DNA of 64,000 nt. It comes from Alloascoidea africana (taxonomy: Eukaryota; Ascomycota; Alloascoideomycetes; Alloascoideales; Alloascoideaceae). Below are positions 1 through 64,000 of the stretch, one piece after another (the stretch's first letter is position 1; each line of letters opens with the position of its first letter). Position numbers and translations under genes: made by a program. Below the pieces are notes generated by a model. The model did not search any database. It worked only from the letters and a program-made list of their open reading frames with translations, and had not been told where the DNA came from. The stretch spans positions 1 to 64,000 of the forward strand of contig JAKTTT010000030.1 of NCBI GenBank assembly GCA_030581615.1, in the 5' to 3' direction.

Positions 1-91
1 AGCATTTGAACATTTAGGGAAGCGGCGTTGGACAAGACCATTCCGTAGCATTTTAACACGACCTGGTGGTTTGTGTCCAGCGCCGGGACCT

Positions 92-171
92 ACCCAACAC
101 CTACCTGGAACGTCCTTCTACATCGGGAGTTTTCCTTTTGCATTGGCGGACGTTCCAGGTAGGTGTTGGGT
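92..171. repeat. Perfect 24-bp inverted repeat with 32-nt loop
   Basis: Bases 92-115 are the exact reverse complement of 148-171, with a 32-base spacer. The arms stop matching abruptly on both sides. The structure lies across the 3' end of the small basic ORF. It could be a genuine hairpin, a small inverted duplication or a fold-back sequencing or assembly artefact. Confidence 0.9.
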
Positions 172-507
172 CACCTCTAGCTTCCTCGTGCTACCAGCTT
201 TCGCAGGTGCATCGTTCAAGCTATACGATTTTCGGCTTGGGGCGGAGGTCGTCTGCTTCTTCGCAGAGGACCTTCTCACACCCTTTTCGCTTGTTTTGGC
301 TGTTGCCTTCCCTTTGGGCTTGACAACAGCCTTGTCCCTCGCAGAAGCTGGACCTTTAGTCGCAGTCTTCCGCTCTGAGGAAGGAGGTTCGGCCTGTGAC
401 ACTCCGCCAGTGGCGGACAATTCAACAGACTGACCCTTCTTCCTGGGACTCTCGCTAGCCTTACGATCGTCCTCCATACCACTCGATGAGTTACCTAAAG
501 AACTCAT
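118..507 (-). CDS. Unidentified basic Ser/Lys/Ala-rich protein (129 aa)
   Basis: I do not recognise this gene. The reading frame runs from an ATG at 507 (MSSLGNSSSGMEDD) to a TAG at 118. Another in-frame ATG lies four codons upstream but is less likely. The protein is low-complexity and strongly basic, with repeated KP, KA, SS and RK groups, as in nucleolar, chromatin-associated or RNA-binding disordered tails. No domain or catalytic motif is visible. The last 20 codons lie in the right arm and loop of a perfect 24-bp inverted repeat (92-115/148-171). Beyond the stop the same frame is open again to the left edge of the window (39 codons, including PPGRVKMLRNG). The true 3' end may therefore be an unseen exon, or the repeat may have altered the gene. 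GET3 lies upstream on the same strand. Identity is unknown; existence is moderately likely. Confidence 0.45.
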   Translation of the reverse strand: MSSLGNSSSGMEDDRKASESPRKKGQSVELSATGGVSQAEPPSSERKTATKGPASARDKAVVKPKGKATAKTSEKGVRRSSAKKQTTSAPSRKSYSLNDAPAKAGSTRKLEVTQHLPGTSANAKGKLPM

Positions 508-896
508 ACTTAAAAACAAGGAATAGATAGATTTGTTTTAATTTAGGAAGAAAATAATGATTTGTTTTAAAAAAAAATCAATCTAGGTTAGCGCTGAGGC
601 AGATAAAAGCACTCAGGGCTCAAACCAGTTAGATTGACGATGTTGGAATCTGTTAGGGAAAAGAAATTAAACTTCATCTCACGCACTATTTATGCTTAAC
701 AGCCCTCGCTGTTACCCTACACTCACGTGCTACTCAGTGGTCACGGGATCACCTGATCTGGACTGCCATCCAACATTAATCATGGAAAGTAGGAAAAGTC
801 ATGCAACTAAACACAAACTGAACTGAAACTGGTGCCATTACAACAATAATAAAGGATTTCTACCACTACTAGTACTAATTACAAAGCACTGTGATG
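508..896. other. Intergenic: orphan gene promoter and GET3 3' side
   Basis: No gene is visible. A CACGTG E-box lies at 724-729 and is preceded by the CCCTA-containing stretch near 715. That combination resembles the Tbf1/Cbf1-like arrangement upstream of RPL9 in this window. The rest is AT-rich. Confidence 0.5.
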
Positions 897-2006
897 TTAC
901 AAATTCTCTCGAATTTCTGCCAAATCTTTCTGTGATTCAAACGGCTGGATAAGATAGCGTGAGAATTTTTGGAGCGACTCAAGTCCACGGACTTCGGCAC
1001 CGAGTAAAGGCATCTTGACAACGTGAAAGTCGCTATATAACTCTGCAATCTGGTCCAAATATTTTTTCTGCATCTTCCATCTGCTCTTACAAAGCGAACA
1101 GGAGGACGAGTCTGCAAACAAGAGCTGGTTCACAACGATGCAATGCACGTCAATCTGGAAACTCATGAGCTCCTGGATGAGCCGTTCCGTCTCGTACAAA
1201 GAGAGAAACTCGGAGATACAAACACAGATAAAAGTCGTAAGGTCCGGGTCTTGGAACTGCTTATTCACCTCCGAGATGTTCTCCTTTACCTCGTTCAACT
1301 TCTTTAACATTTCTGTCTGTTGAGCACCAGCGGCCCCACCACCCATGAGTCCGTTCAACATGGGTCCAAGCCGCCCAGAAATCTCTGAAAACTTGTTAAG
1401 GGCCTTCTCAAGCGTAGCGGGCAGTTGTAAGAACCGTAGTGTATGCCCCGTGGGCGCAGTATCAAAGACAATGACAGAGTAATCAATAGCCTCCCTGCCT
1501 TCCTCATCTTCGCTCCCTTCCTCCTTTTTCTGCTTTTGGCTCTTGATGTGTTTCAGAACCTCGACAAAGGAAAGTGCCTCGTCGATTCCTGGAACAGACA
1601 TGGCCACGTCGGAAACAATGTTCTTCAATGGGTCTGCTACATCCCCTAATGGACCACCAGCACCAGCACCACTCATCGCCGCTGATTCCGTAAAGTCCTG
1701 AATCGAGCTGGAAGGATCAATCTCCATACACGACAGATTCCCTATACCCTTAACAGGTCTTGCATCTTTGCCAAACTTTTGCCCAAAAGCGTCGGACAGA
1801 TTATGTGCAGGATCGGTAGAAATCAAAAGAACATTTTCACTAGGTCTAGCAAGTGCAATCTGGATGGCAACTGAACAGGACGTTGTGGTTTTTCCAACAC
1901 CGCCTTTGCCTCCAACAAAGATCCAGCGAAGCGACTGCTGGTCGACGATGTTCTGCAGTGAGGGTTCGAGGTCGAGATCAAAGTCAATATCGGCGTCAGT
2001 GGCCAT
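897..2006 (-). CDS. GET3: GET3, ATPase of the tail-anchored protein insertion pathway
   Basis: This 369-aa protein is a homologue of Get3/Arr4 (ArsA/TRC40 family), the cytosolic homodimeric ATPase. It receives tail-anchored membrane proteins from Get4/5-Sgt2 and hands them to the Get1/2 receptor in the ER membrane. The deviant P-loop [10 protein letters not shown] is at about residues 32-41. The switch region [12 protein letters not shown] follows. The zinc-coordinating CSLC pair (Cys303 and Cys306), which holds the dimer together, is present. An insertion of acidic and lysine residues ([13 protein letters not shown]) sits in the central helical domain. Length matches the family (354 aa in S. 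cerevisiae). The start ATG gives a short acidic leader before the conserved core. The gene is divergent from the DYRK kinase across a 656-bp shared region. Confidence 0.97.
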
Positions 2007-2662
2007 TGTTCGTCAAGCTGCTGGAAGAAACGACAAAATATGGAGGCTTCTGGGTGCTTCCCCGTGTGAAAAAGGTGGTGGACAGGTGTAGGTATGCGAG
2101 TTACGCTAAATCGGAGTGGTGACGTAAACCACAGCACGAAGGGTTGTTCACCACCGGCAGACCGCCCAGTCCAGTCGGAGCTCTTGTGTGTGTGAAAAGG
2201 GCTCCAGCCGGCCCTTCTGCGACGTTCTGGACGTTCTGGAAGGATGCGTGTCTATTATTTGGAATGTATTTAAATATCCACTAGTTTTTGACAGGTTCAG
2301 GTTGTGTGGGCACGTAGAAAGCCGCGGCGAGCGCCGCATTTTGTATACAAGCTTGTTTCTTCCCTTTGGTGTGTCTCTTCCATGTATTCTCAGCCTGGTT
2401 TCATTTCCTCCTCTGACTGGGATAGATGGCATTCCTCTAGCAAGGACCCAGACCACTCTGTCCTCTTCTCTTGAGCATCCAAGGTGACTCTGACACCGAC
2501 ACTGACCGCGAGCGTGAGCGCGGACTCCTGGCGGCAGTTATTTCGACGCTCTGGCTCTGACATTTCCTCTCTCTTTCCCCTGCTCCTTCTCTCTTTCTCT
2601 TCTCAGCACCAACCCCAACCACTCCCCCAGGCTAACCTCTCTAGCTAACTGTACCAGTACTA
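2007..2662. promoter_or_regulatory. Divergent intergenic region, GET3 / DYRK kinase
   Basis: This 656-bp region has no supported gene. Its kinase-proximal half is pyrimidine-rich (CTCTCTTT runs at 2565-2605). It ends with a branch-point-like CTAAC at 2645 and a CAG at 2655-2657, five bases before the kinase ATG. With a possible donor GTGAGC at 2514, this could be a leader intron, but that call is weak. Confidence 0.4.
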
Positions 2663-5596
2663 ATGGAGCACGCTCCCACCCTCCGGACCCCGAAGCCAGC
2701 ATCCAGGCTCCCCAGACTGGTGGACAGCAGCAAAGCCCATGGTGGTTTGACCCATTTAAAGCGTCCCAGTAAAGACTCGTCTTTTTTAGCTGGCCTTAAA
2801 GACTATGGCAGCCTGGAAAAGACACCGCCTAGTTTCCAGTCCCAGACACAAACCCATGTTAAGGCACGACAGCCCCGAAGAGTCGTGTCAATGACAAGCT
2901 CGCCTTCGTTTATTCCGTTGTATAGTGGGCCCTCTGGGCTTTATGGAAGCTCCACAAACCTGGCTGCTGCTCTGAGATGTGGACCCAGTGCTGGTGCCTC
3001 CGATAGTCTTGGTTCAGCCCCAGGCGAGCCAGCCACACCACTTGCTCAAAGGACAGCCAAAGAGACTTCGGGTGCGGGAACAATGAAGCGGAATTCCACT
3101 CTGACCACCGTAAAGGAGAAAAATAACTACGGGAAGAATCAAGATCAGAATCGAAATGATCACCAAAATCGAGAGCGAGAGCGACAAGATCACATTCTCC
3201 ACAAGCACAGAGCTATCTCTATTTCCGCCACGCGAGAACGTGGGACTAAAGATCATCAGCATGGAGCCTCCAGTCGAGGAATCCAACAGAGCTCTGGAAT
3301 GGGCGTGCCTAGGACTCCCAGGAACAAGCCAAAAGTCGACGCTGTCACTAGCATTAACGCTAACACTGGCCCTGCGCAGGCCGGTGACTATTACACTTCA
3401 CCGGACTATTCTCCAGAGACACCGAAAATGCAGATCTTCACCACCACTGCGAAGGCCACTGCGACCCCAATGACGAGTGACAATCAGAGAAGACTGGCCC
3501 AGCCTTCCATACCAATCAGCAGCTCCATGAACAATCTGGCTCCTTTTGTTGGTTCCAAAACCAAAACGAGAACTCAAAACCAATCTCAAACGCATGCTTC
3601 TAGGATTGTGAGCACTGGCAATAATGCTAACAACACCAAGGGAATTCGCAATATAAAATCAAAAATGTCCACGTCAACGTCAACGTCGGCTGGCCCAACG
3701 TTGAAGCCATCAGCTGTTGCCAATGCAAAAAACAGCTCTCCATCCTCGACTGGTAATACCACCACAATCACTTCTGTCAATCCGAAAAAAATCAACTCTG
3801 AAGCCCAGTTCTATGAGGCGTTAAAAAAATGTAAGCACACAAAGGACACTGTTTCACGAGTGCTAGCCCTCAAATATGGTGGCTCATTGGGCCGCTCTGT
3901 AGCAATGTCTTCTCAAGAGGCATTAGGAGAATACGGGTCGGATATGGGGGTTTATGAACGCACGGAAATAATGCGGTTTAAACACATTTATTACATTCCA
4001 ACTGGTGCGAACGGTCCACATATTTCTACAAGTTCCAAAAACAACTTTGGATTTGATGATGATAACAAAAATTACATTACAAAGAAAGGAGATCACATGT
4101 GCTATAGATACGAAATTCTGGCTACTTTGGGGAGTGGGACTTTTGGCAAAGTATTGTCGTGTAAAGATCATAAACATGGCCGAGTTGTTGCAGTAAAGAT
4201 TATCAAAAACGACATGGAATGGTCTTTACAATCAGTTTACGAGATTCGTGTTCTGAAACAGTTGTACAAGTCTTCGAAATCTTACAAGAAAGCCAACGGA
4301 GAAGATGCAAATGTTTTAAAGTATATGGATCATTTCAACTTTAGAGGCCACATGTGCATTGTCACTGAAAGTCTCACGGTGAGTCTGTATCAGGCAATCC
4401 AAAGCTCTAACTACTATGGCTTTTCTCTTGGAATAGTGAAGAATTGGTCACGACAGATACTCAAGGGAATCAAGTTTTTACACGAAAACAAGGTCATCCA
4501 TTGTGATATAAAGCCCGAAAACATACTGTTGGTTTCGCCAGATACAATGACCATCAAGTTGATAGACTTTGGCAGTTCCTGCTACGAGAATGAAACGTCA
4601 TATGTATACATCCAATCGAGGTATTATCGAGCTCCAGAAGTGATGCTAGGGATGAAATACGATTACAAGATTGACGTTTGGAGCTTTGCATGTGTAATGG
4701 CAGAACTTTACACAGGTATTCCACTTTTCGCAGGGAACTGTGAACTGGAACAATTTTTGCTTCTTGTTGAGGTTTTGGGACCTCCAGATCGTGCAATGCT
4801 CCCCAACATTACAAAATTTGAAGAATTTTTCTATACCCAAGAGCAACTTTCATCAAAACGACATAAAGGAGTGGCCAAGTTTTCTCTCCCGAACCTCACA
4901 ACTTTGAACTATAAACGACCAGAATATAAAGGATTCGAGTATAAAAAATATATCAGTTTTAAGCCAAAATCAAAGACTCTAAGTCGGGCCCTGGGCACGC
5001 GATGTGAACCATTCTTAAAATTCTTGTCAAAATGTCTAATTTGGAATCCCTCTAAACGGCCCTCTGTGGGAGCATGTCTCGAGGATGAGTTTATGATAAA
5101 CGAATCTGCGACTGCGACTGCGACTCCTACTGGCACGGCCACTATTACTCCTTTGTTAGATCAGCGGAATGAAAGAATTTCGCCTCTGAGATCTAGACAA
5201 CAACCTGCTGGTACGATACGGCCACAAGCGATGGATAACAAACTTGTACCACGGCCTTTATATCACTACGCTACGAAATCGACTGTAAACTCTGGGGAAG
5301 ATAATTGGCGGAGGGCCAAAACGGTGATAGATGTGCCGACTTCAGCATCAAAATCGAGCCATGTACGGCGACAGGGACAACAATACTATCAGCATCCCAA
5401 CGAGAGGACAAAACCCAAACAGGGTTCTACCACAAAACTAAAACCATCGCCTTCAGTAACGCTTGGTAAAACAGCACCCAAGTTTGTTACTGGAGGTGGT
5501 CCATTGCCTAGTGCAGATAGAAAATACTCACAGAGTCTTGAGACAAGCATAAATGGGATAGTCACGTTAAACGGACGGATAAAAGTTAAAAACTAG
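2663..5596 (+). CDS. DYRK-family protein kinase, Pom1/DYRK2-like (977 aa)
   Basis: This is a serine/threonine kinase of the dual-specificity tyrosine-regulated (DYRK) family. The first 390 residues or so are disordered and rich in Thr, Ser and Asn. A DYRK-homology box precedes the kinase domain, ending in FGFDDDNKNYI before YRYEIL. The glycine loop LGSGTFGKV starts at about residue 488. The ATP lysine is in VAVKII (about 512), the catalytic loop is HCDIKPEN (D615) and the metal-binding motif is DFGSSC (D635). The activation loop is Y-V-Y (647-649), where DYRKs autophosphorylate the second tyrosine, followed by SRYYRAPE. The DH box and AELYTGIPLF segment look more like Pom1/DYRK2 than Yak1. 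Pom1 in fission yeast controls polarity and cell-size signalling; a similar role here is inference. No introns are seen in the coding region. Confidence 0.9.
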   Translation: MEHAPTLRTPKPASRLPRLVDSSKAHGGLTHLKRPSKDSSFLAGLKDYGSLEKTPPSFQSQTQTHVKARQPRRVVSMTSSPSFIPLYSGPSGLYGSSTNLAAALRCGPSAGASDSLGSAPGEPATPLAQRTAKETSGAGTMKRNSTLTTVKEKNNYGKNQDQNRNDHQNRERERQDHILHKHRAISISATRERGTKDHQHGASSRGIQQSSGMGVPRTPRNKPKVDAVTSINANTGPAQAGDYYTSPDYSPETPKMQIFTTTAKATATPMTSDNQRRLAQPSIPISSSMNNLAPFVGSKTKTRTQNQSQTHASRIVSTGNNANNTKGIRNIKSKMSTSTSTSAGPTLKPSAVANAKNSSPSSTGNTTTITSVNPKKINSEAQFYEALKKCKHTKDTVSRVLALKYGGSLGRSVAMSSQEALGEYGSDMGVYERTEIMRFKHIYYIPTGANGPHISTSSKNNFGFDDDNKNYITKKGDHMCYRYEILATLGSGTFGKVLSCKDHKHGRVVAVKIIKNDMEWSLQSVYEIRVLKQLYKSSKSYKKANGEDANVLKYMDHFNFRGHMCIVTESLTVSLYQAIQSSNYYGFSLGIVKNWSRQILKGIKFLHENKVIHCDIKPENILLVSPDTMTIKLIDFGSSCYENETSYVYIQSRYYRAPEVMLGMKYDYKIDVWSFACVMAELYTGIPLFAGNCELEQFLLLVEVLGPPDRAMLPNITKFEEFFYTQEQLSSKRHKGVAKFSLPNLTTLNYKRPEYKGFEYKKYISFKPKSKTLSRALGTRCEPFLKFLSKCLIWNPSKRPSVGACLEDEFMINESATATATPTGTATITPLLDQRNERISPLRSRQQPAGTIRPQAMDNKLVPRPLYHYATKSTVNSGEDNWRRAKTVIDVPTSASKSSHVRRQGQQYYQHPNERTKPKQGSTTKLKPSPSVTLGKTAPKFVTGGGPLPSADRKYSQSLETSINGIVTLNGRIKVKN

Positions 5597-5785
5597 CATG
5601 CATAGGTCATCAACTATTTTGTTTTTCTTCATCTTCTTTGCTTTTATATTTGTTTTTTTTTTGTTTTGTTTGGATTTGGTTGGTTTTATAGAAGAGTACA
5701 AAAAATCAAAGCATTTACCCGCCTTCGAATGTGTTTGTATCTAAAGTTCAAACTTGTAAAGATGTGACAAAGTCGTTTCTGATCC

Positions 5786-7162
5786 ATGAGCTCACCGTAT
5801 TTCTATGAATCTGGATTACGGTTTGTAAAGCCGTATTTCCATACGTTTAGGTTGTATGCGAAAGGAAGATGGTACGGGAGGACTGTTCTTGAAGTTCTTG
5901 AGGAAGAGTTCCCACGAGTTGACTATGTAAGTCCGTAACTATGAATTTTTCAAACGACAGATTCTGACATTTTCGAAATAATGATAATTAAAAGAAAGAG
6001 ATAATTGCAAGTGGATCTATTAGGATCATAAGGGAACCGAACCCCAAAACGAAAGAGGTGTTTCAAGGTAGTCAAGTTGCGAGTCTGCGATTCCAGAATC
6101 ATGATGTTTTGGAGAGATCGATTCACAAACATGAACCGCCCGTTTCTATTGGAGTTTCTGTAAGGAATACCAAGAGTGATGTGGAACCTGATATGACACA
6201 ATGTGTGATTTTCCAAGATTCGGAGATTTTGGTTATTGATAAACCATCGGGGATTCCTGTCCATCCAAACGATGCGTTTAACAAAAACAGTTTGACAAAG
6301 ATTCTTGAATATCATTTGGGGTTTCCCTTGTTTCGTAAGTCGTTCCCCCCTTTTCCTTACTCTAGTTCTTGGAATCTTTATGTACCCTAACACTTTTGCA
6401 TTTTTCATTTTTTTTTTTCAGCTATACACAGACTTGATAAACTGACTTCAGGTGTTTTATTGCTGGCGAAAACGACAGAGGCCGCTAACAAGTATCATCG
6501 TGCAATGAGGAATAACGAGATATACAAAGAGTATATTGCAAAGGTTTGGGGAAAGTTCCCGTAAGCAGATATATGAGTGTACACCGAATTATTCCCATGT
6601 ACAAACTAAACTAACAACAAGACACTTACCAAAAAGTGACGATTTGGTTATATGTAACGAACCAATTTCGTACGTTTCGGCTCTAAGAGGGAAACAAATC
6701 AGAAATTCACGACCCAAAGACGCAATCACACATTTTTCGCTCCTACATTATGATCCAATTCAAAATACCAGTATTGTAAAATGTATCCCGAAAACAGGCC
6801 GAACACACCAGATTAGAATCCATTTACGGGATTTGGGCTATCCAATTGCAAACGATTGCGTATATGGACGAGGTATGCCATTGGGCACGATTGTCTCTGG
6901 CTCCAACTCGGAATCTCAAGTGGAAACGATACGTGAACGGGCTCGACAAGCAATGGAACAGAAAAAAACCGGAGAGAAATGTACAGAGTGTGGCGCAGAG
7001 CTATTTCACGCGCCACAACGCCACGAACTTGCGCTTTGGCTGCACGCGCGGGCGTACGGGTGTATGTCTTCAGATGGCGGATGGATGTTTGAGGCGGCAT
7101 TGCCGTTGTGGGCGAGAGAGAGAGAAACAGCAGCCGTAGACCCAGACCAGAAGCAAGAATAG
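5786..7162 (+). CDS. RluA-family tRNA pseudouridine synthase (Pus8/Pus9/Rib2 type), 4 exons
   Basis: The exons are 5786-5926, 5995-6334, 6422-6560 and 6622-7162, joined in frame to give 386 aa. The donors are GTAAGT, GTAAGT and GTAAGC. Branch points CTGAC, CTAAC and CTAAC precede the AAG, CAG and AAG acceptors. The N-terminus (LRFVKPYFHTF...KGRWYGRTVLEVL) matches the leader of the Rib2/Pus9 group. The synthase core follows, with LVIDKPSGIPVHP and the catalytic HRLDKLTSG whose Asp attacks the uracil ring, then KTGRTHQIRIHL. The C-terminus has the family's C-x2-CG pair (CTECGAEL), LWLHA and a final LPLWA. No deaminase domain follows, so this is the tRNA Psi31/32-type enzyme and not bifunctional Rib2. 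Whether it acts in cytosol or mitochondria is not clear. Confidence 0.88.
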
Positions 7163-7187
7163 GAGCAAAAAGCGAAGAAGATTAGGC

Positions 7188-8891
7188 ATGGCTGGTGAGT
7201 CGAATCAGCATCAGCATCAGCATCAACATCAGCATCCGGTGGATGCGGTCGCAAATTATCTATCTGCTGGCCTGGGCCCTGGCAAAGCCCAGAGCAAAGT
7301 CAAGGAGAGAGAACATTATGATGTGCATCCTGGACAAGATACGACTGCGAAACGATCTTCTCGTAAAGTTCGGAAATTAAAGAGGAAAGTCAGACGGCAT
7401 TATCATTTTAGCGACCGATTTGTGGAAAGAGCATTGATGTGGTCAATACCTTCAACGCTTTCATTCAAAGCTGATTTGGAACGACGGATAAAAGAGCAGA
7501 ATGAACAGGAGTTACCGGAGCTTTCATTACGGTTACTGGGGTCGAATTTTCGAAAGATTGGGGTTCGGATAGGAGTTGTTTTCGATCTTCAGTATACGGT
7601 TCTGCGAGTTTTGGGGTGGCAGAATCCGAAACAAACGGTTTCTGCGCTTGTGGTTTTCTCCTATATATGTTTACATCCTTTTATCGTTTTCATGTTGCCG
7701 GTGTTGCTCCTGTTGTTCCATATCATGGTGCCCGCTTATTGTTATCGGCACTCGGACCTGGTGTATCCCGAGCTCAGTAGCCGCTCCAAAAGAAGAGAGA
7801 GCTTGGTCTCGATGAGGTCCGATGATGTAGAAGAGGAAGAGGAAGAGGAAACTGGAGATGAAGACGAGGATGAAGAGGATGAAGAGGACAACGAGGTTGA
7901 CTATGAAGATATCAATACAGAGCCCGTGGAAGATGAAAAGAAACAAAAGGCCGCCCCAAACCGATCTTCAATGCTCGTGAATCTACGTGACTTGCAAAAC
8001 CTGATTACGGACCTTGTGGAAATGTACGACCTTGCTGAGGATTTTATCTATGGACCCGCTGGGTTTGCGGATGAGCGCCGGTCAACTTCGCTCTTCATCA
8101 TGGGACTCTGTGCTGTCAGTGGCATAGGACTTGTTGGCCGGTACGTGCCTTGGACACTACTTGTTCTTGTCTCTGGGTGGTTAGCTGTGATTGCGTGCCA
8201 TCCAACAGTACGAGATGAGTTGTTGATTTTACAAAGGGCAATGTTACTAAAGAACGAAGAAAAAGTACAACAGGTCACGGAGTTTGTGCACGAGTTGCCC
8301 AACGCGGATATAATTTTGCCCGAGGACGACAAATCCTCCTCATCGTCGTCATGGTCTACAGTCGAGATATTTCAGGTTGAGAGACAGGGTCTGACGCCGC
8401 GTCTATGGGACTTTGTGTGTTTCACCAGTGATGTTTTCGACTTTACATCGGGACAACGGATTGCGAAACAGAGACCGCGCGGGGCACACGATCTGTCGGA
8501 GATTGCAGCACCTCAGGGATGGGAATTTCGGGATTCTGAAGCCTGGGAAGTTGATAAAGAGGCAGGCAAATGGTGTGATGAGCGAGGACTGGACGTGACT
8601 GGATCAACGCTTTTAGTGGACTCGGAGAACGAATGGGTCTACGATTACGACTACAATGTCACATCTAACTACAGTGAACACAGAGCGTCCAGAAGAGACT
8701 TTGACGAGAATGGAGATATGGTGGAGCACAAGCAGGAAGCTCAAGAAAAAGAAAAAGAAAAAGAAACCAGCACAGGCACCGATAAGAGCCAGCAGGTAGG
8801 CGAATGGAGAAGACGACGACTGCATCGCAAATGCTATAGGAAAGTGAGAAAGGCCTTGGTCCCATCCAGATTACGCCAAGAGGAAATGTAA
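7188..8891 (+). CDS. Pex30/Pex23-family dysferlin-domain peroxin-like membrane protein (567 aa)
   Basis: This protein belongs to the Pex30/31/32 (Pex23/Pex24) family. These are ER and peroxisome-contact membrane proteins that shape ER sites where peroxisomes and lipid droplets form. A His-Gln repeat occupies residues 6-17. A conserved reticulon-like hydrophobic region lies at about 150-190, then a long Glu/Asp tract at about 215-245. A second hydrophobic pair lies at about 300-338. The dysferlin module has a DysF-N part at about 390-450 (VEIFQVERQGLTPRLWDF, later GWEF and WCDERGL). A DysF-C part follows, with WVYDYDYN near 481 and WRRRRLHRKCYRKVR near 540. Length is typical. Which paralogue it represents cannot be decided. 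Its stop is only four bases from the convergent ATG101 stop. Confidence 0.9.
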   Translation: MAGESNQHQHQHQHQHPVDAVANYLSAGLGPGKAQSKVKEREHYDVHPGQDTTAKRSSRKVRKLKRKVRRHYHFSDRFVERALMWSIPSTLSFKADLERRIKEQNEQELPELSLRLLGSNFRKIGVRIGVVFDLQYTVLRVLGWQNPKQTVSALVVFSYICLHPFIVFMLPVLLLLFHIMVPAYCYRHSDLVYPELSSRSKRRESLVSMRSDDVEEEEEEETGDEDEDEEDEEDNEVDYEDINTEPVEDEKKQKAAPNRSSMLVNLRDLQNLITDLVEMYDLAEDFIYGPAGFADERRSTSLFIMGLCAVSGIGLVGRYVPWTLLVLVSGWLAVIACHPTVRDELLILQRAMLLKNEEKVQQVTEFVHELPNADIILPEDDKSSSSSSWSTVEIFQVERQGLTPRLWDFVCFTSDVFDFTSGQRIAKQRPRGAHDLSEIAAPQGWEFRDSEAWEVDKEAGKWCDERGLDVTGSTLLVDSENEWVYDYDYNVTSNYSEHRASRRDFDENGDMVEHKQEAQEKEKEKETSTGTDKSQQVGEWRRRRLHRKCYRKVRKALVPSRLRQEEM

Positions 8892-8895
8892 TATA

Positions 8896-9986
8896 TTAAC
8901 TGTGAACACTGTTCCAAAATTCGTCCCACTGCGGACTTCCAGGAGTGACCACTTGTATTTGATAAGGGAAAGGAGAAGAATTTGTGGACGTTATCGGTGG
9001 GATATGGTCCTTGTGCTTGTTGACAATGTCTACAATCCGGAGAACCTGGGATTTGAATTGGGATGCTGTGGATTTGGCGATCGAGTCTAGAGACAATAAA
9101 AAATGTTAATCTTTAGGTTTTTATGTGTTTATGATTGATTTTAATTTCACGTTTTTGTGCTTACCGGTGCCCGTGTTGATGAGCTTAACGGTTAAGGTCC
9201 ATGTTTCCCAGCACACTTCCTGCTCTGCCTTGCCGAACCACGTAGTCTTTTTAATCTGGCGTTTTTCGTAGAATTTGGTCTTGATTTGGCCGACACGGAT
9301 TCCAGAGTAGACTGGTCCTGGTCCTGGTCCTATGCCTGGGCCCGTTGTGCTCACTCCACTTGTATTCGTCTGCTGTCTCTGATTCTGTGTGAGATTTTGA
9401 TTTGAGGCCAGGGTTTGTGCCTGTGCCTGTGCCTGTGCCTTGGTCTTGCCCTTGCCCTTGCCCTTGCCTACGGTCTGTGGATTTGGCGGTGCTGTTCCTG
9501 ATCGCGAGAGTACTGTAAAGTCATCACTATCGCTTGTGCCTGTGTTTGGTGTGCTTTGATCCCTTGCTCGTGTAGAGGAAGAGGACGGGATATGGGGGGA
9601 AGATGGTGCGAGAAGAGACTTACTCGAATCGAGATGGTTCATTAGTAGCGCCACGTTTTCCTCAATCAGAGTTTCGAGGGCAGGCATGTTCACCAGGGGC
9701 TTAAAGTCGTGTGGCATTAGAACTAGAACATGACTCTAGAAAAACGGGATGGAATAACACATACGTATGGCACATCGAGAAACTCGCGAACGAGAGGCTG
9801 CACAGGACCAAACAGCCGGTGGAAGAAAACGGTGCCGAGAAAGGCTGGTAGGGGGGACACAAAACGGGTTAGAACAAAAGAGCACGAGGTTGCACTGCAC
9901 GGGGCACAATATATACAGGTATGAATACCTTTTACAGCGTCTTTTACGTTTGCTCTGTCTGTGGTGGTCTCGAAGTTGAACTCCAT
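8896..9986 (-). CDS. ATG101: ATG101, HORMA-domain subunit of the autophagy initiation complex, 4 exons
   Basis: The predicted exons are 9986-9929, 9844-9765, 9699-9165 and 9086-8896, encoding 287 aa. Conserved ATG101 segments appear in order. They are VKAFLGTVFFHRLFGPV near the start, LETLIEEN, a WF finger in KKTTWFGKAE, then CWETWTLTVKL, and a C-terminal IVDIVNKHKDHIPPI. The WF finger recruits downstream autophagy factors in the human protein. ATG101 pairs with the Atg13 HORMA domain in the Atg1/ULK1 complex. S. cerevisiae lacks it and uses Atg29/Atg31. Between the conserved halves is a disordered insertion of about 85 residues with Gly-Lys and Ala-Gln dipeptide runs. Intron 1 (84 nt) is a multiple of three without a stop. 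The second intron (9764-9700) is the least certain; its acceptor was chosen for a TTCTAAT branch point and fit to the family. Confidence 0.87.
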
Positions 9987-10086
9987 CCTCGAAAGTCCGT
10001 GATGGTGATGGTGATGATGGGTGTAGAAGCCAGGCTGATTTACTCTCCGGGGCGTGTGGAGGCACGCTTTCCTCTCCACGGAGCAC

Positions 10087-10110
10087 CACAGACTAGTCCA
10101 CAGACTAGTC
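10087..10110. repeat. Tandem 12-bp duplication at the PTH1 stop codon
   Basis: CACAGACTAGTC occurs twice head to tail (10087-10098 and 10099-10110), followed by a partial third copy. The PTH1 stop codon lies in the second copy and a second stop in the first. Confidence 0.85.
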
Positions 10111-10868
10111 CACAGGCTCCAGTAGCTGCTCCAGCAGACGTTCCACCGCCGGCAGCGCCTTGTCGGCGATCAGCTCCAGTTCGTCGGCGGGCACCGGGGC
10201 CAGCACGTACTGCGAAAGCACACGCTGCTCGAGGGACTCTGGCCGGCCGATGCCCACGCCAATCTTGGTGAAGCCGTTTCCCACGCTCGCGCGAACGCTC
10301 TCGAGCCCATTGTGGCCGTAATGGGGCGTCCCGGGGCGCCGCAGTCTGGCCTTGCCCGGCTTGAGCAGGATTTCGTCGTGGATGACGACTAGTTTGGGAG
10401 CCACCAGGCCTCTGGCCATGTCTCGCTGGACGCCGGCCCAGGCCTTTTGCAGGCTCTGGCCGCTCAGGTTCATATAGCCCTCGGTCTGGTATAGCATCAG
10501 GTTCGGCCGCTGTCTCGAGACCGCGAAGCAGCCGCTGTGCCGGCCCCATTGTGGATTTTTCACGAACCGCGGCATCTCCCAGCGCCTTCGCAGCTGCTCA
10601 GAGATGAAGTGGGCCACATTGTGACGAGAGCCGCCGTAGCGGGCCTCGGGGTTGCCGATGCTGGCGACCTGGAGTGGGTGTGTTAGATACGTGCTTGGCC
10701 GGCTGCTACTCTGGATCTGCTCACCATGAGAAACGTCTCCTTGCGAGCCCTGGACGCCATTCGTCTTCGCACTTCTTGCACTTTGTACTTGTTCCTCTTC
10801 CAGCACTTGGGAATCTCCAACATCTGGCGGGTGTACGGGTGTGTGTGGCAGGACAAGCACCGTGTCAC
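10105..10868 (-). CDS. PTH1: PTH1, peptidyl-tRNA hydrolase, 2 exons
   Basis: Exon 1 ends at 10725 and exon 2 is 10668-10105. The 56-nt intron has GTGAGC, TCTAAC and CCAG. Joined, they read ETFLMVASIGNPEARYGGSRHNVAHF, the start of the bacterial-type Pth fold, with the catalytic His in SRHN. Later come LVVIHDEILL, containing the catalytic Asp, and GHNGLESV. The enzyme cleaves peptides from prematurely released peptidyl-tRNA and is usually mitochondrial in fungi. In-frame starts are at 10868, 10823 and 10760, giving 235, 220 or 199 aa. The first two provide a basic leader suited to import. The gene is markedly GC-rich. Unspliced, exon 2 stays open through the intron in another register, so an unspliced annotation would be wrong at the N-terminus. 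It is divergent from RVS167. Confidence 0.92.
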
Positions 10869-11008
10869 CGTGCGCCGGGTAACCCCTGTTTGCAGCTGTC
10901 CCGCCGGCGTCCCAAAAGGGAAACCCCTGTGGCACGCCTCGCTGGCCAGTCCTCTCCTTCTTTGTCTCTCCAGCTCTTGTTCTCTTCTCCTGCTGTTTCC
11001 AAATTCGC

Positions 11009-12829
11009 ATGAGTCTGAAGGGGTTTCAACGGGGTGCGAAACGGGTGCGTGAGACGATACTTCTGACTTCTGCCACTGGCAAAAAAAGAAGCCTTTTGAA
11101 TGGCCGCTTGTACTAACCTTTCCCTGCCTTATCTCTCTTTGTGGACCATTTCTTTTTGTTCCTGGATCTAGACACCGCAGAACGTTAAAGAGAAGCTAAA
11201 TTTGGTAAGCACATGCCCTCTTTGCCCAATGTTGGAGCCCGGGGAGTTGTGAAGCTGGAACTGAGGCTATGGCTTTGGCCGGGCCCGAAGTTTAAATCTG
11301 TCTGTGGATCTCGCTGCTAACGAATATGACCCCCCGAAATTAGGCCCAAGCCACTCAAGATGCAACGTATACGAGCTACGAGAGCCAGTTCAAGGAGTTG
11401 GAGGCCCAGACGAAAAAGCTCCAGAAGGAGTGCCATAGATATCGCACTTCTCTAACCGGTATGTTCCATTCAACTTGAGTGGTGGAGTGACTTTTGGGGA
11501 ATTGGGAAATTTTGGGTTTAACCTGTGTTGGCTCCTCCTGGTTTAGACATGTTGCAGCACCAGATCGGCTTTGCGCAGGCAATTCACCAGCTCTATCTCC
11601 CGATAAACAAGCAAGACGAGGATGGACTTGAGATCGAGGATGCGAGCGATTCGCCCGATGGCGTCGCCGTGTGTAAAGAGCACCGCGAGAATTGCGAGCA
11701 TGTCAAGGAGACCATCCAAAACGCTCTCGAAATCATTGAGAATGCCGTTGCAAAGCCACTTGAGGAACTGGCCAGAAACCTCAAGGCAATACGATCCATC
11801 GAGACAAAGCGGGAGCACAAACGTCTCGATCTAGACCGCTATATCAACACATACGAAAGTTTACAGCGGAAGATGGATCGGACCGCCAGAGACGAAGCCC
11901 AATTGGAAAAAGTCTCTTCAGATCTGGAAGAGGTTCAATTGCAGTACGATTACTATAACAAAATGCTCAAGGATGAACTGCCCCTGTCGTTCGAATACGA
12001 GACAGAGGTTGTAAGACAGGTCTTTCTGATCTTTTATTATACCCAGTTAAACATTTTTTACACCCTTTGGAGTAACTTTAAGGGGTTCCGCCCCGTGGGA
12101 TTCACCATGGATGAGGACATTGTGATGGGATTCCGCCGTAGACGAGACGACGTTGGTGCCGATCAGCTTTTTGATAACCTGGATATTTGCCATTTCAAAG
12201 CGAGTAACGCAAGGACCAAACTCGAAATGGCAAAACGGAACAAATTCAAGGGGGCTCCATACTCTTCATCTAGCATAGGAGGCTCCACCCCTGGCTCAGA
12301 TTACTCCTACGGAGGAAGCGGTAATGGCAGTAGAAACAACAGTGTGAGTTCGCTCTACGGGGCAGGTCCACCAGGAAGAACCGCCAATGCTCCTCCTCCT
12401 TTATACCAGGCCTCTGCCTCATCTTCCACGTCCTCGTTGCACAGTACAGGCTCCCATCCTTTGCAAAAAGCCCGCAGTCAGAGCTTTCTTGCCCTTCAAC
12501 AGCAGCAACACCAGGACCATCCCACAAATCCCGTGTTGCAAAGGGTAAAGAGCCAAAACCTGCTGAATGCACAGCTCCAAAACGCCCTCGCGGCACCTTC
12601 TCCCTCTGCTCCATCCCCAGTGGCTCCTCCCGTGCCCGCACTTCCGCCTCGTCGGACCTGTACTGCCTTGTACGACTTTAACGCCCAAAACGAGGGCGAT
12701 TTGTCGTTCAGAGCAGGCGAGACCATCGAGATCACAGACGGTGGGGAGAATCCAAATGCTTGGTGGAGTGGAAAGATTGGGAACACAAGAGTCGGTGCGT
12801 TCCCTGGCAATTATGTTAGTATTAACTGA
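11009..12829 (+). CDS. RVS167: RVS167/Hob1-type BAR-SH3 protein, 4 exons
   Basis: The exons are 11009-11044, 11172-11204, 11344-11458 and 11547-12829, encoding 488 aa. The introns have branch points TACTAACC and GCTAACG and proper donors. The N-terminus is MSLKGFQRGAKR, then TPQNVKEKLNL, which is the Rvs167/Hob amphipathic leader. A BAR domain covers about residues 20-240, including YESQFKELEAQTKKLQKE. A Ser, Gly, Pro and Gln-rich linker follows. A C-terminal SH3 domain ends the protein (ALYDFNAQNEGDLSF, NAWWSGKIG, GAFPGNYV). Rvs167 with Rvs161 bends membranes and drives vesicle scission at actin patches during endocytosis. Length agrees with S. cerevisiae Rvs167 (482 aa). The first two coding exons are only 36 and 33 nt. 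Confidence 0.93.
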
Positions 12830-13406
12830 ACCAAAAAACAAGAAATGAATGTGTTAGATTGGTGAATAAATATAGCAAATCAAACTAAAAAAAAAAAATT
12901 GGAAAAAAAAAAAAAAAAGGATGGAAAAAAAAAAAAATGTTTCTTCATGTTTGTTGTCTTTTGCATTGGCTAGGTGAGAATAAAAAAAAAAAATTAAAAG
13001 AAGAATCAAGAAAAAAGTTAAAGATGAAACAAAAAATCAACATGGCAAATCATTTTTTTTGCATTTTGTTACTTTTCTGTATCCACACACACTCACACAC
13101 ATATATATAAATATTTATTTAAGTTTATATATTTTTTTTATCTACTATATCCTGCTGCTTGCGCAAAAGCATTTTTGAAGTTATTTCTTTCGTTTTTTTT
13201 TTTTTATTATTTCTTGATGATATTTTTTTTGCTACTTTGATTTGTAACTGAGAAAAAAAAAACTCCATGACTAGAAAAATATGAATAGGCATTAATATTA
13301 GTTATAGTTATTACCTTTAATATGGTTGGTTATCGGGTCAAGTTAAGATTCGTGTTTCCGTATCACATCGTATAAATTTAGCATTTTTTTTTTTTGTAGT
13401 TGTGGT
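12830..13406. other. Convergent 3' region RVS167 / ERG4, A/T tracts
   Basis: This 577-bp stretch between two convergent stop codons is very AT-rich. It has several A runs (12886-12936) and T runs (13193-13205, 13387-13396). It probably carries both polyadenylation regions. No gene is seen. Confidence 0.6.
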
Positions 13407-15035
13407 TTAGAAAATGTAAGGGATGAAGATGTAAGGACATCTCTTGGTATACTCTATCCAGTCATCACCGTACTTCTTACGACACTTTGCATCATCTCTT
13501 CTTGCCCTATGAATCAAAACACAAAAGAAGAAAAGTGGGAAAAACCATGGGAAGGGACTCGCAAACCCACAGTTGAAAGCCCACGTTATACACATTGTGT
13601 AATCTGCGGTATAATGGGCCTTTCGTGCATACAGATACCACCCATCAGTAAGTAGCGTGCTTCCGTTCTTGCACTTTATGTAACTTGGGTTCTCAAGATA
13701 TTGTTTCGGGAGATAGGGGAATGCCTTGCGGATATGGGTATCACCCGCAATCTGTTTCCTGAAAAAATTCTTTTGCGCATTCCCAGTGTCGAAAAAATAG
13801 TAAGCTGCAAGCAAAGTGAAGAAAAGAATGGCCATATATCCAGTTGACCAGCTATATTCACTTGGATCATGAAAGTTGAGGAAAAGTGTACACTGGCAAT
13901 AGGTGAAAGGGACTCCCGCAATGTTCCAGAAAATGAGCATAAAGCCAAATTTCTCGTAGGCCATGTCCCACGTTGGAACGATCAGTTCTTCTCCTTTTGC
14001 ACACGCATTCACATAGAGCCAATGTGCTAACAACAGGAAACACGCTTGGGGCGAGACCCGGCCATATTCTTCCTGTTGTTTGCAAACGAGTCCAAGGGTT
14101 AAAAAAAATAGGATGAACCAAGGTAGACGAACCTCAAAAAACATCTTCAAATCGAGTATCCCGATACGAGGATTTAGGGGAGCGCCGAGGAAAAAATCGT
14201 AAATGTAGTTGCCCGACATACGGTGTTGGTCCTTCGTGATAAAAGTGACCGCAAAGAGTCCCAGAGAAAAGACAAATCCAGAGATTATGGCCGCCGTCAT
14301 GATTTGCCCAAACAGATCCAGTGTCGTTTGCAACTTGTAGATGCCAAAATAGTGTAGACCACCAGCGAGAACAACACTTGTATAGAAACTGGCAAGAGCA
14401 TTACAGTAGTAATCGAGCTGTTTGTTCTGGAGATGCGAAAGCGGTTGGCCTTTTGTCCAAATTCCAGGAAGCGTGTAGTAGAAAGCAACCTGCGTGAGGA
14501 TAAACGTGCCGAAAATCCGCCAAGTGCGCAGATCAGGAACGCCATGCTCGAGAAATAACGAGATGAGATGCTCTATGAACTCACGGACAGTTTCTCCCTT
14601 GGCCGAGTCGGGTAGAGGTAAGTGCCCGTTGTAAAACTGGGCTCCAATCCACATGTACCACATCAGAAGCGGGAAGCCGATAATCATACACGCGGCGCCG
14701 ATGGGTCCACCAAACTCGTACTCGACCGGTTCTTTTCCAGCCTTCTTGGCATCCTCAGTGGCATGGTTGCCCATACCAGTGGGTTTTAGCTTTGAAACTT
14801 TGCTCTTGTTGTCATTTGCTCCATCTGAGCCGGAGCCGTGCCCTGTAGTGGTCAAAGTCGCGGTCGAGATCTCTGTTTCACTCTCAAGCTTGTTGTTGTT
14901 GCTGTTGTCGCCGTGTGGTTCTAGCGACAGGTCCAAAGAAGGACCAGCTCCATTCTCGGTGTCCTCGACATAGAGCAACTTCTTATTATCTGACTTGTTC
15001 AAAAGCGCCGTTTTCGGATTCCCAAAGTCTGACAT
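13407..15035 (-). CDS. ERG4: ERG4, delta(24(28))-sterol reductase
   Basis: This 542-aa multi-pass ER membrane protein of the sterol reductase family catalyses the last step of ergosterol synthesis. It uses NADPH to reduce the C24(28) double bond of ergostatetraenol. The diagnostic end [14 protein letters not shown] is the Erg4 form of the family C-terminus. Family motifs include [32 protein letters not shown] and [17 protein letters not shown] chose the ATG at 15035 (MSDFGNPK) over the longest frame (15155), because the extra 40 residues have no family character. About 110 Ser/Thr/Asn-rich residues precede the first membrane segment, making the protein longer than the 473-aa S. cerevisiae enzyme. 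It is convergent with RVS167. Confidence 0.95.
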
Positions 15036-17309
15036 TTTGTATTGGTAATGGTTGTTGAAAATGAAAGGATCGGGGGAAACAAAAAAGCTGGGCAAACGGG
15101 TGAATTTATTAAGAAAAACCGCAGAGGCCCAAAGTCCATCCAAGCCGGGGGACAAGTGCGAATGTTCGAGTTTGTGGGAGTAAAGAAGAAGAAGAAGAAG
15201 AAGAAGAAGAAGAAGGAACGGGCACGAGAACGAGAACGGTGCAAAACGAGCCCGACCCGGAAGCTCTGCACCCGCTCGGAATGCACCCGGTTCCCGTATT
15301 CGTATTCGTACTCGTATTCATTCGGGAGAGGGAGAGGTGGGAAAGATATCACATGACGCAATCTGTCCGAAAACGGAAGGCTGCGTAGGCGCTTAGTCTT
15401 AACATGCCACTACGTGAAGAAGCCAAAAACCCACCGAAAAGTGTCTTTTGGAAGATCAGGACAACGACCAAGAGACTCGCTAGACCACCATCTTCCGTGG
15501 CATGGACCATGGAGCCGGTTTTTCCGCTAAGCGCGGGTGCGAATACGAGTACGAGCACAAGCAAGGGTAGTTTCCCGGAAGGCCACTTCCAGAGGGATTA
15601 ATTACCATGTAGCAAAGGCATTTCGGTTCTTTTTTTGATTCCGGCCGTCTAGCTGTGATTATCAGGACGATCGAGTCGAGATTATTCGAGATGAGTCGAG
15701 TGGAGAAGGAAAAGTGCCGTGTCCATGGCCTGACCAAGTGTTAGTTACTCGGCCCGTTTAAATTAGAACATGTGTTTCTTTTTGGGGATCTAAACCCCGT
15801 AGAGTGCCTAGATTAATGCTTTTTTTATAACAGACTTGGCGCTGATCAGCTTTTTCTGTTTCTATTTCACAAATTCCTGACGAGAAACGTTGTGAAATTC
15901 AATATCTACGGCGCGGTACTTTGGAGGAGACCATGAAAACACCGATAAGACCAGAAAGTCGAAACTGACTACTACACTGGTTTAGAGGCTTTGTGACTCT
16001 ATGCAGGGCCTGTGGAGAATGAACTAGTGTCAAACAAATCAGAAAATCAGGGAATCAGATTCCAATCAACCAGTCATTCCTTCAATCAGGCAAAGAGGTC
16101 ATAACACAAGTCACGAATTGTCCTTGTCTTGGTTGGCCCTGGCCATGTGGTTTTTCCCTCTTTTGGTACTACATTACACAAATGGTTTAACAGGCCAAGA
16201 CGGCTAGAGCGAAGCCGAGCTTCTTGGTCTTCTATTTCGTATGATTGGGCAAAAGAAATTCCCCGTGCAATTCGCCCTACAATTGACCATTCAAGACATG
16301 CATACTGTGCTATAAAATTTGAAAAAACAGGCAAGCTTTCTTCCAAGTTGGAAATACAAAAAAAGGAAGTGTTAACAAAACGGTACGATTGAAAGGGGGC
16401 AAGGCAAATCACATATCCCCCACTTTCACGGTATAGGGCGCTAGCTTCCTCCTTCTCCGGCTCCTCTTTTCGTCTGAAATTTTCAACTCTATAAGCGTTA
16501 TTTTACCGTTTTTCTCCAACTTGAAAAAGAATTCGAATTGAATCCCTACCGAAAAATGTGGGTGGACATCTGGAAAATCAACCGGCACGACGGAATGTGT
16601 TTATTCCGTAGGCTTATTTAGCTTTCTTTTTTTCCCCTTAAATTTCTGTCGAAGAAATTTCAAAAAAAACCCAGGATTATTCTGATGATCTTTTATAGGT
16701 TTTTTAGAATGATCAAATTGGAGCAAAAGTCTAGTTTACGATCAACAGCTGACTTGCACGGCACGGCAAGAAATGTGTAACTCACAGCTTGTCACAATGT
16801 AGAGAGTGCATTTGAAACTTCGAGAATTGTAATCAATTGTACCACACTTTCAAGTGACCAGCCTCCTTCTACATCTACAAACACCCAATTGGAATGCTTC
16901 TATGGCTTCTCGTTGGTATTATATTATAAAAAAATATAAAAGGTTGATAAAAAAAAAACAAAAAAAATGTTTCTTAAGAGATTGAATTATGTCGGGATAT
17001 GACAAAAGTTAGGGTCGGGAAAGTGAAACAATGGGGGTAACATCGATGAAAAACTGAAAGCGTAAAAAGTTATATTGATTTCAATGCCAAAAAAAAAAAA
17101 AAAAAAAATTAGATTTAAAAGGATTAAACAAAACATGGAGGGATGGATACGTTGGTCGGTCGAAAGCTTGGGTAAGTTGTCGTCATCTGTCTCAAACAAA
17201 CGTGTCAAAAAAAATAAAGCCAAAACCAAAACGGGCAAAACCAAATCTATTTCTATTTTGATAATTGATCAAATATTTGCCGTTTTCAGGGTTATATGCA
17301 TTAATAAAC
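15036..17309. other. Intergenic: ERG4 promoter and PMA1 3' region
   Basis: These 2.3 kb contain no gene I can support. Close to ERG4 are an AAG-repeat (15182-15216) and a degenerate ATTCGT tandem (15296-15322). A small hairpin lies at 16195-16228 (CCAAGA/TCTTGG arms). The PMA1-proximal part is AT-rich with long A runs (16950-16970, 17088-17108). An open frame at 16412-16086 on the minus strand resembles nothing known. Confidence 0.5.
15182..15216. repeat. AAG/CTT trinucleotide microsatellite
   Basis: About eleven uninterrupted AAG units lie in the ERG4 5' region. On the ERG4 strand this is a CTT (pyrimidine) tract, probably inside the promoter or leader. Confidence 0.9.
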
Positions 17310-20015
17310 TTAACCAGACTTTTCGTGTTGTGTAGAGACTCTTTGCATGGAGACAATAAAGTCTTCCAAGGACCTCTGCGACTGCTTTGGCTTCCTCGAC
17401 TTTCCGTGCATCCATCTATCAAAGGTGGAGGATCCTTGCATCATGTAGTAGAGACCTCCAAGAACGCAGAAGACGCCAAAGGAGAAAATCCAGACACGGA
17501 CAACGGCGACAATAGAAGTGTCGCTCTGGGCAAACCAACCCCAGATACAGAAACAGGTGGCGATAACGTCGACAATGAAGACGGCGCCAGCCAACTGCCA
17601 TGAGGGAAGAGAAGACCAGAAAGGACCGTTAGCACGGGTGATGAAAATGAGCCAGTTCTCAGTGAGGGAAATCTGCAAAAACATAATTCCGTCAATGGAA
17701 CCATAGTTCTGAATGATACCACCTCCACGAACAAACATGGTTGTCAAAGTAATCCAGGAACCGACAGCCAAGATAATACCGAGGACGATGGACATTCCCC
17801 AAAGAGTGGGCAAGTTCCACTTGACGGGCTTGGGAGAGTAAGGAGCATTATCGTAGGCAATGGCAAGGGTAGCAACGTCGGCAAAGATGGCAATGAAGAC
17901 AACAAGGTTAATGTCCAAGGATCTGTTGAGGATGGCAATCCACAAACCAAGGAAAATTTCCAAGTGCAAGGACAAAGCGATACGATAGACAACGTAGGAG
18001 TACATTCTGTGGAAAATTTGACGAGAAGTCTTCAAAGCATCGATAATGGCAGACAAACCGGGGGCAAGGAAAACGATATCAGCGGCAGAACGGGCAGCAT
18101 CAGAAGCACCTTCAACGGCAATACCAGTATCGGCCTTCTTAAGAGAAGGAGCATCGTTGACACCATCACCAGTCATGGCAACAAGGTAACCTCTCTGTTG
18201 CAAAATCTCGACGACATTGTACTTGTGCTGGGGGAAAACCTCGGCAAAACCATCGGCAGCCTCAACAAAGTCATAAACCTCAGAACCGGGCATATCACCA
18301 GCACCACCGAGACCAAGACGTTCAGCATTGTAAATATTGGTTCCAAGACCCAATTGACGAGAAGTTTCACGGGCAATACCAACAGCGTCACCAGTCAACA
18401 TCTTGATGGACAAACCTAGATCTCTAGCTTCATGAACGGTCTTGGCAGTGTCATGACGAGGAGGATCCATACAGGGCATAATTCCGAGAATTTCCCAGTG
18501 ACCTTCACCACGCTTGCGGGCAACACCAAGGGAACGGAAACCACGGGTAGCAAACTCAGCAACGGTGTTCTTGTAGTTCTCCAAAACATCTTCAGGGATA
18601 GGATGGTCATCTTCAACAGTCTTGAGGACGAAAAGAGGAGCACCTTTAACACAGATGATACGTTCACCTTGGGGAGACTCAACAACGGCCTGGACCTTCT
18701 TGGAGACGGGGTCAAATGGGTGGAACTCGAGAATCTTGTACTTGGAGAGAGCAGCCTTGGCACGGGGGTACTGTTTGAGAGATTTCAAAAAGGCCTTGTC
18801 AATGGCGTCCAAACCCTTCTTCTTTCTGGTGGCAGCGAGACAGGCAGTCAACATGAGGTCATCAGCTTCAACACCCTCGACAGTGTAAGGCTCGTGAAGA
18901 GAAAGCTTGTTTTTGGTCAAAGTACCAGTCTTATCGGAACAGAGAATCTCGACACCGGCCAGAGATTCAATCGCAGACAACTTTTGAACAATAGCTTGTT
19001 TCTTAGCGAGGTAAGCAGCACCAACAGCCATAGTTGTGGTGACGACGGCGGGGAGACCAACGGGGACACCGACAATGGTGATAGCCAGGGTATATCTCAG
19101 GATCTCAACAATGTGGGAGGATCTGTAGAAAGAAGCGACCCAAACGACCAACAAAGTGAGGATGACGAGGACCAAAAGCACGGTACCAATACCGTTCAAG
19201 ACTTCAGTGAAGTGACCAGTACCAGCGGAAGCCTTGTTGACCAAAGCGGCAGCACGACCAACAAAGGTGTTATCACCAGTGGCAGTAACGACCATAAAGG
19301 CCTCACCACGCTTGACGGTTGATGAAGAGTAAGTGGAGTCACCAGAGTGCTTGTCAACAGCGAGGGATTCACCAGTGATGGCAGATTGATCAACTTGCAA
19401 GAAGCAGTCTTCGGAGACAAGTCTACCATCGGCAGGAATAACGGTACCTTCCTCGAGTTGGAGAATATCACCAGGAACAACCTCGGCAGCGGGGACTTCG
19501 ACAAGGTGTCCGTCACGGATGACAAAAGCCTGATGAGCCAAGGTCTTTTTCAGTTCGTCGACGATAGAACCGGCCTGGAACTCTTGGATGAAACCAACGG
19601 CAGCGTTAAGAAGCAACAGGGCACAGATAACACCAAAATCGACCCAGTCCTCAAGACCGGCGGCCAAAACAGCGGCGGCCTCCATGACGAACTGGATAGG
19701 TCCTACAAAGAACATGACAAACTTGAGAATCATATTCTCCTTCTCCTCATTCATCTGATTAAGTCCAAACTTCTTTCTGCGCTGGGCAACCTGATCGGAA
19801 CTGAGACCGACACGGGGGTCGGTTTGCAACAGTTCTTCGGGGACGGGACGGGCAGAGGCGCCTGAAACGGCTTCTTCTTCGAAATAGTCCTCGACGCCGC
19901 CATCAGATTGGAGCTCGTCGATGAGAGCATCAATGTCGTCGTCTTCTTCTTCTTCCTCTTCCTTAGCAGGAAGTTTCTCAGTGGTGGGTTCGTTACTTGG
20001 ATCAAGCGACGACAT
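17310..20015 (-). CDS. PMA1: PMA1, plasma-membrane H+-ATPase
   Basis: This 901-aa P3A-type proton pump sets the plasma-membrane potential and cytosolic pH. The acidic N-terminal tract ([16 protein letters not shown]) is typical. The phosphorylation motif [11 protein letters not shown] has the acceptor Asp at about residue 361. TGES of the actuator domain, KGAP of the nucleotide domain and [21 protein letters not shown] are all intact. Ten membrane segments can be traced. The C-terminal regulatory tail ends [21 protein letters not shown], including the Ser and Thr that glucose-induced kinases phosphorylate in S. cerevisiae. Codon use is strongly biased, as expected of a very abundant protein, and creates long meaningless antisense frames. 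A leader intron is predicted just upstream (20377-20028). Confidence 0.99.
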
Positions 20016-20027
20016 GTTTGTTAATCA

Positions 20028-20377
20028 CTAAAGGCAAAAAAAGAAGAAAAAAAGAGGAGAGGACGGTTAGTGGATGTTTTATACTTTGGGTTTTTAGTGT
20101 TTTTACTGGAGCAACTCTAATTGGGGAATCCAGATGGTTTGGTTCGCTGCTGGGGCTTTTCCAGTTCAGGATCAGAGAGATATGCTGCTACTCGATCCAT
20201 GTGCGGCTTTAGCTTTCCACATTTACATGTGCGTGGACCGAACCGGGAAATGTCATGCAGGCATCTGTAAGCTGGCAGGAAAAGCGCCCAAAGCGGATTG
20301 CTCCCGCATGCAACGTCGGAATGTGGGCCCAAACACCACCAGATTTGGTGTAAAACATCAGAGGAAAAAAGACTTAC
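20028..20377 (-). other. Predicted intron in the PMA1 5' leader
   Basis: On the PMA1 strand there is a perfect donor GTAAGT (20377-20372) and a branch-point-like ACTAACC (about 20073-20065). A long polypyrimidine stretch then leads to an acceptor TTTAG ending at 20028, 12 bases before the ATG. Together they define a 350-nt leader intron. This is inferred from signals alone. Confidence 0.65.
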
Positions 20378-21063
20378 AATTGATATAATGTGATTGGGAA
20401 ATGTTGTTTGGTCGGTTGATGTTGGATGTCGCTGGAACAGGGTTTTCGTTGGGGGGTTGCAGTCAAGTCGAAATGACGTTTGCGTTGATTTGAAGCAAGG
20501 AACAAATTATTAATATTATTAGAGAAAGTGTAGACTTGGAGCGAGATGGCACTCAAAGACAGAAGGGAACAGAATCGTCTGGATGAAGAATGGATGGAGA
20601 AAAATCAGATGGGATAGGAGAAGGAGAGAAAACCAGAAGGGAAGAAGTGAGGAGGGGGAAGCGAGAGGTTTAAATAGAGAGGTTCAGGAGGGTCGAGCAC
20701 TGGAATCGAGCTAGCTGATTGGCCCCGGCCGGCGTTTGGCTTGCGGGAATATATCCTGTGCGCTACCAGTTGCGCGAGAAAAGTGCGTGCGCGGGCACAG
20801 AGCGCAAAAGTGCGCGGGCGAGGCTGCGTTTACCCGCCGGCGGCCAGCGCTTAACGTGCAGTCCTCCTCCGATCGCCGTCTCGCCTCGACTTTTTCCGGC
20901 GTCGCCAGCGCGAGCAGCGCGAGCAGCCCGGGGGCGCCAGCTTGCCAGCTTGCCAGCCGTGGGGGCAGGCCGCTTGGCAGGGGTGGGACGGCCGAGTGCC
21001 AGAGCGAGCGCGGGAGCCAGCGCTTGAGCGAGAGCGAGATCGAAATCGACATCGATCTCGGTG

Positions 21064-21091
21064 GAGCTGGGAGCTGGGAGCTGGGAGCTCG
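21064..21091. repeat. GGGAGCT heptamer tandem
   Basis: The unit GGGAGCT is repeated about three and a half times inside the GC-rich island upstream of PMA1. Confidence 0.85.
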
Positions 21092-22627
21092 GATCGGGCC
21101 ATCGGTGCTTGTTTTCCCTACGTTCTGATTAGCTCGTTGAGTGTTTTTCTTGTCTGGCCGTTGCCTAATCCGCAGGCCAATTCCACGAACAAGCGGCGCC
21201 CGCCCATTGGCCCGTTCGCCGGGGCCCTTGGATAAGGATAAGGTTGGCTTGGGCGAGACGGCGGCGGAAGACGCGGTGTCCCGGAGCGAGCAGCGAACAG
21301 CCAGCGAGCAGCCTGCGATTGAAAGAGAGCGGCAGCGACGGCGAGTGAATTATGTCATGGATGGGACGGACAGGCTGAGACAGACCAGTACGAATGAACT
21401 AACTAACCAAGTGACTCCAGCTACATACCGCTACAGCCTGAGTCTGCCACTAGCCCAGTCCAATCGACAAGGTAAACAAGCCGTCCGTCAAAGCTGGACA
21501 GGTAGCAGCCACATTCTACGTATTTGGAATCGATTCTGTTCACTTTTATTGTTTTGCTTTGTTTTGTTGTTGTTGTTTTGGTCTGTGTTCATGATCCTTG
21601 GGAGTAAATAGCTGCTTTGCAAACTATCGTTGGAAAGCATATTAGCCGCTCTTTATCGTCAAATTTTTCCTCTGCGCACTTATGACCAAACGGCTACGGT
21701 TACGACAACAACCAATTTCATCTCTGAGTTCAGAAGCAACTAACGGTAAAAGAAATAATATATTGGTAATTTACGATGGAAAGACGGCGAAAGCGAAAAG
21801 TTGAAGGATGATGATGACAATAATGCTTGGCATTCGCTACTTTCTTCACACGACTCGTTGCTCTCCTATCCTATCCATTCCTTTCCAAATACCAAATACC
21901 AATACCTCCGCATAATCACTAAACTGAGAAATTATCTTCAGACAGATCAAACAAAAGTGGAGATCTCATCGCTTTTACAAATTTCGTGCTAGCCCCCGAA
22001 CTTGCCGGTAAAAAACCAATGTGGTAAACGCTAGCGCACTTTTGCCCAAAACGTATAAATATGCGCTGACTCACCCAGTATATGCGCAAAGGTTTTCTCA
22101 ATTTATATCCGAAAATGGCACATTTTTGTCTCCCCCTATACCACCACTAATAAATAAACAAACCAGCCAATATTTATGGAAAACGTAATCAAAACAAGAA
22201 GTCGCTGCTGAGAAAAATATTAATTATTGTATCAGCTCTTGTCCACCGTTTATCGCTAATTATCATCGCTCAATCCGAAACCTCCTAAGCTCATATTCCG
22301 TCACAATATCTGATTTCGTGATCATCTCCATCTCCATAGCCGTTTCCTCCTCCCACTTGGATTTTCAAAGCACAAAGCATGTGTCCTCACTGATCGTTCT
22401 GAATATGCTGCTACAACATGATAAGGCAGAAATTCAAACTATTACCGCGCTTTGTTCCAGTCTTGTGACGTGATGATAATGCCTGTTGAAAGTTGCTGCA
22501 TTCTTGAACAAGAAACTACTCAGGTATGGGTCAGTCCATGTTCTTTTTTTCTCTCCCCCCTGTTATGCTGCTGCTAGCACCGGCTCTGGACACTTTATTC
22601 TGTTGTACGTCTTTTGCTGGCTCCCAT

Positions 22628-22657
22628 CTCTCTTTCTCTTTCTCTTTCTCTTTCTCT
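22628..22657. repeat. CTTTCT hexamer microsatellite
   Basis: About five copies of a pyrimidine hexamer lie in the gene-free region upstream of PMA1. Confidence 0.85.
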
Positions 22658-25600
22658 TGCTCCTAGCTAGCTGTTGTCGTCATCTTCTTTCTACTCTTCT
22701 ACTCTACCACCTTCTAATGCATGATGACATGAAGACTCGAAATTTGACATTGCGGGTCTACAAAACTAGCAGATCAACGCCCTTTTCCGCGCCTTTTCTC
22801 GTTTTTTTACCCTTTTCATCCATAACACCGGGGTTTGATCGGAGAGATTATTCAAATACAAGAACAAAAAGAAATCATGCAATTGGGCAAATACTAAATA
22901 CCAAGCTTTTTCCCAAACGTCTCAAGTCTTAAATTAAAACCTCTCTGTTGCTCCCATAAATCAATCTCAGCCGTAGCAGTACCAGTATTAGTACTACTAG
23001 TCAGTACTAAATGATACATTTTTTTGCGTTCCTATGCCCATGTCCAATTACACTTACACCTGCTTACTTGAAAACAAACAAGGCTCTAACCTTACCTTTT
23101 ATGCGTTCCAAAGTAGGCATTTAAATCTCCTTATACGGGAAAGCAACTTCTTAAAAAGACAAAAACAAATGGGGAACAATTCCACCACCACGCCACGCTT
23201 GGTCCCTTTTCGCCCAGTATTGATGCGATCCAGCATTTTTCCTTTCCAACCGTTGGAAACTGCATCGATGTCATGTTCCACAACACCATCTTATTATTGG
23301 CTTTCTCTTATCTCTTGAAAAATGTAGTCTTACCGGTTAGCTCGACGTTAAATTCAAAAACGGACTGTTCAAAAGCTTTACTGTGTTGACGCCCAGTGGG
23401 AGATCAACGTTTACAACTAGGAATGTTTGTCTAAGATAAAAAAAAAATAATAGAGAAAAGCCTCCCCAGAATGGACAAGATAGGTCAAAGCATGCAAAAA
23501 TCCGGAAAGAACGTCTATATATGACAAATTTCAACAAAACTTGTAGAGGTAGTAGATATAATCCCTGATAAGCTATTTGCTGCTGGTTAGGGAAACCGCC
23601 GGAACCGAAAAAGAACAAAAGGGAAAAAGAAACACAAACATGCTAGAGTGAAAAGCGTCGCATTTTTTGGATGTTTTAGGTTTAACCTTAAACTGAAAGT
23701 TTGTTTTTTTTTTGTCTTTTTTGCGTCTTCTTGGTTGCAACCCTCGTTTTGTTGTTTATTTTTGACCAGTCTCATTGGCATTTATATATAAAGAACTTCT
23801 CTTACGTTTACTTTTTTGTTCATACTTTGATTACTTTGCATTTTTTTCAGTTTGTTCTATCTCTGATAAGTTAACCATGCCGTATTCTGATAAAAGGGAC
23901 AGAGAATTAGTAATGATATAGAAATGGAAACCCATTTTTTTTTTTTTCATCCTGGTGTTGCGTCAGATTTGTGCGTTGGATCTGAACCAAAAAAATCTCG
24001 ACAAATTTTTCTAGAAACCGCTTCACAATGCCTCTTCAGCCTCTCCTTTTGTCAATTCAAAAAATAATCAATTGCAATTAACAAAAACATAAACATAATT
24101 GAAGTATGCTTGGCATGTCAGTCTAATTGGAAAAAAGCAAAGGCTTGGCCCGTTCCAATTCCAAACCGTGATGTAATGTCGGAACAACCAGAGACACACA
24201 GACAAATCCTGTGTACTGAAGATTCTATTATCTTTCATCCTTTTTGATTACTCCGATAACCAGTAGATGCTATTGGAAAGTCTTGTGCTTTCGACCGTCA
24301 TAACCCTTCTCCACAAATTTTTCACATTGATAGATCTCCATCAATCTCGCCCACTTCTTGGCGGTTACAAAGCCATTGTGCTTTCTTTGTACACTACTAT
24401 TTGAATGTTTGGTAAGCGGTTAAAAAGATCTCGAATGCTTCTTCTTGTCTTGCCAAGAAATTCCCATTCGTTTTCTTTCCCGCCTTTCCTGTTATCAGTA
24501 GGCAATGGTAGACCTCTCAGGCACAACGCACAACACAATCGAGGCATTCCCCATCGCCTCAATTTATGTAGCTCATTCTTACTAAACCTCGCTCACTCCC
24601 CATCCTGATCTTTGATCTTGACATTTGCGTTTGTTTTGTTATTGGTTTCCTGACAATTATAGGTGGCTGGTTTCCCTCTACTTATCAAAATATGCACAAA
24701 TGTCTATAGTTTGTTATATACAGTTGCTTACAGCAGACTTCGGTTAGAATACATCTGTGAGTTCCATCTCCCTTAAAGTTTTTTTTTTTCTCTCTCTCTC
24801 CCCGCTCTCGAAATGGGACAAAGTGCTCCTAAACAGTCTTCTTCTCTCTAAAAAGAGAATTAAACAAAACCAAAATTTATTCTTCCATTCGTTAATTAAA
24901 AATAAAGGTGCTCTACCTTTATAACAAAACAGTAAACTTCTGACAAAATTTTTCATTTCCTCTTTAATGAACGCCCATAATTAACTGTGTAAAACAGTCG
25001 CATACTCAAGCATACTTTTTGAGGGTTTTCTCGTTTTATTTTATTTTTCATCAGATACAACCTTAATGCACCAAACACACACACACTTGTCAACCTATTT
25101 TTTCTCTGTCGCTTGTCAGTTGGATTTTATACCCTCATTGGTAGACATCATCATACTAAACTATTGTTACCAGGGCCAAAAAGTCAAAATCTCTACGTCA
25201 CTTTCTTAACCTAAGTTATGCTGTTTATTACTAAAAAAAAAATATGGGGAAAATCCCGCTTCTCCAATCACAAATGTCGTGATCCATATTGTAGAAATTA
25301 AAACCGTTGTGTCTTTTCTATTTTCTATAGAGCATTGCGTGACAGGTTTTTCATTTGCTCTGTTTTCGGGTAGTTATCGGGTTTTGGGCGGACAAATACC
25401 AGAGGCACAAAAGAAGAGCCGAGCGGGAAACTCAATCGGGAACTCAAAGATGAGCCAGACAGGGAACGAGAGAGGGGCCAGAGGGATAATAAACAAAGTG
25501 CTTGAACCCCGTTATTGCGTTTTAATTCTTTCGCAAATTAAAAATCTGCGCTGGCCCTGGATTTGCAAAACAAGACTAAGCTGAGTGGCCACTTTTCTTG

Positions 25601-27015
25601 TCGCTTGTTTGAATGTTTGTTTTATGTCGTCGTCTCAGTGTCGGAATAGAGTAAGGGCCAAGAGATTAAACATTAAGATTGGGGAGAAATATTTTTTTTT
25701 CCCTCTTGTTATCTAACTACCACTGCATAGAAGTTTAAGTCATACGAATTTTTTTTTTTCTTCATTACTTTCCGACTTTGAACGAGAAAGAGACCAGTTA
25801 AAGAGAATTCAGGATCTGTCAAATTCCTTGCTGCAGGATGATGACAATGTTGATCTAGTTTGTTCTGGTTGGTGCACATCCAAATGGCGTCAGAGACCGC
25901 CCCAATCCTCACCAGGGCCTGAAAAGAAAATCCAACGCTCATGTGTCATCACTTTAAAACTGAAAAGTGAAACTGTTTTCGGAATCGGGGTCGGAAGCAG
26001 AGTCTAGGGACCTGGGACAGAATAGGGGAAAGTGCGTTCCCGAGCCCTCTGTCAAAGAGACCGGTTTAATCGGGTTGCGACATTTTTTTTTTCTGTTTTG
26101 TTCATTTTCCTGTTGCGGTGTCACTCAAAGCGCCATCTGTGGACATACCTGAGGTTTAAGCTTTTGATTGTTGTGCTCTATTTGTAATGCCAAGAAAGAA
26201 TACACATCTTATTAGTATTAGGAATCAACCAATCTCTCGAGGAATCAAAAGAGAAATGTGAGTATGCAGCTTAGTTCACTCTGTGTATAATTTTACGTCA
26301 ACTTCCGGGGTTCGGATAAATATCGCTCGGTCAATGACACATTTAAGAAACATATATGCGCGCCAATTTGTGCCATACAAGAATGAATGAATAACCTCCC
26401 TTTTATTCAATTACGGGAGAAGACGGCCATCTTCCAGTGACAATTCGCCGCATCAGGTCGATTTAAACACAGATCTGCGCCATACACTGGCGCCGTGCAA
26501 AGAGATAAAGATCCAGGGGGGAAAAAAACGCTCAAGGGGAAAGAAATAACATATTGCACTGTTCAATCACATTATGATGAAAACCAGCGATGGGAATAAT
26601 GTTTATTAGTATAAATAATTGCCTGGAATGGGGGAAACCCCTCCTTCTATAACTACCCTAAATCAAAAGTGCTTTTCTTAGTGTTTCTTGCCCTTGCTCT
26701 ATAACTTCTTAACAAGTAGATGAGACACGGGGAACCAAGCGTAAGACCGTAAAAAAAAAAAGAAATCAAGGGTTGATGGGGGAGGAGAATGAAAATGAAA
26801 CAAAAAAATGCGTAAGTAAAGCAAAAAGTTTTGATTTTGTACCGGTGGTAAACAGATGTAATTATTAACCAAAAGTCAGAAGAAACGGCAATAAGGAAAA
26901 GCAAAGCAAAAGCGAAAGTACATTTTGAACTCAATTTTCTCAAAAACACACTATTGTTAGCATGTTCCTCAAGTCCGGGGTGATCAACAAGATTTCGCAT
27001 TGTTGTTTTCAATGT

Positions 27016-28557
27016 CTAATAAAACAAAAATGCACAACACATGATAAATGAGATCAGTGAATAGAAGCTACCTGGGGTCATGTTTGATGAAGCACCCGAA
27101 TCCTGATCCTCTGTAGTGGAATTGGATCCAGATGTACTTGTCGAATTTGCAAGTGCCTTTTCCAAAATTCCATCACCTTCTTCTAAAAGCGTTGATTTGC
27201 TGGATGTAGAAGAGCTAGCGGCAGGTTCATAATACTGGTCATAGTTGGGGGCCTTGACTGCTCCGGGGATTCCTGATGAGGTGATTTCGGTGATGCTGGA
27301 ACCGGAAGCACTGAGAACAGCCTGTGCCATTGCAATTTCGTAGTTCTCAAGATCGTATACCACGTATGCAGACCGTAAGAAAGAATCGCCGAGGGTAACG
27401 GATTGTGAAGAAGTTGCCATTATTCCAATTGCGCAGAGATTGTTTCCATTGGCACTGGTTGCGCTTCCTCCACTGGCATATGAAACCTCCAGCATAAAGT
27501 TGACAAGAGGAGTTCTGATCTCAGCTCCGTTAAAGTTGAAGGTGACATATCGGGAATCACTGTCATCTACACATTCAATAATGTAAGCGCCGACAGATGT
27601 TGAATATTCACCTCCAAGAGCAGCACCAATAGCATCAACCATGTCTGTGGGGACATAGGTCAGTGTGGTGCCAGAATCCAAAAGAGCAGGCATGCTTTCC
27701 GAGACGAAAGAAGTGGCCGTGCCATCTACATGCGAAGTCATCCCGGAGAGGGTCACCTGGAGCCTTATTGGCTTTTCATAGGTGGTAGAGGTTCGGACAA
27801 TCTTGAGCCGGCTCAGGTCTCCACTGTACTTCGCATGGTCAACAGCTCCAAAGAGAATCGAGCCACTGGAGGCGTCTGGATTGTCCAGGTAAAGGGAGTA
27901 TGCTGGTGTGTTGATGACGCCAGCATCGACGAGTGCCTGAGGGAGATTTGCATATTGGTATGGGTTTTTCGTGTATTGTTCAAGCGCAGTCGTTTCAAGT
28001 TCTTTAAACCCAATTCCCAAGACTCCAATCGTCGAGTTGGACTCGTTGGCAACTGCAAAGGTGAAGTCGTCCAAAACCAAGTTATCTCCAATCTGAATAT
28101 GGTCAGTAACCCAGTCACCTTTCGCGTAGGAGTCGTCTGCATAGGCAATGTTGAAATCTGCATTGACAAATTTGTAGCTGCTTGTAGAATCAACGTCAAA
28201 CGTGCCGTAGTTTGAACAATCTGCGCCGCCGCCTGAACAATAAGGGTTTCCGCTGGACATAACCCAGAGGTCTGAAGAACCTGTATCCATTAAGACCTTC
28301 ATTTCCTGTCCAGGCGTTCCCAACATTATGTCGGCATAGTAAAATGTATCCTCGTTGCCGAGTGTAAATTCGGCGTAGTTGGAACTTCTTTTCCTCAGTG
28401 ATGAATACTTGGATTGTGAAAGAGAAGCGTTAGATGATCGCTTTGCTTGAAAGTCGAGTTTAACGCCTCCATGGGGGCCTCTCTTGATGGGTTGGGCAAG
28501 GGCCAAGGGAAGGAGTGCTGCTACTGCTGTTGCTAGAGTGCCTGTAGTGAACTTCAT
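27016..28557 (-). CDS. Yapsin-type GPI-anchored aspartyl protease (513 aa)
   Basis: This is a secreted pepsin-family (A1) aspartic protease. A signal peptide covers about residues 1-21 (ATAVAALLPLALA). A propeptide with dibasic KR sites, as processed by Kex2, follows. The first active-site motif is MDTGSSDLWVM (Asp91) and the second is LLDSGTTLTYVP (Asp294). A Ser/Thr/Asn-rich stalk with several N-x-S/T sites begins at about residue 440. It ends in a hydrophobic tail (SLISFIMCCAFLFY) after an SSNMT segment, which fits a GPI-attachment signal. Yapsins reside at the plasma membrane or wall, cleave at basic residues and support wall remodelling. A disulfide-bounded loop after the first motif (PYCSGGGADCSNYG) is typical. 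No intron is needed. Confidence 0.93.
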   Translation of the reverse strand: MKFTTGTLATAVAALLPLALAQPIKRGPHGGVKLDFQAKRSSNASLSQSKYSSLRKRSSNYAEFTLGNEDTFYYADIMLGTPGQEMKVLMDTGSSDLWVMSSGNPYCSGGGADCSNYGTFDVDSTSSYKFVNADFNIAYADDSYAKGDWVTDHIQIGDNLVLDDFTFAVANESNSTIGVLGIGFKELETTALEQYTKNPYQYANLPQALVDAGVINTPAYSLYLDNPDASSGSILFGAVDHAKYSGDLSRLKIVRTSTTYEKPIRLQVTLSGMTSHVDGTATSFVSESMPALLDSGTTLTYVPTDMVDAIGAALGGEYSTSVGAYIIECVDDSDSRYVTFNFNGAEIRTPLVNFMLEVSYASGGSATSANGNNLCAIGIMATSSQSVTLGDSFLRSAYVVYDLENYEIAMAQAVLSASGSSITEITSSGIPGAVKAPNYDQYYEPAASSSTSSKSTLLEEGDGILEKALANSTSTSGSNSTTEDQDSGASSNMTPGSFYSLISFIMCCAFLFY

Positions 28558-30746
28558 TTTCTTTGGGTATAAAAATAGTTATGAAGCTCAGAATAGAATG
28601 GAATAGTTGCTTTAAGGATGAGACTAATAATTTGTTGTTATTGTGGTGGTGAAATTATATTCGATAGTAACTAGTCGAGACCAGCGATTGTTACGTCCTA
28701 TTTGGAAAAACAAAAAGTGATTAAGAGGTGATCGAAGAAGCACAATAACCACAGCAATCAGGAGAGACTTGAAGTGAAAGGTTATTCAGGGAGAGAAGTA
28801 AAGTGTTTGGAATTGTGGTGGGAGAGAGGATATTCTTATACAGGCTGTGGAATTCCCAAACGCCTACTTTCCTCGAAATTTATTATCCTCGTAGCAGGCT
28901 TCCCTACTATACACTTGCTGTTTGTCCGCACCATGCCAAGTTGAGACTCTGACGGTTCTGCTGCGTAGAAAGAGAATTAATTGGAAGGGTCGAAGAAACA
29001 AACCGTGGAGATACATGTAGTGCTCTGCGCTTACAGTTTCAAGGCAATAAGCACCTCCAAGACCAAAAAAACCTATAGTTCTGGCTCTGTTTCTTGCTGC
29101 AGTCATAACCAAAGTTTTACATTGAAAACCCCAAAGCCTTGAGAAATAAAAAAAAAGAAAGAAAATATTTAGTACCTGCGCATGGCATATAGGCTGCTAA
29201 CAGCAACAGTAATTTCGATTTACTTCCTATTCCGGAAGTTTATATGTCTCTCGCATTGCAGATACGCAGAACCGTGTCAAAAAACTGACATTTACTCCTT
29301 CTTCCCCAGCATAGAAACGGCAGAAGTTGAGGCTTGTCCTGTTGAAAGATTGGGATCGAACTAGGGATATACTGTACAGGGGGCGCTTAACCCCTTATAA
29401 TTCCCAGCTAGGGCCTCCTATAGAACTCCTTCCGGAATCATCTGCCGGCCGTTCCAGGCACTTTCATCCAACATCAATACTGAAAATCTTTTCGGTAGTC
29501 AGGACATTGCTTTTCAGAGAAATAGACAATTGGTCTGCTTACTTGTATGTTTATCAGCCCTGAAATTTCATCTCATTTCAGCCTATCAAGCCCAATTATT
29601 TCATTCTCTTTTCTTTTCTTTTCTTTCCAGGTACGAATGACTACGATACGGCCTGTCAGATCAGTCTAATGGTGGTCGTTGGAATTTGTGGTAGATCGGA
29701 ACTGATCTGAGCCTCTTCTCCTCGACATCTAGAATCCCGGCCTCTACAACCTTACCATCGCTAATTTGTGGAGAGAAAGTCCAGACCGTTGAGTCAACCC
29801 AACTTTCTTCATTAACAAGCATTCTGAAATCTACTGCGCCAACCCTATCAAATATCCTGCGCGGCTTAAAAGATTAAGAAAATCATTTTTACTGAAACTG
29901 GGAGTCTTCCTAATTTGATTTGAAAATCATCGCACTGTCTAATGACCAGGCACAAATTATGGGAATAAGCAGATGGACAGATACTGGCAGAAAAGAGTGT
30001 TCTACTTTAGCTAGTAACTAGAGCGTGATTATCTTTGCGTCATCGTATAATCGATTATAGCCAAGCACTGTTGTTTCGCGCTGCATCAGGATTTTGAAGC
30101 CAACTACCGCCACTGGCAGTCGGGATATCTTGGATAATAACTGTTTACACCAGAAACTCGTGATTTGGGAGGAAGGGGGAATAGCAAGTTGCATACGATG
30201 CGATAATTGGGATTTACTCTCTGTTCACCAACTTACGATTAAGATTACAGTAATACAACAACAGCAGAGTATTTTTTTTTTGACAAGATCAACGGTGCAG
30301 GAGCCGGTTTAATGGATCAAGAGGCAAGAAAAAAAAAAAAGCATGCGAATGTAATCTTCACGATTATGCTTGAGTGCATCTTTAAACCTCGATTTTTCAT
30401 CTTTTCAATCTGTCTCGGTCCTTCTCAGTTCTGATCACCAACTCCTATTCAAGCGAGAAGATAATAGCTTTTCTCTATGTTTCAGATGAGACCCCTTTAA
30501 TTCTAAAGTTCTTTCTCAGCTATTGGCGAAACCTGAGCAATATCATCTACTTTCGGATATCATCGGTCGCCCAGCTTGTCTTAAACATGATCCGGGTAAC
30601 CAGTCCACAGTTTGTTTGACATTTGCACACACGCTGAAAATTGAATTTCAACACCCATCCTAAAATACCGGTTCTCCACAGATTACCAGACCATCAAACA
30701 AACATACCCTGACTATAACCAATAGCCCAACAAGATTCTAAACAAT
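28558..30746. other. Intergenic between yapsin and C2H2 protein
   Basis: These 2.2 kb form the divergent upstream region of both genes. A TATAAGAA element on the yapsin strand lies near 28833. A pyrimidine repeat is at 29605-29635. A possible tiny spliced frame (29106 to about 28913, minus) is too weak to annotate. Nothing else is recognised. Confidence 0.5.
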
Positions 30747-31853
30747 ATGTCATACTACGAAATACTACAAGTGCTGAGCGCCTGTGATGTAATTGACGCT
30801 GCAGACGTCCCTATGCCAACACATCCCGTTGTAGCGCCATTTTCCAGCACACCACGCTTAGGTCTGAGCAGTTACAGCACAGGTGGCACATTTGGCTTAA
30901 AGGACAGGAATGGGTTACAGGAACTAAAGCTGAGCTCGTCTTTTTTAGCGGGACTGAGTCAACGGCGGAGAGAGCAACAAAAGGTGGGAGGCAATCAAAC
31001 CAGCTCATATTTAACAAATAACATCAACAATAGGGTTCCAAAGAGGCCTCGTGATGATAAACAAGATGGGCCTTCCATCGAGGATCTCTGTCGTTCAGTG
31101 TCCAAGCAAAGTTCTGGCATGGTTGAACATGGCTTTTTCTCGACTTCGCTTAATCCAGATTCCGAACTATCCACATTTATCAAGGAACATGCGAAAACTG
31201 ACCAGGAGAAGAAAAGCTCATCATCGGGGTCTGGTCACCCTTCTCCATCGGATCCAATCACAGAAATGATGGTCCAAAGTGCTATCAATGTGGCATACGA
31301 TGTTGCTCAAAGACATACCCCTTCCACCGATATTTCGATTCCCATCGAGCTCCATAATCCATCTCCATCTTTAATACATACCTTGAACAAGATTCTAAAA
31401 GCAAAGGCAACACAGAGCGGTACAGCTTACTATACATGGGGATCAAGCCGTGGGGTTTCACCTTCGTCAAACTCGTCGTCACAGACCCAGCCCAGCCCAG
31501 CCAATTCAAACGGCCACAATAACATTGCTAGAAGTATTGGTAACACGACAACTCTCCCCACTGGAACGATATACCATGGACTGAACCACAACGGTAGCAT
31601 TGGGAACGGTGGAGGCATTTCAAAGCGAGGCAGGTATCAGTCCTATAACGTCCAAAAATGTGACGTTTGCAGTAGAGAGTTTAAAGGTCCAAAAGCCGCG
31701 ACTCACAAACAGCAACATATCAGAAGACTTCATCCTGAAGAATACATGCCGAAAAAGGGCGGCAAAAAGGCCACTGATCAGGTTTCGGTTCCAGCAACTG
31801 GACCAGATTCTCAACCCTCCCATTCAGCTGCTACATCTCCTATACCTTTATGA
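30747..31853 (+). CDS. Single C2H2 zinc-finger protein, unidentified (368 aa)
   Basis: I do not recognise an orthologue. The frame is intact and starts at an ATG in a good context (ACAATATGTC). The first 300 residues are low-complexity Ser, Pro, Asn and Gly. One short conserved-looking helix-prone stretch lies at about 170-215 (ITEMMVQSAINVAYDVAQRH, then IHTLNKILKAKA). One zinc-finger-like motif occurs at about residues 306-326. It has C-x2-C (CDVC), then REFKGPKAAT, H-x3-H (HKQQH) and IRRLHPEEYM, followed by a basic tail GKKATD. A single finger plus a basic tail suggests a DNA- or RNA-binding regulator, but no target can be inferred. A long upstream non-coding region fits a regulated gene. 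Confidence 0.75.
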   Translation: MSYYEILQVLSACDVIDAADVPMPTHPVVAPFSSTPRLGLSSYSTGGTFGLKDRNGLQELKLSSSFLAGLSQRRREQQKVGGNQTSSYLTNNINNRVPKRPRDDKQDGPSIEDLCRSVSKQSSGMVEHGFFSTSLNPDSELSTFIKEHAKTDQEKKSSSSGSGHPSPSDPITEMMVQSAINVAYDVAQRHTPSTDISIPIELHNPSPSLIHTLNKILKAKATQSGTAYYTWGSSRGVSPSSNSSSQTQPSPANSNGHNNIARSIGNTTTLPTGTIYHGLNHNGSIGNGGGISKRGRYQSYNVQKCDVCSREFKGPKAATHKQQHIRRLHPEEYMPKKGGKKATDQVSVPATGPDSQPSHSAATSPIPL

Positions 31854-32703
31854 CTGCCCAAAACTGGGAAGTGTTTGAATCTTTAAAGAGAGATTTGTTC
31901 CCGCTAGTTATTTCTGTTTTAAATCACTGCATATTACTACTGTTGTTCTATTTACTTATCTTAACATTTGCATTTAAGAAAATATGAGGAAGCAGGGTTT
32001 CAGCTACTTGTTGTTTTAACTGAAGCATTTTTTCTTTTTCTTTTTTCTTTTTTACTTTTTATTATCAAATGTTCATCCACATCTATATCAAAGAGCGCAT
32101 GCTATCAACTATCTACAATGAACATTATGCCAATTATTAGTTATAAAGATAATGTGAAACAAAAAAAAAGATGTAAAAATAATCGTTATAACATCCAAAT
32201 CATTATTGAATAGAATTCTTGAAGAAGACCCCTTTTTTAAAAAAATAGCAAGGAGGGGGGCAAAAAAAAAGAAAAAGGAAATCAAACAAACAAACAAACA
32301 AACAAACGGGAATATAAAAAGCTAATTAAAACAGCTAAACAATAAATACCAACAAAAAGGATAGAAAGATAATTTACGGTATGAGATTATATTCGTGACC
32401 CAGGTGGGTGGGGAATAATTGCTCATGTGAGTGGTATTTGTAAAGTAGAGAGATGGCAAATGGTCATAACGAAAGAAAGAAGAGAAATGACAAAACATGC
32501 CGCCTTTGTACATGTTGTTGAAATTCTGGATATCAACAAAACAAAAACAAAAAACATGTTGCTTTTAGGATTTTCCTTGCTGGAGAAGAGTGCAGCAATA
32601 AACTTGAACATTTCAAGAATAAATTGGCCCTCCTCACCCTCCAGACATTGAACTTTAAGCTCTTATCATAGGTTTGGTTATTTTTTTCAGATAATCCACT
32701 CCA
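31854..32703. other. Convergent AT-rich intergenic region
   Basis: This 850-bp stretch between two convergent genes is AT-rich and has a CAAA tandem at 32283-32307. It presumably holds both 3' ends. No gene is supported. Confidence 0.55.
32283..32307. repeat. CAAA tetranucleotide microsatellite
   Basis: Six uninterrupted CAAA units plus a final C, in the convergent region upstream of the PIB2-like stop codon. Confidence 0.9.
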
Positions 32704-34731
32704 TCAGAATGAACTCCAGCTCCAATCTGCGGGAACACTGCCAACCATATCGTTAAAAAGATTTGCATCTCTGTTATTTCTATTGCCATTGCCATTTCTA
32801 TTTTCGATACCTCTGTTTCTGTTTGGTTCAACCTCGGCATTCGAATTGTCATCTTCAGGGCGGCTGTTGTGCCGATCTTGTTTTAAATCCATCATGATTT
32901 TGTAGTCATCAAAACATCGTTCACATATCCGTTCAAGGCTTCCTGAACCATCGAATGAAAATCCTGCAAAACTATCCAGTTGGATATAATTGTTAACATG
33001 CTCTGCGCAAAAAATGTCACCGCATCGCCGACAATGATGTCGCCGTTCCAGAAATGTAAAATTTTTGCCACAAGAGGCACAACTAACACGATGGTTATCT
33101 GGTTTCCAATGTTGTCTTGTTGGTCTTTGGGCCATATTTGCGGAATTGGCTGATCGAAATCCAAGGGAACTAGCTAGAGAAGAGATTGATCTCGTGGGGG
33201 AACTATCCAGGAGTGATCTACTGCTATTGTTCCCACCCGAAATCATTTTCCATTGACTATTTCTCGAAAGTCTTCTTCCCTCAGGTCCTGAAGACGAGTT
33301 TGGATTTGAAATTGTTCTCGAATTCCCGTCTCTTGTTCTGGATCTTCTAGAGTCTCCTCTATCGTAATCGGCGGTAAATGAGTTTGTATTTCTGAGAACA
33401 GCAGGAACGTATAGTGGGGTTTTGGGATCACGAATTTGTCTCAAAGGTTTGTGAATCATGGACTCGACATGAGAGGTGTTGTTGTTGTTGAAATTCTGAT
33501 TATTGGAGTTGCTCATTATACTCGCAGAGTCATCACCAGATGCGGTTGTGGAGGTGGAGGAAGAGGTTCTTCTCTGTGCATTTGTTGAGCCATTCAATCT
33601 TTCTTCATCGACCGCATTCCTACCTTCATGTCCAACCATCCCACTGATGACGTTTGTGCGGCCACTCTGGTGGTCCACACCTCCGTTCGAGAGCTGTGAT
33701 TCGTCTTCTGCCGCCCTCTGGTCACTCTTTGTATGTATGCCGTTTGGCAAGGAGCCTTGGGGGGATCTGTCTGTACTGCTAGGCTTTTGGTCCTGCTGAT
33801 TTTGGGAGTGGAACCCATTCACATGATACTTTTGCTGCCGTTCCGGTTCTTGCTCTTGTTCCGGCTGCTGCTGCTGTTGCTGCTGTTGCTGCTGTTGCTG
33901 CTGTTGCTGCTGTTGTTGCTGCTGCTGCTGCTGCTGTTGGTACTGTCGATATGGGTTCTGGAACTGGTATTGGTATTGATTCAGGTTTTGATAATTGTTA
34001 TTTGAAGGGTTAGCAAGGCCAGTCAGGTTTACTGCAGAGTTGGAATTGGTATTCATGTTGAAATTAAAGTTGAAAGAAAGAGAAGTATTTGAAGTGTTAT
34101 GAACCATGGGGAGTCTTTTGGTCGCAGCAGCAGATAGCATAGAATATTTAGGTCGATATTCACTGTTATTTCTGCTAATAGCAGGCGAATTTTGATTAGA
34201 ATCGGAACCTGTTGGAACAGCATTTAAATTTAATCCCGATAATCGTTGAAGAGAAGATGTAACCGATATTGCAGAGTCTCCGCCATATCGCATATTAGGA
34301 GGTTGTCTTGTCAAAGAGGTAAATGATGATAGATCGACCTCTGCTGGCTTGTATTTGTCTTTTTCCTCGTTTTGTTCTCCTTTGATATCACATTCTATAC
34401 TGGTTGTTTTAGTCTGGCCGTCTAAAGGCTTATCCTCCACAAATGGAAGCTTCTGGCCTATTTGCACAGAGGCCCTTCTGCTGGAAGGCTCAGTTGCCGG
34501 CTGCCCAAGATTTGGCTCTTGTTGCTGCTGCTGCTGCTGCTGCTGCTGTTGTTGTTGCTGCTGCTGTCTGGCTTGGATCCTGATCTGCTGCTGTAATGGA
34601 GATGTCGAGATCGAAAATGCTGACCGTACAGAGGCCACAGGCCTTATTTCCTTTTTTTCAAAAGAAATCACCGTAGTGGACTCCGACGGACTGCTTCCGT
34701 CGGGAGACGAGCTGTTTGAACTTCCGCTCAT
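32704..34731 (-). CDS. PIB2: PIB2-like FYVE-domain protein with polyQ tracts (675 aa)
   Basis: The C-terminal third holds a FYVE zinc finger at about residues 540-615. It has the WKPD start, CASCGKNF, the phosphoinositide-binding RRHHCRRCG and a closing RICERCF. The protein ends in VPADWSWSSF, which resembles the short conserved tail motif of Pib2. In S. cerevisiae, vacuolar Pib2 binds PI3P through FYVE and activates TORC1 in response to glutamine, with the tail being essential. The remaining 530 residues are disordered, rich in Asn, Ser and Gln. Two polyglutamine stretches (DNA 34517-34566 and 33863-33938) carry 16 or more glutamines each. Identification as PIB2 rests on FYVE plus tail. A generic endosomal FYVE protein is the alternative. 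Confidence 0.82.
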   Translation of the reverse strand: MSGSSNSSSPDGSSPSESTTVISFEKKEIRPVASVRSAFSISTSPLQQQIRIQARQQQQQQQQQQQQQQQQEPNLGQPATEPSSRRASVQIGQKLPFVEDKPLDGQTKTTSIECDIKGEQNEEKDKYKPAEVDLSSFTSLTRQPPNMRYGGDSAISVTSSLQRLSGLNLNAVPTGSDSNQNSPAISRNNSEYRPKYSMLSAAATKRLPMVHNTSNTSLSFNFNFNMNTNSNSAVNLTGLANPSNNNYQNLNQYQYQFQNPYRQYQQQQQQQQQQQQQQQQQQQQQQQQQPEQEQEPERQQKYHVNGFHSQNQQDQKPSSTDRSPQGSLPNGIHTKSDQRAAEDESQLSNGGVDHQSGRTNVISGMVGHEGRNAVDEERLNGSTNAQRRTSSSTSTTASGDDSASIMSNSNNQNFNNNNTSHVESMIHKPLRQIRDPKTPLYVPAVLRNTNSFTADYDRGDSRRSRTRDGNSRTISNPNSSSGPEGRRLSRNSQWKMISGGNNSSRSLLDSSPTRSISSLASSLGFRSANSANMAQRPTRQHWKPDNHRVSCASCGKNFTFLERRHHCRRCGDIFCAEHVNNYIQLDSFAGFSFDGSGSLERICERCFDDYKIMMDLKQDRHNSRPEDDNSNAEVEPNRNRGIENRNGNGNRNNRDANLFNDMVGSVPADWSWSSF
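33863..33938. repeat. CAG/CAA repeat encoding polyglutamine
   Basis: A mixed CTG/TTG tract on the plus strand encodes about 25 consecutive glutamines within the PIB2-like protein. A shorter, similar tract lies at 34517-34566. CAA interruptions are frequent. Confidence 0.95.
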
Positions 34732-35083
34732 GGTGTATCTGTCCGCGGTATGGGCTTACTATAGCGAGGTCTGTTACAGGCTGTGGGTGGAGACAGCCCC
34801 AGCGGATAAAAAAAAGAGAGTGGAAGGTGTATGGGTGTTATCACTGCCCTAGTGAATGTGCTAGAAAGGGCAGCTTCAGGCAGTAGTAGGCTAAGAAGTT
34901 ATATCAAATTCACAAAGGCGTAGAGAGCAACAAAAGGGGACTATAAAACTAATAAACTATTTTCAGGACTCATAGAAGGAAGGAAGGAAGGAAGGCAATT
35001 AGTAGTAGGTTGGGGGAAAAAGAAAATGAACGGGAGAAATGCTTGTAGGAGGAGGTGTGGAAAAAATCAGAATACGAATGATG
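34732..35083. other. Short intergenic region upstream of PIB2-like gene
   Basis: This 352-bp stretch has a GGAA tandem near 34978-34995. No gene is seen. It serves as promoter for the PIB2-like gene and 3' region for the orphan upstream. Confidence 0.5.
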
Positions 35084-35713
35084 CTAGAATGGCATTCCAG
35101 TATGTGTTGTTGTTCTCTTGGTACCAGCACCAGCGGCGGAACGATTAATAGAGGTTTTGGGTCTGTTATCGAGCAATTGGAATGCTCTGAAAAAAACAGC
35201 AAGAAGATAAATCATAAAAGGCTTTAGGAATTCAATCATGACAAGAGGCATCAGAGCGATGTTGAGATTCAATGCCTCATCATCTTTATGGGATCCCACT
35301 CTGGTCTCGTCGCCATTGTCATCGTTGTTGACAAAACGAGGCAGAATTTTGGTTTTTGTCTTGCGGTCCGACATGTATAAATTATCCTTGTCTTTGGGAA
35401 ATCCCGAGGAGTGGATCATGCGGTCACTGGTATTGTGTGCACACGACACCAAAGTTTGTTCCGATTCTGCGCTTCCGATGCTCGAGACAGGACTTGTTGT
35501 TAGGCCACTTTTAAGGGGAGATTTGTAGCAAGAGTTTGAAACTTGGATTGTTGTATCCGAGCCTGTTGAAGAGTTTGGATTTGTTCCATTATGAGAGATG
35601 ATGGTTTCTGTAGGGGAGTTTAAAATTGAGGAAATGGAGTAAAAAGATCCTGGCATACTATGATGCATGGTTGAATATTCGGAAGATATTAAAGTTGTGA
35701 AACTATTATTGTC

Positions 35714-35753
<40 letters not shown>

Positions 35754-37279
35754 ATGTCATAGTATTCAGTTTGATCTAGACCATGGGAAAAGGATGGGGT
35801 GAACGATGGAGGAGGTGGGAGTGATGGAGCCCGGACAGAACTCAATGAAGACGAAGATGACAAGAATCGCTTTCCCATACACTCTGCTCGAAACATACGA
35901 TCATCGATGAGTTCTATATCATCGTCATCATCATGATCATAATTTTCTTTTTCGTCTTCACTATCCTCAACGGTGATTATAGAGATGTTTGAGTTTCTTG
36001 ATCTGTATTGTGGATTTTCACCAAACCCTAGTTGAAGATCAATAGGAAAATAACAATCTTTTTGATACTTGAGATTAGGAATGCCTTCTGAGGCGACAGT
36101 ACAAAAACTTTCTCCGAATTCTGTTGAAGATTTGGATTGGAATTTTTCGTTGGATCTAGGTTTCGATGATTCTTTAATTGTGGTTGTGGAAGCAACAGAA
36201 GCATTGGAAACAGATGATGCTTTTGATAGAAAAGAGTCGGTTGATAAAGTTTCGTGGGCCGAGAATTCACAAATGGTAGATTGACTCGAATTTAAATTTG
36301 ATTCAGAGGACACAATTTTTGGGTTCTTGATTTCGGATTTGCAATGGATATCAGGTTCAGGTTCAGAATCGGTTCTAAAAGAATAGAACAAATCTTCTGT
36401 TTCTGCAATTGACATTTGTTCCTCGATTCTGTCGTCATTATTCTGAATGCTCTCTTCATTTACAATTTCCGATTTCCATTCTAATAACAACTCGGGTTTA
36501 GGGGGACGTCTTTTCCTGGTAGGTTTTAAAGAATTCATTATTTCCATCTCCAATGCTTTATCCTTTTCCGTTGTAAAAGAATTTGCGGATAAGGAGTTGT
36601 TGTTAGTTGTTGTTGTAGCAAAATCACCAAGATGAATTCCTCCAATCTCTTGCATGATCAATTCAGCCTCTGTTGTGGGGTTCTTGCAGTTTTCTGTCTC
36701 CTTTTGTTGATCACACCGTCTTGTTGTGATATTTCGAAGAGGTACAAGAGGAACGGGGGTTCTATGGAAAAAGCCAATTTTGCCCCCTAATTTCCAAGCT
36801 TGGTTAATCATATATTTGTATGATTTGTGGTTATTGTGTTTATGAACATCAACGTATTTTTTCGCAAACCCAGTTGCAATTGTGCCCTTGCGCTGGATAT
36901 CCGAGACCGAGTTTACCGGGGGTTTGTTATTGTGATTAATCGGCAATATTGAAGTGGTTGGTTTCTTGGCTTTTTCCAATCGAGATTGATAATGAAACGA
37001 TTGATCTGCGTTTGTTATATTTCGTAAACGCGGTTTTTCTTTACCTTTTTGATTCATGTTCAATGTAGAGATCGCATTGGATGATGATGATGATGAAGAA
37101 GAAGAAGAAGTAATCAATTTTTGCAATTTTGTCTTTATCGCTGATCCGATTTGATGGTTTCGAAACGTTGGCAAAGGTCCTTCTTTAGTTTCATCGGATG
37201 CAAAACTATTGGAAAGTTTGGATCTACTGTACTTGTGTATGTAATCAAAGTCCTCATGTGTGAACGAGTATGAGGACAT
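35084..37279 (-). CDS. Unidentified Ser-rich protein with a C-terminal hydrophobic segment (731 aa)
   Basis: The frame is long and uninterrupted but I do not recognise the protein. It is Ser, Asn and Glu-rich. It has a polySer run at about residues 57-67, an acidic patch (DHDDDDDIELIDD) and a Ser-Glu dipeptide repeat at about residues 510-522. A cluster more likely to be structured lies at about residues 135-185. It includes GFAKKYVDVHKHNNHKSYKYMINQAWKL and PVPLVPLRNI. The C-terminus has one hydrophobic helix of about 25 residues (PLVMIEFLKPFMIYLLAVFFRAF) followed by a 35-residue basic tail ending TTTHTGMPF. It could be a tail-anchored or peripheral membrane protein, possibly lineage-specific. 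It shares an upstream region with the aminotransferase gene. Confidence 0.75.
35714..35752. repeat. TCACTT-type hexamer tandem encoding Ser-Glu repeats
   Basis: Degenerate hexamers encode alternating Ser and Glu within the orphan 731-aa protein. Confidence 0.85.
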
Positions 37280-37983
37280 TGTTTGCCCTTGTGGTTATCA
37301 AGAATCTATATGAAGGGACTACAGGATAGAGAGAGTCAAATGGGTGCAATGCGAAATGGGGCATTCTGCCTCTCGGTATTTATACCAGCAGTTGATCTCG
37401 GGAGTCGCGACACGAAATAAAAAAAAAAAAAAAAGGAGATAGATGAGAAGTCCCAATCCGGCAAAGTAATAACAACGGCCTGGTGATGATATGGACCTTA
37501 AATCTCAGGATACAGTTCAGTTAAGTTGGGTGTGTGCGGGCACATTCCTCATTCTCATCTTCGCAAAGTGCACTTTTGCGTGCTTCTCCAGGTTAAGCTT
37601 TTCGGGAGTAGAAACCCAAATTTTCCGAACGTCGGGGTCGAACGCTTCCGGAACACCGAAAAGCTGGGACTTGGGCAGCGAGGACGGGTCGCACACAGAA
37701 GCCAGCGGAGCGACTCGACGAGCTGGAGCACCTGGTCTAGCTGGCCTCGCGAGCAGGCCCACGAGCCCACGCTCCTGCCCTCGAGCCCACGCTCGTGCTC
37801 ACGCTCGTGCTCTCGAGGCTGCTCTCGAGCCCGGCAGCGGCTCCGGCAGCGGGCTTTTCCAGGTCTGAGTCACCGGGGCGGCAATCAGCGGGAGTTTTCC
37901 AGCCTAGATATAAAAGCACACACACCTCCAGCATCTGTTCTCACCAGATACCCCAATATCACACACACACACACAACTGTAGA
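37280..37983. promoter_or_regulatory. Divergent promoter of aminotransferase and orphan gene, Gcn4-like site
   Basis: The aminotransferase-proximal part (37640-37880) is GC-rich and full of CTCGAG- and GCTCGTG-type repeats. Elements readable upstream of the ATG are a tandem pair CCGGCAGCGG (37831-37840 and 37843-37852), one base away from the Leu3 consensus CCGGNNCCGG, a perfect Gcn4-type TGAGTCA (37866-37872) and a TATAAAAG (37909-37916). This layout fits general and branched-chain amino-acid control. Confidence 0.65.
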
Positions 37984-39237
37984 ATGTCTGCCCCATTGGA
38001 TCCTTCCAAGCTCGTCATAACCAAGACCACGACCCCCAAGAAGTGTCCTCCCAAGGAGGAGCTCGTCTTTGGCCGTGCTTTTTCAGGTGAGTTTGTGTGA
38101 AATATCCCCAATCCATCCGAATCTCGAGTCTTTATGTCCAGGCTTGTTAAGATTTCAAACTTTTCAAATTTTTTTATTTTTCAAGCTTTTATTCCCGATT
38201 ACTGATCTGACGACTATGGACTAGACCACATGCTGACCGTGGAATGGGACATTGAGGAGGGCTGGGCCGCACCCGAGATCAAGCCCTACGGCAACTTTTC
38301 CATGGACCCAGCCGCCTGCGTCTTCCACTACGGGTTCGAGCTGTTCGAAGGCATGAAGGCGTACAAGGACGCGCAGGGCCAGGTCAGAATCTTCCGGCCC
38401 GGCAAGAACATGGAGCGGATGAACTCGTCGGCGGCGCGGATCTGCCTGCCCACGTTCGACGGCGACGCTCTGATCCGGCTCATCGGCGAGCTGGTGGACG
38501 TGGACCGCGCGTGGGTGCCCGAAGGACGGGGGTACTCGCTGTACATCCGGCCCACGCTGATCGGAACGACGGCGGAGCTGGGCGTGGGCACTCCCACCAG
38601 GGCGCTGCTGTTCGTGATCTGCTCGCCCGTGGGGCCCTACTACAAGACCGGCTTCAAGGCCGTGAGCCTGGAGGCCACGGACTACGCGGTGCGCGCGTGG
38701 CCCGGCGGCGTGGGCAACAAGAAGCTGGGCGCCAACTACGCGCCGTGTATCCAGCCCCAGCTCCAGGCCGCGTCGCGTGGCTTCCAGCAGAACCTGTGGC
38801 TGTTCGGCCCCGAGGGCTACATCACGGAGGTCGGCACCATGAACGCGTTCTTCGTGTTCCGCGACGCCGCCTCGGGCCGCAAGGAGCTCGTCACGGCGCC
38901 GCTGGACGGGACCATTCTCGAGGGCGTCACCCGCGACTCCGTGCTGGCCCTGGCCCGCGAGCGCCTGGACCCGAGCGAGTGGGCCGTGGCCGAGCGCTAC
39001 TTCACGATCGCTGAGGTCAAGCAGGCCGCGGAGGACGGCCTGCTCGTGGAGGCCTTTGGCTCCGGCACCGCGGCCGTCGTCAGCCCCATCAAGGAGATCG
39101 GCTGGCACGAGCACCGCATCGCCATCCCACTGCAGCCGGGCAAGCAGCTGGGCGAGCTGACCGAGACCGTCGCCGGCTGGATCGCGAAGATCCAGTACGG
39201 TGAGGAGCCCAGCGACTGGAGCGTGGTGGTGGCCTAG
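37984..39237 (+). CDS. BAT: Branched-chain amino-acid aminotransferase, 2 exons
   Basis: Exons 37984-38086 and 38225-39237 encode 371 aa. The 138-nt intron has donor GTGAGT and acceptor CTAG. This fold-type IV PLP enzyme transfers the amino group between leucine, isoleucine or valine and 2-oxoglutarate. Visible motifs are FGRAFSDHMLTVEW, FELFEGMKAYK, the PLP-lysine region GNKKLGANYAP (Lys about 201) and EVGTMNAFFVF near the cofactor phosphate. The N-terminus (MSAPLDPSKLVIT) has no obvious mitochondrial presequence, so a cytosolic Bat2-like location is suggested. Codon use in exon 2 is extreme, with nearly every third base G or C, unlike PMA1 or the neighbours. The promoter carries Gcn4- and Leu3-like sites. 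Confidence 0.96.
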
Positions 39238-39394
39238 TTATTATATATATATATGTGGTGATGGTGGTGGTGTAGCAGTAGGAGGTTAGGCTAATCAATT
39301 AATTGTACTCTGTTCTTTCCACACACAGCTTCACACAAACCCATTTCGTACCGGAACTCTCTCGTCTGCCCACTCTCCTCCACGACCGTGAGCC

Positions 39395-40851
39395 ATGGCC
39401 TTTCTGTTCAAGCGGAACCCCAAGACCCCCCAGGACCTTGTTCGGAGTCTCTGCGACAATATTGCCCGGCTCGACCTGCCGACGGAGCGCAAAAAGGTAC
39501 CATGAGCTTTTCTCAAGTTTTTTTTTTGGCCTGCTGGGTGGCATCTAACCTTCTCTTCTTGTTTGTACTATTTGCTTAAAATATATAGGTCCAGGATGAT
39601 GTGACAAAGTGTCTTACCCAGATGAAGATAATCCTACATGGCGATGAGGGTATGTGCTTTTAGAGCGCTATGACCGCCCCCGTTGAATTTCTATTAATCT
39701 GTTTATCTTTAGACAATGATCCCATGCCCGATTCCATCGCAAAGTTGGCCCAGGAAATCTATTCAACTGATTGCCTTGTGCTTCTCGTCCAGAACATGCC
39801 CAGTCTAGATTTCGATTCCCGTAAAGACGTTGCCATCCTTTTTACGACCTTGCTGAGGCGCCAGATTGGGGACCGTTCCCCAACCGTTGACTACCTCTGT
39901 AATCGACCCCAAATCTTCAACATGCTCATGAAGGGTCCCGAAGGCCCAGGCCCAGATCTCGTGTTAAACACCGGTTTAATCCTTAGAGATTGTATCAAAC
40001 ATGAAAAATTGGCAAAAATGATTCTTTGGAACCCCCTGTTTTGGAATTACTTTGAATATGCCCAAGTAGGCACATTTGAAAATGCAACAGAGGCCTTTTC
40101 AACTCTTCATGATCTTTTAACAGTTCATAAAAGATTGGCTGCGGATTTTTTCTCTACAAATCTGAACAAATTCATATCAAAGATTAATTCCTTGATTGGT
40201 TCCGGAAACTACGTCACCAAAAGACAATCGATAAAATTACTTGCCTATTTAATGCTTCAAAGATCAAATTACATTCTAATGACCCATTACGTGGATTCTC
40301 CCGAAAACCTCAAACTCATAATGATTTTATTGGGTGATAGAAGTAGAAATATACAATATGAGGCTTTCCATGTTTTCAAAGTCTTTGTTGCAAATCCGAA
40401 AAAATACAAACCAGTCTCGGATATTCTGATTAAAAATAGAGAAAAGTTGTTACAATTCTTGAAAGATTTTAATTATGATAGACCAGATGATGGCATATTC
40501 AATGAGGAAAGAGACTTTTTGATTCAACAGATTGAAGAATTGCCAAAACTAGTGGTCACAAGTTCCTCTTCCATTTCATCATTTACAACTCCTCCTCCTC
40601 CTCCAACAACTACAGCATCAGCAAGCACACCAGAGGTACCAAAATTAGTGCCACCACCACAGATGCGAGAAAGAGCAGCATCTTCAGAAGCAAAATCGGA
40701 ATCTTCAAACAGATCAGGTTCGGGATCCATTTCGAATTTTAACTCGGAAAACATAACGCCAATATCTTTGGCCCCTAGTACTACCACTGGTGGTGGTGGT
40801 GGTGGGAACTGGGCAAGATCGAGGAAAGGCTCACATCCATATCAGACATAG
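39395..40851 (+). CDS. HYM1: HYM1/Mo25-like scaffold protein, 3 exons
   Basis: Exons 39395-39496, 39589-39649 and 39713-40851 encode 433 aa. The introns are 92 and 63 nt. The donor of the first is the less usual GTACCA. The protein is an Mo25-type helical-repeat scaffold, with MAFLFKRNPKTPQDLVRSLCDNI, FENATEAFSTLHDLLTVHK and RSRNIQYEAFHVFKVFVANP as family hallmarks. Hym1 is part of the RAM network (Kic1, Cbk1, Tao3, Sog2), which governs polarised growth and daughter-specific transcription. A disordered Ser/Pro/Thr-rich tail of about 95 residues extends beyond the usual end of the family. The gene is convergent with VPS36. Confidence 0.95.
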
Positions 40852-41030
40852 TAATATGATCTAAAATGTCTCTCTATGTATATGAAAAATAATACAATAC
40901 AAAACAAATGATGATAACACGAAAAAAAAAAAATAATAGCAAAAAAGGGATGTCTATATAAAGAGAAGAAGCGCCAATCATTCATTCATTCATTCATTCC
41001 CCCAGTTTTCTGTAAACCAAACACCCTAGA

Positions 41031-43248
41031 CTACGAGAAAATCTCTTTCGAATCCCATTTAAAATCCAAAATGTAATTCTCAAAAAATCTGGTTCCCGAG
41101 ATTTGTTCATCAATGCACAATTTACCCATTTCCAATGTCCCCATTTCCAATTCCTCAGTTGCAACACCAATACTCCATTTAAAGTATTCACTTATTTGAG
41201 GGATTGTTGAGCCTGTTCCAAAAATACCAACTCTCTCTTGTTCTTGTTGCTGCTGTTGTTCTTGTTGTTGTTGTTGTTGTTTACGTAAGAAAAGAATAAC
41301 GTTCTTTATGATGACTTGGTTAGTCCTGTAGGATTCATGAATAACAAGAATCCCGCTTTGATATCGTTTCAGTTTTATCGGTAGGTCCAATGAATCGAGA
41401 GCCTTGCATGCATAAAACAACTCTTTGGGGGAGATGAGGTTTATCCCTCGGGCACGATTATACAAAGCATATAGATCGATCAAAGTTATGATACCACCAT
41501 TTGCATCCAAAAGAGATTGTGAAGATGAAGATGAAGATGCATAGGGGTTCAATGAATTGTGATAAGAACCTGGCGATAATTGGGATGTTGTTAAAAAATT
41601 CGAAACTTCTCTAGCGAGTTCTCCATAGTAGATTCCATCAGAGGTGGAAATATCTTTCGTCACTGTTGTTGGTAACGAAAGTGGATAATCGAGTCCTAAT
41701 GCATTTGTCGTTGATCTCAACATGTTTAATCCTGAGGATGATGAAGAAGAAGAAGTGGATGTGGAATTTTGCTTTGAAAGAAGATGCGCAAACGATTCAG
41801 AAAGCTTGACAAGATCTTTTGCCCTGTTCATCAAAGACTGAAGATCTTCAAGTGATGATCCAAGAACCTGTTCATTTACAAGTCTTTTGCGCTCGCCCAC
41901 CAGTTCAAGACCATGTATACCAGTGACGATATTCGAAGACGATGCAAATGGCGATTGCAATTGCGATTGCAATTGTGAATTGGAACCATCAGATGTGGAG
42001 CCGTGGAGTTGTACTAAACTCTCACCATTTGTTTCTATACCCTGATCTCGGATAAAAGAACCCTCACGTAGTAGCGCCTTTAACTTTTCATAGAAAGACG
42101 AATCTCCACCGGCTCTGAAACTCAGCTTGTAAACTTGTAAATCCTTGCCGTATACCCCTGGAGGCAATTTTAGCACGTCGTCGTTGTCGTCGTCATACCT
42201 GTTGTTGGACTGCGCCATCAGATCATCGAAATCAGGCGTGCTCTGCTTTAAAAATAAATGGGATGTGTGGTCAAGATCCAACGTTGGTGGGAGTCTTTGG
42301 GATAATAACCTTGCTCCACAGATCTCACAATATAGAAGAGACGGATGGTTTATAAAAGTGCATCTTGGACAGGCAAAACCATCCTTTTTCCGCGATCCAT
42401 CTGAAACAGAAGTCTCTTCACTTTCCACTTTGGAAACAGCACTTGTTTCCACCACTGCTGGAACGGAGGAGGACTCGAGACATTCTTTGATAGTCTCTGG
42501 TAAAGCTGCAATGCCGCACATTGTGCACACAGGCAGTGGAGAACTATTATGGATATATTCTCTAGGTAAGGCGTTTACGAAGAAGCATATAGAGCATACC
42601 CATGTCTGTTCAAGGTAGATTGCTTTCCTGGCACCGCTACGGTTCTCATTTCGGTTGTTTTGAAGAGATGTGGTTGCAGTATTGGTAGAAATGGCATTAG
42701 TAGAGGCAGTCGCACCAGCACCAGCACCAGCACCAGCAGTTGTAGTTGAAATGGAAACTTGTGGTGGTGGTTTCAAACAGAGCTTAATTTTAGGAGAGGA
42801 TCTCATAAACCCGCTCTATAGCAATTATTAGTTATAACTGTTCTTTTTCATGAAGAAGAGGGTGATTGCTTGCATACATAGTAATCAACAGATTCAACAA
42901 GTGACAGATCAAGCGACACTGATCGCTCCTTGGGGTTCACCTTGTCGACGTAGTAGATGCGAAGAGTCGTCAGGTATACTCTTCCATTCTGGAAATTTTG
43001 AATCTTTTGCTTTCTATACAATCAAAAGAAAAGAGCTATTAGTACAGTCTGTGTGGTTGATATGGACAGAATACAAAGGAGGAGGATGCAAAAAAAGATC
43101 CCACTGGGGGACTAAAGACATACCCCAGGTACAGCCCAACGTCGCTCTGGATCTGGATATCTCGTTCGCCCCTGGCATGATCCAGCAACGGCCTCGAGCC
43201 CGGGGCCAGGGGACATCGTTTCCAGTAGTTCGGCGGGTGTGGCGCCAT
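41031..43248 (-). CDS. VPS36: VPS36, ESCRT-II subunit with GLUE and NZF domains, 3 exons
   Basis: Exons 43248-43124, 43013-42878 and 42815-41031 encode 681 aa. Introns are 110 and 62 nt. The first two exons complete a split PH-like GLUE domain (DVGLYLGKQKI, RVYLTTLRIYYVD, SGFMRSSPKIKL) that binds PI3P. Two NZF-type zinc modules are inserted, as in S. cerevisiae Vps36. Their cysteine pairs are WVCSIC/PVCTMC and FACPRC/LYCEIC, and the second probably binds ubiquitin. The C-terminal EAP30 winged-helix region follows, with FYACKALDSLDLPIKLKRYQSGILVI. Vps36 acts in endosomal sorting of ubiquitinated cargo. Starting at the third-exon ATG would lose most of the GLUE domain. Poly-Gln and poly-Ser runs are present in linkers. 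It is divergent from DFG5. Confidence 0.95.
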
Positions 43249-43859
43249 GGCATTGTCCAGCTCTTTCCTCTTCACTGCTGGAGAGAGCCAGCGGTGTCGT
43301 TTCGCGGACATAAAGGGAAACGTCCGTACACCCGGGGCCAAATCTATTGTGTCTGCGCCAAGCAGAGCCAACATCGACCACCCGGGCACAGACACCGTGG
43401 GCGGGAGCCCCAGGAGGTGGTCCCAGGAGGTCCCAGGAGGTCCCAGGAGCATCAGAGCATGGGCTCCAAGCGGCTTCAGACGGTCCCAACTGGACCCAGC
43501 TGGGCCCAGCTGGCCCCGTGCCGACTCACTTGCTTCCACCGCAAGCCCTCTTCGGGCAAGGCCCAGCTTCCCTGCATGAACCGTATTCTTCCACTCCGGG
43601 CGCTTGGCACAGGCAAAGCAAAAAGGAAAAGGAAAAGGAGCTCCACGGGCAGCTGCCAGCTCCACGGTATATATAGAGCCCACCGCGTCCGTCCTTGCTC
43701 TTCTCTACTCCTTCTGCGCTCGTTACAGGCACCGACAGTTCTCCAGGCCGGTGCCGCTACTTGTAGATACCCTTTGCTCCCGGACCCTGTCTGTCCCCAG
43801 CTTCAGCCCCAGCTCCAACTCCAACTCCAACTCCACCTCCTTCCGAGCTATCCATAACA
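43249..43859. promoter_or_regulatory. Divergent GC-rich promoter VPS36 / DFG5
   Basis: This 611-bp region is GC-rich between about 43280 and 43610. It has a TCCCAGGAGG decamer tandem and a TATATATA box at 43668-43675, about 190 bp before the DFG5 ATG. Open frames within it have no protein-like features. Confidence 0.55.
43409..43450. repeat. TCCCAGGAGG decamer tandem repeat
   Basis: Three adjacent ten-base units (43421-43450) follow a related twelve-base unit in the shared VPS36/DFG5 promoter. Confidence 0.9.
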
Positions 43860-45221
43860 ATGGGCTATAAACACTGCCTGCTTCTGCTACTGCAGCTCCT
43901 GTGTCTGGCTCTGTTTGCTGGACACCCCATAACCGCACTGGATCTGGACATAAATGACGAGGAGTCAATAAAAAAGACAACCTCGCTCATATCCAGTGGT
44001 CTCATGGACTACTACAATGGCCGAGAATACGGCCAGACCATAGGCAAGTTCGTCTGGCCTTACTACTGGTGGCAAGCAGGCGCTGCTTGGGGGTCAATCC
44101 TCGACTACTGGTTTTACATGCAAAATGACACTTTCAACGATATCCTCACAGAGGCCCTGCTCTTCCAGGTGGGTGAGAATTGGGACTACATGCCCGCAAA
44201 CGAAACCGTTACCGAGGGCAATGACGACCAGTTTTTCTGGGGCCTGACAGTCATGGCCGCAGTGGAAAGAAACTACACAAACCCACCGGCTGATCAACCC
44301 CAGTGGCTCTATTTGTCCCAGGCGGTCTTCAACAAGATGAACTCAAGATGGGACACCGACTCTTGCGGTGGTGGCTTGAGATGGCAAATTTTCCAGTTCA
44401 ACAATGGCTACGATTACAAAAACGCTGTTTCGAACGGTGGTCTCTTTGTTATGGCTGCAAGATTGGCAAGGTACACTTCAAATGATACCTATGTCAAAGA
44501 AGCCACAAAAGTCTGGGACTGGATGTCGGATATCGGCCTCATAACTGACAATGATACCTGGGCCTTTGTCCATGACGGTGTCAGTACAAGCAACTGTTCC
44601 GACATTAAGGGTTACCAGTGGACTTACAACCAGGCTCTTTTCATCATTGGAACTGCCTATCTCTACAACTATACCCAGGATGAAATTTGGCACACAAGAT
44701 TACACCACCTGTTAAAAAGTAGTAGCGTCTTCTTTCAAAACTCAATCATGTACGAAGCGGCCTGTCAAGGAGCCGGAACATGTAACAATGATCAAAGATC
44801 TTTTAAAGCCTACTTTGCCCGATTCTTGGGGTTAACCTCTATACTTGTCCCAGATACCCATGAAACCATCTGGCCTCTAATCGAAACCTCTGCCGTCGCA
44901 GCCGCCAAGAGTTGTGATGGAGGTATCGATGGACATACCTGTGGACAGAACTGGTTCTTAGGCACATATGATGAAAAATGGGGGCTTGGCGAGCAAATGA
45001 GTGCACTCGAAATAATCCAAAACCTGATGGTTGCCAAACGGCCAGCCCCATTAACAGCAAGTACAGGTGGATCTTCTCAAGGCTCCTATAACGCAGGGAT
45101 GAAAAATGATACTGCTGCGTCTCCTTTGACCCTAACCTCAAAGGATAAGGCAGGCGCTATCATCATTACCGTTGTGCTAGCACTTCTCTTAATCGGAAGC
45201 GGGTGCTGGCTACTGTTATGA
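43860..45221 (+). CDS. DFG5: DFG5/DCW1-type GPI-anchored GH76 alpha-1,6-mannanase-like protein (453 aa)
   Basis: This protein belongs to glycoside hydrolase family 76 (Dfg5/Dcw1). These proteins are thought to transfer GPI-mannoproteins from the membrane to wall glucan. The N-terminal signal peptide is about residues 1-26 (CLLLLLQLLCLALFAG). The adjacent catalytic Asp pair is in EGNDDQFFWG (Asp122 and Asp123). Family motifs include YWWQAGAAWGSILDYW, CGGGLRWQI, NGGLFVMAARLARYT and TYNQALFIIGTAYLYN. There are many N-glycosylation sequons. The C-terminus has a small-residue stretch and a hydrophobic tail (GAIIITVVLALLLIGSGCWLLL), consistent with GPI attachment. Length is as expected for the family. 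Dfg5 and Dcw1 are jointly essential in S. cerevisiae. Confidence 0.94.
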   Translation: MGYKHCLLLLLQLLCLALFAGHPITALDLDINDEESIKKTTSLISSGLMDYYNGREYGQTIGKFVWPYYWWQAGAAWGSILDYWFYMQNDTFNDILTEALLFQVGENWDYMPANETVTEGNDDQFFWGLTVMAAVERNYTNPPADQPQWLYLSQAVFNKMNSRWDTDSCGGGLRWQIFQFNNGYDYKNAVSNGGLFVMAARLARYTSNDTYVKEATKVWDWMSDIGLITDNDTWAFVHDGVSTSNCSDIKGYQWTYNQALFIIGTAYLYNYTQDEIWHTRLHHLLKSSSVFFQNSIMYEAACQGAGTCNNDQRSFKAYFARFLGLTSILVPDTHETIWPLIETSAVAAAKSCDGGIDGHTCGQNWFLGTYDEKWGLGEQMSALEIIQNLMVAKRPAPLTASTGGSSQGSYNAGMKNDTAASPLTLTSKDKAGAIIITVVLALLLIGSGCWLLL

Positions 45222-45600
45222 TTTTTTTTTATTTTCTTTATGATTAGTCTACCTTTGAAAAAGGAGCTTTTATGTCGAATTTAGAATCAAGGATGTGCCT
45301 ATGGAAGTGGTATAGCTTTAGAGCGTAGCTTTTTTTTTTTTTTTTTTTTTTTTGATTCCTCTTCTTTTCTCTCTTGTATTATGTGTTACGGAATGCTTGA
45401 TTGTAGTTGCACTATAATTTTCAAAACTAGCTCATTCTCACAAAACATGTGCCAAACATAAAAATTAATAATCGGAGAGTTTCGCTCTGGAAAAGAAAAA
45501 AATATACATTATGAAAAACTGTACTTGGGTTTTCATTCTTGTTTGCTATTTACATCCAATAAAATGACAATGACTTTCGTTAACTTCTTGTGTACTTTTT
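45222..45600. other. Convergent 3' region with a 24-T run
   Basis: This AT-rich stretch lies between the DFG5 and MRPS8 stop codons. It has an uninterrupted run of T at 45330-45353. No gene is seen. Confidence 0.6.
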
Positions 45601-46074
45601 TTAGCTGGCTCGTACCAACAATTCACCACCCCGTCTTTGGTTAATCGCTTCTGAAATCTCAACAATCTCGTGAGTTCCATTCAATCTCACAAACATAACC
45701 TCAGCTGGTTCCAAAGGCTTTACTCTTCGCACAGATGATCCACTGAGCAACTTTCTCATGTCGGAAGGTCCCGCAAACACGCGACGGTTAGGCTTTGAAA
45801 CAAGACTTAGATTCCTTAATACCGGCTTTGCATCCTGATATTTTAACCCAAGCCATATTCTTCTTGTCGAAATGTTCAGTGGTGTAACTGGTGTAACAAC
45901 CTCGTCTGGACCCGATGTTGAACCCCTTTGGATGCTTGAGAGAAACCCCGATTTGTAAAGACCAAGTGCAACTTGTAAATGCAATTTTGTAAATGGAATG
46001 GACGTCAACCCGATTTGAACCCGAGAGACATTTTGTAAATGAGAACAAACGTTTGCCAGATGAACCAGAGACAT
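45601..46074 (-). CDS. MRPS8: MRPS8, mitochondrial ribosomal protein uS8m
   Basis: At 157 aa, this is close in length and sequence to yeast Mrps8 of the mitochondrial small subunit. The start MSLVHLANVCSHLQNVSRV, the segments GFLSSIQRGSTSGPD and NISTRRIWLGLKY, and a closing GGELLVRAS follow the family order. uS8m binds the central domain of the small rRNA. The start codon is the obvious family start. There is no cleavable presequence of typical form, as is usual for this protein. It lies downstream of RPL9 on the same strand. Confidence 0.95.
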   Translation of the reverse strand: MSLVHLANVCSHLQNVSRVQIGLTSIPFTKLHLQVALGLYKSGFLSSIQRGSTSGPDEVVTPVTPLNISTRRIWLGLKYQDAKPVLRNLSLVSKPNRRVFAGPSDMRKLLSGSSVRRVKPLEPAEVMFVRLNGTHEIVEISEAINQRRGGELLVRAS

Positions 46075-46619
46075 GACTGCTACTGGTGATTAACCGCTTG
46101 TCAAAAGATCTGGATGTTGCAAAACTTGGGTTGTTGGGATGAAATATTCATAGCGTAGCGTAAACGTCATCACAGGAAAGTGCCAACATCATTTGTTGTA
46201 AAAACTGAATTCATTTACTAATTTGCAATTAGAAATCATCGGTTGATGGTAGATTAGATGGCATTTCATCCCATTTGAGTCACCGAAATCCGAATTATAG
46301 AACGAGCAAAAATCGACCTCAATTTTTTTGAATTGCCAATTGTCAGCATTTTCATTTTCATTCTCACTCATTTTCATTTTTCAATAGCAAATAGCAAAGG
46401 CAAGTGCCTCCCTTCTACATGATATTCATACTACAAAGATACAAATGACAAAAGTAATAGCGTTAAGCGTATATTTTAATGTACCGAGAGGGAAAAATAG
46501 CACACCGCATGCTTTTTCTCTCTCCCTTACTTGTATGGTTTCAATATTAGAGGGGATCACTGGATCTTGTATTTTTAAACCGAATGGTGCACACATGAAT
46601 ATAGGTAGAATCGTAAAAA
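46075..46619. other. Intergenic MRPS8 / RPL9
   Basis: This 545-bp stretch contains the MRPS8 promoter and the RPL9 3' end. No gene or clear element was found. Confidence 0.5.
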
Positions 46620-47485
46620 TTAAGCCTCTTCTTCAATAACACCCTTCGCAGAAACGTAGATACCATCCAAAAACTTACGGATATCCTTGTTTCTTACACG
46701 CGTAATCTGTTGAATATCAGCACAGTTCTGAGAAACGTCCTCAACAGAGTTGCCTGATAGAACAATCTCATCCTTCTGGGTGGTGGAAATCTCAACGTCG
46801 ACACCGGGGGTAATCTTAATCTGTCTGACTCTCTTCTCGCCCAAGAAATTTCTTATTTCAACAATCTTATTGCCTTCGGATCCGTCAATGATGTTGACAT
46901 TGATGGGGAAATGCGCATACACATATCTCATCTTGTATTTGTAACCCTTGGTGACACCAGTGATCATGTTGGCAATCAATGACTTGACGGTTCTAAGAGC
47001 TGCAACGTGCTTTCTGTCACCGTGAAGGACAGAAAGTCTGATTTGCTCATCAGAAACCTTTCTAAAGGTAACATCAATGTGTCGGATAACTTTGTTCAAG
47101 GTTCCTCTTGGTCCCTTAACAGTTATGGCTCTGGCCTTGATGTTGACAACAACTAAAGGATACAATCCAGTTAGTCAAAACTCCACATAATTATTTCTCT
47201 TAAAAAAAAAGTCCAATGAATAGGGTATAAAAGAGTCGGCAAATAACAATGTCGTGTTTCTACATTTCATATTTCCATCTTTTTTGAACGCTTTTTGGTT
47301 CAATGTCGGAAAGGCATTTTTCTGTTCCCATGTACAAACATCTCTTTTGTACAATATATCTTCTGTTTGAAAACTTCCCCAAAATTCACCAAACTCAAAG
47401 ATACTCTTATGAATGAATGAATACAATATCGTTACATACCTCCCTTAGGGATATCAAGAACTTGCTCTGTCTGAATATGCTTCAT
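46620..47485 (-). CDS. RPL9: RPL9 (uL6), cytosolic 60S ribosomal protein, 2 exons
   Basis: Exon 1 (47485-47440) and exon 2 (47152-46620) join to 192 aa. The phase-1 junction sits after DIPKG. The 287-nt intron has donor GTATGT, branch point ACTAAC and acceptor TTTAG. Segments [38 protein letters not shown] and [21 protein letters not shown] are those of uL6, which sits near the factor-binding site and the P stalk base. The promoter has an adjacent Tbf1-like and Cbf1-type element (47604-47631). I looked for C/D snoRNA boxes in the intron and saw none. Confidence 0.97.
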
Positions 47486-48058
47486 TGGTGATCACTGAGC
47501 CAAGGAAATCCTATTGAAGATTCAACACCATCTTCAAAATTCACATTATCTACAGACTGTGCTGAAAATTACACAAGAATTGAGGAAAACAGTCACAAAG
47601 TCTCTAGGGCTTTTTATCCAGAGTCACGTGATATGGGTTTTTCATAAATTTATTCAAAATTTCGATTATGGACAAATTGAAGAATTTGGATTTAAAAAAA
47701 AAAGTGTAATAAGGAATTCTTGAATAATGTATAAAGTTCGTTTTTGTTTGTAGTTAGCAAGAGGAAAAATCACTGCGGTTAATAGAACCACTTTGTGTTT
47801 TACGAATCTGTAAGACACCCTAACTTTTGTCACGCCTCCAGTTATATTACAAGTCTTTTGTGATAAATACCATCAGATATAGGTGAATCAATCTACAGAG
47901 ACTTTTTAAACCAAGTATAGAAGCCCGTCAAATATTATTGGGTGGAATTAAAGTACTTGAAATTCCTCCTCAATTGTCGTTGTGCTAAATACAAAATACA
48001 TGAAAAACCGAACCTATTTAATACAGAAAAGTACAAATTTATGATTGAAATATTTCGA
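47486..48058. promoter_or_regulatory. RPL9 promoter with Tbf1-like and Cbf1-type sites
   Basis: CTAGGGCT (47604-47611, AGCCCTAG on the RPL9 strand) lies 12 bp from the palindrome TCACGTGA (47624-47631). The pair is about 120-145 bp upstream of the RPL9 ATG. In Candida albicans, Tbf1 and Cbf1 sites drive ribosomal protein genes. The same arrangement is inferred here. No gene is present. Confidence 0.65.
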
Positions 48059-48455
48059 TTAGTCAAATAGACCAAATCCCATATCGTCATCGGATTCTTC
48101 CTTTTCGGATTCTTCGGCTTCTTCCTCAGCAGCAGCGGCATCTTCACCATCGGCAGCGGCACCAGCGGCACCTGGAGCAGCAACGGCTGGACCTCCAGAA
48201 ATGTTGAAAAGGAGGCCCTTGAGATCCTTTCCTTCTAGGGCCTTGGCAAATATATCAGCCCAAATCTAGATACAATGTTTCGTTAGTATTATGTACCACA
48301 TGAAAGATCATAAAGTGCAAACAACCTACACTATCAATGTGGACATTTGCGGCCTTTACCAGAGTTTGCAACTTTTCTGAGCTGATCTCAATGTCAGAGT
48401 CAGTCAATATCAGGGAAGCAAATGCCAAAGATGATTCGATGTTCTCAGCAGACAT
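48059..48455 (-). CDS. RPP1: Acidic ribosomal stalk protein P1, 2 exons
   Basis: Exons 48455-48330 and 48265-48059 encode 110 aa. The 64-nt intron has donor GTAGGT, branch point TACTAACG and acceptor CTAG. The N-terminal helical dimerisation domain reads [19 protein letters not shown]. Later comes [19 protein letters not shown], then an Ala/Gly/Glu hinge and the invariant stalk tail [11 protein letters not shown] that recruits elongation factors. The N-terminal form is P1, not P2 (which would start MKYLAAYLLL). Its promoter has a TCACGTCA element (48543-48550), similar to the Cbf1 palindrome at RPL9. Confidence 0.96.
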
Positions 48456-49249
48456 GTTGCACGTCGGTTTAGTATAGGGATATGATACTTGAAAAGTGTC
48501 AGCAATGGATGGTGGAGGAAACGTTATGAATCAGGAAAGACCTGTCACGTCAAAGGCCGGGTGACCCCTCCATATTGACCTTTCTCATACTATGAGAGAG
48601 CAGGATCAGTGATTAAACTTGGATCCTTAAAACTACTTTCGACTGGTCCATAAGATTATATTCTTTTCAAATATAGCAAAAGTGGTTGATTCGACTGGCT
48701 ATAACCTCTCGAATTTGCTACCGAAAGCTGATTCTGAACCGTTTCTGTAGAAGAAAGCATAAACTACATGACACTGTCAAAGGGTCTAGCTCTATTGACC
48801 ACTGCGCTAAGACCTAGAAAAATGTCTCTTTTAATTAGGAGTAAAGCTAATTTAAAAGATATATCGATCATTTTTTTAGAGACATGACAGGCGGCAGCTT
48901 TTCATGGCGGAAAAGGTTGACGGGTAATAATGCGTCTTGATCCGATCGGACCAAATCCAGTAAGAGAGTGTCGCTAATCGCCATATTCGTCTTTTTGTGA
49001 ACTGGATATTCCTATGCAGTAATTTTCATTGGGATTTACCCCACAGTGCCTATCCATCCGAGTAAATAAAGAAGCTGTCATGTTACCAGTAAAATACCCG
49101 TTAAGCACAAGGAGATTGGATGTATTTCCCAGGAACCTAAATTGCATCTTTGACTTGAACAGTGGAGGAGTTTCCCAAACTCAGAATAAATTGTAGTCGG
49201 GTCTGGATCTCATCTCACGACCACAAGGTTCCACACCGTACACAAGAGC
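48456..49249. promoter_or_regulatory. Divergent region P1 / zinc-cluster regulator
   Basis: In this 794-bp region, TCACGTCA lies close to the P1 side. An A-box-like sequence (TTAGCGCAGTGG on the minus strand near 48815) is present, but no complete tRNA folds around it. No gene is supported. Confidence 0.5.
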
Positions 49250-51633
49250 ATGAAGCAACAGTCACCGAGTCCAGGTCTAATATCGGAACAGCCTAGTGGT
49301 GATGATAGTGGTACACCTTCAAGGCCGTCAAAGAGTCGAAATAAGCCCATCACAACGATTACGGCTTGCCTTCGGTGTAAACGACGGAAAACAAAGGTAG
49401 GAAAGTGTTTGTTACCTAAATATTGCTCAAAATGGCTAACGAAATTTATTGGTAGTGCGACGGAAAGTTTCCAACATGTACATCGTGTGCAAAGGCAAAA
49501 GTGATTTGCACGGTAACCGAACCTTCATCTGGTAGAGAGGTTCCCAAAAAGTATTTATGAATCTGTTATGTTATTGACAAAATGAGACTGTTGTACTAAT
49601 TGGTTTGAAGCTATCTTCAATTACTGGAAAAGAAGATAAAAGAGCTGGAAAGTAAACTAGCAGATCAGAGCAAGGAACTGGATAAGGAAGAAGTTAATAA
49701 TGGCCCACCATCGAAGCGACAAAAAACAATAGACACAGACGATAAAGAAGAGGAGAATGGAACTAGCATCGACACTGATAACACAAAGTATGGTCTGGAA
49801 AGAACGGACGTTCTGGGTGACTCCAATTTGGCATCGGCAATAAACAGGTCTATAAATCACTACAAAGGCTCAAGCTCCAAGAATTCAGTTGTCGTTTCAC
49901 ACAGTGGACCGGGTATTGAGAACAAGTACGAGAAACCAAGTAGGAAACAGGGAGAGTCATATCTTAACGCATATCTACATTACATACAATGCCAGTACCC
50001 GTTCTTGGATTGGTCTTTTGTCCTCGAGTGTTTTGAGAAAGTGATGAACGGTACAAATGAAAAGATACCAATTTTTTTCATCAACATGATATTTTCCATT
50101 GGTCATTTACAAGTGAAAGGCAGTGGCACATATGATCCTATCTCTAAAAGTTGCTATTTGAAAGCTTTTGAACATGCCAGTGCTGTGATCTCACAGAGCG
50201 ACCTAAGATCGGTGCAAGCGTATCTTTTACTGGTTATGTATTCTCTGAAGATGCCAGAAGGGGATAGCATATGGCAGCTCTCGGGATTGGCCCTGAGAGT
50301 AGCTGTGGCTCTTGGTCTACATAGAGAGCCTTATAGAGGAAGAAAACCCGCTTCAAAATCTTACCAGAGCGATAAATTACGGGGACGTGTTTTCTGGTGT
50401 GCTTATGCACTTGACCGAATCATTGCGGTTACTTTGGGAAGACCTTTTGGTCTTTCAGATAATGATATCGATGTGGAGCTTCCTCAGAATGACCCTGAAC
50501 TTGATATTGCATTGCACGTTTTCAGAATCAGACGGATTCAATCAAAAGTTTACAACTTTGTTTACTCTTCAAAGTCAAAAAAGCAAAATGGAGCAGTTTT
50601 TGATTTGGGAACAGGCAAAGATGAAGACGAAGCCACAAGGTGGGAGATCCTGAAGGAGCTAGATGAATGGAGATCTACCTATCCTGCAAAGCCAAATCCA
50701 GTGTCTGCTTTTGAGTCTGCAAATTGGTCAAGCATCACTTATCATCACTCTATACTTCTCCTTTTACGTCCGTGTCTGTTGGAAGTTTCAAGATTGAAGA
50801 AAGATGCTCCTCCATATCTTCATAACTGGTTTAAAGTGTGCACTCAGTCCGCTTCACTCATATGCCATAGTTATAAAGAACTACATTTCAACGAGAGACT
50901 GAATTATACGTGGCTGGCCCTACAGTGTCTGTTTCTTTCTGGAGTCACTTTCCTCTACTGTGTATGGCTTGACCAGTCCATTCACATTCTGGAGTGGAAG
51001 AGGAAAAATGTAATCTACGAGACCACTGCCGCATGCAGCAGTATTCTCTACGTTCTAGCGGAAAAATGGGAAAATGCTAAAATGTTTAGAAACACTTTTG
51101 ACAAGTTGGCAAGAGCTGTTTTCAACATTCTGGACAATTCCTCGGCAAACTCACACGAGAGCGTCCCGCACATTGACTTGAATACAAATTCGCCTGATGA
51201 CTTTTCCGCATTTGCTCCCAATTCCAATCTTCCTGAACGAGATTTTGAGGGATCGCTAAACTATTCAAGACAATTGATCTCTGTGATTAATGAGAACATG
51301 AATAATGAGGCCGATCCTCCAACTATAAAGGACAATAATAACGACAATAATCATACTACTCATACCAGCGAGGTTGACCTCACTGAGGCAAAAAGCAGTA
51401 ACAGAGAATCCAACTCGAACTACTCCCTTGGGTTCGAACTCGGTTTCTCTTCTAATATGTACAATAATAACTTAAATGCCACTCACTCAATTCCACTAAC
51501 GACTCCTCAAGTGTATAACGGGACGTATGGTACCATGGACTCTGCTGAAGATCTATCTTATTGGGAATTCTTGAACATCAGCACGGGTGACAAACTAATG
51601 AGAGATATCTATTATGATATGGAAGGCGCTTAA
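49250..51633 (+). CDS. Zn2Cys6 fungal transcription factor, 3 exons (754 aa)
   Basis: Exons are 49250-49396, 49456-49550 and 49611-51633. Intron 1 splits the zinc cluster and joins CLRCKRRKTK to CDGKFPTCTSC. Intron 2 (donor GTATTT, branch point TACTAAT) leads into the linker and coiled-coil YLQLLEKKIKELESKL. The six cysteines of the Gal4-type cluster are complete. The middle homology region (fungal_trans) spans about 170-420. It has YLHYIQCQYPFLDW, GLALRVAVALGLHREP and RVFWCAYALDRIIAVTLGRPFGLSDNDID. A Ser/Asn-rich acidic C-terminus may be the activation domain. Target genes are unknown. The gene converges with a second regulator of the same class, next to a CYP504-like P450. Confidence 0.92.
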
Positions 51634-51817
51634 TCAAGGACATTGAATAGATACATGCGTGCTCAAATTCTGATTTCAGGCAATCTATAGAGTTGTATGG
51701 ATGGCTACAATACGCTCTTTAAATGATATGTGGTGGATTAGAGCATCAGAAACACACCAATATAATAATAATTAATCATCAAAAAGTCAAATCGATAATA
51801 GAAGGAATATTGTTTCT

Positions 51818-54169
51818 TCATGATTCTTGATTATGTTCTAATACATTATCCTCGGTACTAGTTTGTGCTGTGAACATGGGGTCTAATTGAGATAACAAAT
51901 CCTCCATATATCCCTCTGGACCCTTCACAAAGGTTGACATTATAGTATCAATGTCCACTTCATCAAACTTTCGCAGTTCATCTTGGTCCGTACTCAGGGA
52001 CCCAAAAGAATTTAGATCCGGAACTGCAGTGGTAGTGTAACTTTGCACTGGGTTTTCCTGAATTCTAGCGATGACATTTCTTACCACTTTTACACAAGAC
52101 TTTGCTGGCGAAAACTTTCTCACAAACATTGTCAACAAGCTTTCGGCCGCCTCCAAAATATCCACCAATTCTTCCTGTCGCAAATAGACAAAAGACCAAT
52201 TCTCTTGAGTGGTGATAAAAATGAGAGCAAGCGACGCTGTGAAAACACTTAGAAGAATGAGCCAGTTGAAGGCCAACGTTTTTTGCTTCGACATGACAGT
52301 AAACTGAGTCAATGCCATCGCAGCAGCCTCCGACATCAATTTTAGATGTTCTTGTGGAGGATTAGGCCATAATGGAGAAGGCCGATAGAGCATAATGACC
52401 AATAAATAGTAGTTCAGATCAAACCAAGATGTTGTTAAATGTGGGACCAGTGACGAAGGAGGCAACGGGAAAGGCATATTCCTTCTCCAATTTATCAGCT
52501 CATCCTGAAAGTTCTTTATTATTCTGTATTTTTCTTCCTCCTCAGTAGTAACTGCATTCTGAACGCTATAAACCTTTTCCAAGATTTGACCTGAGATTCG
52601 CCGAAGTGTGAGAATGTGGGTAGTGACATCCAGACTAGTTCGATTGTCTGCCATGTATGTGTTTGAAGTATCTGCTGATAAGTCAATTTCAGAGATTGAT
52701 GAAAGTGGAAACAAGTCTATATCTTGATCTCGTATGGCAAGCGGCCGGCCCAGTATTGTTGAGACCACTCTGGATGAGCAACTATGTTAGGAGCAAGGAA
52801 ATAAAAAACAACAGAGAAATATGCAAACATACCTATCCATCATATACAAGCTCCAAAAAATTCTTCGGCGGTGCTCTTTTTGAACTGTGGTGAAACTCTC
52901 TAAGGAGCGTTCTGTATGAAGACCAATGCCATATGCCAGCCTCGAAGCGAGACCTACAAGATACCATGTATCTGATCCCAATCGATTAAAAAAGGAGAAT
53001 GAAACTGACAGGAGAAGTGCTTCCAACGAACACAGATTTCCTTTTGAGATCACTTCATCAATGTATGTAAGAGCTTTGGCCCATAGTTTCATTGCCTCTT
53101 CCTCGCTACTGATTGTAATTGAGGCCATAGATGTCGACCCAATAGCCAAAACCGAATAAAATTGAAACATCCAAACCGGATTAATTAATAGTTCTTTTAG
53201 CCTTTCTTGATCTTCTATGGTTAGAGGCTCAGCATGACCGACATTCTGTTGCCGAAACATTAGGTTTATGTTTTCCATAAAGATATCTTTTCGTATGAAT
53301 GGGTATAGGGTATGGCTATGTCTCCAGTAAAAATCCACTAATGTGGCGGCCCTAATAACCGTTAATAGGGGTGTAGGAGTTATAGTGCCTGTATGTATCT
53401 CTCTGTAGCCATCTTTATCAGCAAAGACCGCCTCGTTACCGTCTGTGTATTCATCCTCGTCGTAGAAAATGCTTTCTTTACCCGAGCCAGATTTCTTGAA
53501 TAGAAATCCACTGTTTAACAGGTACTCTTCTTTGAAACCAATTTGGCAAAGCACAGACTTTGTCAACCTTGCAAAAGATATGCCTGAAGCAGGACCTAAA
53601 TAGTGACCCTCAACAGCGTTCACTGATAAGACTCCAAAACCATTCACCAACTCCTCAACATTACTGTCCAATCCCAGTTGTTGGAATTGTTCACTGTTAG
53701 TGTCACTAGAGAGAGACGATCTCGCTATTCTAGAATTTGTTCCCGTACTATCTGTAGTATCTTCCTTGTTTGGGCTGCCTCTTTGTCCAATATCCGTATC
53801 CATATCCGGGTCTATATCCTTATGTTTCAAAGCTAGATCCATATTTTGGACCGGTATCTCCTTGAGGTTTGCTTTGGATGTAACAACTCTCAATTGCGTC
53901 TCCAGTTCTCGAATTCGTCGTTCCAACCCTTCCACGTATTCCACTGGATACGACGTGAGCGAATGCCCCGAGTAAGTACACTTGACGTTTACTCTCAGAC
54001 ATGAAGTACAACTTGGAAGAAGCTTATCACATTTTTTCTTCCTCCTGTGACACCTTTCGCATGCTTGGAAAGACTTGGGCTGGTGGAGCGTGCCTGGTCC
54101 AGAGCTCTTGGACCTTGAGTGCTTATCTAGTCTTCTAATGTTGTTAGATTTGACTGGAATGGAGGTCAT
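51818..54169 (-). CDS. Second Zn2Cys6 fungal transcription factor, 2 exons (766 aa)
   Basis: Exons 54169-52833 and 52781-51818 are separated by a 51-nt intron (GTATGT ... CCTAACATAG). The branch point lies only a few bases from the acceptor. Splicing restores RRIFWSLYMMDSCSSRVVSTILGRPLAIRDQDID, the signature of the fungal_trans homology region. The zinc cluster is ACERCHRRKKKCDKLLPSCTSCLRVNVKC. A coiled-coil linker follows (YVEGLERRIRELETQLRVV). The architecture parallels the convergent regulator at 49250, but the sequences are clearly distinct. It lies 655 bp downstream of the P450 on the same strand. A role in controlling that P450 is conjecture from position. Confidence 0.92.
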
Positions 54170-54823
54170 TTAAAGATGGACAGTCGTTTTTTGTCTATAT
54201 CTTGAACTCATGGGAAGCTACACAAGCACGATTTGTACAGTTATCACTGGGCCCATAATGGAAAAGAGGATCTTTAGATTTGCGATCTAATTATTATTAG
54301 TCCCCACTCTGTTTCTGGTCCGGTTGTGTGGCGGGGTAATACGCTGAACTTTGAATGAAAGTCCAACCATTGAAAGGATAACGGTTTCAAAGCATTATAA
54401 TACTCTTTGACTCGGTGGAAATACAAGACTGTAGATATTTCAAAATAGTCTTTTTTTTTTGAATGTTGATGGACTTGTGGTAGGCGATCATTCTTGTCTA
54501 TATTGTTGCTTAAACAGAGGAAGCTTTCCAGAGTGGTCAAGTTTTGGCGTAGGATTTTGGCTAGCTAGAGATTCAGCAATATCAAATCTCAATTCATCAC
54601 TTCTGAAAGAGTGAAATTGGTGAAGGTGTGGTTACAGGTTGACGAGTTAAGCGTAACTAGATGGGAAAAATAGTTCAAGCAAAACTGACGCACGTTTACC
54701 ATTGCAGATTTTATAGGGAATGAGAGTAGCGTAAAAGACAAAGATAAACGACTATGGATATTCTTTTTTTCTATCTTCCTAGCATATTGATCAAGAACTA
54801 AATCACCATAAATTAAAAACGTT
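54170..54823. other. Intergenic: regulator promoter and P450 3' region
   Basis: This 654-bp stretch is AT-rich. No gene or clear regulatory motif was recognised. Confidence 0.5.
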
Positions 54824-56515
54824 TCACTCTTTATAGAATGATTTTGTTCTTTCTTCCGTGGTACTTAATAGTTGCTCCAACGCAACCGGATCTCTAGAAA
54901 TCATAGTCACTTTAAAAGGTTTTGGAAGTGCAACAAGAGCGGACTTAATTGTGTTGTATTCAATGTAATGCGTATTTGGAGGTTCTGTTTCACTGGCGAC
55001 AAACTTGTAAGAAGATATCAGACGAAGTAGCGCAGTGTAGAGAAGTCTTTGGGCAATAAATTGGCCAGAGCAGGCTCTACCACCCGAGCCAAAGCTATGA
55101 TGCGCGAGGCCTTGAATTTTGCGTTCTGTAATTCCATCGTCCTCAAACCATCTTTCGGGATTGAAGAGCTTGGCATCTGGACCAAATTGGTTCTCGTCGT
55201 GATTCCCCGATTGAGCGTTCAAAAGGATCATTGTCTTGTCAGGAATTATTGCCTTGTTTTTCCAAAGGACGTTTTTAAGGGCTTTTCGTGGTAATGTAAG
55301 TGGTGAAACGGAATAGAATCTCGGCATTTCTTTGCATAGTGCTTTGATGTAAGGGACAGTTTCTTCTTTGAAAGAGCAAGCCCAAGCCTCATCGACAGTC
55401 TTGTAATACCTAAATATATCTCTGTATGCTCTTTCCTGAAATATTTGACCCTCGGGAGTCGCTAAAGATCCCAAGCCAGCGGCAAGAACTGCGGGTAGTG
55501 TTTCAAACCCACCAGAAACAAGCGACATGCAAACCGAATTGACCTCAACGTTGCTCAGTTTGGATTCTTGATCTTTAAGAATTATACTTGCGATACAGGG
55601 TTTGTCTGTCCCGTTTCTGATCATCTCTTTCACTTTATCAAGCAGAACAACGAGGTAAGCGTCTCTTCTTTTCTTCATTTCCTCTGCTCTTCGGTTCTTT
55701 TCATTCTGAGGGAGATATCGAAGAAAAGGAACATAGTCTTGAAAGTTACCAGATGCAGACCTTAAAAGCGAGATCTGAGAACCCACGTAAAGTATTTCGT
55801 TGTACAGTTTGTCATAAACACTATCCATTCTGATACCATAACAAAGAGTTAAAGTTGTATTCAAAGCAAATCTCTGGAGATAGGGACGGACATTTATCTC
55901 CACTGAAGTGTCATTGGTTATATCGCCCTTAAATCCATCTTTTTGAAGATCTCGAATGATGCAATATGACTCTAGATCAAACATGTCGTTGTAATTTTTA
56001 AGAGCCGCTCTTCCAAGAGCCTGTCCGGCGGCAGTTCTCCTTCGTTTACAGGAGTCATCCCAGGGCGAAGTGCCAATAGTAAACCCTTTTGTCGAGGAAA
56101 TAACGCCGTGGAAAGTGAAAAGTTTTGGTCGGTCAATAACTTCCCTTTGATGCCCAACAGACATCTCTCGGATATCTTCGAACGAATTCACAACCACGGC
56201 TCTGGTGTTCCCCAAACGAACCTGAAAGACCGACCAGTTATACTTGTGCCACCATTTCTCAAAAACGGTAGCATGATCATCACCTAGAGCCAAGAGATGT
56301 CCGAATATAGGAAGCGCTCCAGGAATTTCAGGAATTCCTTTGATTTTAGGAATATCAATTTGATACAGAAACCTGTAAACGAAAAAAGCAACTAGGGAAA
56401 GTAAGAGTCCCATATAGATGAAAGATTTATTGAGCTTATCGTATTCATTGCTGAGATGAGCATCCAGAGGGAAAACCATTTTAAAAAACTCCTCCACAAA
56501 TTGTTTCTCTTGCAT
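54824..56515 (-). CDS. Cytochrome P450, CYP504 (phenylacetate 2-hydroxylase)-like (563 aa)
   Basis: This is a membrane-anchored microsomal P450. A transmembrane helix lies at about residues 30-50 (FIYMGLLLSLVAFFVYRFLY). It is followed by DIPKIKGIPEIPGALPIFGHLLALGDDHA and RLGNTRAVVVNSFEDIREM. These segments closely resemble fungal CYP504 enzymes (PhacA-type), which hydroxylate phenylacetate on the way to homogentisate. The I-helix region has SLVSGGFETLPAVLAAGL. The K-helix ExxR is not obvious by eye; the candidate EMPRF is atypical. The heme loop is FGSGGRACSG, with the ligand Cys at about 482. The gene has no introns and a TATATAAAA about 90 bp upstream (56606-56615). Substrate assignment is inferred from similarity only. 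Confidence 0.88.
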   Translation of the reverse strand: MQEKQFVEEFFKMVFPLDAHLSNEYDKLNKSFIYMGLLLSLVAFFVYRFLYQIDIPKIKGIPEIPGALPIFGHLLALGDDHATVFEKWWHKYNWSVFQVRLGNTRAVVVNSFEDIREMSVGHQREVIDRPKLFTFHGVISSTKGFTIGTSPWDDSCKRRRTAAGQALGRAALKNYNDMFDLESYCIIRDLQKDGFKGDITNDTSVEINVRPYLQRFALNTTLTLCYGIRMDSVYDKLYNEILYVGSQISLLRSASGNFQDYVPFLRYLPQNEKNRRAEEMKKRRDAYLVVLLDKVKEMIRNGTDKPCIASIILKDQESKLSNVEVNSVCMSLVSGGFETLPAVLAAGLGSLATPEGQIFQERAYRDIFRYYKTVDEAWACSFKEETVPYIKALCKEMPRFYSVSPLTLPRKALKNVLWKNKAIIPDKTMILLNAQSGNHDENQFGPDAKLFNPERWFEDDGITERKIQGLAHHSFGSGGRACSGQFIAQRLLYTALLRLISSYKFVASETEPPNTHYIEYNTIKSALVALPKPFKVTMISRDPVALEQLLSTTEERTKSFYKE

Positions 56516-57283
56516 GAAAAAGAACAGGAAAAAAGAAACTTCTTGTAGTTTAACAAGCCAAGTATATCTTCAAGACTATAAAAAAATGTACCCAATAAGA
56601 AGATTTTTATATAATTGATCCGAACTTGAAATTGAGCGAGAAAAAAGGTGGGGCTTTGTATACTAGAAAGCTTATCATTTGGATGGGCTTAAACATGTCG
56701 GCGGCCCCGATTTTTACAAGTGATATCAACACACCCTACCAGAACCATTGTTTCTATTTTGCATCATCAAATACTAATTAGTATACATTAATTTTGTTTG
56801 TTCAACAATTATTTGCCGCTAATTTTGGCGATCTGATATGACCTAGAGCATTCTCGAAGAACTGAGCAACAGCCAGGGGAAGAGTTATCTGCAGACTAGC
56901 ATAGCATATCTGCATTCAACTTTAGATACACCATTTTCTTCTACTGATCCGAATGGACAGGCCGACCGACAAGTACCAGAGATAGCACCTGCCATACTAC
57001 AAAATCAGCCGACAAGTAGCTTTGGAATAGATGTCATATATTGTATTATCTTTCCAACTTGTAGGTAATTGTCGAATTTTCTATATTTTTATCAACTGAG
57101 TTACTGGCGCAGCAGGGTCGGTATAAAGACAATCTTGCCAGATTTATACAATTCTCTAATCAGTAAAGCTACTATATCAATTAAGGCTTTAACAACAAAA
57201 TTATTCACGGTGTCTTTTCAGACCTGTGATAATGCCATCTGAGTCTACACAGCAAATCAAATACAAGCTACATTGATACAACA
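56516..57283. promoter_or_regulatory. P450 promoter / CPA1 3' region
   Basis: This 768-bp region has a TATATAAAA near the P450 start on the minus strand. No other convincing element or gene was found. Confidence 0.5.
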
Positions 57284-58588
57284 TCAGTTAGCAGACACCG
57301 AAACCCGCTCCTTAGCCAACATGTCAACCAATAGAGCGTTGGGCGTGTTGTCGGCAGCAGCGCTCAAACCCAATTCGCCCTGCTTGACCTTGTAAGCACG
57401 CACATCATCAAAGTATTTGTCGAACAGGAAGGATGAATCAAGAGGACCTCCCTTTGCTTCGGGGTGGAACTGTGTGGAGAATATGGGCCTTGTCTTGTGA
57501 ATCATCCCTTCGTTCGATTTGTCGTTAAGGTTGATAAAGTACTCCATAAAGTCAGGATGAAGAGTGGTAGCATCCACAGCGTAACCGTGATTCTGGGAAG
57601 TTATATGGCATTGGCCTGTTGTCAGATCCAACGCGGGGATGTTATGGGCTCTGTTTCCATACTTCATCTTTATGGTCTTTGCATCTGTTGCCAAGGCCAA
57701 GAGCTGGTGGCCAAGACAGATGCCGAAAATCGGGCCATGGAAGGACTCGATGATTTTTCGCAAATGATACACTGTTGAGGAACAGTGGGTTGGGTCACCT
57801 GGTCCGTTTGAAATGAAGATGCCATCAAAGTGATGGGCGATTTTATGAATGGGATAGTCATATGGAAACACAGTGATAGAAGCACCTCGGCTCACCAGAG
57901 ATCGCAAAATGTTCTCCTTAACACCGCAGTCAATCACGGCAATGTGGAACTTGCCCGTTGAAGACACATGGAAAGGCGCCTTTGTGGAAACCTTGTGGAC
58001 GAGGTTGATAGACCCCGGATCACTGAACGCTTCGTCTTCATCGGCGTCGTACTCCTCTCCGACCGTGATTCTGGCCAACGAGGAACCCTGCTCACGGAGA
58101 TAGGTGACAATTGAACGAGTGTCGACTCCGGTGATAGCAGTCACACCTTCGTTTTGGCACCATTCGCCCAGGGACTGAACGGCAGTCCAGTGAGAGTACT
58201 TCATGGCGGCATCTGCGACAACAATGCCGATGCACTGGACATGAGGGCTTTCAAAGTACTTTAAAAGCTTGTACTGATCCGTGACTGCTGAAGGAACACC
58301 GTAGTTACCGATAAGGGGCTGGGTGAATACGAGAATCTGTCCCTTGTACGAGGGATCCGTCATGGATTCGGGATAGCCAACCAGTGAAGTGGTAAACACA
58401 GCTTCACCGGAAACGTTCTTGTTGGCGCCAAAAGATCGGCCATGGAAGACAGGACCGTCTCTGATGGTAAAGGTTGCACGGTCGAGTCCCAGGTTGGACG
58501 ACTGGACAGTGGCCAGGCCACGAGAAAAGTTGTAGACTGCTCCTCCGATCTTTCTCTTGCAAATTGGTCTGACGAGTTTAGAAAGCAT
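57284..58588 (-). CDS. CPA1: CPA1, arginine-specific carbamoyl-phosphate synthase small subunit
   Basis: This 434-aa glutaminase subunit supplies ammonia to Cpa2 for carbamoyl phosphate in arginine synthesis. The N-terminal half is the CPSase small-chain domain ([33 protein letters not shown]). The C-terminal half is a class I amidotransferase. It has GDPTHCSS, the nucleophile Cys in [11 protein letters not shown], and the His/Glu pair in FHPEA. About 35 leading residues ([26 protein letters not shown]) are basic and Ser-containing, like a mitochondrial presequence. S. cerevisiae Cpa1 is cytosolic, whereas filamentous fungal homologues are mitochondrial. Expression is probably controlled by the spliced uORF immediately upstream and by a Gcn4-type site. 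Confidence 0.97.
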
Positions 58589-58607
58589 TTTGTGTATCAG
58601 TGTTTAG

Positions 58608-58779
58608 TTAATGGGAATTGGTTTTCCAAATGTGATCTACAAACAGGGTTAAAAAACGGTTAGTTTATCATGGAGAAAAGTAGGTAGAGGCAGATTCCAT
58701 GGGGAATCAACATAGCAATTCATAGCCTGTACTTACCAGAGAGATAGTCGAGACGAGTGAACAATGAGGTGAAAGGCAT
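58608..58779 (-). CDS. Arginine attenuator peptide uORF of CPA1, 2 exons (23 aa)
   Basis: The uORF is encoded by 58779-58737 and 58636-58608, with a 100-nt intron between them. Its signals are donor GTAAGT, branch point AACTAAC and acceptor TGTAG. The spliced peptide has the core LDYLSDHIWK. This is almost identical to the conserved core of the arginine attenuator peptides of Neurospora arg-2 and yeast CPA1 (QDYLSDHLW/QDYISDHIW). It contains the key Asp, with Leu in place of the usual Gln before it. The stop lies 19 bases before the CPA1 start codon. In known cases, high arginine makes this peptide stall the ribosome at its own stop codon and reduces CPA1 translation. Neither exon alone gives the full core. 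Confidence 0.93.
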
Positions 58780-58855
58780 AAAAACCAAACAAGTTTTGAT
58801 GTTGCTGGTTGAAAAATTATCCTCTGCCCAAGTTAAATAAGCGACCTCAAGCATC

Positions 58856-58862
58856 TGAGTCA
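58856..58862. promoter_or_regulatory. Gcn4-type site upstream of CPA1
   Basis: A perfect TGAGTCA lies 77 bp upstream of the attenuator uORF start. It is consistent with general amino-acid control of CPA1. Confidence 0.6.
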
Positions 58863-61800
58863 TTATCCGGGTAAACGCCGGGGAAAAATCTGACAGGCCG
58901 GTAGAGCTAAAAATGAGCTGGCGATAGGTGTGTTTTTTTTATCTCTATTGTGTCATTGTTAGACCATCAGGTTTTATTTGATATTATTTGAAATGGTAGC
59001 TATTTGATTGCACTTTGCACTTGGGGTTATACACTGATGTGCTCCGAAGAGCATGATGGACACAGCACGCGACTTGTAGGGACATTTTAGAACATCAAAA
59101 GATCAAGTTTTGTTCCACAAGTAGGTGAAGTTTGTGGAATCTGCAATTTATCCATATTTTCAAGATCGATTCTCTAAAAGTAGATATCCCATATATTGCC
59201 ACAGAACTATTGTTTATTGCAACAGATGAATGTTTTTTCTAGTTAAGCATGTGCTTTAAAGAAGCTGCATGGCTCAACACCATGACTATCGATGAGTCAG
59301 ACTCCAGGTCTCAGAAAATTTCAACAAATTTTGAAAACCATGAAGTTGGCTCTAAAGAGGAACACTCGTAGATCAACACCTTCATCGAACCACATCTTTT
59401 TTCCGTTGTTTTATAATACTGCAGTGATTTGATTTGACTTGAAAATGCAGACTCTTAAGTATTATGGGTCCAAGATCCCAAATCTCTAAATCTTGCCCTT
59501 TTCAGCTCTAATTTTAGTTTTAGTCAGTTTGTATCCTGGATTATTTCAAAACTGTTTAGGCGCATTGGAAGCAAACTATATGCTCTGTCGTTTGTTGTTT
59601 CAGATCCTATTCTTATCTGAATATCGATCTGAAGCTGGAATACCCAGGGACTAGATCTTGCACTTTTGCTCCAACATTTGGAATTGGCCAAGGTTTATTT
59701 GGGTGAAACGGGAGGGAGTCCAAAAAACATATTCAAGTAAATAATGTTTGTGATGGTTAGTTTTGAAACTTTTCAGACTTGTAACTAGAACAAATTGAGG
59801 GGATAGTAAAATTGCGTTCCTAGATTTGTATCATCGATAGTACAGAATGATGATGGCTATAAAAAACTTTAGGAAAAGGAACTATATAGGCAAAGTTACC
59901 AGGGTGTGACAGCCCGTTTTATCGGAAGGGTTTTTGTCATCTTCCCCAGACTATTATTCTATGTGGTGTAGAATCATTTTCCAACAGAAACACACAGTGG
60001 CATTATTAAACCTTGAAAGATGATGATGCATCATAAACTTTGTTCCAAAAGTGAGGGGGAAACTCAAAGATTAATCAGGGACAACAATTCTTGTCAACAT
60101 GCCAATGCCTTTTTAATCAGTTCATGATTGAAAGATTACCTTTTTACAACGTTTTACAAAATTTCTAAATTTGCACGCATTGTTGATCTATCGATTTAGG
60201 GGAGAAGTATGCGATGCGATATGCTGCGCTTGTCTTTTTTATGAATCTGAATCTGGATTCTTCACTAGCCACCTGCCAAGCATTCCTTGGTCGCATTCTT
60301 CCAGAAGAAGACAAAAATAGAAAAAAAAAGCTGAATGTAGTAGTTAATTGAGTTATCAGCAGTATTATTTTTGCATCATTAAGGACTTCCTATCTTTTAG
60401 TGTAAATAATTGGCAAATGGGGTCAATCAGCTAACACGTTTGCGCTCTGCTTTCGAGCTTTTGTGTCATCAAACGACATATTCATACACAACCAATTGTG
60501 CCCGGATTTGATCAGACCATTTTTTTTCTCTGTATAAGAGGGTCAGTGATCATAGCATATAGTTTGTTTATGTGATTGATTTGTTTGATTGAAGGAGGGG
60601 CAATATGGAAGGTTGTGTACCGAGGGAAAAAAGGATGCCAACATCAACATATGAAGAGCTTCATATCGCATCTTCACAAGAAACCATTTTGACATGCTTG
60701 CATTTGAACATGCGATGTTACCGTTGTCGATCTATCAAGGTGGGGGTTCAGCAGATCCACAGCCAATCTCTATACTCTCTTGGCCAAAAAAGGAAATAAA
60801 TAGTGTGTTAGGTGAAAGAAGTGTTTGTAAATACAAAAATACTGTTTTTACTCCACTAGACCCTGAGGTTTACGATAGCTTCACTATATAGAACGCGATA
60901 AGTATTTGGCATGATAGTGATATCGACGGACATAAAATGTTCTTGATGTGTAGTGCTATATATTCTGCTGCATGTACATAACCTAGACCAGATCAGGATG
61001 AAAAAGTCAACATCCGCGAACTTCTGAACGGCTGCCCAGACCGGGGACGAGACGCTGTTTGGCGAGCAGGGCGGGGTAGCCGGTGGCGGTTTTCTTCCCA
61101 GCCTTTTCCTTTTGAGGACCGTGGATCGAGGGTGGACCCAGCCGCAAAGAGCGACTACACAAGGCCCGTGAGCGGAGCGGGGGAAGAGAGAGATGGAAGA
61201 AAAGACAGCCCGCTGCTCTCTCGGAACGGAAGCAGATGGCGCCTGTTCGCTCCGACATCCACCACCGCCGCCCCAGACGCTCAGCACAATGCCAGACTCA
61301 GACTGCTGCTCCTTCAGCTTCCTGCCCGCTGTGGCTTCCCGCCCGCTGTAGCCGTGGGCCTCTCGTCGAGCAAAAGTTCCAAAAGTTCCAAAAGTTCGTC
61401 CCGACGGGGCTCTGTCTCAATCGGCAATTCCAGATCTCGGGCTAGGTCCCAGCGCAAAGTCATGCTGATCCCAGCCCGGGCTGGGAGGCCCCAGGCTCCG
61501 TCAGAGAGGAGACACACGGCTGCCGCCCGTTGTTCGTGGATATATCGCAGAGGGCCGTGGTTTTTTGTATTTCACAGCGCTGGTGTATTATTATTCCAAC
61601 GAGCAGATACGACCCTGCACGCAGAAGCTTAACCTAGATTCGCTTGCCCCCAGCCGCTGGCTCACCTCCACTTTTCATCCCAGGTCTCTCTTCAAGACCC
61701 TCCGCCTAATGGCGTCATCGCCAAGAGAGCGTGGAGTGTTCCGTGTTCCTTGAAAGTGAACTCAAGTGCTATGCGTTTCATATACTGGTGCTCCCTAAAC

Positions 61801-62137
61801 TTTAAGCCCGCTTATTTCGCGTTTTTGTTTGCGTGTGGTGGAGGGGTTAAAATGTAAAAGAAGCCTGTTTTTGCTTACAGTTTTGGTCTCTGTGTGGGGT
61901 CGTGGGATTCCACAGTCAACTACACCATCTCAATTCCTCCTGGTGCCTCTTAGCATAACGTTTGCTTTCGGAATATTCGCCTATCCTTCTCATTATCATC
62001 TCTGTACCTGGAACTTGAATATCTGAATTATGCAAACCAGATCTATATAATCTCGTCCTTCTGCCCTCTCTCTTTTTTTTTGCCCCCCTTTCCTCTTATC
62101 TCTTTTTCTATTGACATTACTTCCCTACTATACAACC
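58863..62137. other. Large intergenic region CPA1 / monooxygenase
   Basis: About 3.3 kb separate two divergent genes. Nothing convincing is coded. A short frame (60605-60799) has a TATAAGAG about 70 bp upstream, but overlaps another frame (60694-60891), and neither is recognised. A GC-rich island occupies about 61000-61560 and includes an AAAAGTTCC nonamer tandem (61372-61398). A TATATAAT lies at 62043-62050, about 90 bp before the monooxygenase ATG. Confidence 0.5.
61372..61398. repeat. AAAAGTTCC nonamer tandem
   Basis: Three adjacent nine-base units, the last with one change, lie in the GC-rich island upstream of the monooxygenase gene. Confidence 0.9.
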
Positions 62138-64000
62138 ATGACTTTCAATCTCCATCCTCCAGTTCAATTCGCTCCCCATCCTGAGAACATAAAACCTGCT
62201 CAGGTTTATGGCCAGTACGAGGCCGATTCCGAAAACCTTACAAAGAACACGCTCTCAGACCTCGTAGCCGACTGGATTTCTGCATTTAACTCTGCTTTGG
62301 AAACTTTTTACACAGATCCATCTAAAAATGCACCAAGCATTGGAAAGTTCCTGACTGAGAAGAGCGCTTGGAAGGACCATCTTGGTTTCGAATGGGACTT
62401 GCACAGTTTCCATGGCCCTGAAAAGATCATCGACGCTTTGACCAAGTTCTCTTCTTCTAAACTGGGTTCTTTCGAGGTTGACGAGTGGGCCGAGCCTAAG
62501 AATTACCCTAAGGGTATCCAAAAAGTCACTGTTCATCCTGCCACTGCTGATACAGCTCCAATCGAGTGGGTCCATGTCTTTGGAAAATTCAAGACTAGTG
62601 TTGGCTGGGGTCGCTCCATTATTCGACTTGTATCTGTGAAGGACACAACAACTGGCGTTCCTAGCGGACTCAAGGTGTTGAGTATTTACACAGTTTTGGA
62701 GGACATTGACCAAGGACCAGATGCCAAGAAGTATATTGAAAAAGCTGGTCCCAACAGGCCTCTCGGTGTCAACCACGGAAACAACGTTGGCAGACAATCT
62801 TGGCTTGAAAGGAGAACAGAAGAGACCCAGACCATTGGCTTGGGCGAAAACCAGCCAACAGTTCTTATCATTGGCGCAGGACAGGCCGGTCTCACTGTTG
62901 CTGCCCGTCTCAGAACTCTTGGTATCAGTTCCTTGATTGTCGAAAAGAACAAGAAGGTTGGTGACAACTGGAGAAACCGTTACAAGTTCTTGGTTCTTCA
63001 CGACCCTGTCTGGTATGATCACCTCCCTTACATCAAGTTCCCTCCTTCATGGCCAATTTTCACACCCAAGGACAAGTTGGGTGACTGGTTCGAATCTTAT
63101 GCCAAATCAATGGAGTTGAATGTATGGAATGAGACCACTGTTGGAAAGTCAAAGTATGATGAAAAGACAAAGACTTGGTCTGTTGAGGTCTTGGACCTGA
63201 ATGACAAGAGCAACGTTCGCGTCGTCAAGCCTCGTCATGTTGTGTTTGCCACTGGTGCCTCTGGTGAGCCCAACTTGCCCACTTTTAAAGATCAGGAGAA
63301 GTTCAAGGGCCAGATAGTCCACTCCAGCCGTCACACAACTGGTGCAAACTGGAAGGGCAAGAAGGCCCTTGTCATCGGTGCTGGTAACTCTGCTCACGAC
63401 ATTGCACAAGATTTCCACGAGCAAGGTGCTGAGGTTACTATGATCCAGAGATCCAGTATTACCGTCATCAGCGCAGATTATGGTGTCCCCGTTTTAAACA
63501 AGGGTCTTTTCGAGGAAGGAGGTCCAGAAACAGATGTTGCAGACTTGGTAATGTGGTCGCTACCACTATACCTTTCAAACCTTGTCCAGCAGCAGAAGAC
63601 CAGGCTGATTTCTCACATTGATCGTGAAATTCTAACGGGTCTCACCAAGGTTGGATTTAAATTGGACTTTGGTTTTGGCGGTAGTGGTATCTCAGGCAAG
63701 GCCATGCGCAAGGGTGGTGGTTACTACTTTGATGTCGGTGCTTCCAAGCTTTTGGTCGAAGGAAAGATCAAGATCAAGAGCGGCCAAGGAATTTCCTATT
63801 TCACGGAGAATGGTGCTGTTCTGGATGACGGCACAACATATGATAACATTGATATCATTGTCCTTGCTACCGGTTACAAGAGCATTAGAGATACCGCTGT
63901 GAAAGTGTTGGGAGACGATATTGGAAGCAAAATCAAGACCGTTTGGGGCTATGATGATGAAGGTGAAATGCAAGGAATCTGGAGACCATCTGGACATGAA
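62138..64000 (+). CDS. Flavin-containing monooxygenase (N-terminal 621 aa, runs off the window)
   Basis: The frame is open from the ATG at 62138 to the right edge, so the C-terminus is missing. About 190 N-terminal residues resemble a SnoaL/NTF2-like cone (LVADWISAFNSALETFY, then HPATADTAPIEWVHVFGKFKT). A class B flavoprotein core then starts with the FAD loop VLIIGAGQAGLTVAAR (about 245). The monooxygenase fingerprint appears as FKGQIVHSSRH and the NADPH loop as VIGAGNSAHDIAQD. VFATGASGEP and IIVLATGYKS are the linking ATG-type motifs. Fungal members of this family (CzcO/YUCCA-like) oxidise small nucleophilic or carbonyl substrates. The substrate here cannot be read. No intron is visible. 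Confidence 0.92.
   Translation, partial: MTFNLHPPVQFAPHPENIKPAQVYGQYEADSENLTKNTLSDLVADWISAFNSALETFYTDPSKNAPSIGKFLTEKSAWKDHLGFEWDLHSFHGPEKIIDALTKFSSSKLGSFEVDEWAEPKNYPKGIQKVTVHPATADTAPIEWVHVFGKFKTSVGWGRSIIRLVSVKDTTTGVPSGLKVLSIYTVLEDIDQGPDAKKYIEKAGPNRPLGVNHGNNVGRQSWLERRTEETQTIGLGENQPTVLIIGAGQAGLTVAARLRTLGISSLIVEKNKKVGDNWRNRYKFLVLHDPVWYDHLPYIKFPPSWPIFTPKDKLGDWFESYAKSMELNVWNETTVGKSKYDEKTKTWSVEVLDLNDKSNVRVVKPRHVVFATGASGEPNLPTFKDQEKFKGQIVHSSRHTTGANWKGKKALVIGAGNSAHDIAQDFHEQGAEVTMIQRSSITVISADYGVPVLNKGLFEEGGPETDVADLVMWSLPLYLSNLVQQQKTRLISHIDREILTGLTKVGFKLDFGFGGSGISGKAMRKGGGYYFDVGASKLLVEGKIKIKSGQGISYFTENGAVLDDGTTYDNIDIIVLATGYKSIRDTAVKVLGDDIGSKIKTVWGYDDEGEMQGIWRPSGHE

Follow-up and report, generated by a model that had tools for sequence, protein, structure and literature searches.

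The leader of the carbamoyl-phosphate synthase gene CPA1 in Alloascoidea africana raises two connected questions: whether a short upstream open reading frame (uORF), which lies in two pieces on the DNA, encodes an arginine attenuator peptide (AAP), and whether the intron between those pieces adds a control of its own. In the known systems, high arginine causes ribosomes to stall at the stop codon of the AAP uORF and translation of the main ORF falls, and the D13N substitution abolishes the stalling (PMC7969011). The locus was analysed within the first 64,000 nt of contig JAKTTT010000030.1 (assembly GCA_030581615.1; this whole stretch is called the window below), with further searches of the 23.18-Mb assembly. 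An Rfam search at the gathering threshold and a tRNA scan of the window returned no matches.

The identity of the downstream gene is clear. The ORF next downstream of the uORF (57284–58588, minus strand; 434 codons) matches two Pfam domains, the carbamoyl-phosphate synthase small chain (CPSase_sm_chain, 9e-44) and a class-I glutamine amidotransferase (GATase, 5.7e-51). Since the two domains together make up the architecture of CPA1, the ORF was assigned to this gene, which encodes the small subunit of the enzyme. It is the sole full-length match among the four found in the assembly. A second copy of CPA1 was considered and rejected: the second match, at 50% identity over residues 37–400, falls within a 2,319-aa open frame on contig C32 that we interpret as URA2, a pyrimidine enzyme, and the remaining two matches are partial and weak. 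The first 30 residues of CPA1 (58499–58588) include six Lys or Arg and no Asp or Glu, thus resembling a mitochondrial presequence, and the protein may be mitochondrial in this yeast. The N. crassa enzyme, ARG2, is mitochondrial, whereas that of S. cerevisiae is not.

Other genes of the assembly were seen in pairs. The two actin genes (contigs C9 and C88) share 88% nucleotide identity and the two genes for the 49-kDa subunit of complex I (C18 and C34) share 83%. The flanks, about 1.5 kb in length, show hardly any similarity in either pair. Paired actin and 49-kDa genes alongside a single CPA1 could reflect either an old gene or genome duplication or a hybrid ancestry. The five best PDB matches of the 49-kDa protein are all named NUCM, a name that we take to denote the Yarrowia lipolytica protein.

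The uORF starts at position 58779 on the minus strand. Exon 1 (58737–58779; 43 nt) holds codons 1–14, MPFTSLFTRLDYLS, and the first base of codon 15, a G. It is followed by a putative intron of 100 nt (58637–58736, minus strand) with a GTAAGT 5' site, a branch-like AAACTAACCG site and a TGTAG 3' site, after which exon 2 (58608–58636, minus strand; 29 nt) supplies the remainder of codon 15 through to TAA, reading DHIWKTNSH and stop. Joining 58779–58737 to 58636–58608 gives 23 codons, MPFTSLFTRLDYLSDHIWKTNSH, then TAA. The phase-1 intron interrupts codon 15, which encodes the second Asp (of LS-D-H), inside the AAP core. Without splicing the frame reads MPFTSLFTRLDYLSGKYRL and stops five codons beyond the last full codon of exon 1. 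A 19-nt spacer (58589–58607, minus strand) separates the uORF stop from the CPA1 ATG at 58588. The first-pass annotation had proposed a 23-codon uORF joined across a 100-nt GT-AG intron, and its coordinates and translation proved exact. It had also placed the end of the uORF 19 nt before the CPA1 ATG, which is borne out, and had held that the unspliced leader would change frame and lose the stalling core; DHIWK is indeed absent from the retained reading.

The peptide itself points to an AAP. When it was searched against PDB chains, the single match up to an E-value of 10 was the arginine attenuator peptide 2XL1 (E = 7.9e-4). The alignment, SLFTRLDYLSDHIWKT to SVFTSQDYLSDHLWRA, has 10 of 16 residues identical, including the essential Asp and DYLSDH-W. 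The two peptides are also close in length (23 codons against 24 residues in 2XL1), and the uORF stops soon after the core. To this similarity are added a position in the predicted leader of CPA1, a short uORF and a weak start context, all of them features of AAP uORFs. Known AAP uORFs, too, have a weak start context. A Gln directly before the essential Asp is not known to be required and was not treated as defining; the residue in this position is Leu. The claim that the Leu in place of the usual Gln is unusual holds in the comparison with 2XL1, the only AAP compared, and is limited to it. An Arg in place of a Ser of 2XL1 likewise precedes the essential Asp.

How far such a match might arise by accident was judged from the window and from simulated DNA. 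All ATG-initiated peptides of 16–40 aa were enumerated on both strands of the window, either as contiguous frames of no more than about 24 codons or with a join across a single GT-AG intron of 47–301 nt with its GT no more than 75 nt from the ATG. Against residues 6–21 of 2XL1, the uORF peptide scored 63 and the runner-up among the 34,840 enumerated peptides scored 33, a margin slightly flattered by the fact that the 16-residue reference was delimited by the PDB match itself. Only one join within this enumeration reached an AAP-level score. Forty order-1 Markov sequences with the dinucleotide statistics of the window, read on one strand each, yielded 823,544 peptides, the best of which scored 41. 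Across the genome, a DNA pattern for exon 2 matched once, at the uORF exon itself, with no match for its control. The corresponding pattern for exon 1 and the 5' splice site also matched once, at the uORF, but its backward control matched once too, so this pattern alone is no evidence. One DNA pattern of the DYxSDHxW type, representing a contiguous AAP core, had no match in the genome.

Whether the interruption is a genuine intron can be assessed from the other introns of this genome. Eight reference introns were decoded, from the two actin genes (two introns each), RVS167 (two), MO25 and RPS19, the gene names resting in part on Pfam matches. The set is small, its junctions were hand-picked for frame continuity, and its branch sites are motif matches within the last 60 nt rather than mapped positions. 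Intron 1 of RVS167, whose 5' end lay outside the view, intron 1 of MO25, whose 5' site is ambiguous (GTACCA being the likeliest), and an intron of the RPS19 copy on contig C86, of which the 3' end alone was read, were excluded. All eight introns start with GTA and end with TAG, six of the eight have GTANGT, and every one has a (C/T)TAA(C/T) motif 12–27 nt from its end. The uORF intron, with GTAAGT, a CTAAC at 24 nt from its end and a terminal TAG, agrees with this pattern, and its length of 100 nt lies within the 63–550 nt of the reference introns. The exact hexamer GTAAGT occurs in none of the eight. On these signals the uORF intron is very probably real, and we infer that it is spliced, and constitutively so. 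A search with the CPA1 protein for leaders of related species, in viral and genome contig sets, produced 31 and 56 pattern matches, respectively, none of which was confirmed as a relative. The first-pass reading of the locus as a CPA1 uORF that encodes an AAP and is split by a canonical intron is supported by the 2XL1 match, the peptide scores, the exon-intron anatomy, the domains of CPA1 and the splice signals. Judged from sequence, the uORF upstream of CPA1 encodes an AAP.

The frame of the uORF stays open upstream of its ATG for a further stretch (58780–58863, minus strand), in which in-frame ATGs occur at 58863 and 58854. The stretch overlaps a TGACTCA at 58862–58856 on the minus strand, with the uORF ATG about 77 nt further downstream. 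This motif is a Gcn4/CPC1-type site, and for that reason the stretch is more probably promoter than a transcribed extension of the uORF. The six-base form of the motif has two matches in the 1.1 kb searched, against about 0.5 expected by arithmetic, which makes the motif weak evidence. Transcription of the stretch would add residues to the N-terminus of the AAP. Further upstream of CPA1, some 3.4 kb (58864–62254) contain none of the listed ATG ORFs of at least 100 aa. A longer gap of this kind lies at 21053–26652, and either gap may contain spliced or short genes.

Taken together, we consider it highly likely that the CPA1 leader carries a conventional AAP, encoded by a uORF with two exons that are spliced together constitutively. 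The Leu for Gln and the Arg for Ser before the Asp, and the absence of GTAAGT from the reference introns, count against this explanation. The same two substitutions relative to 2XL1 are what favours a decayed AAP, one that is still encoded and has become non-functional, either through these residues or because transcription starts below 58779. Such decay would have had to spare a core that is kept in frame across an intron, with both splice sites intact, directly beside the gene to be regulated; moreover, the TGACTCA upstream of the uORF ATG weakly favours a transcription start above that ATG. We therefore regard decay as very unlikely. The idea that the resemblance is accidental, the product of a short ORF arising at random and an intron that is not genuine, can draw on the shortness of the peptide alone. 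With a score of 63 set against 33 for the window runner-up and 41 for the best simulated peptide, and with the uORF stop 19 nt from CPA1, its probability is negligible.

The conventional AAP would act on the spliced leader as follows. Some scanning ribosomes would leak past the weak ATG of the uORF, which has T at position −3, and initiate at the CPA1 ATG, which has A at this position; it is because of this difference that leaky scanning past the uORF and an efficient start at CPA1 are to be expected. Other scanning ribosomes would translate the uORF. At high arginine, a ribosome with the finished peptide would stall at the UAA stop and block the scanning ribosomes behind it. Judged by the size of a ribosome footprint and by the distance needed for reinitiation, a spacer of 19 nt is short. 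Reinitiation would be poor and the stalled ribosome would nearly touch the CPA1 start site, so that tight repression is expected. The stalled uORF would probably also promote nonsense-mediated decay of the CPA1 mRNA. Among CPA1/arg-2 orthologues, those with AAP uORFs are reported to be substrates of nonsense-mediated decay, and ribosome occupancy of the Cryptococcus uORF is reported to be strong (PMC7049704; review PMC11550727). The peptide, the gene, the exon-intron anatomy in the DNA, the start contexts and the spacing on which this scheme builds are established directly; we infer that the peptide stalls ribosomes with arginine.

The first-pass annotation had gone further and suggested that splicing adds a second layer of control, since a response to arginine would be confined to spliced leaders. 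The latter part is true. It is also close to trivial, because an unspliced leader would have five ATGs ahead of CPA1, the one at 58779 and four within the intron (58723, 58713, 58700 and 58671, minus strand). With the four added ATGs, CPA1 output from the unspliced leader would probably be close to nil, rather than insensitive to arginine, and such a leader is best seen as unproductive RNA rather than a second regulatory state. The suggestion of a second layer found no positive support: the splice signals are of an ordinary kind, and the predicted structure of the unspliced region 58560–58800 is unremarkable (z = −0.05), so that a special fold near the splice sites was rejected for this region.

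Regulated splicing of the uORF, in which the intron is retained in certain circumstances, so that CPA1 is switched off or the leader becomes blind to arginine, is accordingly improbable in our estimation, and the ordinary signals and the lack of unusual structure speak against it. Its arginine-blind variant is implausible for a productive mRNA, given the five ATGs. In the other variant, retention would give the MPFTSLFTRLDYLSGKYRL peptide plus four upstream ATGs and hence an off switch. In that case, to which we assign a similarly slim chance, two off switches would be stacked, the spliced leader being repressible by arginine and conditional retention silencing CPA1 through the four extra ATGs. 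Nor is the idea absurd, because a precedent exists in the leader of N. crassa SAM decarboxylase, which contains the SDC motif and likewise combines splicing with uORFs. There, alternative splicing removes uORFs, whereas splicing in A. africana CPA1 builds one; the authors of that work state that the motif under study exerts no direct effect via alternative splicing (PMC5640933). Fungal TPP riboswitches are also described as controlling both splicing and uORFs (PMC5640933). If retention of the CPA1 intron were regulated after all, splicing and metabolite-sensing translation would be joined in a single leader.

For the constitutively spliced AAP uORF that we favour, the closest known systems are the AAP uORFs of S. 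cerevisiae CPA1 and N. crassa arg-2, which are alike in the downstream gene, the length class and a core with the essential Asp. The A. africana uORF differs from these in being split by a phase-1 intron within the core, and from 2XL1 in having Leu, not Gln, before the Asp. The peptide, the gene and the mechanism are thus of a known kind, and what sets the A. africana case apart is the two-exon uORF together with the Leu before the Asp. Hood, Spevak and Sachs wrote in 2007 on the CPA1/arg-2 gene and its uORF and are said to have discussed gene structure; as they may have done so, we do not claim split AAP uORFs as new. No intron within an AAP uORF appeared among the matches listed in the open-access library searched, from which that study, the main comparative one on fungal AAP genes, was absent, nor in the consulted portions of PMC2075485, PMC7049704, PMC11550727, PMC5640933, PMC7969011, PMC5487733, PMC13261765 and PMC8370653. 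Outside the fungi, the uORF of Toxoplasma gondii ApiAT1 encodes an arginine-responsive peptide that bears some resemblance to the AAP and has a critical Asp, but it governs an arginine transporter of the parasite, unlike the uORF of CPA1 (PMC8370653).

The locus shows that annotation restricted to contiguous uORFs can miss AAP uORFs. The A. africana peptide is a natural variant, with its Leu before the Asp and its 19-nt spacing, that could be used for structure-function work. At the strength given above, the finding would carry a textbook example of control by a nascent peptide over to a yeast with complex I genes, in which the uORF is divided between two exons.
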